Shown here piece after piece: positions 1 through 64,000 of a stretch of 64,000 nt of DNA. The stretch is taken from NCBI GenBank assembly GCA_031256035.1, contig JAIRRJ010000002.1, positions 1 through 64,000 on the forward strand. The letters are read 5' to 3'. Both the position numbers and the translations under genes were made by a program. Within the stretch, counting starts at the first letter, position 1; each line of letters begins with the position of its first letter. The notes beneath the pieces are model-generated. The model was not told the origin of the DNA and searched no databases. It saw only the letters and a list, made by a program, of their open reading frames with translations. The stretch comes from Treponema sp. (lineage in GTDB: Bacteria; Spirochaetota; Spirochaetia; Treponematales; Breznakiellaceae).

Positions 1-268
1 AGAGTCAAAACAGCTCTTTATCAGCATCGGCAGAAACCGCCGTCTTTTTCCCAGAGAATTAATAGCCTTTATTCTTTCAAAAACTTCTGCTCAAAGGGAA
101 GATATTGGTATTGTCAGAGTCCTTGATAATTATTCATTTGTGCAGGTCAGGAATGCGGCGGCGGATAAAATCATCGAAACCCTGAACGGAACTTCATTCA
201 GGGGAAGGACGCTTACTGTCAATTTCGCCAAGCCAAAAAGTGATGACAATGATAAAACTTCAGAATGA
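1..268 (+). CDS. DEAD-box RNA helicase, C-terminal fragment (DbpA-type RNA-binding domain)
   Basis: The frame is open from the window edge and ends at TGA 266-268, so only about 88 C-terminal residues are visible. They read like the DbpA RNA-binding domain at the end of some DEAD-box helicases: a beta strand LFISIGRNRRLFPREL, then IGIVRVLDNYSFVQV and the terminal FRGRTLTVNFAKPK. In that family the domain docks the helicase on structured RNA, classically 23S rRNA. The ATPase core lies outside the window, so the assignment rests on this domain alone. Confidence 0.75.
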   Translation, partial: ESKQLFISIGRNRRLFPRELIAFILSKTSAQREDIGIVRVLDNYSFVQVRNAAADKIIETLNGTSFRGRTLTVNFAKPKSDDNDKTSE

Positions 269-308
269 GACCGGCTCAGAATGAGACGAGCTCAGAATGA
301 GACGAGCT
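261..308. repeat. Three tandem 16-bp repeats across two convergent stop codons
   Basis: The unit CAGAATGAGACNRGCT occurs three times head to tail (261-276, 277-292, 293-308); the last two copies are identical. The first copy contains the stop codon of the helicase and the second and third contain the stop codon of the convergent membrane-protein gene, so expansion or contraction moves the two gene ends relative to each other. Confidence 0.9.
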
Positions 309-1422
309 TTAACAAATAAAGAATCAAAAAGATAAAAACAATGTTCGATACGATTCCCGCAATCATCACAAGCCAAGCTGCCGCTTCCAGAGTATAGGCT
401 TTCATTCCGTAACGCAGCGCTATGTGCCGTGGCAGTCCGGGCAGCGCGCCGAAACTTACAAATGGGTCTATTGATTTGCCGGGCAGGCTGTCGTTTTCAT
501 TAAGGACGCCGAAAACATACCACTGTGTTTTTTTCTTTTTTGAAAATTCCGGTATCAAGATGGGGATATCATTATCTACGTCATGAAGAGAATTGACCTT
601 TCTGAAGCCATATTTTTCCCCGGTACATAAAATGCAAATGTCAGAGCCTGTAGTTAGATAGCGAAAAGGAAGGAGCGCAAGATCGCGGTACGCCCTTAAA
701 TTCCTCGCATGCCACGCCATCCTGCGGTACATGACCGTAAACAAAAGCCCTGGCGGAATCATCGGAAGGATAGGTATGAATACCGCTATAATTGCGGCTA
801 TAACAGGCAGACGGAATGCTGGTCTGTAAAGGTATGATGCGGCTATATAAACGAGCGACAACGCGCCCATAACAAGAGAAACGGGGGTGATGCCGTTCCA
901 GTATTCATTATGCTTCCTCCCTGCGCCGATGATGCTGTCTGTCAGCACATTTTCCGGGCAGTCATAAAAAATCACCACGAGCGGCTTTTCTTTTGTAGAA
1001 GTAAAACTCAAGCGGTTGTCCTCTGTGGTCAGGAGGCCTCCGACAAACACTTTCGCCCCTTCGGTCAAAGTTGAGATGCGGTTCCATCGTATCCTCTCAG
1101 GGGCTTCAGGAGACACCCCTTCCTGCGCCGGCAGTAACCAGCATTTTGTATTCGCAAGGGATACGGGAATGGTGAGATTTTCCCCCTTTACCCAAAGAGT
1201 GCGCCCATCTGTGATTGATTCGATACTTCCCGTGAAACGGAAAACCCCGCCGCTGTCTCCGTGGTATTGCCGGTAATTCAGAAGGGGAGAGAGCCTTAGT
1301 TCGTCAAAACGCCGTCTGAAACGTCTCCATTTATACCTAGAGTACAAAGCCCCGGTAAATGGAACAATGGCGTACCATACCGCCGCCAAAGAGAGTATGA
1401 CTAGATAGAGCGAAAATTTCAT
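292..1422 (-). CDS. Membrane protein of unknown function, 376 aa
   Basis: I do not recognise the family. The protein has an N-terminal hydrophobic segment (about residues 4-26), a long mainly hydrophilic part, two central membrane segments (about 178-200 and 204-232) and a C-terminal one (about 348-372). A basic stretch RYKWRRFRRRF follows the first segment. The ATG start has a strong ribosome-binding site (GGAGGG, 8 bases upstream). It is divergent from the hydrolase at 1437 with only 14 bases between start codons, and converges on the helicase to the left. Confidence 0.7.
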   Translation of the reverse strand: MKFSLYLVILSLAAVWYAIVPFTGALYSRYKWRRFRRRFDELRLSPLLNYRQYHGDSGGVFRFTGSIESITDGRTLWVKGENLTIPVSLANTKCWLLPAQEGVSPEAPERIRWNRISTLTEGAKVFVGGLLTTEDNRLSFTSTKEKPLVVIFYDCPENVLTDSIIGAGRKHNEYWNGITPVSLVMGALSLVYIAASYLYRPAFRLPVIAAIIAVFIPILPMIPPGLLFTVMYRRMAWHARNLRAYRDLALLPFRYLTTGSDICILCTGEKYGFRKVNSLHDVDNDIPILIPEFSKKKKTQWYVFGVLNENDSLPGKSIDPFVSFGALPGLPRHIALRYGMKAYTLEAAAWLVMIAGIVSNIVFIFLILYLLKLVSF

Positions 1423-1430
1423 GGTATCAT
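1402..1430 (+). promoter_or_regulatory. Probable promoter giving a leaderless hydrolase mRNA
   Basis: TAGATA (1402-1407), 17 bases, then TATCAT (1425-1430) lies six bases before the ATG at 1437. There is no Shine-Dalgarno for that ATG on the plus strand; the CCCTCC there is the complement of the divergent gene's ribosome-binding site. Transcription would start at or next to the A of the ATG. This is inference from spacing. Confidence 0.45.
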
Positions 1431-1436
1431 CCCTCC

Positions 1437-2096
1437 ATGCCCATAACCCGTTTAACCGTAGGCGCTCTTCAGACCAATTGCTGGATACATCCCCTTGATA
1501 GCGAAACTTGCGCCGTCATTGATCCGGGAGCCGAAGCGGACACAATAGTATCCGCTCTTCTTAAATTAAAGCTTGCCCCTCGTTACATTTTACTCACCCA
1601 CGGGCACTTTGACCATATCGCCGCCCTGCCTCTGCTGATGCAATCTTTCGATTCAAAGCCGCAAATCGCCGTACACCGCCTTGATGCGGAATATCTGGGC
1701 AATGATTCCTACAAAGTTCACTGCCGCAGCGCTGCCGCCGTGATGGGCGATACTTCATTTATTGACGCGTTATGGAAATCGTTTCCTTCAAACACAATGC
1801 CGCCGCCTGATATCCTCCTTGAAGAAGGCGATATGGCGGGAGCATTGACCGTTCTGCACATTCCCGGACATACACAGGGCAGCATTGCACTCTGGGACAA
1901 AACGGAGGGCGCTCTTTTTACCGGGGACACTCTTTTTGCCGGCGACTACGGGCGCACCGACCTCCCCGGCGGCAGTGAAGAGCAGATAATAGCAAGCCTG
2001 CGCCGCCTTTTTACTCTGGACGGAAAAATCAAAGTCTACCCCGGTCACGGCCCTGCAAGTACCATAGGCAAAGAAGCGGGCAGGGGGCTGGTTTAG
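1437..2096 (+). CDS. Metallo-beta-lactamase-fold hydrolase (glyoxalase II-like)
   Basis: This 219-aa cytoplasmic protein carries the metal-binding THGHFDH motif (about residues 53-59), the HIPGHTQGSI segment, FTGDTLFAGDYGRTD and a terminal YPGHGP. That is the order of Zn/Fe ligands in glyoxalase-II-like and YcbL-like hydrolases, which usually cleave thioesters or related substrates; the substrate cannot be read from sequence. There is no signal peptide. The length is normal for small members that lack the C-terminal glyoxalase II substrate-binding helical domain. Confidence 0.85.
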   Translation: MPITRLTVGALQTNCWIHPLDSETCAVIDPGAEADTIVSALLKLKLAPRYILLTHGHFDHIAALPLLMQSFDSKPQIAVHRLDAEYLGNDSYKVHCRSAAAVMGDTSFIDALWKSFPSNTMPPPDILLEEGDMAGALTVLHIPGHTQGSIALWDKTEGALFTGDTLFAGDYGRTDLPGGSEEQIIASLRRLFTLDGKIKVYPGHGPASTIGKEAGRGLV

Positions 2097-2162
2097 TGAT
2101 GTTTTTTATACGGTCTGGTACATCAGGTTAATGACCCACAGGAGGCCGTAAAGCGTGACAAA

Positions 2163-2873
2163 TTATTTCTTCCTGACATAAATCCAGGAATTGCCTTTTT
2201 TTCCGGTTCTTTTGACAATACCCATTTTTGTCAGAACATACAGAGCCTTTCTCGCTGTGTCAGTGTCAATACCTGCGGTTTCAGCTAACATTGAACCGGT
2301 AAAGGCCTGTTTTTTTTTATATGGGACAAAACGCAGATAGTCCGCGGGTTTTTCAAGCAGGATGCTTTCATACCAGGCGGCCAGTTCCCGGTCGAAGATG
2401 CTTATACCTTTCCGCCGCCATGCGCCTTTGCCGTCTTTGACGCGTTTTTCGGTTATTTCCGCCATGACAATTTCAATCGCTAATCCCCGGATTAATGGCA
2501 GTTCGGGAGCGTACATCAGTGCGTCAAAAAGTTTCCATGGCGAACCTTTCAAAGGGCTTTTTCGCCGGTGCAGCAGCGCGCCAAGCGATTTTCGCCTGCG
2601 GCCGGGTTTGTATGTTTCAATATACTTTTGGGCCGCAATGGGGTGGATGATTCTGACCTTTCCCGCGGCGGCGAATTCCTTTACTTTTTTTTTCAAAGGG
2701 GCAAAACTGCCGATTTGAACTTCGATATATTCGCCATCGGCGCTTATTACGTCAGCAACATACTCGCCGACAATCGCTTCGGTTTCCCCCTCGTTGCCGG
2801 CATAACTGTATTTTAAGGTACGGTGGAGGCTGCTCTCGTTCCTTGTGCCTATTAATTTTTTACGTGTACTCAA
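2163..2873 (-). CDS. Possible PD-(D/E)XK-like protein with C-terminal winged helix
   Basis: The family is not recognised by name. An N-terminal part of about 80 residues contains VADVI then a short turn and EYIEVQIGSF, which fits the D...ExQ pattern of PD-(D/E)XK nuclease folds. The C-terminal 60 residues (FTGSMLAETAGIDTDTARKA...MGIVKRTGK) look like a winged helix. I place the start at TTG 2871-2873 because AGAGGA stands six bases upstream of it; the longer GTG start at 2888 has no ribosome-binding site and would overlap the upstream gene more. The nuclease reading is inference. Confidence 0.6.
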   Translation of the reverse strand: MSTRKKLIGTRNESSLHRTLKYSYAGNEGETEAIVGEYVADVISADGEYIEVQIGSFAPLKKKVKEFAAAGKVRIIHPIAAQKYIETYKPGRRRKSLGALLHRRKSPLKGSPWKLFDALMYAPELPLIRGLAIEIVMAEITEKRVKDGKGAWRRKGISIFDRELAAWYESILLEKPADYLRFVPYKKKQAFTGSMLAETAGIDTDTARKALYVLTKMGIVKRTGKKGNSWIYVRKK

Positions 2874-3123
2874 GAAGTTCCTCTGCACTCAGTAATTCAA
2901 GGTAATGGAAGGTTTCATTTCCCCCCTTGTTTTCATCTGTTTTAATCCTTGAAACGCGAAAAGCTATCATTTTGTTTGTCGGAAGCGGCGGGACAAGCCG
3001 GTTGCCGTTCATGTCTACAATTGAATTGAAAGAAAGCCTCCCGTTTATTTCCTGCACATCCCCTTCGGGAAAAACAATGAAAAAGTCATTTGTAAACATA
3101 GATAAAGCGTATTGAAAACGCAA
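2860..3123 (-). CDS. Small conserved hypothetical protein, 87 aa
   Basis: The function is not recognised. The protein is acidic and soluble, begins MRFQYALSMFTNDFFIVFPEGD and ends ELLEYT, and reads like a small beta-rich domain. It is the first gene of a two-gene minus-strand unit and its 3' end overlaps the start of the PD-(D/E)XK-like gene, so the two are probably translated together. It is divergent from mraZ. Confidence 0.5.
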   Translation of the reverse strand: MRFQYALSMFTNDFFIVFPEGDVQEINGRLSFNSIVDMNGNRLVPPLPTNKMIAFRVSRIKTDENKGGNETFHYLELLSAEELLEYT

Positions 3124-3213
3124 AATAATCGCAATCCGTCAAAACTACTATATAAGTGTATAGGATAACAGACAAAAAAACGGTTTTTTGGCGAAAAAAA
3201 AGAAAGATATAGC

Positions 3214-3243
3214 TTGACCTGTAATTTTCTCTTGATTTATTAT
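3214..3243 (+). promoter_or_regulatory. Promoter of the mraZ/division run
   Basis: TTGACC (3214-3219) and TATTAT (3238-3243) are 18 bases apart, close to the sigma-70 consensus, in an AT-rich region directly before mraZ. Transcription should start near 3250, which leaves about 40 bases of leader before the preferred mraZ start at 3290. Confidence 0.7.
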
Positions 3244-3270
3244 AGACAAGTGACTAATAGTGTCATTTAA

Positions 3271-3295
3271 TGGGGTTTTGAGGGATTTTGTGGAA
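3271..3295 (+). promoter_or_regulatory. Candidate MraZ operator repeats overlapping the mraZ start
   Basis: Three five-base units in ten-base phase, TGGGG (3271), AGGGA (3281) and TGGAA (3291), match the known MraZ-binding layout of TGGGN repeats separated by five bases. Here they lie downstream of the predicted transcription start; the second contains the mraZ ribosome-binding site and the third overlaps the GTG start. MraZ could therefore limit its own operon by blocking elongation or translation. Confidence 0.55.
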
Positions 3296-3763
3296 AATAA
3301 AATATCATCAGGGACATTTGAAAGCACTCTCGATGAAAAAGGCCGTGTCGTAATACCGGCAGCCCTTCGCGACCATTTTATGGGGAAGCTGGTGATTACC
3401 CACGGCGAGGAGTTGAGTGTTCGCGTATTTACGAAAGACGGTTATGAAAAACACCTCAATGATCTGAAAAAAGACGCCCCAAAACTGGATTATGATCAAA
3501 AATTAGCCTATAAATACCTTTATCAGGAAAATCCCCAAAAAGCTGAAATTGATTCCAAAACAGGACGTATTCCGATTCCTGCCTATTTCAGGACTTATGC
3601 AAAATTATCAAAAGACTGCCTTGTGTTAAGTATTGACGGCCATCTGGAAATTTGGGATACAGGCTTGTTCCTTGAATTCCTTAACAATATGCGGCTCATT
3701 GCAAAAGAAGCCACCAGAAAACGTGATAGTATTGATTTTTATTCAACAGGAGAACAATCCTGA
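3290..3763 (+). CDS. mraZ: Transcriptional regulator MraZ
   Basis: MraZ is a DNA-binding regulator of the division and cell wall cluster that forms ring oligomers. The two half-repeats are visible: DEKGRVVIPAALRDHF near the N-terminus and DSKTGRIPIPAYFRTYA in the middle. I choose the GTG at 3290 (157 aa) because GAGGG lies at the right distance and the alternative at 3260 would leave almost no leader behind the predicted promoter. Its stop codon overlaps the rsmH start. Confidence 0.92.
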   Translation: MENKISSGTFESTLDEKGRVVIPAALRDHFMGKLVITHGEELSVRVFTKDGYEKHLNDLKKDAPKLDYDQKLAYKYLYQENPQKAEIDSKTGRIPIPAYFRTYAKLSKDCLVLSIDGHLEIWDTGLFLEFLNNMRLIAKEATRKRDSIDFYSTGEQS

Positions 3764-4710
3764 TGGAATCTGTTCATACACCGGTTTTGTTGGAAGAAAC
3801 CCTGGAATATCTCAAGCCCAGGGGGAAAAACGAACTAATGGTGGACGCTACCTTGGGAGAGGGCGGGCATAGCAAAGCCTTCCTTTCAAAATACCAGGAA
3901 TTAAAAGTTGCGGGGATAGATGCAGACAGCAACATTCTCTCTGTTGCAAGGGAGAGGCTAAAAGAGTATAAAGACCGCATTTATTATTATTCGGGCTGGT
4001 CGCAGGATTTTTTTGCGGAATACCCTGCTGAGTTAAAACGTCCCGATACCATTCTGAATGATTTGGGAGTAAGTTTCTATCATTACAAAAAGAGCGGCAA
4101 AGGTTTCAGTTTTGCTACAGACGAATTTTTGGATATGAGACTTGATGTTTCAGAAGGGGTACCGGCGGCGGATTTAATCAAGAGGCTTCCTGTAAATGAG
4201 CTTGCAGACCTTTTGTACAACAATGCGGGCGAAAGGTTTTCCAGGCGTATCGCTTCGCTGATTGTTAAAGAGCGGCAAAAGGGAGATATTACCACAGCTT
4301 CAGCTCTCGCTTCCCTTGTGGAAAGAGCGGTCCCTGCCTCTCAAAGGCACGGGCCTGTACATCCGGCGACAAAAACCTTCCTGGCGTTGAGAATCGCTGT
4401 TAACGGCGAGTTGTCGCGCCTTCCAAACCTCCTTGAGGGGGCGCTTAGAGTTCTTGAGCCTGGCGGAAGGCTTGGCGTGATAAGCTTTCATTCGCTCGAA
4501 GATAAGATAGTCAAGAATTTTTTCAGAGCCATGAATAAAAACTGCACTTGTCCGGCAACTTCTCCGATATGTAATTGTGGTCAACGTTCGGTAAAAATTC
4601 TGACAAAAAAGGGAATTGCGCCCGGAAAAGCGGAAATTGAGCGGAATCCTCCGTCACGAAGCGCCAGACTGCGGGTTGTTGAGAAAATTTTGGATGAGGA
4701 TGGTCAATGA
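3763..4710 (+). CDS. rsmH: 16S rRNA (cytosine(1402)-N4)-methyltransferase RsmH
   Basis: RsmH (MraW) N4-methylates C1402 of 16S rRNA with SAM. At 315 aa it has family length, with an N-terminal HTPVLLEETLEYL, the SAM site VDATLGEGGHSKAFL (about residues 26-40), LNDLGVS, the insert beginning DLIKRLPVNELADLLYNNAGE, and the C-terminal GVISFHSLEDKIVKNFF. The ATG overlaps the mraZ stop (TGATG), so translation is coupled. Confidence 0.95.
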   Translation: MESVHTPVLLEETLEYLKPRGKNELMVDATLGEGGHSKAFLSKYQELKVAGIDADSNILSVARERLKEYKDRIYYYSGWSQDFFAEYPAELKRPDTILNDLGVSFYHYKKSGKGFSFATDEFLDMRLDVSEGVPAADLIKRLPVNELADLLYNNAGERFSRRIASLIVKERQKGDITTASALASLVERAVPASQRHGPVHPATKTFLALRIAVNGELSRLPNLLEGALRVLEPGGRLGVISFHSLEDKIVKNFFRAMNKNCTCPATSPICNCGQRSVKILTKKGIAPGKAEIERNPPSRSARLRVVEKILDEDGQ

Positions 4711-4985
4711 AAAAATACATTTTCTTCTATTTTGCGGTTATTACCATACCGCTTTTTCTTGGACTGCTGGTTTGGCAATCCAATAAATATTTGACCCTGA
4801 GCAGAGAAATCAAGCGCCTTGAACAGGCGCAGACTGAGTGGGTTGAAAGCAACAAGCGTCTTGTTGCGGCAATTGCCGAAAATTCTTCCCAGGAAAGAAT
4901 AGAAAATATCATTTTAAGAGATTCCAGGCTGCAAAAAATACGTCCTGAAAACGTACTTCAGATAAAAATTACGGAGGCAAGATAA
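4707..4985 (+). CDS. ftsL: FtsL-like cell division protein
   Basis: This 92-aa bitopic protein has one N-terminal membrane segment (about residues 5-22) followed by a periplasmic coiled coil with heptad-like spacing (LSREIKRLEQAQTEWVESNKRL). FtsL with FtsQ/DivIB and FtsB activates septal wall synthesis. Sequence conservation in FtsL is very low; the call rests on topology, length and the canonical place directly after rsmH, whose stop it overlaps. Confidence 0.75.
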   Translation: MKKYIFFYFAVITIPLFLGLLVWQSNKYLTLSREIKRLEQAQTEWVESNKRLVAAIAENSSQERIENIILRDSRLQKIRPENVLQIKITEAR

Positions 4986-4986
4986 C

Positions 4987-6381
4987 TTGGTTTCTGATCT
5001 TATGAGTTTTTCTGAAATTTCGCGTTCTCTTGGCGCAGATCATATTTCCTGTGCCGGAAATACGGGCTTTTCGTCCGTTTCAATCGATTCCCGCAAGGTG
5101 AAACAAGATTCTCTTTTTATTGCTCTGCAAGGAGCTTCCTGTGACGGCCATGCTTTTGTCGGCAGCGCATTTAAAACAGGAGCAGGCGGCGCGATAGTGG
5201 AAGCGTCAAAAGTTGAAAAATACGATCTTTTTAATATTGCCAAAAAAGCAGGGAAAGATTTAATCATAGTTGATAATGCGTTAAAGGGGCTTCAGAACGC
5301 AGCCGCAGCTTATCTTAAAAAATTTCCGGCGCTCATTAGGATCGGGATCACTGGTTCTTCCGGCAAGACGACAACAAAAGAAATAACAGGCGCAATTATC
5401 TCCTGCGAAAAAAATACGGTAATGAACGAGGGGAATCTTAATTCAGAGACGGGGATGCCTCTTTCTGCGTTTGAAGTGCGCCATTGGCACGAGGCCGGAG
5501 TTTTTGAAATTGGGACAAACAGAAAAGGCGAGATTTCCGAATCAACAAAAGTCCTTAAACCAAACATCGCAGCAGTCACAAACGTAGGTCATGCCCATAT
5601 CGAAAATTTCGGCAGTATTACTGAAATAGTTAAGGAGAAAAAAAATATTTTTTCATTTATGACAGATGGTGATGTCGCGCTTGTTCCTGATAAGGATGAA
5701 CACAAGTGTTTGCTGGCAGAAGGCGTAAAAGGAAAAATACGCTATTATAGCGCGGATTCAATGCCTGAGTTTGAAGGAGTGCGCGACCTAGGGCTTGACG
5801 GAAGCGAAATCACCTGGGCAGGTGAAAAAATACATTTTGCCCTGCCGGGAAAACATTCACTTGATGACGCCATTGCCGCCATTGCCATCGCAAAAGAAGT
5901 TCCCGTGAGCAACAGCGCGATAAAGCAGGGGCTTGAAAAAGTAAGGCCGCTTTTCGGCAGGCTTGAGATTATAAGGGGAAGGACAACGGTTATTAGGGAT
6001 TGTTACAATGCAAATCCTGAATCGACTGCGAAAAGCATTGAATTTTGCGATTCTCTTGACTGGCGCGGCAGGCGCGTTTATGTAATTGCAGACCTTCTTG
6101 AGTTAGGTGAAATTTCAGCCTCTGTTCACAGGGAATTGGGCGCGCTGCTTGCAAAATCAAAAGCGGATATGATTTATCTTTTTGGAAATAAAATTGAAGC
6201 TGCCGCCGCGCCTGTTGCGGACAGCGGAAAAAACTTTTTTTACACGGACGATATGGATAAACTGTCATTGGCTATGGATCGTTATGTGCAATCGAATGAT
6301 ATTGTTTTGCTGAAAGGTTCGCGCAAATGTGCGCTGGAACGGTTAACCGGCATGCTTACGGGGGTATCAAGTGTTTCTTGA
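4987..6381 (+). CDS. murF: UDP-MurNAc-tripeptide--D-Ala-D-Ala ligase MurF
   Basis: MurF adds D-Ala-D-Ala to the UDP-MurNAc-tripeptide in the cytoplasm. The 464-aa protein shows the N-terminal domain with SVSIDSRKVKQDSLFIAL, the ATP loop GITGSSGKTTTKEI (about residues 117-130), NVGHAHIENF, and the C-terminal FGRLEIIRG and DCYNANPEST segments typical of MurF rather than MurE. The start is TTG at 4987 with GGAGG nine bases upstream. murE is absent from the cluster. Confidence 0.93.
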   Translation: MVSDLMSFSEISRSLGADHISCAGNTGFSSVSIDSRKVKQDSLFIALQGASCDGHAFVGSAFKTGAGGAIVEASKVEKYDLFNIAKKAGKDLIIVDNALKGLQNAAAAYLKKFPALIRIGITGSSGKTTTKEITGAIISCEKNTVMNEGNLNSETGMPLSAFEVRHWHEAGVFEIGTNRKGEISESTKVLKPNIAAVTNVGHAHIENFGSITEIVKEKKNIFSFMTDGDVALVPDKDEHKCLLAEGVKGKIRYYSADSMPEFEGVRDLGLDGSEITWAGEKIHFALPGKHSLDDAIAAIAIAKEVPVSNSAIKQGLEKVRPLFGRLEIIRGRTTVIRDCYNANPESTAKSIEFCDSLDWRGRRVYVIADLLELGEISASVHRELGALLAKSKADMIYLFGNKIEAAAAPVADSGKNFFYTDDMDKLSLAMDRYVQSNDIVLLKGSRKCALERLTGMLTGVSSVS

Positions 6382-7450
6382 ATTTATCTATCCGCTTTTC
6401 AAATATTTTACCCCGTTTAATGTATTTTTGTACCTTACAATCCGGGGCGCATTTGCCGCGCTTACCACTCTCTTGGTATTCTTTGTTTTCGGCGGCAGGA
6501 TTATTGAATTTTTACGCAAGTTAAAAGTAGGGCAGTCAATAAGAGAAGACGGTCCGCAGTCGCACTTAAAAAAATCGGGAACGCCGACTATGGGCGGACT
6601 ACTGATTATACTTTCGGTTTTGGTGGCTATGCTGTTTTGGGGAGATTTACAGAACAGGAATATCTGGATAATCATGAGTTCATTTGTTGCTTTTGGTCTT
6701 ATAGGCTTTACAGACGACTATCTTAAAGTTACCCGGCATAATGCTTCGGGGCTTAAAGCATGGGTAAAGCTCGTCTGCCAATTCGCAGTGGCGATAACAA
6801 TTATGCTGTTCTTGTATTTTGAAGGCGGAGAAAATGTTACAGCACTGTATATTCCTTTTCTGAAGAATCCTGTTCTTGACATGGGCTGGCTTTGGATTCC
6901 TTTTGGAGTGCTGTTGATTGTTGGCGAATCAAACGCGGTAAATTTTTCAGACGGGCTGGACGGGTTATTGGCAGGACTTTTAATTCTGGTTTTTATAACC
7001 CTGGCGATCCTTACATATATTTCAGGGCGCACGGATTATTCATCGTATTTAGGCATAGTTTATATCGCAGGGGCCGGGGAACTTACTGTGTTCTGTCTCG
7101 CCGCCGCCGGCGCCTGTGTCGGGTTTCTGTGGTTTAACGCGCACCCGGCGGAAGTGTTCATGGGCGATGTGGGCAGCCTTTCTCTTGGCGGCGTTATAGC
7201 GGTAATATCGCTTATTACCAAAAAAGAAATTTTAATACTTGTAATCGGGGGAGTGTTTGTGCTGGAAATCGCTTCGGTGATTATTCAGGTGGCGTATTTC
7301 AAGTTGAAGAAAAAAAGAATTTTCAAAATGGCGCCCCTTCATCATCACTATGAGCTTATCGGATGGCCTGAAACCAAAACGGTTATTAGGTTCTGGATTC
7401 TAGGCGGGTTATTCGCAATAATTGCGTTATCAACTTTGAAGATTCAATAG
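6371..7450 (+). CDS. mraY: Phospho-MurNAc-pentapeptide transferase MraY
   Basis: MraY transfers phospho-MurNAc-pentapeptide to undecaprenyl phosphate to make lipid I at the inner membrane. The 359-aa protein has about ten membrane helices and the catalytic loops PTMGGLLI, FTDDYLKV (about residues 115-122) and NFSDGLDGLLAG, plus the C-terminal MAPLHHHYELIGW. The GTG start overlaps the last 11 bases of murF. Confidence 0.96.
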   Translation: MFLEFIYPLFKYFTPFNVFLYLTIRGAFAALTTLLVFFVFGGRIIEFLRKLKVGQSIREDGPQSHLKKSGTPTMGGLLIILSVLVAMLFWGDLQNRNIWIIMSSFVAFGLIGFTDDYLKVTRHNASGLKAWVKLVCQFAVAITIMLFLYFEGGENVTALYIPFLKNPVLDMGWLWIPFGVLLIVGESNAVNFSDGLDGLLAGLLILVFITLAILTYISGRTDYSSYLGIVYIAGAGELTVFCLAAAGACVGFLWFNAHPAEVFMGDVGSLSLGGVIAVISLITKKEILILVIGGVFVLEIASVIIQVAYFKLKKKRIFKMAPLHHHYELIGWPETKTVIRFWILGGLFAIIALSTLKIQ

Positions 7451-7458
7451 AGGGCTGA

Positions 7459-8634
7459 ATGTATCATTTTGAGGCTGAAAAGGCGCAAGACTTGAGACAA
7501 TCTCATATCTTTTTCGCATGCGTATTGCTGCTGACAGGCGTGGGGCTTGCTACTCTATATTCGGCGTCTTTTGCCTATGCGCAGAGGTTTATGAGAAACA
7601 GCCACCAGCTTATAGTAAGGCAGTCAGTTATCGCGGCGTTTGGGCTAGTTTTGTTTTTTATTGTTTCACGGATTAACCTTGAAAAAATAAGAAAAATTAT
7701 TGTGCCTCTTCTGGCGTTAGCTGCTTTTTTATGCGTTATGGCAATAATCCCGGGCATTGGAGTGGAAAAAAAGGGCGCATCACGCTGGCTTGAAATTGGC
7801 TACCTGTCATACCAGCCGTCCGAGATGGTTAAATTTGTACTGCCTTTATATTTGGCGCACATTCTGGAGAAAAAAGAAGACAATCTTCACGCTTTCAGTA
7901 CGGGCATACTGCCTCCGGTTCTGATAACGGGTATTTTTCTCGCTCTCATTTACGCTCAGAATAATTTTTCAACTGCGGTTTTGATTATGGTTAACGCAAT
8001 GGCGATTTTCCTTTTTGCAGGTCTGCGTTACCGCTATTTTGCCGCCGTTATTATGGTTTTTGTGCCGGTATCGGCGCTTCTGGTGTTTACAAAGACTCAC
8101 CGGGTAATGAGGCTTTTAAGTTATCTGAAACCAGAATGGGATCCCATGGGCGCCGGATTCCAGGTTCGCGCAAGCCGTCTTACGATAATATCAGGCGGTT
8201 TCTGGGGGAAGGGGATAGGACAGGGAACGAGAAAAATCGGGAGCGTTCCCGAGATACATTCGGATTTTATTTTCAGCGCGTATGTTGAAGAGACAGGTTT
8301 TTTAGGTGTAGTGTTTTTCTTTGTAATTATTACGGTATTCGCTGTTTTGGGATACAAAATCGCGCTTGGTGCCAATTCTGTCTACAAGAGGCTGCTTGCC
8401 GGCGGATTGACAACAATGATCGTATCACAGGCGCTCTTGAATGTTGCGGTGGTTGCGGGCGCTCTGCCGGCTACGGGAATCCCGCTGCCTTTTTTTTCTG
8501 CCGGAGGTTCTTCACTTGTAACATCTCTTATTTGCGCAGGCCTCATTGCCAATGTCGCAAGAAAGAAACAGATTTTGCCCGTGCATGAAAATACCGCAGG
8601 TGAAAACGCACCGGAGGAAAACGATGACAGGTAA
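7459..8634 (+). CDS. ftsW: SEDS-family division protein FtsW
   Basis: FtsW is the septal peptidoglycan polymerase of the SEDS family and works with a class B PBP. The 391-aa protein has about ten membrane segments with GASRWLEIGYLSYQPSEMVK, the HSDFIFSAYVEETGFLG motif and GIPLPFFSAGGSS near the C-terminus. It follows mraY after eight bases. No ftsI-like PBP gene accompanies it in this cluster, so its partner must be elsewhere. Confidence 0.94.
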   Translation: MYHFEAEKAQDLRQSHIFFACVLLLTGVGLATLYSASFAYAQRFMRNSHQLIVRQSVIAAFGLVLFFIVSRINLEKIRKIIVPLLALAAFLCVMAIIPGIGVEKKGASRWLEIGYLSYQPSEMVKFVLPLYLAHILEKKEDNLHAFSTGILPPVLITGIFLALIYAQNNFSTAVLIMVNAMAIFLFAGLRYRYFAAVIMVFVPVSALLVFTKTHRVMRLLSYLKPEWDPMGAGFQVRASRLTIISGGFWGKGIGQGTRKIGSVPEIHSDFIFSAYVEETGFLGVVFFFVIITVFAVLGYKIALGANSVYKRLLAGGLTTMIVSQALLNVAVVAGALPATGIPLPFFSAGGSSLVTSLICAGLIANVARKKQILPVHENTAGENAPEENDDR

Positions 8635-9439
8635 TTTTTCATACGCCGCCGGTGTAAACAGCAGAACAAAACCCGTAAAAAAAACAGATAAGGGTCTTAA
8701 GCGCATAGCTGCATTTGCCGGAATCGTTCTTGCGGCAGAATTGATATGGCTTTTAGGAATCAGCCCCAGCATACCGTTTACAACTGTGGAAGTTCACGGT
8801 TTCCGGGGATTTGACCGCAGTGAGATACTTGCCTGCGCCGGTATTAACGACAGAGCTTCGTTTATTTCAACTAATGTCAAAGAAGTTCAAAAACGGCTTG
8901 CCGCGCACAATCTGGTAGAATCGGCGAGAGTGACTAAACGCTTTCCTGACAGATTAACAATTATTCTTGTACCCCGCAGGGCGGTTGTGGTAGCACTGGC
9001 ATCAGCCGGCGCCGGACAACTGCCCCTGTACATTGACAGGCATGGGGTTATTATGAAAATGGGCGGCGATGTTGAAGCTAACGATTTACCTGTGCTTTCA
9101 GGGCTGGTGTTTGAAAATCCGCAGGCCGGCATGCAGCTGCCGGAATCGCTTTTGCCGCTGCTTGAAAGTATTTCAGGAATTGCAGGTGTTTCGCCTGAAC
9201 TTTTAACTGCAATTTCAGAAATTCATGTTGAAAAAAGAGCATGGGATGGACTGGAACTGGTTCTTTATCCTGTCCACAGTTCAATCCGTGTACGCGTGGA
9301 AAATAATATATCAGGCGATGTTATTCGCTATATTTTACTTGTGCTTGATGTGTTGGAATCCCGTAACCCAAAACCGGAGGAGATTGATTTCCGCTCTGGA
9401 TTGGGGTCATATAAGATTAAGGAGACTTCCTTATGGTAA
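8624..9439 (+). CDS. ftsQ: FtsQ/DivIB-type division protein with POTRA domain
   Basis: The 271-aa protein has a basic cytoplasmic N-terminus, one membrane segment (about residues 27-46) and an extracytoplasmic POTRA region beginning FTTVEVHGFRGFDRSEIL, then a beta domain with RFPDRLTIILVPRRAVVV. FtsQ/DivIB scaffolds the divisome with FtsL. The start at ATG 8624 is set by GGAGG six bases upstream and overlaps ftsW by 11 bases; a longer upstream frame exists but lies entirely inside ftsW. Confidence 0.85.
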   Translation: MTGNFSYAAGVNSRTKPVKKTDKGLKRIAAFAGIVLAAELIWLLGISPSIPFTTVEVHGFRGFDRSEILACAGINDRASFISTNVKEVQKRLAAHNLVESARVTKRFPDRLTIILVPRRAVVVALASAGAGQLPLYIDRHGVIMKMGGDVEANDLPVLSGLVFENPQAGMQLPESLLPLLESISGIAGVSPELLTAISEIHVEKRAWDGLELVLYPVHSSIRVRVENNISGDVIRYILLVLDVLESRNPKPEEIDFRSGLGSYKIKETSLW

Positions 9440-10701
9440 AAGATGATATTATTGTTGTATTGGACATCGGTTCAACATGGGTGTGCGCCATTATAAGTGA
9501 ACGTAATGCAGACGGAGTTTATGTAATTACCGGAGTGGGCGTCAGGCCTTCCACAGGTTTAAGAAAAGGCGTGGTGGTAAATATTGAAGCTACTCTCCGC
9601 GCAGTCTGCGCTGCCATAGAAGACGCGGAAATGATGAGCGGTCTTGAAGTGCATGAGTGCTGGATGGGCATCGGCGGAAATCATATCAGCGGACTTAATT
9701 CGCGCGGAGTTGTAGGAATCAGCGGTAAAAAAAGAGGCAACAGGGAAATTGGGCAGGAAGATATTGATCGCGTAATTGAAGCCGCAAAAGCTGTGGTGAT
9801 TCCCATGGACAGGCAGATACTGGAGGTGATCCCTCAATCTTATATTGTGGATGATCAAAAAGGGATAAGGAATCCAATGGACATGATTGGCGTCCGCCTT
9901 GAAGCTGAAGTGCATATTATTACCTGCACCGTTACCGGTGCGCAAAATTTAGTCAAATGCGTAAACCGTGCCGGTTTCAGAGTAAACGAACTCATACTGC
10001 AAACGCTGGCGGCAGGCAGGGCTGTTTTAACTCAGGAAGAAATTGATCTTGGCGTGGTCATTATTGATATCGGTGGCGGCACCACTGATGTACTTGTCTA
10101 TGCTGACGGTACTCCGTATTCAACATATACCATTCCAGCCGGAGGCGCTCAGGTAACCGGAGACATATCAATAATTAAAAACATCTCTCTGGAAAACGCG
10201 GAAAAAATAAAAGTTGAGGCAGGCTGCTGCTGGGAAGCTCTTCTGGATGAAGACGAGGTTGTAATTGTGCCGGGAGTAGGCGGCAGGGCTCCTATGTCAA
10301 TTCCACGCTCCCAAATACTGACCATTATAAAACCCAGAATGACGGAAATTTTTAAGATGGTCAAACAACAGCTTGATAGTCTCAATTTGCCAAGACTCCT
10401 TGGCGGAGGAGTGGTATTAACCGGCGGCGGAGCACAGCTTACAGGCGCTGTTGAACTTGCAAGCGACATAATAAAATTGCCCGCAAGGCTGGGCTGTCCC
10501 ATTCCTACGCCCGAATTGAGCGGACTTGTGGAAGAATACCGTACGCCTTCTTATGCGACCGCTGTTGGTCTTGTACTTGAAAGCGTAAGGAGAGCGAATG
10601 CGGCAGGCCTCCTGCGCGGCTCCGATCCAAGACAGGGAGATAAAAAACCAGCCGACTTGATTGACAAATTAAAGTCATGGCTTAGAGAAGAATTTTTTTG
10701 A
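9433..10701 (+). CDS. ftsA: Cell division protein FtsA
   Basis: FtsA is the actin-like ATPase that tethers FtsZ filaments to the membrane. The 422-aa protein shows the actin-fold phosphate loops VVLDIGSTWVCAII and VIIDIGGGTTDVLVY, the adenosine loop GVVLTGGGAQLTG, and a C-terminal basic amphipathic helix LIDKLKSWLREEFF that would bind the membrane. It overlaps the end of ftsQ by seven bases and is preceded by AAGGAG. Confidence 0.95.
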   Translation: MVKDDIIVVLDIGSTWVCAIISERNADGVYVITGVGVRPSTGLRKGVVVNIEATLRAVCAAIEDAEMMSGLEVHECWMGIGGNHISGLNSRGVVGISGKKRGNREIGQEDIDRVIEAAKAVVIPMDRQILEVIPQSYIVDDQKGIRNPMDMIGVRLEAEVHIITCTVTGAQNLVKCVNRAGFRVNELILQTLAAGRAVLTQEEIDLGVVIIDIGGGTTDVLVYADGTPYSTYTIPAGGAQVTGDISIIKNISLENAEKIKVEAGCCWEALLDEDEVVIVPGVGGRAPMSIPRSQILTIIKPRMTEIFKMVKQQLDSLNLPRLLGGGVVLTGGGAQLTGAVELASDIIKLPARLGCPIPTPELSGLVEEYRTPSYATAVGLVLESVRRANAAGLLRGSDPRQGDKKPADLIDKLKSWLREEFF

Positions 10702-10761
10702 CAGGTGCAGTTTCTGCGTTAGTCAAATTAATTATAAAAGAATTCGAGAGGGGGAATTTTT

Positions 10762-12000
10762 ATGAACATTGTTTCGGTATGTGAAAAACCGCAGGTTATC
10801 AAGTTCAGGCCACAGGAAGAATGTGCGCCTGTTCCTGCAATTATTAAAGTGATCTCTGCCGGCGGGGGCGGGGCGAACGCACTAAACAGGATAATCGGAA
10901 CCGGACATTCGGAAGTTCAGTATTTTGCGGTGAACACCGATATTCAGGATCTTTACAACAAGAGCAAGGCAAAAACCAAAGTACAGATAGGCGCAAAACT
11001 GACAGGCGGCCGGGGAGCGGGCGGCAAACCGGAAGTCGGCGAAAAAGCTGCGATGGAAGACAGGGAAAAAATCATGGAAATGCTCAGCGGTGCGGATATG
11101 ATTTTTATTACCGCGTGCATGGGCGGTGGAACAGGAACAGGTTCCGCACCAGTGATCGCGGAAATCGCGAAAGAGCTTGGCATCCTCACTGTCGCGGTTG
11201 TTACAACGCCGTTTGATTTTGAAGGCCGCTACAAGATGAAGATAGCGAAGGCGGGAATTGACAAGCTGCGGCCGGTGGTGGATACCCTCATCGTTATTCC
11301 AAACCAGTATCTTTTTAAAATTGTGGATTGCAATACATCCCTTGATGACGCATATCTTATTGCGGATGAAGTTCTTTGCCGGGGAGTATTGGCAATTTCT
11401 GATCTTATTACCAAAACCGGGTTTAAAAATACCGATTTCGCCGATGTGGAAACCATAATGAGAGGGCAGGGCGACGCTTTGATGGGCATAGGTTCTGGTT
11501 CAGGCGGCAGCCGCGCCAAAGACGCTGTTGCGCAGGCCATTGATAACCCCCTTCTGGAAGATACAAGTTTGGACGGAGCTACAGGAATCCTCGTTAATAT
11601 TGCAGGCCCAAAAGGGATTACTCTGGTGGAAATCGAAGAAATGATAAAAACAATTAAGGAAAAATGCGATCCGGAAGTAAACATCATTCATGGCGTACGC
11701 ATAGATCCTGAACTTGATAATTCTATTCATATTACGGTAATTGCCACCGGTTTTAAATCTACCCGCGCTGCACAGTCAAATTTACCCTGTGAAAAAAAGA
11801 AGGAACCTGACTTTATCAATTTCGAAGAATATGTCAAAATCCGGGAACGTACAAAAAACCCTCCGTATCTTAGTTACTTACCGCAGCGTGAGTATCAGGA
11901 TGATTTGGATTTCCCATCGGTGCTCAGAAATCATGATTACAAAGCGGAAGAAAAAAAAGAGTCCGGAAGCGACAAGTATTTTAAGGAAAAAGCGGAGTAA
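10762..12000 (+). CDS. ftsZ: Cell division GTPase FtsZ
   Basis: FtsZ is the tubulin-like GTPase that forms the division ring. The 412-aa protein shows GGGGANALNRII, the tubulin signature GGGTGTGSAPVIAE (about residues 115-128) and TPFDFEGR. The nucleotide-binding start reads ISAGGGGANAL rather than the common IGVGGGGNNAV. A C-terminal peptide DLDFPSVLRN resembles the FtsA-binding conserved tail, but about 23 charged residues follow it. The gene has its own strong ribosome-binding site (GAGAGGGGG) after a 60-base gap, unlike its overlapping neighbours. Confidence 0.96.
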   Translation: MNIVSVCEKPQVIKFRPQEECAPVPAIIKVISAGGGGANALNRIIGTGHSEVQYFAVNTDIQDLYNKSKAKTKVQIGAKLTGGRGAGGKPEVGEKAAMEDREKIMEMLSGADMIFITACMGGGTGTGSAPVIAEIAKELGILTVAVVTTPFDFEGRYKMKIAKAGIDKLRPVVDTLIVIPNQYLFKIVDCNTSLDDAYLIADEVLCRGVLAISDLITKTGFKNTDFADVETIMRGQGDALMGIGSGSGGSRAKDAVAQAIDNPLLEDTSLDGATGILVNIAGPKGITLVEIEEMIKTIKEKCDPEVNIIHGVRIDPELDNSIHITVIATGFKSTRAAQSNLPCEKKKEPDFINFEEYVKIRERTKNPPYLSYLPQREYQDDLDFPSVLRNHDYKAEEKKESGSDKYFKEKAE

Positions 12001-12004
12001 TAGA

Positions 12005-12910
12005 TTGGAAAAATCGGAATTGCTGAACAGATTTTGTTCCCGCCTTGTCGCAATAGAACGAAAAGCTGTTTTAACCAGAGACAGTTACCGCTTTGAGATA
12101 AAGCGTTTTCTTGACTTTCTTGAAGAGAAAAAAACAGAACTGGATAAAGTGGACAGTGTTTTTATTGCGGAATATTTATCTGTGCGGCGGAAAAACGATA
12201 ATATCGATTCGCGATCTGTGGCCAAGGCAATCTCAAGCCTTCGCTCATTTTTCCGATTTGCCGCTGATGAAAAGCTGATAAATGATAATCCCGCTTCTGT
12301 TCTTGAAATCCCCAAACGCCGGGCGTCACTTCCTGAAGTACTGGAAAAGGATGCAATCGAAGATTTGTTGGATAAAATAAATACGGCAAATCCCACCGGC
12401 ATTCGGGACAAGAGTCTTTTTGAGTTGATCTATTCTGCGGGATTAAGAGTATCGGAAGCAGCCGGACTTAATATTCGGGATATTGATGTCGAAAACAACA
12501 TTGCGAAAGTCAGGGGGAAGGGGAACAAAGAACGGCTGGCGCTTTTCGGGCAGGAGGCTGCACGGCAGCTTAAGGAATATCTTGATGAAGCAAGGCCAAA
12601 ACTTGCCGAAGGCAAAGCGAGGAGTCAGGCTCTTTTTATCGGGAGAACAGGAAAGCGGCTTTCCAGAAAGGGCATTTGGAAAAATTATGCGAAATGGGCG
12701 GGGCTTGCAGGAACTTCTTCGCGCATTCATACGCTGCGGCACAGCTTTGCCACCGGGTTGTTAAAAGGCGGCGCGGATCTCAGAACCGTTCAGGAACTTT
12801 TGGGGCACGCTGATCTTTCTACAACGCAGATTTATACTCATGTGGATGTTGGTCTCCTTCGCGAAAACCACAAGAAGCATTTGCCGCGGCTTAAGACGGC
12901 TGAATTGTGA
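12005..12910 (+). CDS. xerC: Tyrosine recombinase XerC/XerD
   Basis: This 301-aa site-specific recombinase has the N-terminal core-binding domain (about residues 5-90) and a catalytic domain with GLRVSEAAGLNIRDID, RGKGNKERLALFG, HTLRHSFATGLLKGG, LLGHADLSTTQIYTH; the catalytic R, H-x-x-R, H and Y are all present. Such proteins resolve chromosome dimers at division. The start is TTG 12005, seven bases after GGAG at the end of ftsZ. A second Xer protein lies at 16803; which one is XerC and which XerD cannot be decided here. Confidence 0.9.
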   Translation: MEKSELLNRFCSRLVAIERKAVLTRDSYRFEIKRFLDFLEEKKTELDKVDSVFIAEYLSVRRKNDNIDSRSVAKAISSLRSFFRFAADEKLINDNPASVLEIPKRRASLPEVLEKDAIEDLLDKINTANPTGIRDKSLFELIYSAGLRVSEAAGLNIRDIDVENNIAKVRGKGNKERLALFGQEAARQLKEYLDEARPKLAEGKARSQALFIGRTGKRLSRKGIWKNYAKWAGLAGTSSRIHTLRHSFATGLLKGGADLRTVQELLGHADLSTTQIYTHVDVGLLRENHKKHLPRLKTAEL

Positions 12911-12911
12911 G

Positions 12912-13670
12912 ATGACCGGAATGAATAAACTTAAAGAATTTGTAATAGGAATCCTCATATTGTTTATCGTCGGTATGCTGGTACGTTTTGTGTATCTGAA
13001 TGAAAGTACCAAAAGCCACAGGCATCTTGCGAAGCGTATCTCGGAATTAAGCCCGCGAGGGGGACCGCCGGAAACCATTGACGGACTGAGGAAAGCAATC
13101 GCCCTTTATGAAGCGCAGATTGAACTTAACGTAAAGGAAGGGGCGCAGACAGGCTCGTACTGGAAAATCCTTGCTATAAGGCTTGCCGACAAAGGCATGC
13201 ATCAGGATGCCCTTGCCGCTCTTGAAAGGGCAATATACTACAATGCTGAGGAGGCTATACTTTACAATCTGACAGGTGTTTCCGCGGGCATAGTCGCAAA
13301 ATCAATTGTTGGTTTTTCAACTAACGCGGAGAAGGAAAGAGAACATTATTATAGACTTTCCGAAAACTCTTATTTGCGCGCAATGCAGATAGATGAACTT
13401 TATCTAAAACCCATGTATGGGCTTGCTGTATTGTATGTTTTTGAACTTGACAGACCGGCGGAAGCAATTCCGTACCTTGAACGTTATCTGAAAATGCAGA
13501 CATCGGATATTTCTGCGATGTTTATTCTTGCCAGGGCGTATTATTTAACCGAAAGATTTTCACAGGCGATAGAGCTTTACGACAGGATCATCGCGCGTAC
13601 AAAAGACGCGAAAATCAAGGCGGAAGCGCAAAACAACAGGGATATTGTTATGAGGCTGGATTATGAATGA
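12912..13670 (+). CDS. Membrane-anchored TPR protein
   Basis: The protein has an N-terminal membrane segment (about residues 9-28) followed by tetratricopeptide-like helices: SYWKILAIRLADKGMHQDALAALERAIYYN, LAVLYVFELDRPAEAIPYLERYL and FILARAYYLTERFSQAIELYDRII. TPR proteins act as protein-binding scaffolds; the partner is unknown. ATG 12912 directly follows the recombinase stop; ATG 12921 three codons later is equally possible. Its 3' end overlaps dprA. Confidence 0.75.
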   Translation: MTGMNKLKEFVIGILILFIVGMLVRFVYLNESTKSHRHLAKRISELSPRGGPPETIDGLRKAIALYEAQIELNVKEGAQTGSYWKILAIRLADKGMHQDALAALERAIYYNAEEAILYNLTGVSAGIVAKSIVGFSTNAEKEREHYYRLSENSYLRAMQIDELYLKPMYGLAVLYVFELDRPAEAIPYLERYLKMQTSDISAMFILARAYYLTERFSQAIELYDRIIARTKDAKIKAEAQNNRDIVMRLDYE

Positions 13671-14634
13671 TCGTGAAATAATTAACATAATTATCGCCCT
13701 TTTACACGGTGTAAAGCCCAATGAAAAGATGAGGCTGTTGGAGAAAGTTAATCATGAAAATGATTTTGACATTTTGTTAAAAGAAAACATAGAAGATTTT
13801 TTGAACCGGAAATTAAAGAATTACCGTTATATGGACGGGATTTATGAAAAGGCTGTGAAGATAGCGGCTGTTTGCAGAATGCGGTCAATTAAATTTGTAT
13901 CGCGGCTTGATTCATCTTATCCGTTTTTGTTAAATGAAATTCACGATCCTCCGCCTGTGCTTTTTTACAGGGGTGAGCTGCCGGGATACCAAAAGCCGCT
14001 TCTTGCCATGGCCGGAACCCGCCATCCAAGCCCCGAAGGGGCGAATCAGGCGTACATGATTGCGCGCGGCATGGGGCAGGCGGGTTTTTCTGTTATTTCA
14101 GGCCTTGCATTTGGAATTGACGCAATGTCGCACCGTGGAAACCTTGACGCCGGCGCTCCCGGTTATGCTGTAATGGGCTGCGGTTTGGATGAAATCTACC
14201 CCAGAGGCAACCGTGTATTGGCAAAACGGATACTGGATTCGGGAGGCGCGTTGATATCCGAATATACTCCCGGAACGCTTCCGTATAAATGGAATTTCCC
14301 GGCGAGGAACAGAATTATTTCCGGCCTTGCCCAAAGCACTTTGATTGTTGAAGCGCCCCAGCGTTCGGGAGCGCGTATAACAGCGGAGTTCGCGCTGGAT
14401 CAGGATAGGGATCTGTGGGTTGCATCGTCCGGCGTAAGGGAAGGGCACATCAAGTTTGATAAACGCGGTACTGCTAAACTTGCCGAAGACGGAGCGGAAA
14501 TAGTTTATCATGCCCGTGATGTTTTTGAAAAATGGGGTTTTGAGGTTGCGTATAACGAAGATGCAATCCATGCGGAAACAGGCGGAAGGAGGCTGGCAGC
14601 TTCCTTGGCAAATAATTTGGATATTGAATTATAA
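13663..14634 (+). CDS. dprA: DNA-processing protein DprA
   Basis: DprA (Smf) loads RecA on incoming single-stranded DNA during transformation. The 323-aa protein has a helical N-terminal domain and the extended Rossmann fold with MAGTRHPSPEG, SGLAFGIDAMSHRGNL, GCGLDEIYPRGNR, FPARNRIISGLAQSTLIVEA and SGARITAEFALDQDRDLW. It overlaps the TPR gene by eight bases and precedes topA, the usual treponemal order. Confidence 0.94.
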   Translation: MNDREIINIIIALLHGVKPNEKMRLLEKVNHENDFDILLKENIEDFLNRKLKNYRYMDGIYEKAVKIAAVCRMRSIKFVSRLDSSYPFLLNEIHDPPPVLFYRGELPGYQKPLLAMAGTRHPSPEGANQAYMIARGMGQAGFSVISGLAFGIDAMSHRGNLDAGAPGYAVMGCGLDEIYPRGNRVLAKRILDSGGALISEYTPGTLPYKWNFPARNRIISGLAQSTLIVEAPQRSGARITAEFALDQDRDLWVASSGVREGHIKFDKRGTAKLAEDGAEIVYHARDVFEKWGFEVAYNEDAIHAETGGRRLAASLANNLDIEL

Positions 14635-14643
14635 GGAAAGGGT

Positions 14644-16806
14644 ATGGCAGCACAGGTAAAAACCAAAAAGAAAACAAAAGACGGCAAGCCGTCAGAAAAA
14701 AAGAAAGTCATCTCCAAACAGGATAGAATTCTTGTTATCGTGGAATCGCCTGGGAAGGTTAAGACAATCGAAAAATACCTAGGCTCTTCCTATGTTGTAA
14801 AAGCGTCTATGGGACACTTGATTGATCTCCCTAAATCCAGAACAGGTGTAGACCTCGATCATAATTTTGAGCCAGAGTACATTACAGTCCGGGGGCGGGC
14901 AAAGATACTCAAAGAACTACAGTCAGACGCAAAAAAATCCGGCAAGGTTCTTCTCGCCTGTGATAATGACCGTGAAGGAGAGGCGATTGCCTGGCATTTG
15001 CGTAATGCCATTATCGCAAAATCTGAACACCTTCCGATAGAGCGCATCAGCTTTAACGAGATAACTCCACAGGCGGTTAAAGACGCGGTACTCAATCCCC
15101 GCCATATTGACGAAGCCAAGGTAGCGGCGCAAAAAGCCCGCCGGGTGCTGGACAGGCTTGTGGGTTATAACGTTTCGCCCCTGCTTTGGAAAAAAGTAAA
15201 AAACGGTCTTTCCGCCGGCCGCGTCCAGTCGGTGGCGTTAAGACTCATTTGCGAACGTGAAAAAGAAGTGGAGAGCTTTATCCCGGAAGAATACTGGACG
15301 CTGGAAGCTGATTTCAAAGTTGGAAAATCTGTTTACACCGCGCAGTTGGCTTATTGGAATGGCAGTAAACCCGATCTGAAAAACGAAGCCGCGGTTAAGG
15401 ATATAATCAAAAAAATAGAAAGTGCCGATTGCGCGGTATCCGAAGTTCGTGAAACAGATAAGACCATAAGGCCGAAAGCGCCATTTACCACTTCTCAGCT
15501 TCAGCAGACAGCGGCAAACCGCCTTGGTTTCACCTCACGAAAAACCATGCAGGTAGCCCAGCAGCTTTATGAAGGCGTGAGCCTCGGCTCTTCAAGAATT
15601 GGCTTAATTACCTATATGCGTACGGACAGCGTCCGTATTTCTCAAACGGCGCTTGATGATGTGCGCGGATGGCTTTCAAAAAATTACCCGAAAGATTTGC
15701 CGGAAAAAGCCATTGAGTACTCGGTCGGGAAAAATGCTCAGGATGCGCACGAAGCCATAAGGCCGACATACACGGAGTATACGCCCGATGCAATGAAAGA
15801 ATATCTTTCAAAAGATCAACTTCGGCTATACACCATTATCTGGGAACGGTTTGTTTCAAGCCAGATGAATAACGCGAAGTCAAGGACTGTAAGTGCGGAT
15901 ATCAAGGCGGTTTCCGGCAGCGATGAGGGTATATTCCGTGTCAGCGGAACAAAATTGATCGAAAAAGGTTTTTACAATGTCATCAAACTTCTTTCATCCA
16001 AGGAAGAAAAGGATAATCCCTATCCGGCGCTTAAAACAGGCGACAAGGTAAAAGTTGATAAATTTCACAGTGAGCAGCATTTTACACAGGGGCCGCCCAG
16101 GTATACTGACGCTTCAATTGTACGGACACTTGAAGAAAAAGGAATAGGACGGCCTTCTACCTACGCCGCAATCATTTCGGTTCTGCTTGACCGTTACTAT
16201 GTTACGCGCTCAAATAAACAGCTTGTGCCGACTGTTTTGGGAAAGTTGATAAGCGATGTTTTGGTCGAATATTTTTCCAGTTATGTGGCTTCTGATTTTA
16301 CAGCGTCAATGGAAACAAAACTGGATGAAGTTGAAGAAAATAAAGTAAGCTGGCCTGAAATGATAAGAGAATTCTGGCATCCCTTCAAAAGTGTTGTGGA
16401 CGAGGTAGGCAAGACTGTTGAATCTTTCAAAGGCACGCTGGATGAGCCGACCGAACACGTTTGTGAAAAATGCGGCAAGCCCCTTGTAAAAAAACTTGGA
16501 CGTTTTGGTTTTTTCCTTGCCTGTTCGGGTTTTCCCGAATGCAGGAGCACCAGATCAATACCGCTTGCGAAATGCCCCAAATGCGGAGGCGATGTCGTCT
16601 CACGCAAGACCAAGGGCAGGGGCAAAGAATTTTACGGCTGCACAAAATATCCTGAATGTGATTTTTTGAGCCACTTTAAGCCGATAAATCAGGATTGTCC
16701 CAAGTGCGGTTTTTTCATGGTTGAAAAATATGACAAGAAAAACGGTTCGCATAAGGCCTGCATAAATCCTGATTGTGATTTTCTTCACAGTGCGGAGGAT
16801 GAGTGA
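14644..16806 (+). CDS. topA: DNA topoisomerase I
   Basis: TopA relaxes negative supercoils by cutting one strand. The 720-aa type IA enzyme has the Toprim domain (VIVESPGKVKTIEKYLG, DNDREGEAIAWHL), the active-site tyrosine in GLITYMRTDSVR and, after residue 600, three C4-type zinc ribbons (CEKCGKPLV..., CPKCGGDVV..., CPKCGFFMV...), each ending C(x4)C or C(x4-5)C. A lysine-rich N-terminal tail precedes the Toprim domain. Confidence 0.97.
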   Translation: MAAQVKTKKKTKDGKPSEKKKVISKQDRILVIVESPGKVKTIEKYLGSSYVVKASMGHLIDLPKSRTGVDLDHNFEPEYITVRGRAKILKELQSDAKKSGKVLLACDNDREGEAIAWHLRNAIIAKSEHLPIERISFNEITPQAVKDAVLNPRHIDEAKVAAQKARRVLDRLVGYNVSPLLWKKVKNGLSAGRVQSVALRLICEREKEVESFIPEEYWTLEADFKVGKSVYTAQLAYWNGSKPDLKNEAAVKDIIKKIESADCAVSEVRETDKTIRPKAPFTTSQLQQTAANRLGFTSRKTMQVAQQLYEGVSLGSSRIGLITYMRTDSVRISQTALDDVRGWLSKNYPKDLPEKAIEYSVGKNAQDAHEAIRPTYTEYTPDAMKEYLSKDQLRLYTIIWERFVSSQMNNAKSRTVSADIKAVSGSDEGIFRVSGTKLIEKGFYNVIKLLSSKEEKDNPYPALKTGDKVKVDKFHSEQHFTQGPPRYTDASIVRTLEEKGIGRPSTYAAIISVLLDRYYVTRSNKQLVPTVLGKLISDVLVEYFSSYVASDFTASMETKLDEVEENKVSWPEMIREFWHPFKSVVDEVGKTVESFKGTLDEPTEHVCEKCGKPLVKKLGRFGFFLACSGFPECRSTRSIPLAKCPKCGGDVVSRKTKGRGKEFYGCTKYPECDFLSHFKPINQDCPKCGFFMVEKYDKKNGSHKACINPDCDFLHSAEDE

Positions 16807-17708
16807 TCAAGGATTATCTTTCCTATCTTCAATCCGTGAAGGGATGCTCCTCAAGAACTCTTGAAGCCTACGGGAATGATCTGTCCCATTATGTGAATTA
16901 CTGCGGCAATCATGGAATTGATGTGGAAAAAGCAGCCGCTTACGAAGTGCAGAAATTTATCGCCGATCTAAGCGCGGAGGAAATGACGGCAGCAAGTGTG
17001 AACCGCAATCTTTCTTCAGTCCGAGGTTTTTACCGCTGGATGATCCTTATTAAAAAGAGCAGCGACAATCCGTGCGCCGGTATTCGCAATGTAAAACAGC
17101 CGAAAAATCTGCCGTCTGTGTTATGGGAAGAAGAAATGGCAGATTTTGCGCAGTTACCGGAAACTGCGAAGATTCTCTGGCCGGAAAGAGACAAGGCGCT
17201 GATCATAGTCATGTATTCGGCAGGCCTGCGGATATCGGAACTGGTTTCTCTTTCTCTTAAAAACATTTGCAGTAATTTAACGGAAGCGAGAATTAGAGGA
17301 AAGGGGGGCAAGGAACGTTATGTGTTTTTTTCACAAGAGGCAAAAGAGGCAATAGAGTATTACCTTCCTCTCCGGGCGGCGCGGCTGAGGAAGGCAGGCG
17401 TAAGTGATGAAAAAGGAGCGCTCTTTATCAGCAGAAGGGGAAATCCAGTTTCAGTGCCGGGAGTGCGCTGGATAATCTCCCGTTATGCGGAACATTCGGT
17501 ATTTGGAAAAAAAATCCATCCTCATGCGCTGCGCCACAGTTTTGCCACGCATCTTGTGAACTCAGGCTGTGATGTGCGTATCGTTCAGGAAATGCTGGGA
17601 CATTCCAGCCTTTCAACCACACAGCGTTACACGCATGTAAATATTGAGAAACTGAAAGAAGTTTACAGGGCGGCGCATCCGCACGCCGGAGGAGCAATGA
17701 ATGAGTGA
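16803..17708 (+). CDS. xerD: Tyrosine recombinase XerD/XerC
   Basis: The second 301-aa Xer-type recombinase shows the core-binding N-domain ([20 protein letters not shown]) and the catalytic residues in [40 protein letters not shown] and [17 protein letters not shown]. The GTG start at 16803 overlaps the topA stop. With the paralogue at 12005 it probably forms the two-component dimer-resolution recombinase; both genes sit in one transcription run with ftsZ. Confidence 0.9.
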
Positions 17709-18258
17709 TAAAAATAAAATAAGAAGCACCACGGTAATTGCGGTGCGAAAAGACGGCAAGGTCGCGATGGCGGGAGACGGACAGGTAACAATGGGTCAAA
17801 CCGTTATGAAGAATAACGCCCGCAAGGTGCGCCGCCTTCTGGACGGAAAGGTGCTGTGCGGTTTTGCGGGAGCAACCGCCGATGCGTTTACCCTCTTTGA
17901 TCGGTTTGAGGCGAAGCTGAAAGAATATTCAGGCGACTTGTTAAGATCGGCTGTTGAGCTTGCGAAAGACTGGCGGCTTGACCGTACCCTGAGGCGGCTT
18001 GAAGCGCTCCTGTTGGTAGCGGATATTTCAAAAACTCTGCTTATATCCGGCACAGGGGATGTGATAGAGCCGGCAGAAAACGCCTTGGCGATAGGATCGG
18101 GGGGGAACTATGCTTATGCCGCGGCTTTGGCATTCCTTGAAGGTTCTCCTGCCGGCGGCGGTTTTTCAGCCGCCGAGATTGCGGAAAAAAGCCTTAGAAT
18201 TGCAGGTAACATCTGTATTTATACAAATATGCAGATAACTCTGGAGGAGTTATCATAA
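17701..18258 (+). CDS. hslV: ATP-dependent protease subunit HslV
   Basis: HslV is the peptidase of the HslUV (ClpYQ) protease. The 185-aa protein contains [21 protein letters not shown] with the catalytic threonine at about residue 10, [16 protein letters not shown] and [11 protein letters not shown]. It starts at ATG 17701 behind GGAGGAG, which leaves about nine residues (MSDKNKIRS) before the catalytic Thr-Thr; the mature N-terminus would need processing beyond methionine removal. It overlaps the end of the recombinase. Confidence 0.94.
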
Positions 18259-18272
18259 CTCTGGAGGAGTTA
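18235..18272 (+). repeat. Duplicated 18-bp segment at the hslV-hslU junction
   Basis: The 18-mer ATAACTCTGGAGGAGTTA occurs at 18235-18252 (coding the HslV C-terminus ITLEEL) and again at 18255-18272 after the stop codon, with two bases between. The second copy places an extra GGAGGAG upstream of hslU, which already has AGGAGG next to its start. Confidence 0.9.
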
Positions 18273-18285
18273 GGAGGATAAGCTC

Positions 18286-19812
18286 ATGATTGATAAAAAA
18301 CAAAAGGATGAAGAATTAAACAAATTAACACCCAGAGAGATCGTAGCGGAGCTTGATAAGTATATCGTCGGTCAGAAAAAGGCAAAACGTGCGGTGGCGG
18401 TAGCTTTACGCAATCGTATAAGGCGGCTCAAACTAGAACCGGAGTTACGCGATGATATTGCCCCGAAAAACATTTTGATGATCGGCCCCACCGGTGTCGG
18501 AAAGACGGAGATCGCAAGGCGGCTTGCCAAACTTGCCGGCTCTCCGTTTATCAAGGTGGAGGCGACAAAGTATACCGAAGTCGGGTATGTCGGCAGGGAT
18601 GTTGAATCCATGGTTCGCGATCTTATGGCTGCCGGTTTTCAGATGGTAAAGCAGGAAATGCAGGAAGCCGTTACACAGGAAGCGGAAAAGCGCGCAGAAG
18701 AGGCCCTGCTTGATCTGCTCCTTCCGGCAAATAAAAGACACCATGATCCCAAGCCAGGTCCCGGCGTTGTCGCGCGGCCTATGGGCGCTTTTTCATTCAG
18801 CCCGGAAAATTCAAACGGAGGCATCATTGCGACAACGGTACAGCTTGGTATACCTATTATGAAAAAACCTGCGGGCGAGGAACAGGAAACCGTTCAGGTC
18901 GAGGAAAAAAACGAAGAGGAAGATGAAAAGTTCAAGGCCACCAGAGAAAAATTGCGCAGTATGCTTCATGAGGGAAAACTTGACTCCAGAACTGTCGAGC
19001 TTACTGTAAACCAAAATCCCCAATTCCCCACAGTTGAAATGATGGGCGGGAGCATGGAAGACCTTGAAGCGAGTCTTTCCGGTATAGCCGGTTTATTCGG
19101 CGGCGGTCAAAAGAAAAAAGTTGTTACTGTTCCGCGTGCAATGGAAATCTTAAAGGCGCAGGAAGCTGAAAAGCTGGTAGACCGCGACCGTGTAAGCGAT
19201 GAAGCAAGGCAGCGCGTGGAAGAAACAGGCATAATTTTTATAGACGAAATCGACAAAATTGCCGTGAAAGGCGAGCGGGGAGGGGGGCCCGATGTTTCTC
19301 GTGAAGGAGTGCAACGCGACATTCTTCCCATTGTCGAAGGCGCAACGGTAAACACAAAATGGGGGCCGGTAAATACCGATCATATCCTCTTTATCGCGGC
19401 AGGCGCGTTCAATGTAAGCAAGCCTTCGGATTTAATCCCCGAATTACAGGGGCGTTTCCCTCTGCGGGTAGAACTTGATTCCCTCGGAAAGGACGATTTC
19501 CTGCGAATCCTCACAGAGCCGAAAAATGCCCTTACAAGGCAGTACGTCGAACTGCTTGCCACTGAGGATGTAAAAATTGATTTTACGCCGGAAGCCATTG
19601 AACACCTTGCGGCTCTTGCTGCGGAGGTCAATTCAAAGCTGGAAAATATAGGCGCGCGCCGCCTTCACACCGTCATGGAGGCCCTTCTGGAGGAACTTTC
19701 ATTTGAAGCGTCCGATATTTCCCCGGCGAATATCTCCATTACCGTGGATTATGTAAATCAAAAACTGGCGGATATAGTCAAGGATCAGGATTTGGGGCGC
19801 TATATTTTGTAA
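18286..19812 (+). CDS. hslU: HslUV ATPase subunit HslU
   Basis: HslU is the AAA+ unfoldase that feeds HslV. The 508-aa protein has LTPREIVAELDKYIVGQ, Walker A GPTGVGKTEIARRLAK (about residues 66-81), the pore loop TKYTEVGYVGRDVE, Walker B GIIFIDEIDKIA, the sensor region with ELQGRFPLRVEL, and the conserved C-terminal LGRYIL that inserts into HslV. It is longer than the usual 440-470 aa because the I domain (about residues 110-310) is expanded with acidic and glycine-rich stretches. Confidence 0.96.
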   Translation: MIDKKQKDEELNKLTPREIVAELDKYIVGQKKAKRAVAVALRNRIRRLKLEPELRDDIAPKNILMIGPTGVGKTEIARRLAKLAGSPFIKVEATKYTEVGYVGRDVESMVRDLMAAGFQMVKQEMQEAVTQEAEKRAEEALLDLLLPANKRHHDPKPGPGVVARPMGAFSFSPENSNGGIIATTVQLGIPIMKKPAGEEQETVQVEEKNEEEDEKFKATREKLRSMLHEGKLDSRTVELTVNQNPQFPTVEMMGGSMEDLEASLSGIAGLFGGGQKKKVVTVPRAMEILKAQEAEKLVDRDRVSDEARQRVEETGIIFIDEIDKIAVKGERGGGPDVSREGVQRDILPIVEGATVNTKWGPVNTDHILFIAAGAFNVSKPSDLIPELQGRFPLRVELDSLGKDDFLRILTEPKNALTRQYVELLATEDVKIDFTPEAIEHLAALAAEVNSKLENIGARRLHTVMEALLEELSFEASDISPANISITVDYVNQKLADIVKDQDLGRYIL

Positions 19813-19858
19813 AGGGTTAACTGAATTTAGCCGATGTTAGAATGGGAGGAAGTCTTTT

Positions 19859-20272
19859 ATGAATAATTTTGCCAAAACTGTGGATTTACTGCACCGCGCA
19901 ATGGATGCCGGGGTGGTTCGCCGGAAGGTTATAGCCAACAATATGGCGAATTCCGGCGTTCCCAACTTCAAACGGAGCATGGTAAATTTTGAAAGCGAGC
20001 TAAAACGGGCGCTGGAAACGGAAAAACAAAAACCGGCTCTGGAACTGAACCTAACCCACCCCAAACACATACCCAACTTTAAGGAAAGGGACTACCGGGA
20101 CGTGCAGATTCGCCGCGTGCTGGACTATACCAGCGCCTATAACAACAACGGAAACAACGTCGATCCGGAACAGGAATTCATGACAGCCCTGCAAAACCAG
20201 ATGAGTTACACCCTTCTTGCTCAGGCGGCTTCGTTTGAATTCAGCCAGGTAAATCAGGTGTTAAGGAATTAA
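19859..20272 (+). CDS. flgB: Flagellar basal-body rod protein FlgB
   Basis: FlgB builds the proximal rod of the periplasmic flagellum. The 137-aa protein has the rod-family N-terminal motif ANNMANSGVPNFKRSMVNFE and C-terminal coiled-coil residues. A GGGAGGAAG ribosome-binding site stands before the ATG. It starts the flagellar block after a 46-base gap from hslU, in the spirochaete order flgB-flgC-fliE-fliF-fliG-fliH-fliI-fliJ. Confidence 0.95.
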   Translation: MNNFAKTVDLLHRAMDAGVVRRKVIANNMANSGVPNFKRSMVNFESELKRALETEKQKPALELNLTHPKHIPNFKERDYRDVQIRRVLDYTSAYNNNGNNVDPEQEFMTALQNQMSYTLLAQAASFEFSQVNQVLRN

Positions 20273-20284
20273 TGAGGAGTAAGC

Positions 20285-20350
20285 ATGAAACTGCGTTTCA
20301 TGTTCGATAAAAACGTGCGGCTATATAGCCGCACTATATTGGAGTTATGA
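20285..20350 (+). CDS. Mini-ORF between flgB and flgC (21 aa)
   Basis: An ORF with a good ribosome-binding site (GAGGAG, about six bases before ATG) encodes 21 residues beginning MKLRFMFDKNVRLYSRTI and stops inside the flgC ribosome-binding region. Its DNA holds two dyads: ATGAAAC/GTTTCAT (20285-20301) and the 20-bp palindrome 20315-20334. A similar peptide is encoded between fliF and fliG. It may serve translational coupling or mark a repeat; expression is not shown. Confidence 0.4.
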   Translation: MKLRFMFDKNVRLYSRTILEL

Positions 20351-20352
20351 CT

Positions 20353-20814
20353 ATGAGTATATTTAGTTCGATTAACATAGCGGCTTCCGGTCTTTCCGCC
20401 GAGCGGGTCAGGTTGGACGTAATTGCAGATAACATGTCGAATGTTAATACAACCCGTACAAACGAAGGCGGCCCCTTCAGGCGCAGCCGCGTTGTGATGA
20501 GGCCAAGGGTGGATAGCCCGTATTGGAGATCACCCTTCCTTCCGCAGTCAATGGACAACGGAATTGGCAATGGAGTGCGGGTAGCTGAAATTCAAAAGGA
20601 CTTTGCCACGGAAAATCCTCTGCGCTGGGACCCGACGCATGAGGATGCGATCAAGTCCGGGCCGAGGCAGGGTTATGTGGAACTTCCGAATGTGGATATT
20701 GTTACCGAGATGGTGGATATGATCTCCGCTTCCCGGTCTTATGAGGCGAATGCTTCAATAATTGAAGGTTCAAAGGCAATGTTTCAGCGCGCCTTGGACA
20801 TAGGCGGAAGATAG
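20353..20814 (+). CDS. flgC: Flagellar basal-body rod protein FlgC
   Basis: FlgC is the second proximal rod protein. The 153-aa product has SSINIAASGLSAERVRLDVIADNMSNVNTTRT at the N-terminus and VDIVTEMVDMISASRSYEAN at the C-terminus, both diagnostic. I prefer ATG 20353 over ATG 20347 because GGAG at 20341-20344 is eight bases from the former and only two from the latter. Confidence 0.95.
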   Translation: MSIFSSINIAASGLSAERVRLDVIADNMSNVNTTRTNEGGPFRRSRVVMRPRVDSPYWRSPFLPQSMDNGIGNGVRVAEIQKDFATENPLRWDPTHEDAIKSGPRQGYVELPNVDIVTEMVDMISASRSYEANASIIEGSKAMFQRALDIGGR

Positions 20815-20846
20815 TGTCTGTATGAACAGACTAAATGGGAGGGGGA

Positions 20847-21242
20847 ATGAAAATATTTAATAACGAGGCGTTTGTAAGCGCGGCAGCCGCAAAGAATTAT
20901 GCGACAACCATGCTCCGCACTCATTCAAGGCACATGGGGCCGATTGACAGCCCTTATGCCGGCAGCGGAAAAAACATACTGGCGCTTGAAAAAAAAATCG
21001 GAGCCGAGGGAATCACAAGAGCCGGTACTTTTGAACATGCGATGTTGCAGGCGCTGGACAAAGTATCCGGCGCGCATCAGTTTGCAAGCGTTCTTGAAAA
21101 AGAGGCAATCATCAATCCTGATTCGGTTGACATTCATGACATTACAATCGCGCAGGCGGAATCAAGCATGGCGCTTGGCATTACGCGAAATGTCCTCAGC
21201 AGGCTCGTGCAGGGCTGGAGAGATTTGATCAATACAAGATAA
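20847..21242 (+). CDS. fliE: Flagellar hook-basal body protein FliE
   Basis: FliE joins the MS ring to the rod. The 131-aa protein ends with the conserved pattern DIHDITIAQAESSMALGITRNVLSRLVQGWRDL. The ATG at 20847 follows GGGAGGGGG. It is somewhat longer than enterobacterial FliE (about 104 aa) because of an extended N-terminus, usual in spirochaetes. Confidence 0.92.
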   Translation: MKIFNNEAFVSAAAAKNYATTMLRTHSRHMGPIDSPYAGSGKNILALEKKIGAEGITRAGTFEHAMLQALDKVSGAHQFASVLEKEAIINPDSVDIHDITIAQAESSMALGITRNVLSRLVQGWRDLINTR

Positions 21243-21271
21243 AAGGTTAAATATAATATTCGGGAGGGAAT

Positions 21272-22978
21272 ATGAACGAGTTTTTAAAAAAAGCGTTTGT
21301 CAGAGTGGGTACTCTTTGGGCGGGGCTTTCAATGGCTCGGCGGGGTATTTTTGCCCTGATTGTTGTTCTTGTAATCGGCGGAGTTGTCGCGCTTTTCAGA
21401 ATTTCAGCAAATCCTTCGCTGGTTTCTGTTATTGACGCTCCGATCAAGGACGAAAATGCTCTTGACAGGATAGTGTTCAGGCTCAATGAAGAAGGTGTAA
21501 GAGTAACCGTTACAGCTAACGGGCTGGTGCAGGTAGCCGATGAATCTACCGCCCGGCGGATGAGGTCAATACTTATCCGTGAAGACCTTATCCCGTCAGG
21601 AGTTGATCCCTGGCAGATATTCGATAAAGACCGCTGGACAATCACTGACTTTGAGCGGAATGTCAATTTCCGCCGGGCGCAGACCCAGATGATTGTAAAC
21701 CACCTCAAAGCAATTGACGATGTGGACGATGCCAGCGTAGTTATTGAATGGCCGAAAGAAAGACTCTTCTGGGATGACCAGAACCCTGTAACTGCCAGCG
21801 TAATCATTACTCCGAAGCCGGGAAGCGACATTACCCAAAACAGGAAAAAGATAGAAGGTATTCAAAAACTCCTTCAATTTGCTATTGAAGGCTTAAAAGA
21901 AGAACATATAACAATCACCGCAAAGAACGGCATCAGGCTTAACGATTTTGCGAATATGATGGCGTATGACAAACTCGAACTCACAATAAAGGAAAACAAG
22001 CATATACGGGAAATGGAAATGGACTACCGCAAGGTAATCCTTTCATTCCTTCAGGCGACTTTTTCAGCTAACCGTGTAAAAGACCTTAACATCAAGATAG
22101 ACAAGGATATGTCGAAAAAGACAATCGAAACAAAGGAAAGTTTTCCTGTCATGATAAAAATACAGACGCCCGGACTTCCTTATGACGATTCTATCAGACG
22201 GGAATCCATCCTTGTTTCAGAAACCGTTTCAGAAACCAAATGGGAAGGAACGGGCTACAATCCCGAAGGACCTGCCGGAGTTGAAGGGCAGACACCTCCC
22301 GCCTTCAAGGATATGTCCAATCTCTACGGAAGAATGACTCAGACTACAAGAACCCACAACGAAGAGATAAACCAGCGGCAGATACAGGAAGAAAAAAGCC
22401 CTCAAATTGATCGCGTAACTGTCTCCGTAAACATAGACGGAAAATGGAAGTGGAAATACGATGAAAAGGGCAATCCTGTGATTTTGCAGGACGGTACGAT
22501 AGAGCGGGAATACATACCTGTTCCGCCGGAAGACCTTCGCAAGGCCGAGGCTTTAATCCGCGACTCCATAGGTTACAATGCCGCAAGGGGAGATTCTGTT
22601 ACCGTGCAGAATATTCCCTTTGACCGGACGGAAGAATTCAAACTTGAGGACGCTGCGTATTTCAGAAAGAAACAGATGCAGACAACTATCATTGTATTTT
22701 TGTCCGGTTTGACATTGCTGCTTGTAGGCTTTATAGTATTCAGAACGGTCTCCCGCGAGATGGAGAGGAGAAGGCGGCTTGCCGAAGAAGAACGGGCGCG
22801 GCGTGAACAGATGCTGCGTGAGAGCGCAATGGCAGAAGCTGAACAGGAAGGAATGGACGTATCCATTTCACTGGAAGAGCGGACAAGGATGGAGCTGATG
22901 GAGAATGCAATCAACATGGCAAAAGAACATCCTGAAGACGCGGCACAGCTTATCAGAACATGGCTGTTGGAGGAATAG
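21272..22978 (+). CDS. fliF: Flagellar MS-ring protein FliF
   Basis: FliF forms the MS ring in the inner membrane. The 568-aa protein has an N-terminal membrane segment (about residues 25-46), ring-building motifs with LVQVADESTARRMRSILI and FERNVNFRRAQTQMI, a second membrane segment (about 470-490) and a cytoplasmic C-terminal tail (MELMENAINMAKEHPEDAAQLIRTWLLEE) that binds FliG. Confidence 0.96.
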   Translation: MNEFLKKAFVRVGTLWAGLSMARRGIFALIVVLVIGGVVALFRISANPSLVSVIDAPIKDENALDRIVFRLNEEGVRVTVTANGLVQVADESTARRMRSILIREDLIPSGVDPWQIFDKDRWTITDFERNVNFRRAQTQMIVNHLKAIDDVDDASVVIEWPKERLFWDDQNPVTASVIITPKPGSDITQNRKKIEGIQKLLQFAIEGLKEEHITITAKNGIRLNDFANMMAYDKLELTIKENKHIREMEMDYRKVILSFLQATFSANRVKDLNIKIDKDMSKKTIETKESFPVMIKIQTPGLPYDDSIRRESILVSETVSETKWEGTGYNPEGPAGVEGQTPPAFKDMSNLYGRMTQTTRTHNEEINQRQIQEEKSPQIDRVTVSVNIDGKWKWKYDEKGNPVILQDGTIEREYIPVPPEDLRKAEALIRDSIGYNAARGDSVTVQNIPFDRTEEFKLEDAAYFRKKQMQTTIIVFLSGLTLLLVGFIVFRTVSREMERRRRLAEEERARREQMLRESAMAEAEQEGMDVSISLEERTRMELMENAINMAKEHPEDAAQLIRTWLLEE

Positions 22979-22980
22979 TC

Positions 22981-23052
22981 ATGAATGTTTGTTTCATTTT
23001 TGATTTGATTGTCCGGTTTTGTCGAACCATTGGTTCGGGCCGGGCAATATAG
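22981..23052 (+). CDS. Mini-ORF between fliF and fliG (23 aa)
   Basis: Directly behind fliF, GGAGGAA precedes an ATG that opens 23 codons beginning MNVCFIFDLIVRFCRTIG and ending TAG just before the fliG ribosome-binding site. The peptide shares the pattern F-x-F-D-x-x-V-R-[LF]...R-T-I with the mini-ORF between flgB and flgC. The arrangement (strong ribosome-binding site, short frame, stop at the next gene) is also the same. Whether a peptide is made is unknown. Confidence 0.4.
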   Translation: MNVCFIFDLIVRFCRTIGSGRAI

Positions 23053-23061
23053 GGGGAAAAA

Positions 23062-24120
23062 ATGGCAAAGGCAGCATTACAACCGGGCGCGGCGGCAGGC
23101 GGCTCAAAGAAAAAGGGCCAGAAAGAATATACCGGGCGCCAAAAGGCGGCGATCTTTCTCGTAACCATCGGTTCGGAAATCTCCGCTGAAATATTCAAAT
23201 ATCTGCGTGAAGATGAAATAGAAACTCTCACCTTTGAAATTGCAAGGCTTGAAACAATCGACGCTGAGCAGAAGGACGCCATCCTTCAGGAATTCCAGGA
23301 ACTGATGATGGCGAACCAGTTTATATCAACGGGCGGCATCGACTATGCAAGGGAGCTTCTGGAAAAATCACTTGGAAGCCAGAAGGCTATCGACATAATC
23401 AACCGCCTCACATCAAGCCTGCAAGTGCGTCCGTTTGACTTTATCCGGCGCACTGATCCCGCGCATCTTTTGAACTTTATCCAGCAGGAACATCCGCAGA
23501 CAATCGCGCTGATCCTCGCGTACCTTGAGCCGAACAAGGCTTCCATTATTCTGCAAAATCTGCCGCATGAGGTGCAAAGCGATGTAGCGCGGCGTATAGC
23601 GACAATGGACAGAACCAGTCCTGAAGTATTGCGCGAAGTTGAAAGGGTACTTGAAAAGAAACTTTCTTCGCTATCCAGTGAAGACTATACAGCAGCCGGC
23701 GGCGTTGAAAGCATCGTTGAAATCTTAAACCTTGTTGACCGCGCATCTGAAAAGCAGATCATCGAGGCTCTCGAAGACGAAGACCCCGAACTTGCGGAAG
23801 AAATCAAGAAGAGAATGTTCGTATTCGAAGACATTGTCATGCTCGACGACCGCGCCATCCAGAAGGTTATGCGCGAAGTGGACTCACAGGAACTTGCGAA
23901 AGCGCTCAAGTCTGTGGATTCGGAAGTGCAGGACAAAATTTTCAAGAATATGAGTAAACGCGCAGCGGGTATGCTCAAGGAAGATATGGAGTATATGGGA
24001 CCTGTACGTCTGAAAGACGTTGAAGAAGCCCAGCAGAAGATCGTCTCCATCATCAGGCACCTTGAGGATACCGGAGAGATCGTTGTCGCCCGCGCGGGTG
24101 AAGACGAACTTGTAGTGTGA
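23062..24120 (+). CDS. fliG: Flagellar motor switch protein FliG
   Basis: FliG forms the rotor part that meets the stators. The 352-aa protein has the N-terminal domain (GRQKAAIFLVTIGSEISAEIFKYL), the middle EHPQTIALILAYLEPNKAS motif (about residues 140-158) and the C-terminal torque helix region FEDIVMLDDRAIQKVMREVDSQELAKAL with charged residues. The length fits. An alanine/glycine-rich N-terminal tail of about 20 residues is extra. Confidence 0.96.
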   Translation: MAKAALQPGAAAGGSKKKGQKEYTGRQKAAIFLVTIGSEISAEIFKYLREDEIETLTFEIARLETIDAEQKDAILQEFQELMMANQFISTGGIDYARELLEKSLGSQKAIDIINRLTSSLQVRPFDFIRRTDPAHLLNFIQQEHPQTIALILAYLEPNKASIILQNLPHEVQSDVARRIATMDRTSPEVLREVERVLEKKLSSLSSEDYTAAGGVESIVEILNLVDRASEKQIIEALEDEDPELAEEIKKRMFVFEDIVMLDDRAIQKVMREVDSQELAKALKSVDSEVQDKIFKNMSKRAAGMLKEDMEYMGPVRLKDVEEAQQKIVSIIRHLEDTGEIVVARAGEDELVV

Positions 24121-24152
24121 GTTTTGGGAGTTTTCTTTGGAAAGCTCCCAAG

Positions 24153-24191
24153 CCGGTGATGTAACAATAAAACAGATTGTTGCATTACCGG
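24153..24191. other. Long inverted repeat between fliG and fliH
   Basis: Arms 24153-24168 and 24176-24191 pair over 16 bases with two wobble-type differences and a seven-base loop, and a smaller dyad (TGGGAG...CTCCCA, 24125-24150) precedes it. There is no T-run, so it is not an ordinary terminator; it may be an mRNA processing or stability element inside the flagellar transcript. Confidence 0.6.
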
Positions 24192-24218
24192 TTGAATTTC
24201 TTTTTTATGAGGTGCTAA

Positions 24219-25343
24219 ATGGCGAAGGCTGTATTCAGACCCGGTGAGCTTACGGTGCTGCCGGACAAGATAGTAATTGACTCTCCCACCTCATATCATG
24301 ATCTTTCTCATTTGTCCGTGAATGAGGAAGAAGATGAAGACAAGGAAGTAATTGAAGAGTATACAGGACCTACGGCGGATGATCTCCGCCGAGAAGCCGA
24401 AGCTTTCAAAATGCGCTGGGAAGATGAAAAAGAAAGAATGATCAACAACGCAAGGACGGAGGCTGAAAATATCATCAAAGACGCGCAGGAAGCCGCGTTT
24501 CAGGAAGTTAAACGAAAGACTGATGAAGCTCAAGTGTTGAAACAAGAGGCGGAAGACGAAGCCGCTCTTATCATCAATGAAGCGAAAATGAAGGCTGGTG
24601 AGGCTGAACGGGAAGTCAGAAAGTCTCTTGAAGCTGAACGCAAAGAAGCGCGTGAGAAGGGAAAGGAAGACGGCAGGGAAGCCGGTTTTGAAGAAGGAAA
24701 GGCCGAAGTTGAACGGCTGATTCAGAGAACACAAGTTGTGCTTGAACGCGCTCAGGATAAGAGGGGCGAAATCCTTGCCGAAGCCGAGCAGGAAATAGTT
24801 GATCTTGTGCTGCTCATCGCGCGAAAAGTTATCAAGGTCATATCCGAAAATCAGCGTAACGTCATTGTCTCCAATGTTGTTCAGGCGCTGCGAAAAGTTA
24901 AAGCAAGGGGAAATGTCATAATCAGAGTCAACATGGCAGACCTTAAACTAGCTACGGAGCGCAAGCAGGATTTTATTCAGATGCTTGAAGGCGCGAAGTC
25001 CATTCAGGTGATAGAAGACGGCGCTGTTGACTCAGGCGGCTGTATAATTGAAACGGACTTCGGCGAAATTGACGCGAGAATATCAAGCCAGCTTGCGGAG
25101 CTTGAAAGCAAGATACTTGAAATCTCTCCGATAAAATCAAAGCTGAGGCCTGAGCCAGCCGCAAATCCGGCGGCAGACCGGGCTGCCTCTTCCGCTCTTA
25201 TGGGCGCTTCGGATGATGTTCCCGCTTCTTCCGGCAAAGACGATGATTTGTCGCCTGCAACTTCCGCAGCCCTGACAGCATCCGCAGCTCTTGCGGCTCT
25301 TGCAGCCTTTAATGCAAAAAAAGCAAAAGGAGCAGAGCAGTAG
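24219..25343 (+). CDS. fliH: Flagellar assembly protein FliH
   Basis: FliH regulates the export ATPase FliI. The 374-aa protein has a long charged coiled coil (about residues 55-200) and the FliH/YscL-type domain (VDLVLLIARKVIKVISENQRNVIVSNVVQALRKV...GGCIIETDFGEIDARISSQL). An alanine/serine-rich C-terminal tail of roughly 80 residues goes beyond the core domain. It precedes fliI. Confidence 0.9.
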   Translation: MAKAVFRPGELTVLPDKIVIDSPTSYHDLSHLSVNEEEDEDKEVIEEYTGPTADDLRREAEAFKMRWEDEKERMINNARTEAENIIKDAQEAAFQEVKRKTDEAQVLKQEAEDEAALIINEAKMKAGEAEREVRKSLEAERKEAREKGKEDGREAGFEEGKAEVERLIQRTQVVLERAQDKRGEILAEAEQEIVDLVLLIARKVIKVISENQRNVIVSNVVQALRKVKARGNVIIRVNMADLKLATERKQDFIQMLEGAKSIQVIEDGAVDSGGCIIETDFGEIDARISSQLAELESKILEISPIKSKLRPEPAANPAADRAASSALMGASDDVPASSGKDDDLSPATSAALTASAALAALAAFNAKKAKGAEQ

Positions 25344-25372
25344 TCAATAGTTCTTGAAGCAGGGAGGGCTTC

Positions 25373-26860
25373 ATGGAAACCGCAGTATTTGAAAAATATC
25401 TTGAGTCCACACAACGCACCGATCCGATCAAATGTGTCGGCAGGGTGTCAAAAGTACAAGGGCTGTTAATCGAAAGCCGCGGCCCGCAGGCGATAATCGG
25501 TGAAATATGCAGAATTGAAGTTCCGAAAGGAAAAGGGTTGATAAAGGCAGAAGTTGTCGGACTTCGTGATGAGATTGTCCAGCTTATGGCATTTGAAGAA
25601 ACAGAAGGCATTGAAGTCGGCAACAGGGTGATCGCTACAGGCTCCCGCCTTGAAGTTCCGGTATCAAAAAAACTTTTAGGCCGCGTTCTTGACGCTCTCG
25701 GTAATCCCATTGACGGCAAGGGGGAAATTGAATCCTCATGCATATATCCCGCCATTGCCAATCCTCCCGATCCGCTTAAGAGAAGGCGGATAACAGAGCG
25801 CATAACAACAGGGGTAAGGGCGATTGACGGACTTCTTGCGGCAGGCAAAGGACAGCGGCTTGGCATTTTCGCCGGTTCAGGAGTAGGCAAATCCACCCTC
25901 CTTGGGATGATTGCGCGTAACACAAGCGCCGATGTCAATGTTGTAGCCCTCATCGGGGAGCGGGGGAGGGAAGTAAACGACTTTATCGAAAACGATCTGG
26001 GACCGGAAGGGCTTAAACGCAGTGTTCTTGTTGTAACCCCATCCAATTCTCCGCCATTGTTAAGGCTGCGCGGAGCTTATGTGGCGACCGCGGTAGCCGA
26101 GTTCTTCCGAGATCAGGGGCTTGATGTGATGCTGTTGTTCGACTCCGTTACGCGGTTTGCACGCGCCCAGAGGGAAATCGGTCTTGCTTCCGGCGAACCA
26201 CAGGCGACCAGGGGATACACTCCGAGCATGTTTGACTCGATGCCCAAGCTGCTTGAACGTTCCGGCACTTCCGACAAGGGCAGCATCACCGGTTTTTACA
26301 CGATACTTGTTGACGGCGATGACATGGACGAACCTGTCGCAGATACCGTCCGAGGTATTTTGGACGGCCACATTGTTCTTTCACGTCGTCTTGCACAGGC
26401 GTATCATTATCCGGCGATAGACGTGCTGCAAAGCATCTCCCGTCTCGCACCTGCTGTCTCCGGCGCCGCTTCAAAAAATGCGGCAGGTGTTATCCGCAGA
26501 AACATGGCGGTCTATGCCGAAGCGGAAGACCTTATCAATGTCGGCGCCTATCATCAGGGATCAAACCCGTCAATCGACGAAGCAATAGCAAAACACGGCC
26601 CCATTGAAGATTTCCTTATTCAGAGCATGGATGAACAGTCCTCTCTTGAAGAGACTCTCTCTGTTATGTCGGAAATAACGGGCATTGATATTCCGCCGGA
26701 TGAAATGAGCGACGGTAATTCAAAACTGACAGCCGGAATGAATGTCCGCCAGAATTTGCGCCGTGAAAAAGAAAAGCAGGAAACCAAAGTTCCCGCACAG
26801 GACGCCGCAATGGCGCTTAACAGCGTAGCGTCTCTTTTTTCTTCGATGCTGGATACATAG
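25373..26860 (+). CDS. fliI: Flagellum-specific export ATPase FliI
   Basis: FliI is the F1-beta-like ATPase of flagellar type III export. The 495-aa protein has Walker A GIFAGSGVGKSTLLGMIARN (about residues 163-182), VVALIGERGREVNDFIE, Walker B LDVMLLFDSVTRFARAQREIG and GEPQATRGYTPSMFDSMPKL. A C-terminal stretch of about 60 residues is extra relative to the usual 440-460 aa. The ATG follows AGGGAGG. Confidence 0.96.
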   Translation: METAVFEKYLESTQRTDPIKCVGRVSKVQGLLIESRGPQAIIGEICRIEVPKGKGLIKAEVVGLRDEIVQLMAFEETEGIEVGNRVIATGSRLEVPVSKKLLGRVLDALGNPIDGKGEIESSCIYPAIANPPDPLKRRRITERITTGVRAIDGLLAAGKGQRLGIFAGSGVGKSTLLGMIARNTSADVNVVALIGERGREVNDFIENDLGPEGLKRSVLVVTPSNSPPLLRLRGAYVATAVAEFFRDQGLDVMLLFDSVTRFARAQREIGLASGEPQATRGYTPSMFDSMPKLLERSGTSDKGSITGFYTILVDGDDMDEPVADTVRGILDGHIVLSRRLAQAYHYPAIDVLQSISRLAPAVSGAASKNAAGVIRRNMAVYAEAEDLINVGAYHQGSNPSIDEAIAKHGPIEDFLIQSMDEQSSLEETLSVMSEITGIDIPPDEMSDGNSKLTAGMNVRQNLRREKEKQETKVPAQDAAMALNSVASLFSSMLDT

Positions 26861-26866
26861 CGGCTC

Positions 26867-27280
26867 ATGAAAAAGTTTAACTTTAGCCTGCAAAAAGTTT
26901 TGCAGCTCCGTAAATACAAGGAAGAAGAGAGCAAGATCGCCCTTGGGCAGGCGATAGGCGTTCTCTCCGCAATTGAAAATGAAATAAAGGAAACCGCAAT
27001 GAAACGCCATCGTGCAACGACAGAACGTTTTGCGGACACCTCCCGGATAATCGAATGGAGCCATTACATCACAAGGCTTGAACAGGAGGCGGAGGCTCTC
27101 ACCGAAAAAGCCGCTCAGGCTGAACTGGTAGTCGAAGAAAAACGCGCCCAGTATCTTGAAGCGTCAAGGGAACTTAAAGCAATGGAAAAACTAAAAGAAA
27201 AAAAGCAGCATGAATACCGCAAAGAAGTTTTTGCTTCTGAAACAGCGGAACGTGATGCAATAGCTGCCGCCAGAAGATAA
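26867..27280 (+). CDS. fliJ: Flagellar export chaperone FliJ
   Basis: The 137-aa protein is almost entirely coiled coil and begins MKKFNFSLQKVLQLRKYKEEESK, the FliJ N-terminal signature. FliJ links FliI to FlhA and escorts export substrates. It closes the flagellar run, six bases after fliI; its ribosome-binding site is weak, which suggests coupling to fliI. Confidence 0.88.
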   Translation: MKKFNFSLQKVLQLRKYKEEESKIALGQAIGVLSAIENEIKETAMKRHRATTERFADTSRIIEWSHYITRLEQEAEALTEKAAQAELVVEEKRAQYLEASRELKAMEKLKEKKQHEYRKEVFASETAERDAIAAARR

Positions 27281-27330
27281 CAATTTGCCACGCAAATGCT
27301 GTAATAAGTTCTCAGGCGGCTGTGTCCGCC

Positions 27331-27359
27331 TTGCCGTTTCCGCATAAATTCGATAAAAT
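27331..27359 (+). promoter_or_regulatory. Promoter giving a leaderless mRNA for the LuxR-type HTH gene
   Basis: TTGCCG (27331-27336), exactly 17 bases, then TAAAAT (27354-27359), then six bases to ATG 27366. No Shine-Dalgarno is present. Transcription should begin at the start codon. The same geometry is seen before the M16 peptidase and the hydrolase at 1437. Confidence 0.6.
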
Positions 27360-27365
27360 CTCCAT

Positions 27366-28550
27366 ATGGCAGAAAAAGCAGCCCAATTAACATCCCGTGA
27401 GCAGGAAATATTCAATTTGCTGCTTGACGGCAAGGTTCCTAAAGAAATCGCCAGCACTCTGACCATCAGCTACGATACCGTTCTGGATCATCAAAAAAAC
27501 CTTTACCGCAAGCTGGACGTACATAGCATTAAGGAACTTTTTGCCAAATATTCGGTAAAAAATGGGACTGGTTCACCGGCATCCATAGACAATTCCGCGC
27601 CTGTCAAAGAAACACTTGATGTAATAGCATCGCCAGAAAAACCTTATGTTGCCCGTTTTTATGATAATGCCGTATTTAATCCGACAAGCACATGGCAGCA
27701 TTACATTATCCCACCCTTTTCCCATACCGATCATATAACTGCGGGTGAGAGTTATATTTTGTTCTATTCTTTTACGTCAGATGTAGATTTTGGAATGTTA
27801 CTCGTTCACCTTGTGGATCATACGGCTGAAGCGGATTTTTTTACGCTGCTTTGCCCTTCGGCAAGGCCGATAACCAATGGCAAAGCAAATACGCCGTACA
27901 GCGGTTCTATAACATTTTTGGCAGTGAAAACCTCAAGCAGCGCAAAACATACCGCAAGTGCGTTGTTTATAGATATTCAATCCGATGCAAAAATACCGCC
28001 GGTCTTTACTTTTACCCGGTTTGATTTTGTAAAAAAAGAATCAAAGGAAAATGAACCGTTAATAACGCCCGCTGTTTTTACCAAAGTGTTTACCTATAAC
28101 GATAACCTTGGTTCACACAATAGCCTAACAGAAGAAATTGAGGACATCAGGGGACAGTACATTAAAACTTATAAAATCTCAGGGATATTGTTGCCTGTTG
28201 CTGGCGCTCATGCCGGACTTGTTTTCTTTCCCGATTCATCTACACATGAAATAATGAAAAAAATGTCTTCTTTCTCATTAACGGTTTTAGGAGATGGAAA
28301 CAGCTATGAAATAGGAGTAACAACAACCGAGAGCAGAACAGAAGGCGGTAATAACCATTATCGCAAGTTAATAACTCCCCCAAATAATGAGCTTTCTACC
28401 GTGACGGTTTATCTCAATGAGCTTGCTCAGGCATTCCATTTTGGTAAACCGGTGCCGTTTATTCAGGATAATGTTGAGTATTTTCAAATTGACGTCCATT
28501 CTAACAAAGAATTTAATCTGAAGGTCTGGGATATAAAGTTTACCCAGTAA
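27366..28550 (+). CDS. LuxR-type HTH protein with C-terminal CIA30-like/carbohydrate-binding-like domain
   Basis: Residues 8-58 form a GerE/LuxR helix-turn-helix (LTSREQEIFNLLLDGKVPKEIASTL...LYRKLDVHS). Instead of a receiver or PAS domain, about 330 residues of beta-rich sequence follow. The last 95 residues (LTVLGDGNSYEIGVTTTE...KVWDIKF) match in pattern the C-terminal domain of the secreted protein at 29129-30196. There is no signal peptide or membrane segment, so this copy is cytoplasmic. A ligand-sensing regulator is plausible; the ligand is unknown. Confidence 0.65.
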   Translation: MAEKAAQLTSREQEIFNLLLDGKVPKEIASTLTISYDTVLDHQKNLYRKLDVHSIKELFAKYSVKNGTGSPASIDNSAPVKETLDVIASPEKPYVARFYDNAVFNPTSTWQHYIIPPFSHTDHITAGESYILFYSFTSDVDFGMLLVHLVDHTAEADFFTLLCPSARPITNGKANTPYSGSITFLAVKTSSSAKHTASALFIDIQSDAKIPPVFTFTRFDFVKKESKENEPLITPAVFTKVFTYNDNLGSHNSLTEEIEDIRGQYIKTYKISGILLPVAGAHAGLVFFPDSSTHEIMKKMSSFSLTVLGDGNSYEIGVTTTESRTEGGNNHYRKLITPPNNELSTVTVYLNELAQAFHFGKPVPFIQDNVEYFQIDVHSNKEFNLKVWDIKFTQ

Positions 28551-28567
28551 TGAAGGGTATCAATGCC

Positions 28568-28673
28568 GCAGGGCAAGCCCTGCACCCGTCGCCTGCGGCG
28601 ACTTCCGCGGCAAGCCGCGGGGTATTAAACCCTTCGTTTCCTCACTCGCTCGGTCATATCTGTGCAAGCACAG
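28568..28673. repeat. Cluster of short palindromes with shared centre
   Basis: Palindromes with two- or three-base centres follow each other: GCAGGGC-AA-GCCCTGC (28568-28583), GTCGCC-TGC-GGCGAC (28588-28602), CCGCGGC-AA-GCCGCGG (28605-28620) and CTGTGC-AA-GCACAG (28660-28673). Three share the centre GCAAGC. A related GC-rich dyad cluster with a CGCTTCGTTG segment lies at 30219-30297. These look like REP-type intergenic elements. Confidence 0.6.
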
Positions 28674-28776
28674 CCGCGACTCTCGCTTCGTTCGTCAATA
28701 ACCCCCCAAAATTCCCCTAGAAATCCCCCAAATCTTGTGGTAGGTAAAAACGCTTTTTGCGCTATAAATTCTTTAC

Positions 28777-29079
28777 ATGAGCTTGCCGCTTACACGGAAA
28801 TCTACTGACCGTTCCGGTACGGAACAGTTTGCGTTCAGCTTCTTTTGCGACCGCTGCGGCAAAGAATGGCGGAGCGAGACGCTGCCTTTCAATTACGGGT
28901 ATTTTACCGCCATTGAGAATGACATAGCCCGGCAGTTCCTGTGGGCGCACGAACACAAGGCGGCGTTTGAGCAGGCAAACCTTGACGCCCGCTTTCAATA
29001 CAACCTGTGTCCGGTGTGCGGCAAGAGGGTATGTAACGATTGTCTCTGCAATAGAGATGTGTGTAAGGATTGCAATTAG
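28777..29079 (+). CDS. Small zinc-ribbon protein, 100 aa
   Basis: The protein has a CDRCG knuckle (about residues 24-28) and a cysteine-dense C-terminus with CPVCGKRVC, CNDCLC and CKDC, which can hold two zinc ions. No function is recognised. No Shine-Dalgarno is visible before ATG 28777; a TATAAATT box lies eight bases upstream, so this may be another leaderless message, though the -35 region is weak. Confidence 0.6.
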   Translation: MSLPLTRKSTDRSGTEQFAFSFFCDRCGKEWRSETLPFNYGYFTAIENDIARQFLWAHEHKAAFEQANLDARFQYNLCPVCGKRVCNDCLCNRDVCKDCN

Positions 29080-29128
29080 AAGAAATCAGCCCTTTTGGGA
29101 GGATATATTTTGTTAGAGGAGTTTTGAA

Positions 29129-30196
29129 ATGAAAAGATTTGTTGTGATTTGCATTCTTGCTGTTTTCATCCCGATGTTCGCTTTTGCCCAGTCTGCCGTT
29201 ACCATTGATACTGCGTTAAGAAATTCGACCCAGTATCTTAACACCAGGATTCCCGCCAAAACAAAGGTTGTCGTCCTTAACTTTACATCAGACTGGCCTA
29301 AGCTGTCGGATTACATCATCGAAGAGTTGATCGGCTATATCGTAAACGACGGGGAGTTCGCTGTGGTTGACCGTGCGAACCTTGAATCAATCCGCAAGGA
29401 ATTGAATTTCCAGTTGTCGGGGGATGTAAGCGATGAAACTGCGCAGTCCATCGGAAAAATGCTTGGGGCGCAGACAATAATATCAGGCTCGATCACGACA
29501 ATTGGCAGCGCGTACCGGCTGCGCATCAGGGCAATATCGGTGGAGTCCGCTCAGATAGTGGGGATGCAGAATGTCGATGTAGCGCAGGATGCCCGCCTTG
29601 CCGCGTTGACCGGGACTGCTTATGTTGCCGGGACTTCTACGACGACAACAACTGCCCGTCCTGCAACAACAACTACTACATCAACACCGGCTACAACTGC
29701 CCCAAGCGGCTTCATAGTAATTCCCGCCGCGTGGATTAATAATTCAGGGCAGGGGAACGCAACTGTGAATATGAGCGTAGGCAGGGAAAATATTGGCGGT
29801 CAGGACAGAGACGTATTAACTGTTGATGTATCTATCAATAAGGGGAGTGGTTTTAAATACGGTCAGGTTTTAATGGAAGATCGGACAGCAATGCAGCAGC
29901 TGCGGAAAGCAACCGGTGTGCGGTTTAAGGCATTGGGCGATGGAAAAAGTTGGCTATTAGGTTTTGCAACAGATGAGACAAAGGTCGATCATTGCCATTA
30001 TCAAGCAACGATAGCAACCAAAAAAGGCAGTGTTGTTGTGATAGATATTCCCCTTTCTAAATTGAAGCAGCCTACGTGGGGCAAGAAGCAAACATTTTAC
30101 AAGAACAACTTGGATTTTTTGGTTCTTCAACATCCCAATGATAATGCGGCAGCCTCAACCGCTTCGATAAAGGTTTTTGATTTTGAGATTTATTGA
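29129..30196 (+). CDS. Secreted LpoB/CsgG-like protein with CIA30-like C-terminal domain
   Basis: A signal peptide (residues 1-20, ending FAFA-Q) precedes a domain of about 140 residues resembling LpoB/CsgG-type periplasmic proteins (KVVVLNFTSDWPKLSDYIIEEL, FAVVDRANLESIRKELNFQLSG, GKMLGAQTIISGSI). A Thr/Pro/Ala-rich linker (about 168-192) leads to a beta domain (FKALGDGKSWLLGFATDE...IPLSKLKQPTWGKK) shared with the LuxR-type protein at 27366. There is no lipobox. A paralogue of the first domain lies at 32163. The role is unknown; envelope sensing or wall-synthesis regulation is possible. Confidence 0.65.
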   Translation: MKRFVVICILAVFIPMFAFAQSAVTIDTALRNSTQYLNTRIPAKTKVVVLNFTSDWPKLSDYIIEELIGYIVNDGEFAVVDRANLESIRKELNFQLSGDVSDETAQSIGKMLGAQTIISGSITTIGSAYRLRIRAISVESAQIVGMQNVDVAQDARLAALTGTAYVAGTSTTTTTARPATTTTTSTPATTAPSGFIVIPAAWINNSGQGNATVNMSVGRENIGGQDRDVLTVDVSINKGSGFKYGQVLMEDRTAMQQLRKATGVRFKALGDGKSWLLGFATDETKVDHCHYQATIATKKGSVVVIDIPLSKLKQPTWGKKQTFYKNNLDFLVLQHPNDNAAASTASIKVFDFEIY

Positions 30197-30313
30197 CGAA
30201 ACGTAACCGCAAAAGGAGTAATCGCCGCCGTTGGCGGCGGTGCCACAGTAGTGGCGCGATTAACTTCGTCGCTTCGTTGCTGTGCAACGCCGCGACATAA
30301 ATAGGAGTTTTGA

Positions 30314-30604
30314 ATGAAAAAGACAAACAAAGTATTGGCAATTATTGCTCTTGTTGCGGCAATCGGAATCACAGTAGCGGCTTGCGGCGGAGGCAGTAGC
30401 GACCCAAAAGCACTGGCAAAGGAAGGCATTGCTCTTATGCAGGAAATGGAAAAACTGTATGAGCAGGGCAAAATGGACAATCCATCAGACCCGGCAGTGG
30501 TGTCACATACAAAAAAGACAAATGCCTTAAACGAAAAAGTTGCAAAATTGTCTGATGCAGATCGAAAGATCATGGAAGATGAGTTAGAGAGACTGTTCAA
30601 GTAA
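30314..30604 (+). CDS. Small lipoprotein, 96 aa
   Basis: A lipoprotein signal peptide ends in the lipobox VAAC (cysteine at about residue 24), followed by GGGSSDPKALAKEGIALM and a charged helical body of about 65 residues. No function is recognised. It has a clear ribosome-binding site (AGGAG) and is followed by a strong hairpin. Confidence 0.65.
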   Translation: MKKTNKVLAIIALVAAIGITVAACGGGSSDPKALAKEGIALMQEMEKLYEQGKMDNPSDPAVVSHTKKTNALNEKVAKLSDADRKIMEDELERLFK

Positions 30605-30615
30605 CAGTAAAACCG

Positions 30616-30657
30616 TAACCGCTTGCCACAGACCTTCCTCCATGCGGCAAGCGGTTA
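30616..30657 (+). terminator. Strong hairpin after the lipoprotein gene
   Basis: TAACCGCTTGCC (30616-30627) and GGCAAGCGGTTA (30646-30657) form a perfect 12-bp stem with an 18-base loop, followed by TTT. It probably ends or attenuates the lipoprotein transcript. Confidence 0.55.
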
Positions 30658-30742
30658 TTTGGAAATTGAACATTACCACCCCTTGTGGGCTGTAAATAAA
30701 TATTTGTCGTGTGGCGACACTAAAACCACAAAGGAGAATTAT

Positions 30743-32059
30743 ATGGCAATTCGAGGTGAAGACGGTAATTTGTATAACAGTCAGGTTGATGCAGATGCAA
30801 AAATGAACGCAATAGGAAGCAGCAGCAGCGGCGGCGGTATAACGGGCGCCGGAAGCGCGGTATTTGCAGGGGCGGCGACATTACCAATATTAATAGCATT
30901 ATTTCTTCCGGGTCTTCTTGCGAAGGTTTTTGATTGGATCGTAATGTTGTTACTTGCGATTGGGACTGCCGGGAGAGTAATATTATCACTGTTAATGGGA
31001 TTGGTATTCAGCGGGATTGTGCTCTATCACCTGCAGAAAAACTTTCCGGTTTTTAAATTTTTTGGTGATATTGGCTTGGTACTGCTTTTTCTTTTCAGTA
31101 TCTTTGTATTAGCGGTTACTGTATGGATCTATTGTTCGCATTACTTTACCTTACAGGCGATGCTTGTTAAGAATATAGAAACGACAGGGAAGATCAGCAT
31201 ATTTGTAAAGCCCTTCGCCATTGCATTTTACGGATCCGTTTTAACGTTAATCTTTTACCAGATATTTAAATTACCATATACCGTATTTTGGATTTCACTT
31301 ATCGCAAGCGCTATCTTTTACATCTACCAAAGTTTCTCGGTACGGGCTGCCGCCAAAGAAGAAAAAAAGAGCGTTGGATTACACCCCAAAGGTTTGATAA
31401 TTACGGTTATTATTGCGGGAGTAATCCCATTTGGTTTTACAGGTATTGCCGCGAAAGTAAACGCAGATGTTAATGCGAGCGGCGGTTTCCGTACTTTTTT
31501 AACCGAAGCAAAAGATGGGATAATCATTCAGGAATACACAGGTAAAGACGGCAATGTGGTAATTCCTGATACGATAAAAGGCTTGCCCGTAGTGGGAGTA
31601 ACCCGTCTTTTAAGCGACCGCTCAGAAGTTATCATTGAACAGGTTACCTTTCCAGATACCTTAAAACTCATAGGGTCTGGTTTTTCAAATAGGCATGAAC
31701 TAATGCTCATAACATCTATCGTCATACCGGAAGGAGTTACGGATATTGATAATCGTGCATTCAGCAACTGCAAAAACCTTACATCGGTAACACTGCCGAA
31801 AAGCATTAAAAGAATAGGCGAGTCGGCATTTGGAGATTGCACATCGCTGACCGATGTAAAGATACCACCCGGTTGCGAGATAAGTTACGGTTTATACTTT
31901 GATCCTCCGGTTTATCGTATCAATGATATGGACAAACGTTTCAGTGAGGGACAGAAGAAAACGGGAACGACAAATTGGTTTTCTTTCAGAGGCTGTAGCA
32001 AACTGTCCGCCGCTTCTCGGCAGGCGATAAAGAATTCGGGCTATAAAGGCGAATTCTAA
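30743..32059 (+). CDS. Membrane protein with C-terminal BspA-like leucine-rich repeats
   Basis: From ATG 30743 (ribosome-binding site AAAGGAG) the 438-aa protein has a Gly/Ser-rich start, several membrane segments between about residues 45 and 235, and a C-terminal region with LRR_5/BspA-type repeats (ITSIVIPEGVTDIDNRAFSNCKNLTSVTLPKSIKRIGESAFGDC is one run, broken here for length as successive motifs). BspA-type repeats usually bind proteins or surfaces and are common in treponemes; fusion to a multi-pass membrane part is less common. Function unknown. Confidence 0.6.
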   Translation: MAIRGEDGNLYNSQVDADAKMNAIGSSSSGGGITGAGSAVFAGAATLPILIALFLPGLLAKVFDWIVMLLLAIGTAGRVILSLLMGLVFSGIVLYHLQKNFPVFKFFGDIGLVLLFLFSIFVLAVTVWIYCSHYFTLQAMLVKNIETTGKISIFVKPFAIAFYGSVLTLIFYQIFKLPYTVFWISLIASAIFYIYQSFSVRAAAKEEKKSVGLHPKGLIITVIIAGVIPFGFTGIAAKVNADVNASGGFRTFLTEAKDGIIIQEYTGKDGNVVIPDTIKGLPVVGVTRLLSDRSEVIIEQVTFPDTLKLIGSGFSNRHELMLITSIVIPEGVTDIDNRAFSNCKNLTSVTLPKSIKRIGESAFGDCTSLTDVKIPPGCEISYGLYFDPPVYRINDMDKRFSEGQKKTGTTNWFSFRGCSKLSAASRQAIKNSGYKGEF

Positions 32060-32085
32060 GAAATCTTATTAAGGAGAGAGAAATC

Positions 32086-32160
32086 ATGGCAAACGTAGGG
32101 GAGATTTGTATGAAAATGATAACGCAAGAGTGTCAGTCACTGTTTTTAAAAGGAGAGTAA
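32086..32160 (+). CDS. Mini-ORF upstream of the LpoB-like lipoprotein (24 aa)
   Basis: AAGGAGAGAG precedes an ATG that opens 24 codons (MANVGEICMKMITQECQ...) and stops within the ribosome-binding site of the lipoprotein gene at 32163. It could be a leader peptide or a remnant. It is not similar to the flagellar mini-ORFs. Confidence 0.3.
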   Translation: MANVGEICMKMITQECQSLFLKGE

Positions 32161-32162
32161 AA

Positions 32163-33200
32163 ATGAAAAACAAACATTTTTCACTGTTAATTGTTCTCTG
32201 TTCATTGTTGATTGTTTTCTACGCCTGTGCCACCACCCCCACCGCATCAGACGACCTTGACGTAGCAATCCGCGACACATCGGACTATCTCAACGACAAT
32301 ATCCCCACAGGAAACAAGATCGTTATCCTCAACATACAGTCCGATTACACCGGCCTGTCCGAATACATCATTGACGAACTCATCGCCAACGCCGTGAACG
32401 ATAAAGTTTTTTCCGTAGTGGATCGGGCGCAACTAGATCAAATCCGCATGGAGTTAAATTTCCAGTTATCAGGAGAAGTAGACGACAAATCAGCCCTTGA
32501 AATCGGAAAATTCCTCGGAGCGCAGACAATCGTATCAGGCGCAATCAGCCCCCTTGCCGATCGCCACCGCCTGCGCATCCGCGCCCTCAATGTCGAAACC
32601 GCCGTAGTGCAGGGACAGTACAACCGCAACATCAACCCAAGCAAAACCATAACTGCATTATTGAAAGACGGAAAATCCAGCTCCCCGCACGGGAGTAATA
32701 CCGCTTCGTATGGAACAGCAAGCTCCAAACAGGGGATCACCGCAACCACCAACGACACTGGCAGTAACAGCCAAACAACACAACTGCAAGGGTCGCAGGC
32801 ACAGCAGCTAACAGGAATGAAAAACGGTACATATACCTTATGGCCAAGACCGAGGGCAACGCAGGCAGGATTACCAATCAATTTTTATTTTGCACAGATC
32901 GTAGCATCCAATGACTATATTGTGTTTTTCTTTGCACGAAATGCACAAGGCGATTTTTCAAACGGACACAACGGCTTTTGGGAATTTTCACATTTCACCT
33001 TACAAGACCTTGACACCCCTTCACGTTTTTACAAACCAGTGCAGTCAAATCACAGCGGCAACGGCATGGGAACAATCTGGACAATGTCATTCAAACGCTT
33101 CACCGCAACACGTTTTCAAATCACCGCTAATGGCGCATATCCATACGGTCCGGAACCAATAGTCTGGGAAGAAATAAACATCGGCGAACCGGACAAATGA
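32163..33200 (+). CDS. LpoB/CsgG-like lipoprotein
   Basis: Starting at ATG 32163 (AAAAGGAGAG), the 345-aa protein has a lipobox FYAC at about residue 21. The following domain is a close paralogue of the one at 29129: KIVILNIQSDYTGLSEYIIDEL, FSVVDRAQLDQIRMELNFQLSG and GKFLGAQTIVSGAI. The rest differs: a Ser/Gln-rich linker (about 175-220) and a beta-rich C-terminal domain that I do not recognise. It ends 10 bases before the FliM-like gene. Confidence 0.65.
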   Translation: MKNKHFSLLIVLCSLLIVFYACATTPTASDDLDVAIRDTSDYLNDNIPTGNKIVILNIQSDYTGLSEYIIDELIANAVNDKVFSVVDRAQLDQIRMELNFQLSGEVDDKSALEIGKFLGAQTIVSGAISPLADRHRLRIRALNVETAVVQGQYNRNINPSKTITALLKDGKSSSPHGSNTASYGTASSKQGITATTNDTGSNSQTTQLQGSQAQQLTGMKNGTYTLWPRPRATQAGLPINFYFAQIVASNDYIVFFFARNAQGDFSNGHNGFWEFSHFTLQDLDTPSRFYKPVQSNHSGNGMGTIWTMSFKRFTATRFQITANGAYPYGPEPIVWEEINIGEPDK

Positions 33201-33210
33201 GGGTAAACGC

Positions 33211-33969
33211 ATGAGTGATGGCGCTCTTCCGCAAGATGAAATTGACGCACTGCTTGCCGGCGTAGATGTCGCGCTTTCCGGCGGCAAAAAAGAGACAAAA
33301 GGTTCCGGCATGAATGTTCTTTCACAGGATGAAATAGGCCTGTTGTTAAATGCCATAAATACCGCCGGAAAAGAAGAATCTGCCGATGGCAATACAGACG
33401 AACGCCCGAATAAATTTTCCCGGGAACATCTCCGTGAAATTTCACTAATACATGAAAAATTCGCATCGTTAGCAGCCAAAAGCCTTTCTATCAAACTTCA
33501 AAGAACAGTCAAGATGACCGTAGCTTCGGTTGATCAGCTTTACATGGGAGAATTTATCCGCTCAATACCTGCACCCACTACCCTGGGGGTTATCAGCATG
33601 AAACCGCTGATTGGCGGCGCGGTACTGGAAATGGACCCCCCAATCACCTTCGCCATTATTGACAAAATTTGCTGCAGCGATGTTGTATCATCAAAGTCGT
33701 GGCGTGAATTAACCGATAACGATAAATTCATCATGACAAAATTCTACGCCGGCTTATTGGATGATCTTCGGGACGCATGGTATAGAATAATAGACTTAAA
33801 ACCCCGGTTAGAAGACAAGATAGAGACCGATCCCCGTTTCATCAGAATTGCTCCCCCTTCTGAATGGGTGGCGCTGGTAACATTGGAAGCAAATATAAAT
33901 GACGCGGAAGGAATGTTAAATTTATGTATTCCCCATCCTGTTATTGAGCCGGTTTTGGAAAAGTTATAG
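33211..33969 (+). CDS. Truncated FliM paralogue with two CheY-binding-type motifs
   Basis: Two copies of the FliM N-terminal motif are present: LPQDEIDALLAGV (about residues 6-18) and LSQDEIGLLLNAI (about 37-49). The FliM middle domain follows (KFSREHLREISLIHEKFASLAAKSL, SVDQLYMGEFIRSIPAPTTL, VLEMDPPITFAIIDKI), ending at IPHPVIEPVLEKL. The C-terminal SpoA/FliN-like domain that anchors FliM in the switch is missing, and the break falls at the domain boundary. It lies outside the flagellar run. It may be a soluble CheY-P-binding modulator or a relic. Confidence 0.75.
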   Translation: MSDGALPQDEIDALLAGVDVALSGGKKETKGSGMNVLSQDEIGLLLNAINTAGKEESADGNTDERPNKFSREHLREISLIHEKFASLAAKSLSIKLQRTVKMTVASVDQLYMGEFIRSIPAPTTLGVISMKPLIGGAVLEMDPPITFAIIDKICCSDVVSSKSWRELTDNDKFIMTKFYAGLLDDLRDAWYRIIDLKPRLEDKIETDPRFIRIAPPSEWVALVTLEANINDAEGMLNLCIPHPVIEPVLEKL

Positions 33970-34015
33970 ATGTTTGGGTAACAGTCAATTTTTGGTAATC
34001 ATGGACTTTGGAAAT

Positions 34016-34049
34016 AAGGAGTAAGCATGAACAGAAAACAATTAAGCGG
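34016..34049 (+). repeat. 34-bp direct repeat, left copy, flanking a TA-like cassette
   Basis: The segment holding AAGGAGTAAGC and the first codons ATGAACAGAAAACAATTAAG matches 34573-34606 with one mismatch. Here the frame soon ends, so this is a broken copy of the 5' end of the gene at 34584. Confidence 0.85.
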
Positions 34050-34275
34050 AAGCGGCTACAATTTCCTTACGCACCATGTTGGCAATAACTTCGGCGGGGG
34101 ACTGGCGTAACACTTCAGCCTGGGAACTTATATATTCAGCTGTTATACGGTCGAGGGACGCAAGCAGATCGCGCTGACGGGTAAAAAAACCGCCTGCCCC
34201 GTGCTTCAGAGGCGGTGTGGTTTTTGTCCACAGTTCGTCCAAAGCGTCAGCCTCTTCTTCGGTCATTCTCGCCAT
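34042..34275 (-). CDS. Putative antitoxin of a type II TA-like pair
   Basis: The 77-aa protein begins MARMTEEEADALDELWT and ends in a helical region ITAEYISSQAEVLRQSPAEVIANMVRKEI, resembling small antitoxins of treponemal toxin-antitoxin pairs with a C-terminal DNA-binding helix pair. It lies nine bases downstream of the 84-aa partner and both are minus-strand, against the surrounding direction. The call rests on layout and remembered family resemblance. Confidence 0.5.
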   Translation of the reverse strand: MARMTEEEADALDELWTKTTPPLKHGAGGFFTRQRDLLASLDRITAEYISSQAEVLRQSPAEVIANMVRKEIVAASA

Positions 34276-34284
34276 AATTACCTC

Positions 34285-34539
34285 CTACAAACCTGCAAGG
34301 GTGCGCCAGACTTTCCGGCACTTCATCGCATGAAATACATTGATACGCTGTTCGTCAATCATATTATACATAATTTCCAGCAGCCTGCGGCAGGTATCAA
34401 ATCCTATGATCAAATGCTTGTTATCACCATCATCAATTTGTTCTTCAAAAATAAAATATCTGATGGCATGGCGTATATCCGCCTCACTGAAACCATGTTT
34501 GAAAGCAGATTCGTTGAACTCAATATCATTCTCAAACAC
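34285..34539 (-). CDS. Putative toxin of a type II TA-like pair
   Basis: The 84-aa protein reads NDIEFNESAFKHGFSEADIRHAI...DNKHLIIGFDTCRRLLEIMYN...INVFHAMKCRKVW. Proteins with the pattern ExAFKHG...LLIGFD...LLEIMYN...FHAMKCR are common small treponemal and bacterial TA-associated proteins with a RelE/BrnT-like fold suspected. It is the first gene of the pair. Activity is not established. Confidence 0.55.
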   Translation of the reverse strand: MFENDIEFNESAFKHGFSEADIRHAIRYFIFEEQIDDGDNKHLIIGFDTCRRLLEIMYNMIDEQRINVFHAMKCRKVWRTLAGL

Positions 34540-34572
34540 ATTATAAACTTATACTTTTTTTAACAGATTGTC

Positions 34573-34606
34573 AAGGAGTAAACATGAACAGAAAACAATT
34601 AAGCGG
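34573..34606 (+). repeat. 34-bp direct repeat, right copy
   Basis: This copy, AAGGAGTAAAC then the start of the gene at 34584, differs from 34016-34049 at one base. The two copies bracket 523 bases that contain only the minus-strand TA-like pair. Confidence 0.85.
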
Positions 34607-34870
34607 CAAGTTCACAGAATTAACCAGATTGATAATGGCATTTGCCAATAAGACAAAAAACGACAGACTTCCCCCGTGCTCAAAGCGGCGGACAGAGTTG
34701 TTAAACTGTATAAAGAAGAGAATGTTAAAGAAATACCTGAGGGCGTTCCCGATTTTGCAAGAAAGGAAATCATAAACGCTCCCGAAGATGCGTTTGTCGG
34801 AGTTGGCAGCGCAAAAATGGCTTCAATGCCTATGTCCATGACTATGGCTGCAAAAGTAAATAGCGCCTGA
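34584..34870 (+). pseudogene. Small gene with a frameshift at a C-run
   Basis: Two overlapping frames together make one 95-aa protein: MNRKQLSGKFTELTRLIMAF... in the first frame and VLKAADRVVKLYKEENVKEI...MTMAAKVNSA in the second. The switch falls at CCCCC (about 34670-34675); one extra C would give a single open frame. It may be a disrupted gene, a sequencing error, or a -1 frameshift site. The family is not recognised. Confidence 0.6.
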
Positions 34871-34884
34871 CGCCGATTGGAGTA

Positions 34885-34913
34885 TTGGTTTTATTTATTT
34901 TTTCCGGTACAAT
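34885..34913 (+). promoter_or_regulatory. Promoter giving a leaderless M16 peptidase mRNA
   Basis: TTGGTT (34885-34890), exactly 17 bases, then TACAAT (34908-34913), then six bases to ATG 34920. No ribosome-binding site precedes the ATG, so the transcript is predicted to start at the codon. Confidence 0.65.
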
Positions 34914-34919
34914 CAAACC

Positions 34920-37793
34920 ATGAAAACAAAAAGCATATATAGAAAATTAATCCGGTGGACTATACTTTCCCTCCTGCCTTTCGCGCTGGTTCTCACCTGC
35001 GCCACGGCTTCCTCTGTCAATTTCGGCGGCCTCGGCAAAGCAAACGATCTTGTCCCGCTTACAAGGTATGCGATAACGGGAACGCTTCCCAACGGGCTAA
35101 AGTACTATATACTTGAAAACTCTTATCCTGAAAACCGGGCGCATCTTGCCCTTGCTGTAAACGCAGGCTCAGTCCTGGAAAGGGACGATGAGCGCGGCTT
35201 TGCCCATTTTACCGAGCATCTTGCATTTAACGATACCGCCCGTTTTCCGAAACTTGAACTTATTGAATACTTGCGCTCATTGGGAATGCGTTTCGGCGCT
35301 GACGCCAACGCTTACACTTCATATGACGAGACGGTGTACCACTTTGACGTGCCTGTTGAGGTGCAGAACGGCGTTAAGCGGATACCGGAGAAGGCGCTTG
35401 CCATTATCGACGACTGGACTCATGCTGTAAGTTTCAATCCTGAAGATGTGGCTAACGAAAGCCGCGTTGTTCTTGAAGAATTGCGCGGAAGGTTAGGCGC
35501 AATGGATCGTGTTAGAAAGATAACCCTGCCGATACTTTTCTCAGGTTCGCCTTATGCGCAGCGCGAACCCATCGGTCTTGCGGAGGTAATCGAGAACGCA
35601 ACTTCACAAAAGGTAAAAGGTTTTTATGATCGCTGGTATACAGGTGACAATATGGCTCTTATCTTTGTAGGTGATTTTGACGGCAAAGCGCTTGAAGCGG
35701 AACTTGTGCGTCATTTTAACATGCCTGCCCCTGCAAAGCCTGTGAACCGCCCCCGTCATGAACTGCCTCCGCCCCAAAAGGGTCAATTCCGCGTTGAAAT
35801 TATCACCGATCCAGAGCTTACGTCAGCGAGTTACTCGATCTATTACAAACAAAATCCGGGGGCGGCAAGAGGTACGCTTTCTTCTTACCGTGAATCGGTG
35901 ATTGATTATTTGATAGATACAATGCTCTCCCTGCGTTTTGAAGAGACCTCTTCTAAGCCGGAATCAGCCGCTTCACGCTCGTCCGGCGGTATGTGGCACT
36001 GGTCTGTCAATTCGCGTTTTTACACGATGGGAACAAGGCCGAAGACCGGGAAGATAGAAGACGCCCTGCATGAACTGCTGATGGAAAAGGAATCTGTGCG
36101 GCGTTTTGGTTTTACAGGAGCTGAACTTGAACGGGCAAAGTTAAGCCTTGTTTCAACAATGGAGAAGATGGCATCTGAAAAAGACCGGCAGAATTCGCGC
36201 ACATACATAAGGGGCTTTACATCCCATTTTTTAACCGGTGAAGACATGGCTGACATCGAATGGGAACTGGAAGCCGTAAACGCGCTTTTACCCGGTATCG
36301 GGGTAAAGGAAATTGCCCAGGCTGTAAGTAATTATTTTAAGGCTGACGACTGTACTGTCTTTTTAATGGCACCCGAAGCGGAAGCCGCGAATATTCCTTC
36401 CAAAGAGCGCATTAAGGCAATCTTTAACGAAACCGCAAAAGCGAAGATAGCGGCTAAGGTTTCTGATTCGCTTTCGGATGAACTGTTGGAAAGGCAGCCT
36501 CAGCCGGGAAAAATAACAGAAGAAACCACAGACCAGACAGGCGCGGTTATCTTTTCATTGAGTAATGGGGCAAAGGTAATCCTCAAAGAAACATCGAATA
36601 AAAACAACGAAGTAGTCTTCTATGCCGCGGCAAAAGGGGGGACTGTCAATTCAGAAGAAGCTGAGGCGGTTTCAGTAGGCATGTTATCTGAAATGGTTAA
36701 CGTCTCCGGCCTTGGCCCCTACACGCGTACGGAACTTGTCAATAAACTCGCAGGCAAGCAGGTTTCGTTCTCTTTCTGGACCGGCGACTATTACCGCGGC
36801 TTTCAGGGTTCTTCCGTTACAAAAGACATCAAAACCCTGTTTGAAATGATCTGCCTGTTCTTTACTGACCCGCAATTTGACGACAGCGCGATAGCCGCCA
36901 TGCTCGACCAGTATCGGACAAGTCTTGCGCATCTTGAAGATGACCCACAGAGGGTTTTTTCCCGCGAGATAACAAAACTGATTAACGGCAGCCATCCCCG
37001 CTTCAAGCCGCTTGAACTTGCGGATATAGACAATGTTTCCCTTGAAAAGGCTTTCGCGTTTTTGGAAAAATGCCTTAACCCGCAGGATTATACTTTTGTG
37101 TTTACCGGCAATTTTGACATAAAAGAGATGCGCGGTCTTTGTGAAAAATATATCGCTTCTATACCCGCATCACAGCCGATGAACCAGTGGACTGATCCGG
37201 GGATTAAACGCCCGGGAAAAATCGAGAGAGCAATCTACAAAGGAAAAGAAGAAAAATGCACGGTCTACCTTGTCTGGTTTGCACGAGGCTCAGCCGCGTT
37301 CAGCGAAGAGCGAAATCAGACAGCGGCGGTTTTGTCGGAATATCTTGACATCCTGCTCACCGATGAAATCCGTGAAAAGATGGGAGGGGTTTATTCCATA
37401 TCAGCAGGTGCTTCGGTATCGGTTATTCCTAACGGCGAATACAGGCTCAGCGCCAATTTTAACTGCGATCCGGCACGCGCCAATGAACTTGCTGCCGCGG
37501 TAAAGGAACTTATTACGGCTGTCGGCGCAAAGCCCCTCAATCAGGAAACCTTCAACCAGTCGAAGGAAGCTCTGTTAAAGGAACATGAAAATTCATTGCA
37601 GAGGAATCTGCACATAGCGCAGAGTTACGCCAATTCATCGGCGCTGTACAACACGCCGCTATCAAGACTCAATGCAAGGCCGGATGTCATAAAAGCTGTC
37701 CGTCCCGAAAATGTGCAGGAGCTCTGCCGTGATATGATCGTTTCAGGCCCAGTGCAGGCTGTGCTGTATCCGGAATCCGCCGGCAGAGAATGA
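34920..37793 (+). CDS. M16-family zinc metallopeptidase, probable lipoprotein
   Basis: The 957-aa protein has an N-terminal signal with a possible lipobox VLTC (cysteine about residue 27), then a pitrilysin-type domain with the inverted zinc motif HFTEH (about residues 92-96) and ADANAYTSYDETVYHF, followed by the distal glutamate region EDVANESRVVLEELRG. A second M16 half without the zinc motif follows (about 540-950). This is the two-half layout of M16B/PqqL-type peptidases, acting in the periplasm on peptides. Confidence 0.85.
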   Translation: MKTKSIYRKLIRWTILSLLPFALVLTCATASSVNFGGLGKANDLVPLTRYAITGTLPNGLKYYILENSYPENRAHLALAVNAGSVLERDDERGFAHFTEHLAFNDTARFPKLELIEYLRSLGMRFGADANAYTSYDETVYHFDVPVEVQNGVKRIPEKALAIIDDWTHAVSFNPEDVANESRVVLEELRGRLGAMDRVRKITLPILFSGSPYAQREPIGLAEVIENATSQKVKGFYDRWYTGDNMALIFVGDFDGKALEAELVRHFNMPAPAKPVNRPRHELPPPQKGQFRVEIITDPELTSASYSIYYKQNPGAARGTLSSYRESVIDYLIDTMLSLRFEETSSKPESAASRSSGGMWHWSVNSRFYTMGTRPKTGKIEDALHELLMEKESVRRFGFTGAELERAKLSLVSTMEKMASEKDRQNSRTYIRGFTSHFLTGEDMADIEWELEAVNALLPGIGVKEIAQAVSNYFKADDCTVFLMAPEAEAANIPSKERIKAIFNETAKAKIAAKVSDSLSDELLERQPQPGKITEETTDQTGAVIFSLSNGAKVILKETSNKNNEVVFYAAAKGGTVNSEEAEAVSVGMLSEMVNVSGLGPYTRTELVNKLAGKQVSFSFWTGDYYRGFQGSSVTKDIKTLFEMICLFFTDPQFDDSAIAAMLDQYRTSLAHLEDDPQRVFSREITKLINGSHPRFKPLELADIDNVSLEKAFAFLEKCLNPQDYTFVFTGNFDIKEMRGLCEKYIASIPASQPMNQWTDPGIKRPGKIERAIYKGKEEKCTVYLVWFARGSAAFSEERNQTAAVLSEYLDILLTDEIREKMGGVYSISAGASVSVIPNGEYRLSANFNCDPARANELAAAVKELITAVGAKPLNQETFNQSKEALLKEHENSLQRNLHIAQSYANSSALYNTPLSRLNARPDVIKAVRPENVQELCRDMIVSGPVQAVLYPESAGRE

Positions 37794-37873
37794 TGAACCA
37801 CGCCTGAAGGTATGTGAATTTTCTCAAAAAAGTATTCACATGAAAGAAAGCATTCTCTGTAATATTTTTTCAA

Positions 37874-37896
37874 TCGCATTATACACCCTAATGCGA
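37874..37896. promoter_or_regulatory. Palindromic operator candidate upstream of the PTS gene
   Basis: TCGCATTA (37874-37881) and TAATGCGA (37889-37896) form a perfect 8-bp dyad with a seven-base centre, 30 bases upstream of a possible -35 box TTGACG (37926). A poly-A stretch follows, not a T-run, so a terminator is unlikely. The half-site TTTTCGCATT recurs in the integrated element. Confidence 0.45.
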
Positions 37897-37997
37897 AAAA
37901 AAAAAGAAGAAATAAATGTAACTAATTGACGCTCATTGCTTCCGTGATTACTTTTCTAATAAATAGACAGAATTGCACATTACGGGGAGACAGAAGT

Positions 37998-39737
37998 ATG
38001 AGAAACAATTCCGCAAGGACAGCGGATGGATTTTGGGCAGGAATTGGCGGCAGGAATAATGGACATCAAAAACCATTGGACTCTGCGTCTGTCTGGAACG
38101 CTCTTATCAATACTCTTAGCTGTTTGTTTACCCCAATACTTCCCGCTCTTATGGGGGCCGGTCTAATCAAGGGGGTTATTGCGGTATTGCAAATATTTTT
38201 TCCCGAATGGGCGGCATCAGGAGACGGGTCATTCATTGTAGTGAATGCCGCAGGAGACACTTTAATATATTTTCTGCCGGTTCTGATTGCCTTTTCAGCT
38301 GCACAGAGATTCGGTCTTGATCCTATTCTTGGCCTCGTTATAGGCGGCACTCTGGTGTACCCGAATATCACGGAGTTGTACCCTTTCGGTCCCTGGTCGC
38401 TGGAAAAATTTTTCGGTGCCAGAATACTTGTCATTATGCGCTACTCAGGCACCGTACTCCCATCAATCTTTGCAGTCTACGGCGCGGCGAAATTGTATCA
38501 GTATCTGCACAAAAAAATTCATTCGGCAATAAAAATCTTTATTGCTCCCTTTTTAACTGTGATTATCATTGTTCCCCTTACATTTTTGATGATAGGACCT
38601 GTTTTTGGAATTGTAGGACTTGGTATTCAAAGCGCCATCAGGGTCATTTTGGGATTCACATTTATCGGCCATATTATTCTGGGAGCTGTTATTGGCGGTT
38701 TCTGGCAGGTGCTGGTTATATTAGGACTGCACTGGGCGGTGGTCACCGTTGGTATTCAGGAAGCGACGATGGCGCCTAACATATTTTTTGGCAGAAACGG
38801 GGTTTCCGCGATTTTGGCATATGTGCAGATAGCGGTCATTGCCCAGCTTGGCGCAGTCTTTGCCATGGCGCTCAGAATGAAAAACATTGAACAGCGTTCA
38901 GCTGCAGTCGCGGCAGGTATCAGCGGTATTTTCGGTATTACTGAACCTATCATCTTCGGTTTTACCCTTCCCAGAAAGAAACCTTTCTTTACCGCCTGTA
39001 TAATAGGCGCAGTTTTCGGTGCGCTGGCTGCCCTTGCGGGAAATCTCTTTTCCGAAGGCCGCGGCATTGTTACGCAGTTGGGTGCGTTAGGTGTTTTTTC
39101 CTATCCCGGCTATATACTCCCTGATTATGCTGGCTCTGCAGCAAACTTCCTGATTGCCTTTTTAGCCAGCATCCTTTCTATGTGTTTTACATTCATCACG
39201 GTCTACCTGAACTATGAACCGGAAACGGCGGAACTTCAGGCTGTGGGCGCAGTGGTTATTGATACGTCAAAGGTTAACATCAAAACAGCTAAAAAGATTT
39301 ATGCGCCCGTGAAAGGCCGGATTTTTCCGATTACTCAATCCGCTGATCCTGTCCACCGGGAAGCGGCAGTTGGGCAGGGCGTCTGCTTCATGCCCCTGGG
39401 TGGGAAGATTTTCGCCCCCTTTGACGGGACAGTCGAGCTTATCTTTAATAGCCATCATGCAATTAAGGTGAAAAGCGATGAGGGAATAGAAATTTTAATT
39501 CATGTTGGTATTGATACGATTAAACTTGACGGCAGAGGGTTTCATGTTCATGTAACGGAAGGCAAGAAGGTAAAAACCGGTCAGCCCATGCTTGAATATG
39601 ACAAAGATATTATCGCGCGTGCCGGTTTCAATCTTGAAACTCAAATGGTGATTACCAATACGGCTGATTTCAGGGCAATTACCCAGGCAAAAACCGGCGA
39701 CTGTATGACAGGCGATCTGGTGCTATACGTTGAATAG
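37998..39737 (+). CDS. PTS permease IIC-IIA (beta-glucoside/glucose family), no IIB domain
   Basis: From ATG 37998 (GGGGAGA upstream) the 579-aa protein has a IIC membrane domain (about residues 30-400, with the GITEPIIFGF motif) and a C-terminal IIA domain of the glucose family (GKIFAPFDGTVE, SHHAIKV, EILIHVGIDTIKLDGRGF with the phospho-accepting histidine). Beta-glucoside permeases normally carry a IIB domain with a phospho-cysteine; none is fused here and none is seen nearby. A separate IIB protein must supply it, or the gene has lost it. Confidence 0.85.
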   Translation: MRNNSARTADGFWAGIGGRNNGHQKPLDSASVWNALINTLSCLFTPILPALMGAGLIKGVIAVLQIFFPEWAASGDGSFIVVNAAGDTLIYFLPVLIAFSAAQRFGLDPILGLVIGGTLVYPNITELYPFGPWSLEKFFGARILVIMRYSGTVLPSIFAVYGAAKLYQYLHKKIHSAIKIFIAPFLTVIIIVPLTFLMIGPVFGIVGLGIQSAIRVILGFTFIGHIILGAVIGGFWQVLVILGLHWAVVTVGIQEATMAPNIFFGRNGVSAILAYVQIAVIAQLGAVFAMALRMKNIEQRSAAVAAGISGIFGITEPIIFGFTLPRKKPFFTACIIGAVFGALAALAGNLFSEGRGIVTQLGALGVFSYPGYILPDYAGSAANFLIAFLASILSMCFTFITVYLNYEPETAELQAVGAVVIDTSKVNIKTAKKIYAPVKGRIFPITQSADPVHREAAVGQGVCFMPLGGKIFAPFDGTVELIFNSHHAIKVKSDEGIEILIHVGIDTIKLDGRGFHVHVTEGKKVKTGQPMLEYDKDIIARAGFNLETQMVITNTADFRAITQAKTGDCMTGDLVLYVE

Positions 39738-41180
<1,443 letters not shown>

Positions 41181-41245
41181 TTGAGTTTACCTGCATTATC
41201 AAAGATAAAGTGGACTTTGTTTATATACTTTTATCATCAGAACAT

Positions 41246-41273
41246 AAAAAACGGTACAGTGTTACCTGTACCG
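41246..41273 (-). terminator. Original tRNA-Tyr terminator, displaced by integration
   Basis: CGGTACAG (41252-41259) and CTGTACCG (41266-41273) make a perfect 8-bp stem; on the minus strand it is followed by six T. It sits just beyond the left copy of the tRNA-Tyr 3' half, where the uninterrupted tRNA gene would have ended, so the host terminator now lies 13.6 kb from its gene. Confidence 0.75.
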
Positions 41274-41280
41274 CTATGAT

Positions 41281-41332
41281 TGGGGAGTGGAGGATTCGAA
41301 CCTTCGAAGGCTGAGCCAACAGATTTACAGTC
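41281..41332 (-). repeat. attL: duplicated 3' half of tRNA-Tyr
   Basis: These 52 bases are identical to 54861-54912. They cover the anticodon arm, variable arm, T arm and acceptor 3' strand but not the D arm or 5' end, so this copy cannot be a functional tRNA. The element boundary lies within this repeat. Confidence 0.93.
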
Positions 41333-41452
41333 ATCAATCACCCCTCACGGTAATTCTTTACAGCATAAATAAATACATATCCTGTATAGATTTATCTTAA
41401 TTCCATAGTGTAGTATACTGTCCATATTGTGTCTATACGTCCGATGTAAATT

Positions 41453-41469
41453 CACGATTAATGCACGAT
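41453..41469 (+). repeat. Candidate integrase arm-type site, left end
   Basis: The 17-mer CACGATTAATGCACGAT is repeated exactly at 54761-54777 near the other end. It contains two CACGAT units 11 bases apart. Placement near both ends, one copy directly upstream of the integrase start, fits arm-type sites. Confidence 0.6.
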
Positions 41470-41482
41470 TGGAGAGCCGCCC

Positions 41483-42229
41483 ATGAGTAAAGAAACCATA
41501 CCCAACCAATATGACGGCCCCCGGGCGCCAGCCAAGAGGCTACAGTCCAGCCATGTCAGCCTCGATTATGTCAGTTCCGATAATGCCGCCGAAATTGACG
41601 CCGGCATCCGGGAAACCATAAAAGGGATTGGCATGTCCATTCTGGCCATGGGGCTGGGGTTGGCAAAACTCAAGGCAAAGGGGCTGTATGACGACCTCGG
41701 TTTCCGCAGCATGAACGACTATCTGGAACATCTTTGCGATGAAATGCAAATCGAAAGGAGTACCGCCCATAACTGGCTTTACATCGGGGAAGCTTACACC
41801 AAATATCGGCGCGATCTTGAACGTATTGAGTTCACAGATGCTGACGGTCCTACAAAGCTGCCGTATGTTGACAGGGCGCTGGAATTATACGAAAAGAGGG
41901 ACGTATTCAAAAATGTAAAAGATATGTCCCTCCGGGCGTTCAAGGAATATTCCAAAGGGGAGGAAGCTGCCGCCCCGCCCTCAAAAATCCGTGTAGTGGG
42001 TAATAAGGTATACATGGGGAAGAAACTGGCCATAACCCTTGCTGACGGGCTGGACCCGAAAACAAAATCGTATCTGGCGAAAGTCAACGTCCAGGCTGGG
42101 GAAGCACTTGAAGCCGGGGAAGTTCTGTATACAACTAGGCTTTATGACATGGATGAGCTGAAGCGTTTTGAGCGCGGGGCTGACAATCTGAAAAAACAGA
42201 TGCGGATCAACTTCAAAAAGAAAAGGTAA
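41483..42229 (+). CDS. Element protein with DUF3102-like HTH region
   Basis: The 248-aa protein has a helical region (about residues 35-115) with GLAKLKAKGLYDDLGFRSMNDYLEHL and MQIERSTAHNWLYIGEAY, resembling the HTH-like part of DUF3102/phage replication-associated proteins. The C-terminal part is lysine-rich and probably binds DNA. It is the first gene inside the left end and has a clear ribosome-binding site (GGAGAG). A plasmid- or phage-type DNA maintenance role is possible; I cannot assign it. Confidence 0.55.
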   Translation: MSKETIPNQYDGPRAPAKRLQSSHVSLDYVSSDNAAEIDAGIRETIKGIGMSILAMGLGLAKLKAKGLYDDLGFRSMNDYLEHLCDEMQIERSTAHNWLYIGEAYTKYRRDLERIEFTDADGPTKLPYVDRALELYEKRDVFKNVKDMSLRAFKEYSKGEEAAAPPSKIRVVGNKVYMGKKLAITLADGLDPKTKSYLAKVNVQAGEALEAGEVLYTTRLYDMDELKRFERGADNLKKQMRINFKKKR

Positions 42230-42257
42230 TTTACCGATATTTTGAGCGGAGGAAAAA

Positions 42258-42419
42258 ATGAAAATTAAGGATGCTTTAGAACTGACGAGGATTGCCCCAA
42301 AAACTGATAAAAACGGCAAGGTTGAATGTCTGGAAATAGAAGTGGACGAATTAGACTTTGAGGTTTTTATGGTTGTGCCGAGGGAACAGTTCTCGAAACC
42401 CAAAAAAAAGCCCCGGTAA
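42258..42419 (+). CDS. Small hypothetical protein, 53 aa
   Basis: The ATG at 42258 follows GCGGAGG. The 53-aa product begins MKIKDALELTRIAPKTD and ends KPKKKPR; it is acidic in the middle with a basic tail. It follows the DUF3102-like gene by 28 bases, so both are probably one transcript, and it ends in a terminator hairpin. Confidence 0.5.
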   Translation: MKIKDALELTRIAPKTDKNGKVECLEIEVDELDFEVFMVVPREQFSKPKKKPR

Positions 42420-42434
42420 CCCGGAGCCTTTTTT
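42410..42434 (+). terminator. Terminator between convergent genes
   Basis: GCCCCGG (42410-42416) and CCGGAGC (42421-42427) pair with one mismatch across a four-base loop and are followed by C and six T. An A-run precedes it, so it can also serve the convergent repressor transcript. Confidence 0.65.
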
Positions 42435-42476
42435 CAGCTTATTTTGAAGTAAACGGAATTACATATTTGTACCCCA

Positions 42477-43355
42477 TTACTCCCGCAAATTCCAGAAAAG
42501 CTCGCCCTGAATCTCATACTCAGAAGAATCCAGTAACCGCGTTTCTCCGCTTCCGTCTTCCCAGCAGATATAAACTTGAATTCTGCCTTTTCTTCCTTCT
42601 TTTATATTTATCCTTTTCAAAGTGCTTTCATTTTCATAACGAACCAGCATAATCTTACCGTCAACTGGTTCTTCAGCCCGGCGGATAACTACATAATCGC
42701 CGTCATTAATGCCAGCCTTTGACATTGAAGTTCCCTTTACACGAACGCTAAAAAAGTTTTCCGGCCGCCCTTTAAGTTTCTGATGAGGGAAGGGAATGGC
42801 TTGATCCGGATAATACGAAATGTCTATCGGGTAACCCGCAGCGGTGTTGCCGTAGAAGGGGAGCATAAGCATATCCCATTTGACAACCTGTACATTGTCC
42901 ATACGATTGGACTTCGGGATAAAACGTGAAATGTTGATAGCAACCGGATCGTACTCGTACTCTGGGGCCGGGTCTCTGGTGTAGAGGGGGTACACCGGCG
43001 CCTCAGCTTCATACTGCAGCGCTGTAATCATCTTTCTAACTGTCCTTAATGTGCCATCGTCAAGCCCTTCAAGGACTTTAACGATTGCCCGTATCCGTTC
43101 CGGCGCGTCCCAGAGCTTCCCCTCTTTGGCTATAAGCCGCCGTACGTAATCAAGACCCGCATCGCCAGCTACCACCCATTCGACTGTGATGCCAAGGGCT
43201 TCGCAGACTTTATATAAATCATTGACTTTAGGTTCAGTTTCTTCTGATCCTACCCATTTGTCAATAGTCCTTTTGTTGACCCCTGATTTCGCGGCGATTT
43301 CTTTAACAATAAAGCCGGATTTGGCGATGGCGGTTTTGAGATTATTTCTAAGCAT
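42477..43355 (-). CDS. CI/LexA-like phage repressor (HTH plus S24 peptidase)
   Basis: The 292-aa protein has an N-terminal HTH (FIVKEIAAKSGVNKRTIDKWV, about residues 15-35), a linker, a probable self-cleavage site at Ala-Gly in NTAAGYPID, and a C-terminal S24 peptidase with the catalytic serine in RVKGTSMSKAGINDGDYVVI and lysine in ESTLKRINI. It keeps the element silent and would cleave itself when RecA is activated. The promoter region contains the sequence TTTTTTCGCATTG on its coding strand. Confidence 0.88.
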   Translation of the reverse strand: MLRNNLKTAIAKSGFIVKEIAAKSGVNKRTIDKWVGSEETEPKVNDLYKVCEALGITVEWVVAGDAGLDYVRRLIAKEGKLWDAPERIRAIVKVLEGLDDGTLRTVRKMITALQYEAEAPVYPLYTRDPAPEYEYDPVAINISRFIPKSNRMDNVQVVKWDMLMLPFYGNTAAGYPIDISYYPDQAIPFPHQKLKGRPENFFSVRVKGTSMSKAGINDGDYVVIRRAEEPVDGKIMLVRYENESTLKRINIKEGRKGRIQVYICWEDGSGETRLLDSSEYEIQGELFWNLRE

Positions 43356-43406
43356 AGTTAATTATCGGCAGAATTAGAGGAAACAATGCGAAAAAACGGG
43401 TATTGG

Positions 43407-43973
43407 CTATATTTTCCAATTACTATGAATTAGTTCAATTTTAGTATTGTTAAACAGTTGCCTCAATGTAGGAAATTCTCCTAAAAATTTATCCAATGCT
43501 TTTACTGCATCAACAACCTTGGGAAGCCAGACATTATTATTATTACTAAAATGTTTTAGACCTTGCCCTTCAAGACGTATTTCTATGACGATATTTTTTA
43601 TATCATGATAAACGTGTCTTAACTTTGCCTCTCTCTCTGGATTTATTGCCCCTGTTTTTGTTATAATCATCTTATGTAATATTTTTGCATAAAAAAATGC
43701 AATGAGATGAACGACAAAATCCTTTAATCCTCGATTTAGATGTTCACAAATACAAGCCTGTTGTTGAATAAATGTAAAATTGTCATTTTGAGAAGCGGCT
43801 TCGTACATTTTTTTATAGTGAAATAATGCATCGCGGAAATTAAGATATGGTGATGCGATTCCAAATTTTTTATCTATATTTTCTGATAAATCCTTTATTA
43901 TCCATACATTGTATACATAATATGAGATTTCATCTGTGATCTCATCCAGTTTTTTCTGATGCTCTGCTTTCAA
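43407..43973 (-). CDS. Cargo operon protein 3, unknown, 188 aa
   Basis: The protein is helical and soluble (ITDEISYYVYNVWIIKDLSENIDKKFG..., AINPEREAKLRHVYHDIKNIVIEIR), without recognisable motifs; the spacing of hydrophobic residues suggests a HEPN-like or AbiV-like helical bundle, but no RX4-6H motif stands out and I do not claim it. It is the last gene of a three-gene overlapping cassette and starts inside the preceding gene. Confidence 0.5.
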   Translation of the reverse strand: MKAEHQKKLDEITDEISYYVYNVWIIKDLSENIDKKFGIASPYLNFRDALFHYKKMYEAASQNDNFTFIQQQACICEHLNRGLKDFVVHLIAFFYAKILHKMIITKTGAINPEREAKLRHVYHDIKNIVIEIRLEGQGLKHFSNNNNVWLPKVVDAVKALDKFLGEFPTLRQLFNNTKIELIHSNWKI

Positions 43974-44172
43974 GTTGTCCTCCCAATGTATAGTAATCCT
44001 TTACAGAAATAGTGCCATTGGAAGCAACTTTCCCACTAAGTTCTGTATTATGGATAAGTGTAATATCAGGGTCGATTGTTCTCCTATTAATTATTTGTTC
44101 TAAGGTTAGGTGAGTACCAGTAATAATACTGTGGAGTTGTAAAAGTAGATTCATATTTTCTTTTTGGCCCAT
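43942..44172 (-). CDS. Cargo operon protein 2, unknown, 76 aa
   Basis: The small protein (LQLHSIITGTHLTLEQIINRR, TLIHNTELSGKVASNG) is not recognised. Its ATG shares a base with the stop of gene 1 (TAATG) and its end overlaps the start of gene 3 by 32 bases, so the three products are likely made in fixed proportion. Confidence 0.45.
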   Translation of the reverse strand: MGQKENMNLLLQLHSIITGTHLTLEQIINRRTIDPDITLIHNTELSGKVASNGTISVKDYYTLGGQLESRASEKTG

Positions 44173-44618
44173 TATATTTCTCCTTGGTTCTGAGTATAGA
44201 CTCTCTCTTCCAATTCTCTAAAAGTTATTAAGATGTTTGTGTTGATTTTTTCATTAATAAGAATGTCCTTTGGCAATAACTGGTCTGCCATTTCTTCATT
44301 ACAACCTCGTTTTTTTAATTCATTTAAAAAAAGTTTTTTCATTTTTTTACTAAACCGATTCAGAACTTCATTTTTGAGTACGGATAGACGTTGTTTTAAC
44401 CCTTCTATTGTGCCCTCTTCAATAAAGCATTTATCCTTTATGTCTAAAAATTCCTTAACGTATTCAGGATAACGATGATCAAAGTCTTTATTTTCCCAAT
44501 TTTCAAGGAAAATTGTTTCTTTAACAACTTCAGAGAAATAGATATCTGTAAAATAGAATAAATAATCCCGTTTTTCTAATGGCTTGTCTGCAAACTTAAC
44601 TATCTCAATGTCAGCCAT
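44172..44618 (-). CDS. Cargo operon protein 1, unknown, 148 aa
   Basis: The protein is lysine/glutamate-rich and helical (TIEGLKQRLSVLKNEVLNRFSKKMKKLFLNELKKRG), with no recognised domain. A good ribosome-binding site (AAGGAG) precedes ATG 44618. The cassette has lower G+C than the flanking element genes and lies upstream of the repressor, a usual place for lysogenic conversion or defence genes. Confidence 0.5.
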   Translation of the reverse strand: MADIEIVKFADKPLEKRDYLFYFTDIYFSEVVKETIFLENWENKDFDHRYPEYVKEFLDIKDKCFIEEGTIEGLKQRLSVLKNEVLNRFSKKMKKLFLNELKKRGCNEEMADQLLPKDILINEKINTNILITFRELEERVYTQNQGEI

Positions 44619-45010
44619 AGAAAGGCACTCCTTCTCTTAAGTCGAAAGATTTCCCAAATCTTCTTCTATACCTCAAGGAGTGAATGTTTGAAAATTGCAG
44701 CAGTAACTCTTGTTTTTTATTTCTACCTGTCATGACAGCTTTCCCCCTTAAAACAGGAGAGAAAATTTAAATGACAAAATAAAAAAGCAAAAGAGCTACC
44801 TCTATTGTAACCCAATGTAAAAAAAAAGCTAGAGGTTGCCGGCATTTTTTTTGCATTTGTTATCAAAAATCAATCTTTTTTTACCCTTTTTTTCGCATTG
44901 ATAATCCCCCTTTTTATCGGTATTTTTGGTATTCTAAATCACATTTTAGCCTAAATCTCCTATAAAAATCGTAATAAATTAACAAAATGAAAGGTGTGAA
45001 CCCTAACAGA
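44619..45010. other. AT-rich intergenic region upstream of the cargo operon
   Basis: These 392 bases hold no convincing gene. They contain the palindrome CTGTCATGACAG (44727-44738), a stem ACCTCT/AGAGGT followed by a T-run, and one copy of TTTTTTCGCATTG (44888-44900). The cargo-operon promoter should lie in the part near 44640-44760. Confidence 0.5.
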
Positions 45011-45241
45011 TTACCCTTTTAGCCATTCAAAAACATGAGTTATGAGATACGTTATAATGGCTACTCCTAAGATCGATAATGCTTTCAAGAAATCGGCGCT
45101 TATTACTCTAAATATTTCCCTCCTTGTTACAAGAAAAGAATAGCGCGAGACCAAAGAAACAAGAAGAATAAACACCACAAGAATAGCCCAAAACCCAGGA
45201 TGCGAAATCATTGAATACACGGTATCTAGCCAAGTTTTCAT
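45011..45241 (-). CDS. Small membrane protein, 76 aa, two membrane segments
   Basis: Two hydrophobic stretches (about residues 16-36 and 50-70) flank a short basic loop (VTRREIFRV). Size and topology resemble holins or small phage membrane proteins, but no family is recognised and no lysis genes are adjacent. The ribosome-binding site (AAGGAAGG) is strong. Confidence 0.5.
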   Translation of the reverse strand: MKTWLDTVYSMISHPGFWAILVVFILLVSLVSRYSFLVTRREIFRVISADFLKALSILGVAIITYLITHVFEWLKG

Positions 45242-45492
45242 TTTTCACCTTCCTTTGATAAATCAAACCATCATGCTCATATATGGTCTTTTCAACAAAG
45301 ACAAATGAGGAAATTACCCAAAATCAAGGAATTAAACAAAAGGAAGAAAACTGTCAACAAATACTACGAATTAAGAAACCTACATTCATTATATAACTTA
45401 ATGTTAAAAAATTGCAACTGATAATCGGCATTTTTCTATAATTGTCACCAAAATCCCCATATTTATTTTTCTCCTTTTTTTCGCATTTCCTC

Positions 45493-45531
45493 TTGACAAA
45501 ATACTAAAACTAGGGTATCTTGATAATACCC
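45493..45531 (+). promoter_or_regulatory. Plus-strand promoter antisense to the first HTH gene
   Basis: TTGACA (45493-45498), 17 bases, TATCTT (45516-45521); an inverted repeat GGGTAT...ATACCC (45513-45531) covers the -10 box. It points into the 3' end of the minus-strand HTH gene at 45550 and no plus-strand gene follows. The rest of 45242-45549 is AT-rich with no gene; TTTTTTCGCATT occurs at 45476-45487. Confidence 0.5.
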
Positions 45532-45549
45532 AGTGCACCGGGAAGCGCA

Positions 45550-45762
45550 TCAGGGTTTCCGGGGCTTCTTGGGAGCCTCGGCGGGCTGCTTCTTGGGACG
45601 GCCAACTTTGGCGTCTTTGATTTTTTCGTAGGTGTTTGGAGGGTAGATGGAACCGTTAAAGAGAGGCTCAATATCTTCTCGTTTTATTCGCATTTGTGTG
45701 GCATTTTTGGACATTTTCAGATTTTCGGCAAGTTCATCCAGTGTCCAGCCTTTGACTTCCAT
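45550..45762 (-). CDS. Small HTH protein with basic GRP tail, copy 1
   Basis: The 70-aa protein has a helix-turn-helix-like core (WTLDELAENLKMSKNATQMRI, about residues 6-26), then IYPPNTYEKIKDAKVGRPKK and a Lys/Pro-rich tail. The GRPKK core resembles an AT-hook. A paralogue lies at 46917. It is divergent from a structured RNA leader, with a 25-bp palindrome holding its own -10 box, so autoregulation is likely. Confidence 0.65.
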   Translation of the reverse strand: MEVKGWTLDELAENLKMSKNATQMRIKREDIEPLFNGSIYPPNTYEKIKDAKVGRPKKQPAEAPKKPRKP

Positions 45763-45809
45763 ACCTTATTTTCGGCGGAAAAAAAAATAAAAAAAGTTTC
45801 ATTTTGCTA

Positions 45810-45840
45810 TTGACAATATTGTGTTATTATAACACAATAT
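45810..45840. promoter_or_regulatory. Divergent promoter/operator with 25-bp palindrome
   Basis: Positions 45816-45840 are a perfect palindrome (12-bp arms ATATTGTGTTAT, one central base). TTGACA at 45810-45815 with CACAAT 17 bases later would start the plus-strand RNA near 45845. On the minus strand a perfect TATAAT (complement of 45826-45831) lies in the palindrome centre and serves the HTH gene. Binding there would block both. Confidence 0.65.
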
Positions 45841-45843
45841 AAA

Positions 45844-46037
45844 CATCGGGTGAATAGCCCGATGCTGGCGGGTGTACATGGAGTTCTCCCAAGACCCACG
45901 AAAGCCGCCAGCCCATTGAGCGATTAGTGCTTTGCGGCGGCAGAGCGGAAGAAAGGCTAATTTTGAAAGCCGACCGGTTGCCGCCGCTTCCGGTCACATG
46001 GCTGGAGAGATTGGCCTTTTTTATTGGAGGAGGAGAG
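45844..46037 (+). ncRNA. Structured RNA leader, copy 1 (pseudoknot/attenuator)
   Basis: Helices: P1 45844-45850/45858-45864; P2 CTGGCGG 45865-45871/45905-45911 enclosing the motif AGTTCTCCCAAGA (45882-45894); Pa GCGGCGGCA 45934-45942/45979-45987; Pb 45952-45961/46010-46019 with an inner GACCGG/CCGGTC stem. Pa and Pb interleave: the Pa 3' strand is the loop of the Pb hairpin. Pb is followed by six T and then ATTGGAGG and an ATG. A second copy with different stem sequences but the same plan lies at 47296. Confidence 0.7.
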
Positions 46038-46070
46038 ATGAAGGAAAAAGTCATGGGGAAGAACAGATGA
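46038..46070 (+). CDS. Ten-codon ORF behind RNA leader 1
   Basis: GGAGGAGGAG precedes ATG 46038, but the frame (MKEKVMGKNR) ends after ten codons at TGA 46068-46070. It is either a leader peptide or the stump of a gene cut off when the minus-strand membrane protein gene arrived directly downstream. Confidence 0.4.
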   Translation: MKEKVMGKNR

Positions 46071-46072
46071 TC

Positions 46073-46636
46073 CTATGTATAAGGCGACCCATGAAATCTC
46101 CCAGCTTCCTCTTTTATATGCCATTTATATTCCTCTGTATCAATCTTATGTTGTATAACATTCATCAGGTCTTTTTTACTGGAAAGATCAAAAAAAACAG
46201 TATTACTTATTACTTTATACGGCTTCCCGCAATTAGGGCAGCGAATGTCGATAACCTTGCAGCCGCAATTAGGGCATATTTCCGAAAGATTATCAGGGAT
46301 ACCACGCCGGTATTCCCACTTAAATATGCGCCCTCCATATTCCATTTGTGTAAATTGATACCAATCCGGCAATCTGTTTTCCGCTTGATGTTTTCTTATA
46401 CGGTTAATGATTGCGGCAATAGATATAGATGCAACGACTATAAAAAATATTACCCACAGTGGAATTGTAAGCGTCAACAGTTTTTGAAAAGTGTGTTGAA
46501 CAATGGAAAGGAGGGCTATAGTTATGCTTTTAATATTTAAGCCAAACAGGAAATTAGCGATCAACGAGCCTGCTATTCCTAAAAATAAGCTTCCTGCAAT
46601 CCATAACGCCTTTTTCTTAGACAGTTTGAAGGGCAT
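46073..46636 (-). CDS. Membrane protein with cytoplasmic zinc ribbon, 187 aa
   Basis: Two or three membrane segments (about residues 10-34, 38-60 and 57-80) are followed by a soluble part with a zinc ribbon CPNCGCKV...CPNCGKPY (about residues 120-140). It runs against the surrounding early genes and fills the gap after RNA leader 1, like a moron gene. No function recognised. Confidence 0.55.
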   Translation of the reverse strand: MPFKLSKKKALWIAGSLFLGIAGSLIANFLFGLNIKSITIALLSIVQHTFQKLLTLTIPLWVIFFIVVASISIAAIINRIRKHQAENRLPDWYQFTQMEYGGRIFKWEYRRGIPDNLSEICPNCGCKVIDIRCPNCGKPYKVISNTVFFDLSSKKDLMNVIQHKIDTEEYKWHIKEEAGRFHGSPYT

Positions 46637-46672
46637 ATCTTATATTTCGGGTTTTCTTTATCTGAGGTTTAT

Positions 46673-46897
46673 ATGATACGGGAACTTTTTATTACTATGA
46701 CCCGCCCTTGGAGGGTTTGGCAGGATGGAATGAGATGCCATCTAAGAACTATGGAACTTGAGAAAGAACTGCGTGAATTGAAAAAAGAGTTGGCGGATGA
46801 GAAAAAAACAAATGCCAAACTCCGGGAAGAGATTTGCAACCTTAAAAGGAATCAAAGAGAACAAACCTTGTGCGGGCAGGGTGGTGAAGGAGATTGA
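46673..46897 (+). CDS. Small coiled-coil protein, 74 aa
   Basis: After a short N-terminal segment with MTRPWRVWQDGMRCHL, residues 28-60 form a coiled coil rich in Leu, Lys and Glu. GAGG stands before ATG 46673. Its stop lies 19 bases before the convergent second HTH gene. Function unknown. Confidence 0.45.
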   Translation: MIRELFITMTRPWRVWQDGMRCHLRTMELEKELRELKKELADEKKTNAKLREEICNLKRNQREQTLCGQGGEGD

Positions 46898-46916
46898 GTT
46901 TGTTTGGGATGAGCGG

Positions 46917-47147
46917 TTACTTTTTAGCTTTCTTGGCTTTAGGCTTGGCTTCCTGCTTCGCCTTGGGCGGGCGGCCCATCTTTGTGTCACGGATTTTTTC
47001 CAGTGTACCAAGTGGATACATGGCTTCCCTGCTCATGGGTTTTATCCCGGCTCTTTGTATACGCCGTTCAACTGTTCTTTGTGGCAACTTTAGCGCCTTT
47101 GCCATTTCTGTAATGGTAATACCTTCCATACCGTTAATTATCGGCAT
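46917..47147 (-). CDS. Small HTH protein with basic GRP tail, copy 2
   Basis: The 76-aa protein has ITITEMAKALKLPQRTVERRI (an HTH core, about residues 10-30), then AMYPLGTLEKIRDTKMGRPPK and a Lys/Ala-rich tail. It aligns with copy 1 over the whole length (YP-x-x-T-x-E-K-I-[KR]-D-x-K-x-G-R-P). Like copy 1 it is divergent from a structured RNA leader, across an inverted repeat. Confidence 0.65.
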   Translation of the reverse strand: MPIINGMEGITITEMAKALKLPQRTVERRIQRAGIKPMSREAMYPLGTLEKIRDTKMGRPPKAKQEAKPKAKKAKK

Positions 47148-47245
47148 TTATACCGCTTTTCATAAATTGTTTGAATGTTCAGACACTTTACTATACAAAC
47201 GTGAAGTAAAAATCGAAAATATTTTGAGAAAAAGTATGTATTTTA

Positions 47246-47274
47246 TTCAAACACATATTTACAATATGTTTGAA
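47246..47274. promoter_or_regulatory. Inverted repeat between HTH copy 2 and RNA leader 2
   Basis: TTCAAACACAT (47246-47256) and ATATGTTTGAA (47264-47274) pair with one mismatch around a seven-base centre. TTGAAT (47270-47275) at its right edge and TATAGG (47292-47297) could be the promoter of the RNA leader. The repeat is in the position that the 25-bp palindrome has in module 1. Confidence 0.5.
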
Positions 47275-47295
47275 TTATGCGACAGTTATTGTATA

Positions 47296-47462
47296 GGCTG
47301 ATACGTCAGCCGAACCGCCCTTTATAGTTCTCCCAAGAATTGGGGCGGTTTTCATAGAGAGATTTAGCCCAGCCGTCACTGGGAAGGAAGAGGGCTTACA
47401 CAGCCTTGAACCGTGACGGCGGGGATGGGCGGTGTAAGCCTTTTTTATTGGAGGTAGTTGTG
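47296..47462 (+). ncRNA. Structured RNA leader, copy 2 (pseudoknot/attenuator)
   Basis: Helices: P1 GGCTGA/TCAGCC (47296-47301/47306-47311); P2 AACCGCCC/GGGCGGTT (47313-47320/47343-47350) with AGTTCTCCCAAGA (47326-47338) in the loop; Pa GCCGTCAC/GTGACGGC (47372-47379/47413-47420); Pb GGCTTACAC/GTGTAAGCC (47393-47401/47432-47440), then six T. Pa and Pb interleave as in copy 1. The 17-mer GCCTTTTTTATTGGAGG is identical in both copies and contains the ribosome-binding site of the next gene. Confidence 0.72.
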
Positions 47463-47636
47463 ATGGAAAAGCTGACGGTTGAAATTGAACTTTCCAAGGA
47501 AGAACTGGAAGCGTTCAACAACTTCATTGAGCAGGGGTGCATTGACATTAAGAAGTACCTGAAACGACTGATTATGAAAGCCCCTGAGAAACACAAAGAA
47601 CTCGCAGAAGCAAGGAGGCCTAAAAAGATAGCTTAA
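47463..47636 (+). CDS. Small protein behind RNA leader 2, 57 aa
   Basis: ATG 47463 follows TTGGAGG of the RNA leader. The 57-aa protein (MEKLTVEIELSKEELEAFNNF...CIDIKKYLKRLI) has a strand-helix-helix plan with a basic tail (EARRPKKIA), which suggests a ribbon-helix-helix DNA-binding protein. Its expression would be set by the leader. Confidence 0.55.
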   Translation: MEKLTVEIELSKEELEAFNNFIEQGCIDIKKYLKRLIMKAPEKHKELAEARRPKKIA

Positions 47637-47658
47637 TTTTTTGAGTTAATGGGACGGC

Positions 47659-47913
47659 TTAATCTTTGGCGTCTTCATCAAGAAAGAGACGTTTGAGGAA
47701 CTTTGCCAATTCTGCTGCTGATTCACGGGATAAAATGATGCCGTTGCCATTATAAAGGTCTCCGGCATCAAAATCTTTATCTGTGATGTGCAAAGGGTTA
47801 TCAAAATCCGGTTTAAATTCGGCAGTATAGTCTTCGTGAAGTTTCCCGTTTCTTTCACGGCTTAGCTTAATACTGAACGGACCCGATTTCATAAGTCTTT
47901 CTGCTTTGGTCAT
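47659..47913 (-). CDS. Hypothetical element protein, 84 aa
   Basis: I choose the ATG at 47911-47913 (MTKAERLMKSGPFSIKLSRE...) because AGGAG lies about nine bases upstream; an 11-residue longer start exists. The protein is small, soluble and acidic at the C-terminus (LKRLFLDEDAKD). Family not recognised. It is opposite in strand to its neighbours. Confidence 0.4.
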   Translation of the reverse strand: MTKAERLMKSGPFSIKLSRERNGKLHEDYTAEFKPDFDNPLHITDKDFDAGDLYNGNGIILSRESAAELAKFLKRLFLDEDAKD

Positions 47914-47985
47914 TTCATTAACTCCTGAAAAGAATTTTAGTGTCATTTTATTTCAATTATGTACAAAAAGATAGAGGAGGAAGTG

Positions 47986-48273
47986 ATGTCAAATAAATTC
48001 ACCCGGTTTAGCATCCAGGAAATTCTAATGGACGCGGGGCTGGACACACACCAAGCAAGGAAAGCAACAGACAAGATCATCCGGGCTCTGTCTGACTCTT
48101 TGGCTGAAGGTGAACCAGTGGAACTTCGAGGCTTAGGGTCTTTTGAATACCGCGAGCGTAAATCTTATAAGGCGCATAACCCAAAAACCAAAGAAGCCGT
48201 TATGACCAAGCCCAGGCGCCGGATCATCTTCCGCCCAGAGCGGGAATTAAAAGATAATCTCGCGGAACTTTAG
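47986..48273 (+). CDS. HU/IHF-family DNA-binding protein
   Basis: From ATG 47986 (GAGGAGG upstream) the 95-aa protein has an alpha-helical N-terminal dimer part, VELRGLGSFEYRERKSYKAHNPKTKEAV with the beta-arm (NPKT in place of NP-x-T) and RRRIIFRPERELKD. HU/IHF proteins bend DNA and often assist phage recombination or replication. It opens an early-region run. Confidence 0.85.
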   Translation: MSNKFTRFSIQEILMDAGLDTHQARKATDKIIRALSDSLAEGEPVELRGLGSFEYRERKSYKAHNPKTKEAVMTKPRRRIIFRPERELKDNLAEL

Positions 48274-48285
48274 CTGGAGGAAGTT

Positions 48286-48414
48286 ATGAGGGGAAAAAAG
48301 GCAGTGCCTCAAGATACCGATTTGCTGACCGTTATAGAGACCATGTTTTTTCCCAAACTTATTTGTCTTGAAAAATTCTGCATACAGGCAACCGCAACTT
48401 CTTGTATGACCTGA
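48286..48414 (+). pseudogene. 5' piece of an excisionase-like HTH gene, cut by an inversion
   Basis: ATG 48286 (CTGGAGGAAG upstream) opens MRGKKAVPQDTDLLTV, after which the frame runs into inverted DNA and ends at 48414. The rest of the gene is on the minus strand at 48671-48851. Joined at the AT dinucleotide, the pieces give a 76-aa HTH_17/excisionase-like protein. Confidence 0.75.
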
Positions 48415-48549
48415 TTTCAAATGGCTGCTGCTAACAGTGATGGTCTTTCCACAATCACATTTACAATTCCAGAAAAAATGCTTGTCCTTTTCTTTTCTGG
48501 TAAAATTTAATGCTGTGAGTTTACCAAAACGCATTCCAGTTAAGTCCAT
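48336..48549 (-). pseudogene. N-terminal half of an HNH/AP2-type endonuclease, inverted
   Basis: Minus-strand ATG 48549 opens MDLTGMRFGKLTALNFTRKE and a CKCDCGK...SCGCL zinc domain and runs to KKHGLY at the breakpoint. Family members continue with TRLYxIW and an HNH fold. That continuation is at 48852-49120 on the plus strand. Confidence 0.75.
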
Positions 48550-48670
48550 AAATGGCCTCTCTCTCAATTTTTTCCTCCTAAGATTTGGTTTGGTGCGGGG
48601 GCAAGACGGACAGCTCCGAAACCCCCGCTTTTTGAAACGGCCTCTGTTCGCTACTTCATGGCACACCTCC

Positions 48671-48851
48671 TCATATATTCCCCGGCTTCACGCCGGCCGG
48701 AATTTCTCGTTTTGCCATCCATTGTTTAATCACAGATGCTCTTATTAACCTTTGCCCGTTTAATGCCAATATCCAGGGAAAAGGGAGCGTACCGTGTTTT
48801 ATGTGTCGGTGAATGATGCTCTTACCGCAGCGGAGCATTTCTGCGGCTTCA
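48671..48851 (-). pseudogene. 3' piece of the excisionase-like HTH gene, inverted
   Basis: The minus strand reads IEAAEMLRCGKSIIHRHI, KHGTLPFPWILALNGQRLIR and ASVIKQWMAKREIP and ends at TGA 48671-48673. This is the helix-turn-helix and wing of an HTH_17/excisionase-type protein. It has no start codon here; the plus-strand piece at 48286 supplies it. Confidence 0.72.
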
Positions 48852-49120
48852 ATACAACAAAATTATATGCGGTGTGGGAATCTATGAGACAACGATGTAA
48901 TAACCCAAACAGCAAACCTTATCCTCACTATGGCGGCAGGGGAATCGTTATGTGTCAAGAATGGGATGATTTCCAAAATTTCTATAATTGGGCTCTTTCC
49001 AGTGATTATAAAGAGGGTCTGTCAATAGATCGTATTGATAACGATGGTAATTACTGCCCTGAAAACTGTCAATGGATGACAGTATCAGAAAATGCAAGCA
49101 AAGGAAGCAGGAGGGTATAA
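48852..49120 (+). pseudogene. C-terminal half of the HNH/AP2-type endonuclease
   Basis: The segment TTKLYAVWESMRQRCNNPNS, YPHYGGRGIVMCQEW, GLSIDRIDNDGNYCPENCQW carries the HNH catalytic region of phage HNH/AP2-type endonucleases. An upstream ATG at 48794 is in frame, but the residues it adds are antisense to the HTH gene. TAA 49118-49120 overlaps the next start. Confidence 0.75.
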
Positions 49121-49341
49121 TGCGTGGCTTCATATACAGATTAGGAATTGCAATAAAGGAAAGCGGCAAACGCATGGCGCATATCAGGCCGTTCGGGATA
49201 CCAGTGTTCTGGCTGATCTATTGCCCGGTTATCTCTATCGGAAATAAGATAAGGGATTTTGCCGCCAGCCACACTACCGTGGGAGATTTCCAGAAAAACA
49301 AATCCACTGCGGAAATAGAACCAACTGAGGCGAATGCGTGA
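49120..49341 (+). CDS. Small hypothetical protein with one hydrophobic segment, 73 aa
   Basis: ATG 49120 follows AGGAGGG. The protein has a basic N-terminus (MRGFIYRLGIAIKESGKRM) and a hydrophobic stretch (PFGIPVFWLIYCPVISIG, about residues 25-42) that could be a membrane anchor. It overlaps both the HNH stop and the rusA start. Function unknown. Confidence 0.5.
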   Translation: MRGFIYRLGIAIKESGKRMAHIRPFGIPVFWLIYCPVISIGNKIRDFAASHTTVGDFQKNKSTAEIEPTEANA

Positions 49342-49733
49342 AACAGATTTATCACCTCTTTGTGAACGGCACCCCCAAGGCACAGCCGAGGCACCGAACG
49401 ACCGCAAGAGGGCATGTGTATAACCCGAGTTCAGCGGACGCATGGAAGAACGAAATCAAAATGGCTTTTCATTCATGCCGCCAGCCAACCATCATTGGGC
49501 CGGCACGTTTGAAAGTGCTTTTCTGTATGCCGGTTCCGAATGGAAAGAATATTGAAGAAGGCTCACCGCATACGTCTAAGCCTGATACTGACAATTTGTT
49601 TAAGGCAGTCATGGACGCTATGACTGCCGTAGGTGTTTGGAAAGACGATGCCTTGGTGTCTGATGTTACGGCAGGGAAGTTTTACGCTCGGGGAGCAACT
49701 GGGGCGCAAATCATAGTTGAAACAGATTTTTAA
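49338..49733 (+). CDS. rusA: RusA-family Holliday junction resolvase
   Basis: The 131-aa protein contains the RusA core KPDTDNLFKAVMDAMTAVGV (about residues 81-100) and WKDDALVSDV, with the acidic catalytic residues. RusA cuts Holliday junctions during phage recombination and replication. The start is GTG 49338, overlapping the preceding stop (GTGAAA in TGCGTGA). Confidence 0.9.
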   Translation: MKQIYHLFVNGTPKAQPRHRTTARGHVYNPSSADAWKNEIKMAFHSCRQPTIIGPARLKVLFCMPVPNGKNIEEGSPHTSKPDTDNLFKAVMDAMTAVGVWKDDALVSDVTAGKFYARGATGAQIIVETDF

Positions 49734-49744
49734 GGAGAAAGAAA

Positions 49745-50419
49745 ATGAGCAAAGTACAGAACAAAAAACCGGCAGTAGATAATACTATCCAGCCGGTAAT
49801 TGACGAGAAGATCGTGAATACCGTTCACGAGATTTTTGAAGATGTTACAAGGCTTAACGCATTGCAGGACTGTTTTGATGACTTAGCAAACCGCCTCATT
49901 GCGGATCTCGCGGCTAATTCTTTCATGGAATTTAACCTTGAATTGACAGAAAACCAAAAGGAACAGCTCCGGAAGGCAATAAAAATAAAGGGCAACGAAA
50001 CTGTTCGGATATATTTGGCAAAAGTGAATTCTGATGAACGAAGTCAAGAAATATACGGCATTGTCAGAGAAAAAACAACGGAAATTGCTGACAAGGTTCT
50101 CTCAGCAATTGGTCAGGAGATAAACCGCGGTGCCGTTATCAATGCAACCGCAGTACAGGCAAATGCAAAGAGCGAAGATTACGATGAAATATTGCTGCGG
50201 AAAATAAAATCTTCCGGAGACATCACAATTCCCACAAGTTGCGTTTTGATTTCAACTAACTGCATATCGACCATCAAGGCTTCATGCCAGGTACCGGGCA
50301 AAAAAGAGACTTTGGCCAGGCTGAGGTTTGGGGAAAGGAAAACGATTTCCGGGAAGCCTTGGCCAAGGGTACATGGAAAGACATCAAAACTTTTTTCGGT
50401 ATTCCAAAACAAAAACTGA
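49745..50419 (+). CDS. Phage-type hypothetical protein, probably frameshifted near its 3' end
   Basis: The first 170 residues (MSKVQNKKPAVDNTIQPVID..., ANRLIADLAANSFMEFNLEL) are a soluble helical domain that I do not recognise. After about residue 170 the frame becomes serine/cysteine-rich and overlaps the better coding frame at 50284-50685, which is open from 50260. A one-base loss near 50255 (CAACTAACTG) may have split a single protein of roughly 310 aa. Confidence 0.5.
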   Translation: MSKVQNKKPAVDNTIQPVIDEKIVNTVHEIFEDVTRLNALQDCFDDLANRLIADLAANSFMEFNLELTENQKEQLRKAIKIKGNETVRIYLAKVNSDERSQEIYGIVREKTTEIADKVLSAIGQEINRGAVINATAVQANAKSEDYDEILLRKIKSSGDITIPTSCVLISTNCISTIKASCQVPGKKETLARLRFGERKTISGKPWPRVHGKTSKLFSVFQNKN

Positions 50420-50685
50420 GTTACACGGATGCAGAGGGCAACGAAAAATCTATCGGGAAGTTTGGTGAAAGCACCCAAGAAGAATTTGATGAGGTTTTAT
50501 TCAGCCTTCCCGATCTAATTGCCAAATCTAGGCAGGGCGATGAAAGAGCAGGACGTACGGTCAATGAATTGCTCTGGCACCTTGCAAATGAAGGTTTCAA
50601 TACCCGCACATCTGTCAGAGGTTCATTCAGGGAGATTTTCCCGTTCGGCAAACCGGAGGCAGATATTCACGGGAGGATCGCATGA
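50284..50685 (+). CDS. Phage-type hypothetical protein, 133 aa, possibly the 3' part of the preceding gene
   Basis: The frame is open from 50260 and reads LHIDHQGFMPGTGQKRDFGQ, then KGTWKDIKTFFGIPKQKLSY and a C-terminal region with DERAGRTVNELLWHLANEGF. The ATG at 50284 has only a weak AAGG upstream. It either starts by re-initiation or is the continuation of 49745 after a frameshift. It ends overlapping the next ATG. Confidence 0.5.
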   Translation: MPGTGQKRDFGQAEVWGKENDFREALAKGTWKDIKTFFGIPKQKLSYTDAEGNEKSIGKFGESTQEEFDEVLFSLPDLIAKSRQGDERAGRTVNELLWHLANEGFNTRTSVRGSFREIFPFGKPEADIHGRIA

Positions 50686-50879
50686 TTCAGTTTGAAAATG
50701 GCATAAGCGAAACCTGGGTTAGTAGTGATGATAAAACCCATGTATGGGTCGTGGAGCGTGGTGCTGGAGAGCCAATGGTTTGGTTCCATAGAGAAGGCAT
50801 GGGCAAGGCTGAGAGCATTTCACTGGACATGATTGAAACTATTGCTGAGGCGCTGGAATGCCTCAAAGGAAATAACTAA
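50682..50879 (+). CDS. Small hypothetical protein, 65 aa
   Basis: ATG 50682 overlaps the preceding stop (ATGA). The product (ENGISETWVSSDDKTHVWVV..., LDMIETIAEALECLKGNN) is acidic with a strand-rich start and a C-terminal helix. One of a series of five overlapping short early genes; no function recognised. Confidence 0.5.
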   Translation: MIQFENGISETWVSSDDKTHVWVVERGAGEPMVWFHREGMGKAESISLDMIETIAEALECLKGNN

Positions 50880-51068
50880 ATGACCTTTGCAGAAACATTG
50901 GCAAAAAGAAATGAGGCAAGAGATCGCCGTAACAGCTTAGTCAAGCATGATTTAGCTTCTAGTCGGTTACTCAATGCCGAATATGATTGGGGTTTTTGGG
51001 ACGCAGTTATTTCAATTATGAAAAACTGCGGCATGAAAGAACTGGATGAAAAGGCGGTGCAAGGATGA
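50880..51068 (+). CDS. Small hypothetical protein, 62 aa
   Basis: The gene begins directly after the preceding stop. The product (MTFAETLAKRNEARDRRNSL..., EYDWGFWDAVISIMKNCG) is mostly helical. It overlaps the next start by four bases. No function recognised. Confidence 0.45.
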   Translation: MTFAETLAKRNEARDRRNSLVKHDLASSRLLNAEYDWGFWDAVISIMKNCGMKELDEKAVQG

Positions 51069-51310
51069 ATCAGGAAAAAATAATTTTAACTTTTAGATTT
51101 GAAGATGATTGGGGACGCGCTGTATTTGATGGTGATAACGGCAGGGCGTATGTAACAACCGACCTTATTCCACGCATAGGATGGGAAGCCTTGGATCAAG
51201 AAGGAAGAGAATTACTCCTCCGCTCATTACACTCACGGACATCGTATGGTGAACCTGATTGCCCGAAATGGCGTGAAGGATTATTCAGCATAAAAGGAGC
51301 AACGGCATGA
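51065..51310 (+). CDS. Small hypothetical protein, 81 aa
   Basis: ATG 51065 overlaps the stop of the previous gene (ATGA). The product (ILTFRFEDDWGRAVFDGDNG..., DQEGRELLLRSLHSRTSYGE) looks like a small alpha/beta protein. No function recognised. Confidence 0.45.
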   Translation: MNQEKIILTFRFEDDWGRAVFDGDNGRAYVTTDLIPRIGWEALDQEGRELLLRSLHSRTSYGEPDCPKWREGLFSIKGATA

Positions 51311-51495
51311 AAGGAAAGTGGAAACGAACCTGTATGGTATTAGGTGATGAATACAAACATATAGCGACAAGGTTGCTTGATACATCAGAACCTATGCACG
51401 GAGGCAATGTTGAGCATATCGGTGGTTACACCACTGACAAAGAAGCAGTGGAAAAACTTTGCGATTATCTAAACAAAATTGAAGGAGAAGAATAA
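51307..51495 (+). CDS. Small hypothetical protein, 62 aa
   Basis: ATG 51307 overlaps the previous stop; AAAAGGAG precedes it. The product (MKGKWKRTCMVLGDEYKHIA..., GYTTDKEAVEKLCDYLNKIE) is basic at the start and acidic at the end. No function recognised. Confidence 0.45.
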   Translation: MKGKWKRTCMVLGDEYKHIATRLLDTSEPMHGGNVEHIGGYTTDKEAVEKLCDYLNKIEGEE

Positions 51496-51701
51496 TGAGC
51501 AAAAGCAAGAGTATGGATTTTTTAGATGACAAAGAAAAATACCGGCTGGCGGTTTTCCTCAAGCGGCTCACATTTAACATGGCCTACGAAGTCGCCGACT
51601 GCGGCACACATGAGGAAATGAAAGAGTACGCATACTGCACATTGGATGTGGTCGAGAAGGTTCAAAAAGAGTTAGCCGCAGAGGGCTTTGCTCCCCGTTG
51701 A
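51495..51701 (+). CDS. Small hypothetical protein, 68 aa
   Basis: It shares a base with the preceding stop (TAATG) and follows GAAGGAGAAG. The product (FLDDKEKYRLAVFLKRLTFN..., CTLDVVEKVQKELAAEGF) is helical. It closes the series; a hairpin-rich gap follows. Confidence 0.45.
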   Translation: MSKSKSMDFLDDKEKYRLAVFLKRLTFNMAYEVADCGTHEEMKEYAYCTLDVVEKVQKELAAEGFAPR

Positions 51702-51814
51702 TCGCCCTGATGATGGGGAGCTGGCTACTCCCCGAAACCGCCCTCCCCCTGGGCGGTCGGCGAAAGCCTCCGGTGCATGGCACTGGAAAACCAAGATGAT
51801 AAGGAGATTTTATC
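51702..51814 (+). other. Hairpin-rich leader before the 96-aa gene
   Basis: Dyads: GGGGAG/CTCCCC (51715-51720/51728-51733), ACCGCCC/GGGCGGT (51737-51743/51751-51757) and TCCGGTGC/GCACTGGA (about 51769-51787, one wobble). The P2-like ACCGCCC/GGGCGGT stem recalls RNA leader 2, but AGTTCTCCCAAGA, the interleaved helices and the T-run are absent, so I do not call it a third copy. Confidence 0.5.
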
Positions 51815-52105
51815 ATGGCTGAAAAAAAAGAAGCGAAAGCGAAAAAGGAAAAGAAGTTCAACAGTGAACGGATTGTAAAGCAGGTAAAAAACGCGCTCAA
51901 GGCGGTTTTCCCAAAGGACAATTTTACCGTCAGCAGTTTTGTAGACCGTGTCGAGATTCTCTATTTTGAGAATACCGCTTGTTCCGCAACAGAACTTAAT
52001 ATGTTCTGCACCCTGTTCTGCAACATGGGAAACATCAAAAAAGAACAGTTGCAGTTATTCAAAGCCAAGAAAGAACCTGCCGTGGTACCGGCATCAGCGA
52101 AGTAG
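51815..52105 (+). CDS. Small lysine-rich hypothetical protein, 96 aa
   Basis: A lysine/alanine-rich N-terminus (MAEKKEAKAKKEKKFNSERI) precedes an alpha/beta body (VKNALKAVFPKDNFTVSSFV, RVEILYFENTACSATELNMF). AAGGAG precedes the ATG at nine bases. No function recognised. Confidence 0.5.
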   Translation: MAEKKEAKAKKEKKFNSERIVKQVKNALKAVFPKDNFTVSSFVDRVEILYFENTACSATELNMFCTLFCNMGNIKKEQLQLFKAKKEPAVVPASAK

Positions 52106-52114
52106 CTGAATATC

Positions 52115-52148
52115 AATAGCCGTTCGGGATATTTTACGGGCGGCTATT
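52115..52148 (+). other. Hairpin just upstream of the methylase-like gene
   Basis: AATAGCCG (52115-52122) and CGGCTATT (52141-52148) form a perfect 8-bp stem that ends directly before AAGGATG, the ribosome-binding site of the gene at 52160. It may control access to that site. Confidence 0.55.
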
Positions 52149-52159
52149 AAGGATGTTTT

Positions 52160-52921
52160 ATGTTGACCAAACATGGCAAAGATTTTATTAAGTTACTCGA
52201 AAATATAAAACCCTCAAAAAATAGATATGAAATCTTTAATGATTGGCTGGTCATGGCCTCCGCTGCTCTTTACTCATGGAAAAAAGATGACGCTGTAGAA
52301 AATGAATATCTGGAAATAGTAAAACAATATAAACCCGAAGAAGTAGATCAACTTAGCCAATTATTAAGTTTAACAGTAGAAGCACTTGAAGATCAGGAAC
52401 AGGATTTTTTAGGTGAAGTATTTACATTTGCCGAACTATCCAATACAAGAAACAGTCAATTTTTCACACCTTACCATATTTCATATCTAATGGCAGAAAT
52501 GGCAATCGGTGAAAAAGAGTTACCAAAAAATCGTGTGTGTAAAATAAATGACCCGTGTTGCGGTGCCGGAGGAATGCTCATCGCCGGCGCCATGGTGATG
52601 AAGAAAATGGGCTTTAGTTTTCAACAGGACGCCCTTTTCATAGGTCAGGACATAGACCCCCGATGTGCACGAATGACTTTTATCCAATTAAGCCTGTTGG
52701 GTGTTCCGGCAGTTATTATCTGCGGAAACACCATAACTCTTGAAATGTATTGGCAAAGGGAAACAATCGGTTACTACATGGCCGGTATGGGATTCCGTCT
52801 CAGAGCAGAAGAACTTATTGAAAGAGTAAAAAACCTTGAGCAGGCAGAACCGGAGCCTGAACAAATACCAATAGAAATTATGATACCCCGAGGGGAATTA
52901 GTCCAAGGGGAATTATTTTAG
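52160..52921 (+). CDS. N6-adenine methylase-like protein without motif IV
   Basis: The 253-aa protein has QFFTPYHISYLMAEMA (about residues 95-110) and a SAM-binding motif I, INDPCCGAGGMLIAGAMV, as in HsdM-type methylases, then FIGQDIDPRCARMTFIQLSL. The catalytic motif IV (NPPF/Y or DPPY) that should follow is missing; the C-terminus goes to GFRLRAEELIERVKNLEQAE. Similar short methylase-like proteins are known on mobile elements. It may bind SAM or DNA without methylating. Confidence 0.7.
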   Translation: MLTKHGKDFIKLLENIKPSKNRYEIFNDWLVMASAALYSWKKDDAVENEYLEIVKQYKPEEVDQLSQLLSLTVEALEDQEQDFLGEVFTFAELSNTRNSQFFTPYHISYLMAEMAIGEKELPKNRVCKINDPCCGAGGMLIAGAMVMKKMGFSFQQDALFIGQDIDPRCARMTFIQLSLLGVPAVIICGNTITLEMYWQRETIGYYMAGMGFRLRAEELIERVKNLEQAEPEPEQIPIEIMIPRGELVQGELF

Positions 52922-52972
52922 GGTTTCTACCATGCCTGTATGGGTGTGGATAAAACGAATATGGAGGTTTGT

Positions 52973-53923
52973 ATGAAAAATGATGAGACAAATACTGCTG
53001 TGGTTATTCCTCTTATTTCCGAAATGGAAATAAGCACTATCAGCGACAATGACTTGGAGACAGCGTTTCTGAAAGTAGCTATCGAACATAAGGACGCTGT
53101 AGTTTCAATCCATCAGAGCATGGTCGATGCGACTGATGCGTATGCAAAGTACCTTAATGAAGGCTATGAACCTATGGAGGAAGTTGCCAAATGTGACAGG
53201 GCAACTTTGAACAAAGCAGAAAAGAACATCGCCGAGAAGTACGCTTCATTGAAAGCGGCGTATGAGAAGCCTCTGGAAAACATTGAGCTGAATATCAAGT
53301 CGATCCGGAACGCTATAAAAAAAGCTTCTGGCATTGTTGATGGAGCCGTAAAAACCTATGAGGAAAAAGAGAAAGGCAAAAAGCGCGAAGAAATCCAGGT
53401 TTATTTTAACACCAAGCAATTTGATCTGGTTCCCTTGGACAAGATTTTCAACAGCAAATGGCTGAATAAAACGTGCAAAATTGCGGACATCAAAAAGGAA
53501 ATCGACATCAGGATCACCACTATTTTAGGCGACATCAAAACCCTTGAAAACATCGCCGAATACGGTCTGGCTGCGAAAACTTTTTACCTTGACACGTTGG
53601 ACATGAGTGTTGCAATGCGGCAAGTAGAAAACATGAAAGCAAACGCCGAGCGCCTTGCCAGGGAAAAAGTCGAGCGTGAAGAACGGGAACGGCAGAAACA
53701 GGTTGCCCAAAATGCGGTCAATGAACACAAAGAGGAACAAACAGCCGCAAAAGAAGAACAGGTAAAAAATCTGGTAGATGAAGCCTTGGACATTCCCGAA
53801 CCGGCAGTGCAATCCCAGCCGGAGATTGTTGAATACACTCTGCGTTTCAAAGGAACAAAGGAGCAACTCTTAAAGCTCCGCGAGTACATGACGGCGAATG
53901 GGATCGTCTATGAAAAGTTGTAA
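52973..53923 (+). CDS. DUF1351-like phage protein
   Basis: From ATG 52973 (ATGGAGG upstream) the 316-aa protein has a long helical middle part (LNKAEKNIAEKYASLKAAYE, IELNIKSIRNAIKKASGIVD), a RQVENMKANAERLAREK coiled coil and a terminal domain ending YTLRFKGTKEQLLKLREYMT. This fits DUF1351, usually next to RecT/annealing genes in phages. No recT follows; the integrase fragment begins antisense within its last codons. Confidence 0.7.
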   Translation: MKNDETNTAVVIPLISEMEISTISDNDLETAFLKVAIEHKDAVVSIHQSMVDATDAYAKYLNEGYEPMEEVAKCDRATLNKAEKNIAEKYASLKAAYEKPLENIELNIKSIRNAIKKASGIVDGAVKTYEEKEKGKKREEIQVYFNTKQFDLVPLDKIFNSKWLNKTCKIADIKKEIDIRITTILGDIKTLENIAEYGLAAKTFYLDTLDMSVAMRQVENMKANAERLAREKVEREERERQKQVAQNAVNEHKEEQTAAKEEQVKNLVDEALDIPEPAVQSQPEIVEYTLRFKGTKEQLLKLREYMTANGIVYEKL

Positions 53924-54736
53924 AAAAGCCATGTCATGCCAATTCAGGCATTCAGGCTTGAGGGCGAATATCTCAGCGCACCGCAGCCCGGAAAGGAACA
54001 TTGCCGCGCACACGGCCAGCTCCATTGTGTCCTTCAAAACGCCCGGGTAAAACAGCCTGACAACCTCATCCTCTGACAGCGCCCCTTTTATTTTGCTTTT
54101 GTATTTGGGCTCTTTTATGCGGCGGATAGGATTAACCCAATTTTTGTTGTTCAATTCATAATTGTTAAACGCCATGCGGACAAATTTCACCACACCGACA
54201 TATGTCCGAGTTCCGCCCATTTGCCGACCGTCTGTAAGTTTTTTAGCCCACATTCTTTTATTGAAACCGTGTATGTCCTGTTCCTCGACTTCTGCCATTT
54301 TCAGACCCAACAGCGGATCCCCTTTGATGTGGAGCCTGTAGTAACTTTCATAATTTTCAAAGGTGTCAATGGACGGGGGTCGGTTTTCAGATATGTTGAT
54401 GTCGGTCCTGGGGCTTGTGTCAATAACTGTAAATTTCTCAATCCATGAGCTGACCAGAACATCCTGCGCCCTAACCCGCAGGGCATTGCCTTGCGCCTGT
54501 CCTTTTTTGAGGTATTCAATGAGGGCTAAGGCACCGGCTTGTGCTGCTTTATTTGATTTAGGGCTGCGGTAATCTGCCAGCTCATTCGGCAGGTCTTTGA
54601 AACTCCGGCGCTGCCATTCCTTGCATATACGGTGTGGAAGCCCGCATGAAGGATTGAGGGTTATTTGAAAGGTCTTAGAATCTCCCCGCTGGGGCGTAGA
54701 AAATGTCTTTGAACGACTGTTTTTTGGCCTGGGCAT
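53870..54736 (-). pseudogene. int: Phage integrase (tyrosine recombinase), catalytic half lost
   Basis: The 288-aa frame has a DNA-binding N-terminus, a SAM-like core-binding domain (IDTFENYESYYRLHIKGDPL, about residues 120-200) and the first catalytic arginine in FLSGLRCAEIFALKPECLNW. Then it runs antisense into the 3' end of the DUF1351-like gene and stops. The HxxR, H and nucleophilic tyrosine are absent, so it should be inactive. No other integrase C-terminal half is seen in the window. Confidence 0.85.
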
Positions 54737-54760
54737 AGCATCTCCTTACAGGATTAAATG

Positions 54761-54777
54761 CACGATTAATGCACGAT
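54761..54777 (+). repeat. Candidate integrase arm-type site, right end
   Basis: Exact copy of the 17-mer CACGATTAATGCACGAT at 41453-41469. Here it lies 25 bases upstream of the integrase start codon and 84 bases from attR, so integrase bound here could also repress its own gene. Confidence 0.6.
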
Positions 54778-54815
54778 GCTGCCCGTCTTGGGTTTTATAT
54801 AAAAATTACCGTTTC

Positions 54816-54854
54816 AAAAAAACAGCTAATTCCTTACAACGTAACGAATTAGCT
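54816..54854 (-). terminator. Element-supplied replacement terminator for tRNA-Tyr
   Basis: AGCTAATTC (54824-54832) and GAATTAGCT (54846-54854) make a perfect 9-bp stem. On the minus strand it begins seven bases after the tRNA 3' end and is followed by G and seven T. It comes from the element and restores termination after the host terminator was displaced to 41246. Confidence 0.75.
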
Positions 54855-54860
54855 CACTTA

Positions 54861-54912
54861 TGGGGAGTGGAGGATTCGAACCTTCGAAGGCTGAGCCAAC
54901 AGATTTACAGTC
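54861..54912 (-). repeat. attR: element-derived 3' half of tRNA-Tyr
   Basis: These 52 bases equal 41281-41332. They rebuild the tRNA 3' half from the anticodon arm to the discriminator base, so the host gene stays intact after integration. Confidence 0.93.
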
Positions 54913-54942
54913 TGCCCCATTTGACCGCTCTGGAAACTCCCC
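54861..54942 (-). tRNA. tRNA-Tyr(GTA)
   Basis: The minus strand folds as a class II tRNA: acceptor GGGGAGT/ACTCCCC, D arm with AGCGGTCAAATGGGGCAGA, anticodon loop CTGTAAATC with anticodon GTA (54906-54908), a long variable arm (GGCTCAGCC region) and T arm GGTTCGAATCC. The 3' CCA is not encoded. The 3' half is element-derived. Confidence 0.93.
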
Positions 54943-54954
54943 GATGATACTTAC

Positions 54955-54983
54955 CTTATATCCGTTTTTTTTTTTTTTTGCAA
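54955..54983 (-). promoter_or_regulatory. tRNA-Tyr promoter with poly-A spacer
   Basis: On the minus strand TTGCAA (54978-54983), 17 bases, TATAAG (54955-54960), 12 bases to the tRNA. The spacer is mostly a homopolymer: 15 A in a row including the last two of the -35 box (plus strand T15 at 54965-54979). Confidence 0.65.
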
Positions 54984-55009
54984 TAGGTTTTTGTGAATTT
55001 TTTGATATT

Positions 55010-55807
55010 TTACCCTTTTATTTTATTGATGCCGTTGACAGCCCAGGAAACTATGCCTGCCAGACGTTTGGCAATGGCGGATTCCATATCAATTTTTGAA
55101 GCGAAAAAATCGGAAAGATCGGTGCCGGCAATGCTGTAAATTAATACTCCTTCCGCAATGGGTTCAAAATAAAGCTGGGCAATGAATTTTCCTTCTTTTA
55201 TGACCGGAATTAAAAGATAGCTAAAGCTTTTGAAATTGGTCAGGTTATAACGCAGACCGTTTTGAATTCTGGTTATTTCCAGCCGGTAATAAGTGTTTCC
55301 GAAATTGGCATCTTTTAATCTGATATAAACTGTCTCAGCACGGGGAACGGCTGCGGCAGGAGCCGGATCGGGGATCGCGGATGTGTTTTTTTCACTTATT
55401 ATGCGGGTAGCTTCTTCGAACAGCGGAACATTCTGTTTTTTGGTAGCCGATCTGTACAATATTCCTTTAAGCCCGTTGATGTTTCCCATGGCATTATATA
55501 CGTTAAGAAGGCTTATTGCTCCCGGCTCGCCGGGAATGACCTGTATGGATTCCGCAATATAGACAGGTTTTTTGTTTAAGACCATGTTGACAATCTGGGA
55601 ATCCAGACCGTTATAATAATCATTGCTTACCAAAGCAAAGCCTTTTCCTGTTTGACCGGATTGAACATAACCTGAAGTCCTGAAAACAGCTTTCCGTACA
55701 TCCTCGCTCATATTCGGGAAAATATCGTTGAATGCGCGTAATTCAGCAAAAAGATGAATAACACAAAACAGATATAAAAAAAGAACGATGGATGTTTTTT
55801 TCTTCAT
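55010..55807 (-). CDS. Exported hypothetical protein (possibly DUF6675-like), 265 aa
   Basis: A signal peptide (about residues 1-22, ending HLFAE) precedes ELRAFNDIFPNMSEDVRKAV, KGFALVSNDYYNGLDSQIVN and a C-terminal domain with AQLYFEPIAEGVLIYSIAGT. This resembles an uncharacterised spirochaetal family, perhaps DUF6675. It is the last gene of the polysaccharide operon, one base after the WbaP-like gene in reading direction, so it may be co-transcribed. Confidence 0.6.
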   Translation of the reverse strand: MKKKTSIVLFLYLFCVIHLFAELRAFNDIFPNMSEDVRKAVFRTSGYVQSGQTGKGFALVSNDYYNGLDSQIVNMVLNKKPVYIAESIQVIPGEPGAISLLNVYNAMGNINGLKGILYRSATKKQNVPLFEEATRIISEKNTSAIPDPAPAAAVPRAETVYIRLKDANFGNTYYRLEITRIQNGLRYNLTNFKSFSYLLIPVIKEGKFIAQLYFEPIAEGVLIYSIAGTDLSDFFASKIDMESAIAKRLAGIVSWAVNGINKIKG

Positions 55808-57262
55808 TTAATATGCTCCTTTACTTTTAAGAACTACACTGAATGTTTTGAGTATTATCCATAAATCAAGCCAGGGCGACCAGCTTTGCAGATAATAGGT
55901 GTCATAAGTAACACGGTCTTGGTAATCGGTGTCGGATCTTCCCGATACCTGCCAAAGCCCTGTTAATCCCGGCTTAATGGAGAATATACGGTCAAAATCT
56001 TCTCCGTATTTTGTTATTTCATCATCCACAATGGGGCGGGGACCTACCAGGGACATTTCGCCTTTCAATATATTGATAAACTGGGGAAATTCATCCAGGC
56101 TGGTGCGCCTGAGTATCTTTCCGATAGCGGTTATCCTTGGGTCTTTTTGAAGTTTATGATTTTTTTCCCATTCATCCCTGATGACGGGATTGGATTCGAG
56201 CAGTTTTTGGAGCCGCTGCTGTGAATCTACAACCATGGAGCGGAATTTATACGCATAAAAATGTTTACCGTTTCTGCCAAGCCTCTTGTGCTTGTACAAT
56301 ACAGGGCCGGGAGAGCTTATTTTTATGAAAAGAGCAACTAACAACAGGAAAGGCAGAATTAAAAGCCCGCCTGTAATCACGATGGCAATATCTATAAAAC
56401 GTTTGATTCCACGGTTCCATGTTAACATAAACTTATGACTGGCTTCCAGGCCTAAAACACCGTCAAAATCCCGCACCGACATCCAAATATTCGTTACATT
56501 AAAAAAATTGGGAATGATCACATTATAACGGAAGGCTGATGCCGATGTATTCAAAAGGTTTTTTAATTTTTTGGCTTTAAGTTTCGGTCTTGCAATTATC
56601 GCCATTTTTATATTGTATCGCTTAACAATTTCCGGTCCGATTAAAGTATCGTGAATAATTGGAATGTTCTTATATTCATCCTCGCCGCTCGGTTTATTGT
56701 CCAGTATCAGCACCGGAATATAGCCGGTTCTGATGCTGCCCATTAAACAATCGGCGACCAGCTTCCCGGTTTTGCCTGATCCGTATATCACAGCCGGGAT
56801 TCCTCCAAGCCTTGTTTTGTGTAACAGCCAGTGAGTTATGCTTCTTGAAATAAGCAGGATCATGGTTGAGAAAATGCAGCTAATGATAAACGCGGCTGTA
56901 ATGGAATCCCAGCTTTTGTTTTCGATATATCTGGACATGATAATACCGCAGTATGCCATGAGGGAGCCGATAGTGAACCGCCTCATCTCTTCGGAGGGAG
57001 CCATGGAAACGCCGGGATAAAGGCGCAATATTGTAAAGATGATAATAAAGACAGGCAGGTACGGCCAGTAGGTTACAAAGGATTTGAAATTGATGCTGCC
57101 GTAATTGTTAACAAAGCCGTATATTCTGACCCAGAAGAAACCCCATCCGAAGGACAGCATAACGGCCAGAAGATCAGAAATGATAAATGCAGTCGAAGTG
57201 AGCGCGGAACTGGTGCGGCGAAATCTGGTTCGATACCGGATGTCAAATTCAGAAAGTGTCAT
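55808..57262 (-). CDS. WbaP-type undecaprenyl-phosphate sugar phosphotransferase
   Basis: The 484-aa protein has N-terminal membrane helices (about residues 15-150), a CoA-binding-like cytoplasmic domain (IPAVIYGSGKTGKLVADCLM) and the catalytic bacterial sugar transferase domain (RGIKRFIDIAIVITGG, KISSPGPVLYKHKRLGRNGK, FYAYKFRSMVVDS, RRTSLDEFPQFINILKGEMS, LVGPRPI, KPGLTGLWQVSGR). It starts lipid-linked glycan synthesis by transferring a hexose phosphate to undecaprenyl phosphate. Confidence 0.92.
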   Translation of the reverse strand: MTLSEFDIRYRTRFRRTSSALTSTAFIISDLLAVMLSFGWGFFWVRIYGFVNNYGSINFKSFVTYWPYLPVFIIIFTILRLYPGVSMAPSEEMRRFTIGSLMAYCGIIMSRYIENKSWDSITAAFIISCIFSTMILLISRSITHWLLHKTRLGGIPAVIYGSGKTGKLVADCLMGSIRTGYIPVLILDNKPSGEDEYKNIPIIHDTLIGPEIVKRYNIKMAIIARPKLKAKKLKNLLNTSASAFRYNVIIPNFFNVTNIWMSVRDFDGVLGLEASHKFMLTWNRGIKRFIDIAIVITGGLLILPFLLLVALFIKISSPGPVLYKHKRLGRNGKHFYAYKFRSMVVDSQQRLQKLLESNPVIRDEWEKNHKLQKDPRITAIGKILRRTSLDEFPQFINILKGEMSLVGPRPIVDDEITKYGEDFDRIFSIKPGLTGLWQVSGRSDTDYQDRVTYDTYYLQSWSPWLDLWIILKTFSVVLKSKGAY

Positions 57263-57282
57263 ATTTTCTAAAGATCAATATA

Positions 57283-58380
57283 CTACTTTCGTACTCTTTC
57301 TTCAATAATTTTGCTTACACGTTCTAAAAATGCGGCTTTTGAGAATTGCGCCACATGCGAGCTATATTTCTCCCGGTTGTTGAAAATAGCCTCTTTTTGT
57401 TCAAAAAACTCCATAGCTGCGATAAGGGATTCTGGGGTCTGCTCGTTAAAAAATAGCCCTGTAACATTTTCCTTCACTGTTTCCAGAGCGCCGCCGTCCC
57501 GGTAGGCTATAACAGGACAACCTGCCGCCTGCGCTTCTATTGGTACAAGCCCCAAATCTTCAATACCGGGGTAGAGCAAGGCGCGGGCTTCGGCGAAAAG
57601 ATGAGCGCCCTGTTCATCCGAAACTCTTCCGGTAAACCACACAAGGCCTGTTTTTTTGTATTTTTTAACGTCCTTTTTTCGTGCGCCTCCTCCTGCGACA
57701 ACAAGTTTTCTTCCTGATTTGACACAGGCTTCGATTGCAATATCCGCCCGTTTATAACCGGTGATTTGCCCGAAAAAAAGATAATAATCAGACGGCTTTC
57801 GTTCTATCTCAAGGAATCTTTCGATGGCGGCAGGACCGTAGACAACATCCGCGCTCCGGTTGTAGATGCGTTGTATTCTTTTCGCGACATACTGAGAGTT
57901 TGTTATGAATCTGTCTACTAGATTTGCCGAAGTAACATCCCATACACGCAGTGATGGAATGAGTTTCTTCATAAAAAGGCGCACTGCCGGATTGGCTGTC
58001 TTAAGATAATCATGGTACATGTCCCACAGATAGCGCATGGGGCTGTGGCAATAGCAGATGTGGTATGCATTGGGATTGGGAACTACGCCCTTTGCCGGCC
58101 CCGCTTCGCTGGAAATAACAAGGTCGTATGATTGCAGGTTAAAATCCATAAGAGCGGCGGGCATGAGAGGCATATAAACCTGATAAAGTTTTTTTGCGAA
58201 GGGCAGGCGGTTTATTCGTGAGGTGAAAACCTGTTTGCTTTTGATCAGCGGAGAGACCGCTTTGGGGTTGTATACGTGAGTGAAAATATCCGCATCGGGA
58301 AACATCTCCAGCAGGGCTTCGAGCATTTTTTCCCCGCCGCGCATATTTACAAGCCAATAGTGAACGATTGCCGTTTTCAT
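57283..58380 (-). CDS. GT4-family glycosyltransferase
   Basis: Starting at ATG 58380, the 365-aa protein has a GT-B fold: MKTAIVHYWLVNMRGGEKML, ICYCHSPMRYLWD, DYYLFFGQITGYKRADIAIE, LVVAGGGARKKD and the C-terminal EARALLYPGIEDLGLVPIEAQA and PVIAYRDGGALETV, the nucleotide-sugar site. The start has seven bases to the previous stop and no strong ribosome-binding site. Substrate unknown. Confidence 0.88.
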   Translation of the reverse strand: MKTAIVHYWLVNMRGGEKMLEALLEMFPDADIFTHVYNPKAVSPLIKSKQVFTSRINRLPFAKKLYQVYMPLMPAALMDFNLQSYDLVISSEAGPAKGVVPNPNAYHICYCHSPMRYLWDMYHDYLKTANPAVRLFMKKLIPSLRVWDVTSANLVDRFITNSQYVAKRIQRIYNRSADVVYGPAAIERFLEIERKPSDYYLFFGQITGYKRADIAIEACVKSGRKLVVAGGGARKKDVKKYKKTGLVWFTGRVSDEQGAHLFAEARALLYPGIEDLGLVPIEAQAAGCPVIAYRDGGALETVKENVTGLFFNEQTPESLIAAMEFFEQKEAIFNNREKYSSHVAQFSKAAFLERVSKIIEERVRK

Positions 58381-58387
58381 TTTTACA

Positions 58388-59638
58388 TTATGCTGTAAGT
58401 TTTGCGACAGTTTCAATCATAAAACCGGCGATTAATTCGCCCGCCTTGCCCCGGCGCTGCCATGCTGTATCTTTTGCTTTTCTGCGGGCATCAGTCAATG
58501 CGACGCTGTTAGACGCCTGCTTAATGACTTCGCCAATGGAAGGAAAATTGCTTTCACTTAGCTCGATTCCTGTTTCTTTCAAAATTCTGAACTGCCAGGG
58601 TTCATTATCAAGATCGTCCGCATCGTATGGACGCATATCAATCTTGTCTTTGGCATAGATGACCGGTTTATCGAAAAGAAACATATAATCAAAAATGATC
58701 CCTGAAAAATCGGAAATCATTATGTCTGCTTTGCTGATCGACATAGTGTTAGATGGCTCATAATCCCATTCAATGTTGCTGCGATCCTGATAACGGACAG
58801 TCAGCCTGTCCAGCATTGCGCTTTCAGAGATTTTTGACTGCGGATGAGGCCGCACAATAATGTGAAAACCCGTATCAAGCAGGGGATCGAGGAGTTTTTC
58901 TCCATAGCGGGCAAGCAGGGCGGACGGCCCCCATGACGGAGAAACCAGTACGGTAAACGGGTGGGGAAGGGCAGGGGAAGCTTGTATGTTGTTAGCCGCA
59001 ACATCAAGATAGGGGCATCCGACAGTAACAAGCTGTTTTTCGGGCAAGCTGCGGAGTTTTTCCAGCGCGCGTATGTCCTGTGCCTGATAATCCCCGGTAA
59101 GAAGGATGGAATCGAAGTAATCTATCCCGAACAGGCGGTACATGGTGGCGTCCCCTGGCGCGTGAAGCAGATGAGAATAGTGCTTCGCTACTTTTGAACG
59201 TTTCAACTGGTATACATCAATGCCCGGCGTGGTCATCAGCACAAAATCGGCGCTTAACAGGTTAAGCCGTGCGTAGGCCTTATTCCCTTCGCCGACATAC
59301 TCAGGCGCAATGTGTTTGAACGAAGATTCAAAACATGGATCATCCTTTGATGAAGTCAGGTACTGTAGGGGCAGCTCCCGCCTTTCAAACTCATCAAGCA
59401 CGGGCTTAAACAGATTCCAGTAACGTTTATCTTCCGCGTAAATGACATAATTTGCGCGGGAAACTTCGTTGCAAAATGCGCGGTTTTTTGCTCCTTGGTT
59501 TTTGCCGCCCCAAAGAGCTGTTTTCGCTTTGATGATGAGCGCTCTTACAACAAAGTAAAGGGTTGCGGCTACGCCGATGAGTATCGAAAAAAGCATACTC
59601 CCCGTGCCGGGATCAATGTACAGCGGGTACAGATTCAT
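58388..59638 (-). CDS. TagB/TagF-like CDP-glycerol glycerophosphotransferase-family protein
   Basis: From ATG 59638 (AAAGGAG upstream) the 416-aa protein has an N-terminal membrane anchor (about residues 10-32), then HAPGDATMYRLFGIDYFDSI, VTVGCPYLDV, VLVSPSWGPSALLARYGEKL, RPHPQSKISES and ADIMISDFSGIIFDYMFLFD, the catalytic SDxSG region of CDP-glycerol polyol-phosphate transferases. It would add glycerol- or polyol-phosphate-like units to the glycan. It overlaps the preceding gene by 26 bases. Confidence 0.83.
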   Translation of the reverse strand: MNLYPLYIDPGTGSMLFSILIGVAATLYFVVRALIIKAKTALWGGKNQGAKNRAFCNEVSRANYVIYAEDKRYWNLFKPVLDEFERRELPLQYLTSSKDDPCFESSFKHIAPEYVGEGNKAYARLNLLSADFVLMTTPGIDVYQLKRSKVAKHYSHLLHAPGDATMYRLFGIDYFDSILLTGDYQAQDIRALEKLRSLPEKQLVTVGCPYLDVAANNIQASPALPHPFTVLVSPSWGPSALLARYGEKLLDPLLDTGFHIIVRPHPQSKISESAMLDRLTVRYQDRSNIEWDYEPSNTMSISKADIMISDFSGIIFDYMFLFDKPVIYAKDKIDMRPYDADDLDNEPWQFRILKETGIELSESNFPSIGEVIKQASNSVALTDARRKAKDTAWQRRGKAGELIAGFMIETVAKLTA

Positions 59639-60581
59639 AAGTTCTCCTTTGTTCAGCGTCATCGCACTGCGGTGAAGCGATTACTTTTGCGGCTTTCCAT
59701 GCTTGACGGAAAATAGGCATAGGTTTAAGCCCCTGCCTGCTGCATCTAAAAAAATCAAATATGTGAATTAACATAATTGACAGACGTGAATAGCGAAAAT
59801 TTTTGATGTAAAAATAGCACTGGTTTTTGAAAATTGTATGCCAATAGGCTTGGGTTGCGGCTGTTCTGGTTCCGCCCGCATTATCCATGTAATGAACAAG
59901 GGCTGCCTGGGGAATATACGCGATTTTATAACCGCCACGGCGCAGCCTGACGGACATATCAGTGTCTTCCCGTATGGCGTTACCTGTAAATTGTGTGTCA
60001 AATGAGCCGCATTTTTCGAACACATCTTTTCTGAATGACATATTGCAGCCGATGCAACTATCGGCAGGAAGCATTTTATTTCCGGAAAAATCAGAAAGAA
60101 CCCCAAGCCGCCCCACATACGATGCTCTTTTTCTGAAAAAAAGAAACAACAAAGATTTTATGTGTTTTTTGATGCTTCCTGATTTTTCCAGAACTTTGTT
60201 TCCGGTTGTATTGATGTTTTGAATCGTAATTTTTCCGGTAACGCACCCGGTTTGGCGATCATTGAATCCCGAAACATGGGAAGGAATAGTCTTTTCATTG
60301 ATTTCGACATCATCGTCAAAAAAAAGGACAATATCGCCGGAGGATTTCCCAATGCCCACATTGCGCGCATTTGGTAAATTCGGGTAATCGACATACAACC
60401 AGGTGATTTTTCCGGCAGCGGTCAAATCATCAAGAAAACTTTGAGTTTCTTGATCATGTTTTTTGGTTTGATCCACAACGATAAGTTCATGATACTGATG
60501 TTCAAATGATACAATATTCGCCAGCGTATTGCATAACATTGTTTCCCGGTTGTAGGTAGGAATGATGATTGAAACTTTCAT
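59613..60581 (-). CDS. GT2-family glycosyltransferase
   Basis: The 322-aa GT-A enzyme begins MKVSIIIPTYNRETMLCNTL, has LPNARNVGIGKSSGDIVLFF followed by the DDD metal motif (about residues 93-96), and CSFD-like NAIREDTDMSVRLRRGGYKI. It has no membrane segment. Its ATG overlaps the end of the YidC-sulfatase gene (ATGA-type). Substrate unknown. Confidence 0.87.
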   Translation of the reverse strand: MKVSIIIPTYNRETMLCNTLANIVSFEHQYHELIVVDQTKKHDQETQSFLDDLTAAGKITWLYVDYPNLPNARNVGIGKSSGDIVLFFDDDVEINEKTIPSHVSGFNDRQTGCVTGKITIQNINTTGNKVLEKSGSIKKHIKSLLFLFFRKRASYVGRLGVLSDFSGNKMLPADSCIGCNMSFRKDVFEKCGSFDTQFTGNAIREDTDMSVRLRRGGYKIAYIPQAALVHYMDNAGGTRTAATQAYWHTIFKNQCYFYIKNFRYSRLSIMLIHIFDFFRCSRQGLKPMPIFRQAWKAAKVIASPQCDDAEQRRTYESVPAVH

Positions 60582-63268
60582 TTGTCAAGTTTTTGCCAGT
60601 TGTCTGAATTGAAAATATCACTATGAACACTGTACCATTCATTAACGCCTATTTTGAAAGTATTTGGATTATGATCATTGGGCATCCATTTTTTTGATAT
60701 TGTTATGTGTAATGGCAGTTGTTTTGCCGCAGTGTCTACCGGGTTTCCGGTGAAGGGATTAACCGGGTTTTCAATAAAACCTTCAAAAGCAAGAACGGGG
60801 ACATCAGCGTTAGTCATAAAAGCGTTGTCAGTTTTAAATGGAAAGTCGGCGTCAAAATCTTTTATCAGTAAAAGGGGATTATAGGCGTCGCGGTTAAAAG
60901 GAATATTTTTGCTTTGAGGAAAAGCTCCTGAATCAATGTCAGCGCCATGATCGGATACAATGATAATCCGGGTATTATCGTATAAATCTTGCTGTTTTAA
61001 ATATTCAAACCATACCCCAATACGTTTAAGAGCCGCCGCGTTTACCGGATAATTTATAATATCGGCGTATTTTGAATTTCCACGATCAGTAACATTGATT
61101 GCGGGAACATAATCAGGCGCCTGCAAAAAAATGGGATTATGGGGAAGATCATTTTGCAGGAGAAGGAATGTATTGAGTTTCGGCGAATCAGCGCCGGTCA
61201 GCTCGGGAAGCAGATCAAGTACCGCATAGTTGTTCAGAAATGTGTTTAGATCAACGGTTACCAAATTGGTGCTCCACCAGTCTCCGCTGTTGTACAGAGG
61301 CGGTCTTATTACCATTGGAACTGATTTAAATAAACTGAACCAAATAAAATTTCTTTTCAGTATTTGACTTTTAATCTGTAAATCCAGGTGGCTGTTTCGT
61401 GAAATCCACAGGTTAAGGTATGCCCACAGCGTATTTTTCACTTTTATTTCAGGATACTTTTCATAAATTCTTGTATCCGGTATCCAGCTATAATTTGCCC
61501 AGGGCGGATCGGTAACTGTTACGTCAAAATTATTTTCATTGAAAATGACAGGCATCAACAGCAGTGATTCATTGTGCTTTTTTACCAGTGATTCTTCTGA
61601 ACGTGAATTGACAATCCGGGGACTGTATTCATAGCCGCCAAAAAGAGGAGGTGCTCCTATCAGCGTGAAGCAGTTAAACGAAAGTGTATTGGGATACCAT
61701 GTAAACCCTGAAAATTGGTTATATAATTCTTGACTTTCGGAAAAAATTTCGGGTATAAATACATTTACCGCCCGGTCAAGCATTATTATAACAACGTTTT
61801 TTCCTTCTTTGGATAAATTAAAAATAGGCTTGATCGAAGTTGGCGCTTCTTCCCTTGCGGCGAGGATCACGGTGTAACGCCTAAATTCGCGGTGTATTTT
61901 TACACTGTTTATGACAGCGCTGCCTATAAAAGCTATAATTATAATGGATGAAACGGATATTATGATTTTCATTTTGTCTTTTGAAATGATCAGAACTAAT
62001 ATGGAACAAACAAGAAGCAATGAAAAGATATTAAGTAATGCTATACCAAGGGATGGTTTAAGTGAATTGACATTAATAAAATTAAGCATCCCGGTAAACT
62101 CGCCGTAAGAACCGGGAAAAACAAATGTATTGAGTAACGCATTAAAACAAAAGAAAATTGAAAAAAGACACAATCCTGTTTTAACTTTATTACCAAACAG
62201 GAAATAAATACAAAGCGGCCAGAATATTGAAAACCCAAGGCTCTGAAAAAATGTATTCCGTAAAAAAACAAAAGGTGAAGCGACAGATTCAATATAGGAA
62301 AATTCCTGCGGCGAAGATGCAATAACGCCGGAAGGGATTACAAACCCAAGCAACAGGCAGATAATGCCCTGAGAAAGAACAAATAAAAAAGTGCAGATGG
62401 TTTGATTTTTATCTAATGGGCTTAGCGCTGATCTCAACAGGAATCTGTAAAGTTTTGCCGCAAGCGGCAAGAATGGAATAACAAGTAATATGGCTATCAA
62501 TACAGCTCTCTTGTAAAAGTCTCCGTGATGAAAGAAAAACAAATATGGAATTACTAAAGCGACAATGGCGCAGAGGATGATGTACAATACAAATAGAGGT
62601 TTTTTCAGTAAAAAAAAGATGTTTTTTGCAAGTGATAAAATATTATTGATAGTCCAATACAGTACCAGACCGGATGGAGAATTGTAAAGTAAAATCAGAA
62701 ATACGGCGGCTGTTCCGTATATTTGTATTCTATCTTTTTTAAATAAATTCCTTGAATAAATTGCCCCGCCGATACAGTTTATTGCTGTCATTACTAACGG
62801 CAGAACATTAATATTTATTCCTCCGATTGACAGAAGTCCGTCAGGTGCTCTCAAATCGCGGATAAAATAAAATGAAGCCCATTTCAGTGAATCAAGATTG
62901 GAAAGAAAAGTATATGCGGCGATAAAAAACGGAATCTGAATGAGAATACCGAAAGAACTGCGAAGCGCATACAGGGGGTGATATTGATTTTGCCGGAAAA
63001 AAGTTGACAAAATCATATACTGTTCATCACCCTTAAAAACAGCTTTTATTTTGTCAATTTTCGGCTTTAAACGCCTGTAGGTTTCTCGTTCTACATTTTG
63101 CCATTTTTCAGCGACAATGTAGAGCGGCAGACAAAGAAAAGTAACGGCAAAACTTACGCAAATAATGGCGAAGCCTTTATTTTCAAAAACCTTGTATCCG
63201 ACCAGATACACGAACTCAATGATTTGAACAAGAGGATAAATAATTATAGTATAAAGAATATTTAGCAT
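60578..63268 (-). CDS. YidC/Oxa1 insertase domain fused to a sulfatase/LTA-synthase-like domain
   Basis: The 896-aa protein begins with a YidC/Oxa1-like domain (about residues 10-215: GFAIICVSFAVTFLCLPLYI, RLKPKIDKIKAVFKGDEQYM, FGILIQIPFFIAAYTFLSNL, NSPSGLVLYWTINNILSLAK). More membrane helices follow (about 225-455). The last 400 residues are an alkaline-phosphatase-superfamily fold: NVVIIMLDR (about 491-499), a TLSF...FTLIGAPPLFGG region with the likely nucleophile, NDLPHNP and IIIVSDHGAD with metal ligands. It may place phospho-groups on the glycan made by this operon. Confidence 0.85.
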   Translation of the reverse strand: MLNILYTIIIYPLVQIIEFVYLVGYKVFENKGFAIICVSFAVTFLCLPLYIVAEKWQNVERETYRRLKPKIDKIKAVFKGDEQYMILSTFFRQNQYHPLYALRSSFGILIQIPFFIAAYTFLSNLDSLKWASFYFIRDLRAPDGLLSIGGININVLPLVMTAINCIGGAIYSRNLFKKDRIQIYGTAAVFLILLYNSPSGLVLYWTINNILSLAKNIFFLLKKPLFVLYIILCAIVALVIPYLFFFHHGDFYKRAVLIAILLVIPFLPLAAKLYRFLLRSALSPLDKNQTICTFLFVLSQGIICLLLGFVIPSGVIASSPQEFSYIESVASPFVFLRNTFFQSLGFSIFWPLCIYFLFGNKVKTGLCLFSIFFCFNALLNTFVFPGSYGEFTGMLNFINVNSLKPSLGIALLNIFSLLLVCSILVLIISKDKMKIIISVSSIIIIAFIGSAVINSVKIHREFRRYTVILAAREEAPTSIKPIFNLSKEGKNVVIIMLDRAVNVFIPEIFSESQELYNQFSGFTWYPNTLSFNCFTLIGAPPLFGGYEYSPRIVNSRSEESLVKKHNESLLLMPVIFNENNFDVTVTDPPWANYSWIPDTRIYEKYPEIKVKNTLWAYLNLWISRNSHLDLQIKSQILKRNFIWFSLFKSVPMVIRPPLYNSGDWWSTNLVTVDLNTFLNNYAVLDLLPELTGADSPKLNTFLLLQNDLPHNPIFLQAPDYVPAINVTDRGNSKYADIINYPVNAAALKRIGVWFEYLKQQDLYDNTRIIIVSDHGADIDSGAFPQSKNIPFNRDAYNPLLLIKDFDADFPFKTDNAFMTNADVPVLAFEGFIENPVNPFTGNPVDTAAKQLPLHITISKKWMPNDHNPNTFKIGVNEWYSVHSDIFNSDNWQKLDK

Positions 63269-64000
63269 AATTTTCCTTCCATGTGCGGTCTTTTATTTAA
63301 TACGTTTATGTACAAGTCAATTATCTTGTTGTTCCAAATGTCAATATTCCATTGAGATAGCACATATTCTTTCTGTTCTTTTATTATAGTTTTTTTCCAG
63401 ACATCAGTTTGATTTAAGACATATTCTATACTTTGCTGTAAAGCTGGAATATCGCCCTTGGGAACAATTATGTCATTGGGAAGATTTATAGCCATTTCAG
63501 AAATGTCGCTTCTTATCACAGGAGTTTCGCAATAAATAGATTCAAGCAATGCGTAAGGAAGGCCTTCTTCCCGGCTTGGCATCAGGCATAAATCGCTCAT
63601 TTTGTAATAAAACGATATGTCTTCCCGGGACGGCGCTAAAATAACCCATTCCGGAATATGATTTAATAGTTTTTTTATCTCACCTACAATAAAATCCTTG
63701 TTATGACAAACAATGAAAAAAACGATATTGTATTTTTCCGCTATATCTTTAACCGCTGTAACAGCAAAATCAACACCTTTTTGATAATACGCCGTTCCTA
63801 TGATCATTAAAACTTTTTTATTTTGTATGTTATAAATATCCCTTCCGTTTTCAATATCTACATCCAAACGTGAAAAAACAATACAGTTGTCTATGTAGCA
63901 GCATTTATGATCATATATGCCCCATTTTATCAAATCTTCAAAAACAGCCTTTCCGCATCCGCAAATTTTATCAATCGCAATTCTGTTGTACAAAAAAACT
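63262..64000 (-). CDS. GT4-family glycosyltransferase, C-terminal part
   Basis: The frame is still open at the window edge, so the N-terminal domain lies beyond it; a TTG at 63993 is not a convincing start. The visible part is the GT-B C-terminal domain with VLMIIGTAYYQKGVDFAVTA, SDLCLMPSREEGLPYALLES and TPVIRSDISEMA. It overlaps the YidC-sulfatase start by seven bases and is the first visible gene of the operon. Confidence 0.8.
   Translation of the reverse strand, partial: VFLYNRIAIDKICGCGKAVFEDLIKWGIYDHKCCYIDNCIVFSRLDVDIENGRDIYNIQNKKVLMIIGTAYYQKGVDFAVTAVKDIAEKYNIVFFIVCHNKDFIVGEIKKLLNHIPEWVILAPSREDISFYYKMSDLCLMPSREEGLPYALLESIYCETPVIRSDISEMAINLPNDIIVPKGDIPALQQSIEYVLNQTDVWKKTIIKEQKEYVLSQWNIDIWNNKIIDLYINVLNKRPHMEGKLC

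Follow-up and report, generated by a model that had tools for sequence, protein, structure and literature searches.

The window analysed here (64,000 nucleotides, bases 1–64000 of the 69,665-bp contig C77) comes from a Treponema draft genome (3.12 Mb, 120 contigs, 94.87% complete), whose flagellar and lipoprotein genes would suit a spirochaete. Within the early region of a prophage remnant, two broken genes lie between a gene for an HU-like protein and an intact RusA gene, and a 516-bp segment that contains part of each of them is inverted:

47959–48273, + strand: HU-like DNA-binding protein, with the broken HTH_17 gene following directly (Pfam Bac_DNA_binding, 73.4 bits; 54% identical homologue in genome G008)
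48286–48335, + strand: 5' portion of the HTH_17/excisionase-family gene, not moved by the flip (MRGKKAVPQDTDLLTV); its N-terminus resembles MRGSKAVPQ of genome G024
48333–48335: left inversion junction, shared trinucleotide TAT
48336–48851: inverted 516-bp segment; it holds the HNH 5' part and the HTH_17 3' part, with once-intergenic sequence between them, and both gene parts are now on the − strand
48336–48549, − strand: inverted 5' portion of the HNH endonuclease gene (MDLTGMRFGK...KKHGL; phrog_374 positions 189–267, 81.6 bits)
48671–48851, − strand: inverted 3' portion of the HTH_17 gene (EAAEMLRCGK...KPGNI; 20.8 bits against Pfam HTH_17 in its present form)
48852–48854: right inversion junction, shared trinucleotide ATA
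48852–49120, + strand: 3' portion of the HNH endonuclease gene, not moved by the flip (TTKLYAVW...GSRRV; phrog_374 positions 269–350, 132.4 bits)
49338–49733, + strand: RusA Holliday-junction resolvase, intact neighbour (Pfam, 83.2 bits; 62–63% identical in genomes G008 and G061)

Flipping 48336–48851 in silico rejoins both an HTH_17/excisionase-family frame and an HNH endonuclease frame on the + strand with no internal stops. The restored HTH_17 gene (MRGKKAVPQDTDLLTV joined to IEAAEMLRCGKSI...) spans 231 bases including the stop codon and encodes 76 amino acids; the restored HNH gene (...KKHGLYTTKLYAVW...) spans 483 bases including the stop codon and encodes 160 amino acids. Across these 714 bases there is neither an internal stop nor a frameshift, and relative to the intact frames no base was gained or lost at either end. 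The length of the repaired frames is weak evidence for an inversion: among 40,000 random inversions of the region, 661 (1.7%) yielded two + strand ORFs with a summed length at least as great as the real one. Summed ORF length was therefore dropped as a poorly discriminating criterion of chance, and homology, which is the strong test, was used instead.

For the endonuclease, the two halves as they stand cover adjacent, non-overlapping stretches of phrog_374 (189–267, then 269–350), which shows that the pieces fit together at the inversion joint. Residues 2–154 of the restored protein align continuously to positions 196–350 of the same family with 222.8 bits, and the protein is 44–53% identical to its relatives. 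Among 35 fetched loci carrying both halves, a few of which overlap or are near-identical, the halves are adjacent, in order and on one strand in 34, with one split outlier; in 14 of the 35, the commonest case, they are separated by precisely the single codon lying across the junction, and the spacing in the others differs by at most 10 codons. The restored HTH_17 protein scores 36.4 bits against Pfam HTH_17 (curated cut-off 27), as against 20.8 bits for its present C-terminal half, and 30.6 bits against the NCBIfam model 'excise' (cut-off 28.8). With both scores above their cut-offs, the 76-residue product is predicted to be a member of the HTH_17/excisionase family. An excisionase role is uncertain, since in relatives the gene sits by RusA, away from the integrase. 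Alignments of both restored genes to relatives cross each joint without an indel at the breakpoint.

These results bear out, through both the frames and the Pfam HTH_17 and phrog_374 homology, the original prediction that reversing this segment repairs two genes, that both then lie on the strand of their neighbours and that one of them encodes an excisionase-like HTH_17 protein. The other gene had been described as a complete HNH/AP2-type endonuclease: the HNH assignment stands (phrog_374, PHROGs), and the AP2 assignment falls, as no Pfam family, AP2 included, matched the restored endonuclease at E values up to 0.1. The restored protein thus resembles free-standing phage HNH endonucleases of phrog_374 over residues 2–154 and differs from them in that its gene is split here by an inversion.

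Related elements give the order of these genes before the flip. A genus-wide whole-genome search with the restored HTH_17 protein recovered G061, G008 and G024, and a search of viral contigs with the same protein gave no match. G008 carries HTH_17, HU, a homologue of the protein encoded at 49120–49341 and RusA, with no HNH gene in between, and in G061 RusA and then a homologue of 49745–50419 come after HTH_17. The 67.6-kb viral contig L096, which has a full-length integrase, carries HTH_17 before RusA on one strand and an HNH relative (44% identical) about 2.5 kb past RusA, and in G003 the gene immediately preceding DUF1351 is an HNH relative (about 53%). A scan of genome contigs with the HNH protein returned nine distant relatives, of which the HNH halves were examined. 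In G008, G061 and L096, HTH_17 shares the early-gene strand and sits shortly before RusA, and the gene order in these three and in G003 identifies the uninverted orientation as ancestral; where related elements carry the HNH gene, it is uninterrupted. Because the position of the HNH gene differs between relatives, it was probably a mobile insertion originally, placed differently among related phages. No near-identical copy of the same DNA was found in viral contigs (exact 21–23-mers), 296 genomes of the phylum, plasmids or phages.

The closest HTH_17 homologue (L078, 1622–1819, in G024; 48% identical, starting MRGSKAVPQ) is also broken, after LPFPWFMPYP. The remainder of its gene is absent from this 3.9-kb contig, a second and different break in the same gene family. 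Separately, related prophage proteins on L076 (8997–9854) and L096 (7535–8473) end in ...SSVGGVAPAFCVA after a variable-looking region, and their sequences are reminiscent of the targets of diversity-generating retroelements.

The present joints read GTTAT|AGAG on the left and TTCA|ATACA on the right. The ancestral sites share 3 bp in inverted orientation (TAT/ATA), one base more than the AT dinucleotide that the original prediction had assigned to both junctions. The inversion is present in the assembled sequence with its ends fixed to within 3 bp, the cut position being uncertain by that much because both sites share these bases. At least 3 bp would be shared by random breakpoints 516 bp apart with a probability of 0.06, and the inverted-repeat similarity of the breakpoint flanks (5 to 25 bp) is at chance compared with random AT-centred sites (p 0.33 to 0.51). 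The earlier remark that no long inverted repeats are visible therefore holds, and it extends to imperfect repeats, of which none above chance lies at the ends.

The element that hosts the inversion is bounded at tRNA-Tyr by perfect 52-bp att repeats and measures 13,580 bp. Its further features are:

41281–41332: attL, 52-bp direct repeat forming the left end of the element (perfect 52/52 match to 54861–54912, spacing 13,580 bp)
42477–43355, − strand: CI-like repressor (HTH_3 and Peptidase_S24; Pfam, 26.6 and 62.5 bits)
52160–52921, + strand: N6 adenine methyltransferase of the early region (Pfam N6_Mtase, 47.3 bits; 56% identical in L096)
52940–53923, + strand: DUF1351 protein, its stop codon abutting the integrase fragment (Pfam, 59.7 bits; 55% identical in G003)
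53870–54736, − strand: truncated tyrosine integrase, ending after about residue 265 of about 437 (53% identity to residues 5–265 of the intact, 437-aa G061 integrase)
54861–54912: attR, 52-bp direct repeat within tRNA-Tyr (54861–54942, − strand)

The C-terminal ~170 residues of the integrase, where tyrosine recombinases have most of their catalytic residues, are absent from the contig and have no close match elsewhere in the genome. No structural gene was recognised among the larger ORFs of the element searched against Pfam and PHROGs. The truncated integrase comes to within about 15 bp of the DUF1351 stop codon (window 53924–53940), and the early genes oppose the integrase here, whereas in relatives both point one way. 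This joint and the opposed orientation imply a second rearrangement together with loss of the integrase 3' part. A single larger inversion was rejected as the cause of the misplaced integrase: the C-terminal part would then be expected near the left end, it is not on the contig and has no close match in the genome, and a further deletion would be needed. Having been hit by at least one other rearrangement, and with att repeats, a truncated integrase and no recognised structural gene, the element is very likely a defective prophage. It resembles cryptic prophages, described in Treponema among others, in which deletions and rearrangements leave some prophage genes (PMC11144348), and differs in that one of its lesions, an inversion spanning two genes, is clean and can be reconstructed.

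Other parts of the element also drew attention. Homology of the protein at 49745–50419 to its relatives ends at residue 182, where an overlapping ORF (50284–50685) starts in another frame; window positions 50284–50300 are possibly a further recombination joint. Two paralogous small HTH-like proteins with GRPKK-type basic tails are encoded on the − strand (45550–45762 and 46917–47147) and have homologues in related prophages. A 23-bp near-identical repeat (TAAATnCACGATTAATGCACGAT) occurs at 41447–41469 and 54755–54777, roughly 115 bp inward of attL and 85 bp inward of attR, and looks like an integrase arm-type site.

Taken together, these observations make it probable that a recent, balanced 516-bp illegitimate inversion inside the early region of this defective tRNA-Tyr prophage split the two genes. 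This was one of the two readings originally offered, and the 3-bp microhomology, the chance-level flanks and the defective host element support it. Most likely, two breaks, at 48335 and 48851, would have been sealed in the wrong orientation by an illegitimate process in which a few bases paired, perhaps end joining, an error by a topoisomerase or template switching, and the flip would thereby have split the HTH_17/excisionase-family gene and the HNH endonuclease gene. Since half of each domain is lost, we infer that both genes were inactivated. Neither broken gene has acquired a further stop or frameshift, which suggests that the flip is young. It was presumably tolerated because the element, whose integrase lacks its C-terminal catalytic part, has probably lost the ability to excise or to form particles. 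Like other illegitimate (non-homologous or microhomology) inversions of bacteria, this one is a balanced flip between sites with a few inverted bases in common; it disrupts genes and adds no sequence. In Salmonella, every experimentally confirmed spontaneous rearrangement had short repeats at its ends, and confirmation succeeded for putative inversions with at least 12 bp but not for those with 7 and 9 bp (PMC3411829); against that background, an inversion at 3 bp is unusual.

Because an illegitimate inversion at 3 bp is such an uncommon event, some probability falls to an assembly or library artefact, in which chimeric reads or an assembler error would have made false junctions at 48335 and 48852. 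The genome is a draft of 120 contigs, 94.87% complete, and possibly a metagenome bin, and the junction homology is within the range of random joins. Such an error would, however, need two independent and exactly reciprocal false joins, with no base lost and both winning the consensus; no repeat at the ends is long enough to mislead an assembler, and the bin holds no second copy of the region. We regard an artefact as unlikely. That the present arrangement is itself functional, with the halves serving as separate genes or the segment coding for something useful as now oriented, we consider almost certainly wrong: short ORFs do exist as things stand, but they pass out of gene fragments into antisense DNA, both the HTH_17 domain and the HNH endonuclease are interrupted at conserved positions, and no relative examined shares the arrangement.

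The other original reading was an on/off switch, in which a site-specific recombinase would flip the segment reversibly and turn the HTH_17 and HNH genes on and off together. Variation through inversions that cut across coding sequences is known (PMC11892184), and both frames come back exactly and without further damage, as they would in a reversible switch. Invertons of the Hin/Gin (serine) and Mpi (tyrosine) invertase types likewise invert a short segment with exact ends and alter which coding sequences stay intact. Known invertons, however, carry inverted repeats of 10–40 nt at their flanks (PMC11892184), and no such repeats lie at both ends here, where 3 bp are shared between flanks at chance level. 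No Resolvase-domain (PF00239) protein was detected in the 94.9% complete draft genome, in a search that was positive in 10 of 14 control genomes, and no recombinase gene was recognised among the neighbouring ORFs searched beside the segment. With neither a Resolvase-family enzyme nor arms found, the suggestion that the junctions hold a serine-recombinase core was rejected. Several tyrosine recombinases are encoded elsewhere in the genome, and one acting in trans is conceivable, but it would have no arms to bind at the segment ends. The bin holds the region once and in one orientation, and the flipped form is absent from all relatives examined. With the element itself defective, the switch reading is unsupported, and we judge it very unlikely. 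Its specific form, in which an unrecognised recombinase acts on the TAT/ATA core and the prophage toggles an early DNA-binding regulator jointly with an HNH endonuclease, is in our judgement slightly less probable still. Were both orientations to be present in reads, this would be an inversion system almost without an inverted repeat, which would be surprising.

As a caution, the exact repair of two frames does not alone imply a switch. The illegitimate inversion described here looks like ordinary decay of a dead prophage, and nothing points to a genetic switch. It offers a clean case of gene loss in dead prophages, in which the ancestral sequence is exactly recoverable and the joint is therefore open to study at the level of single bases.
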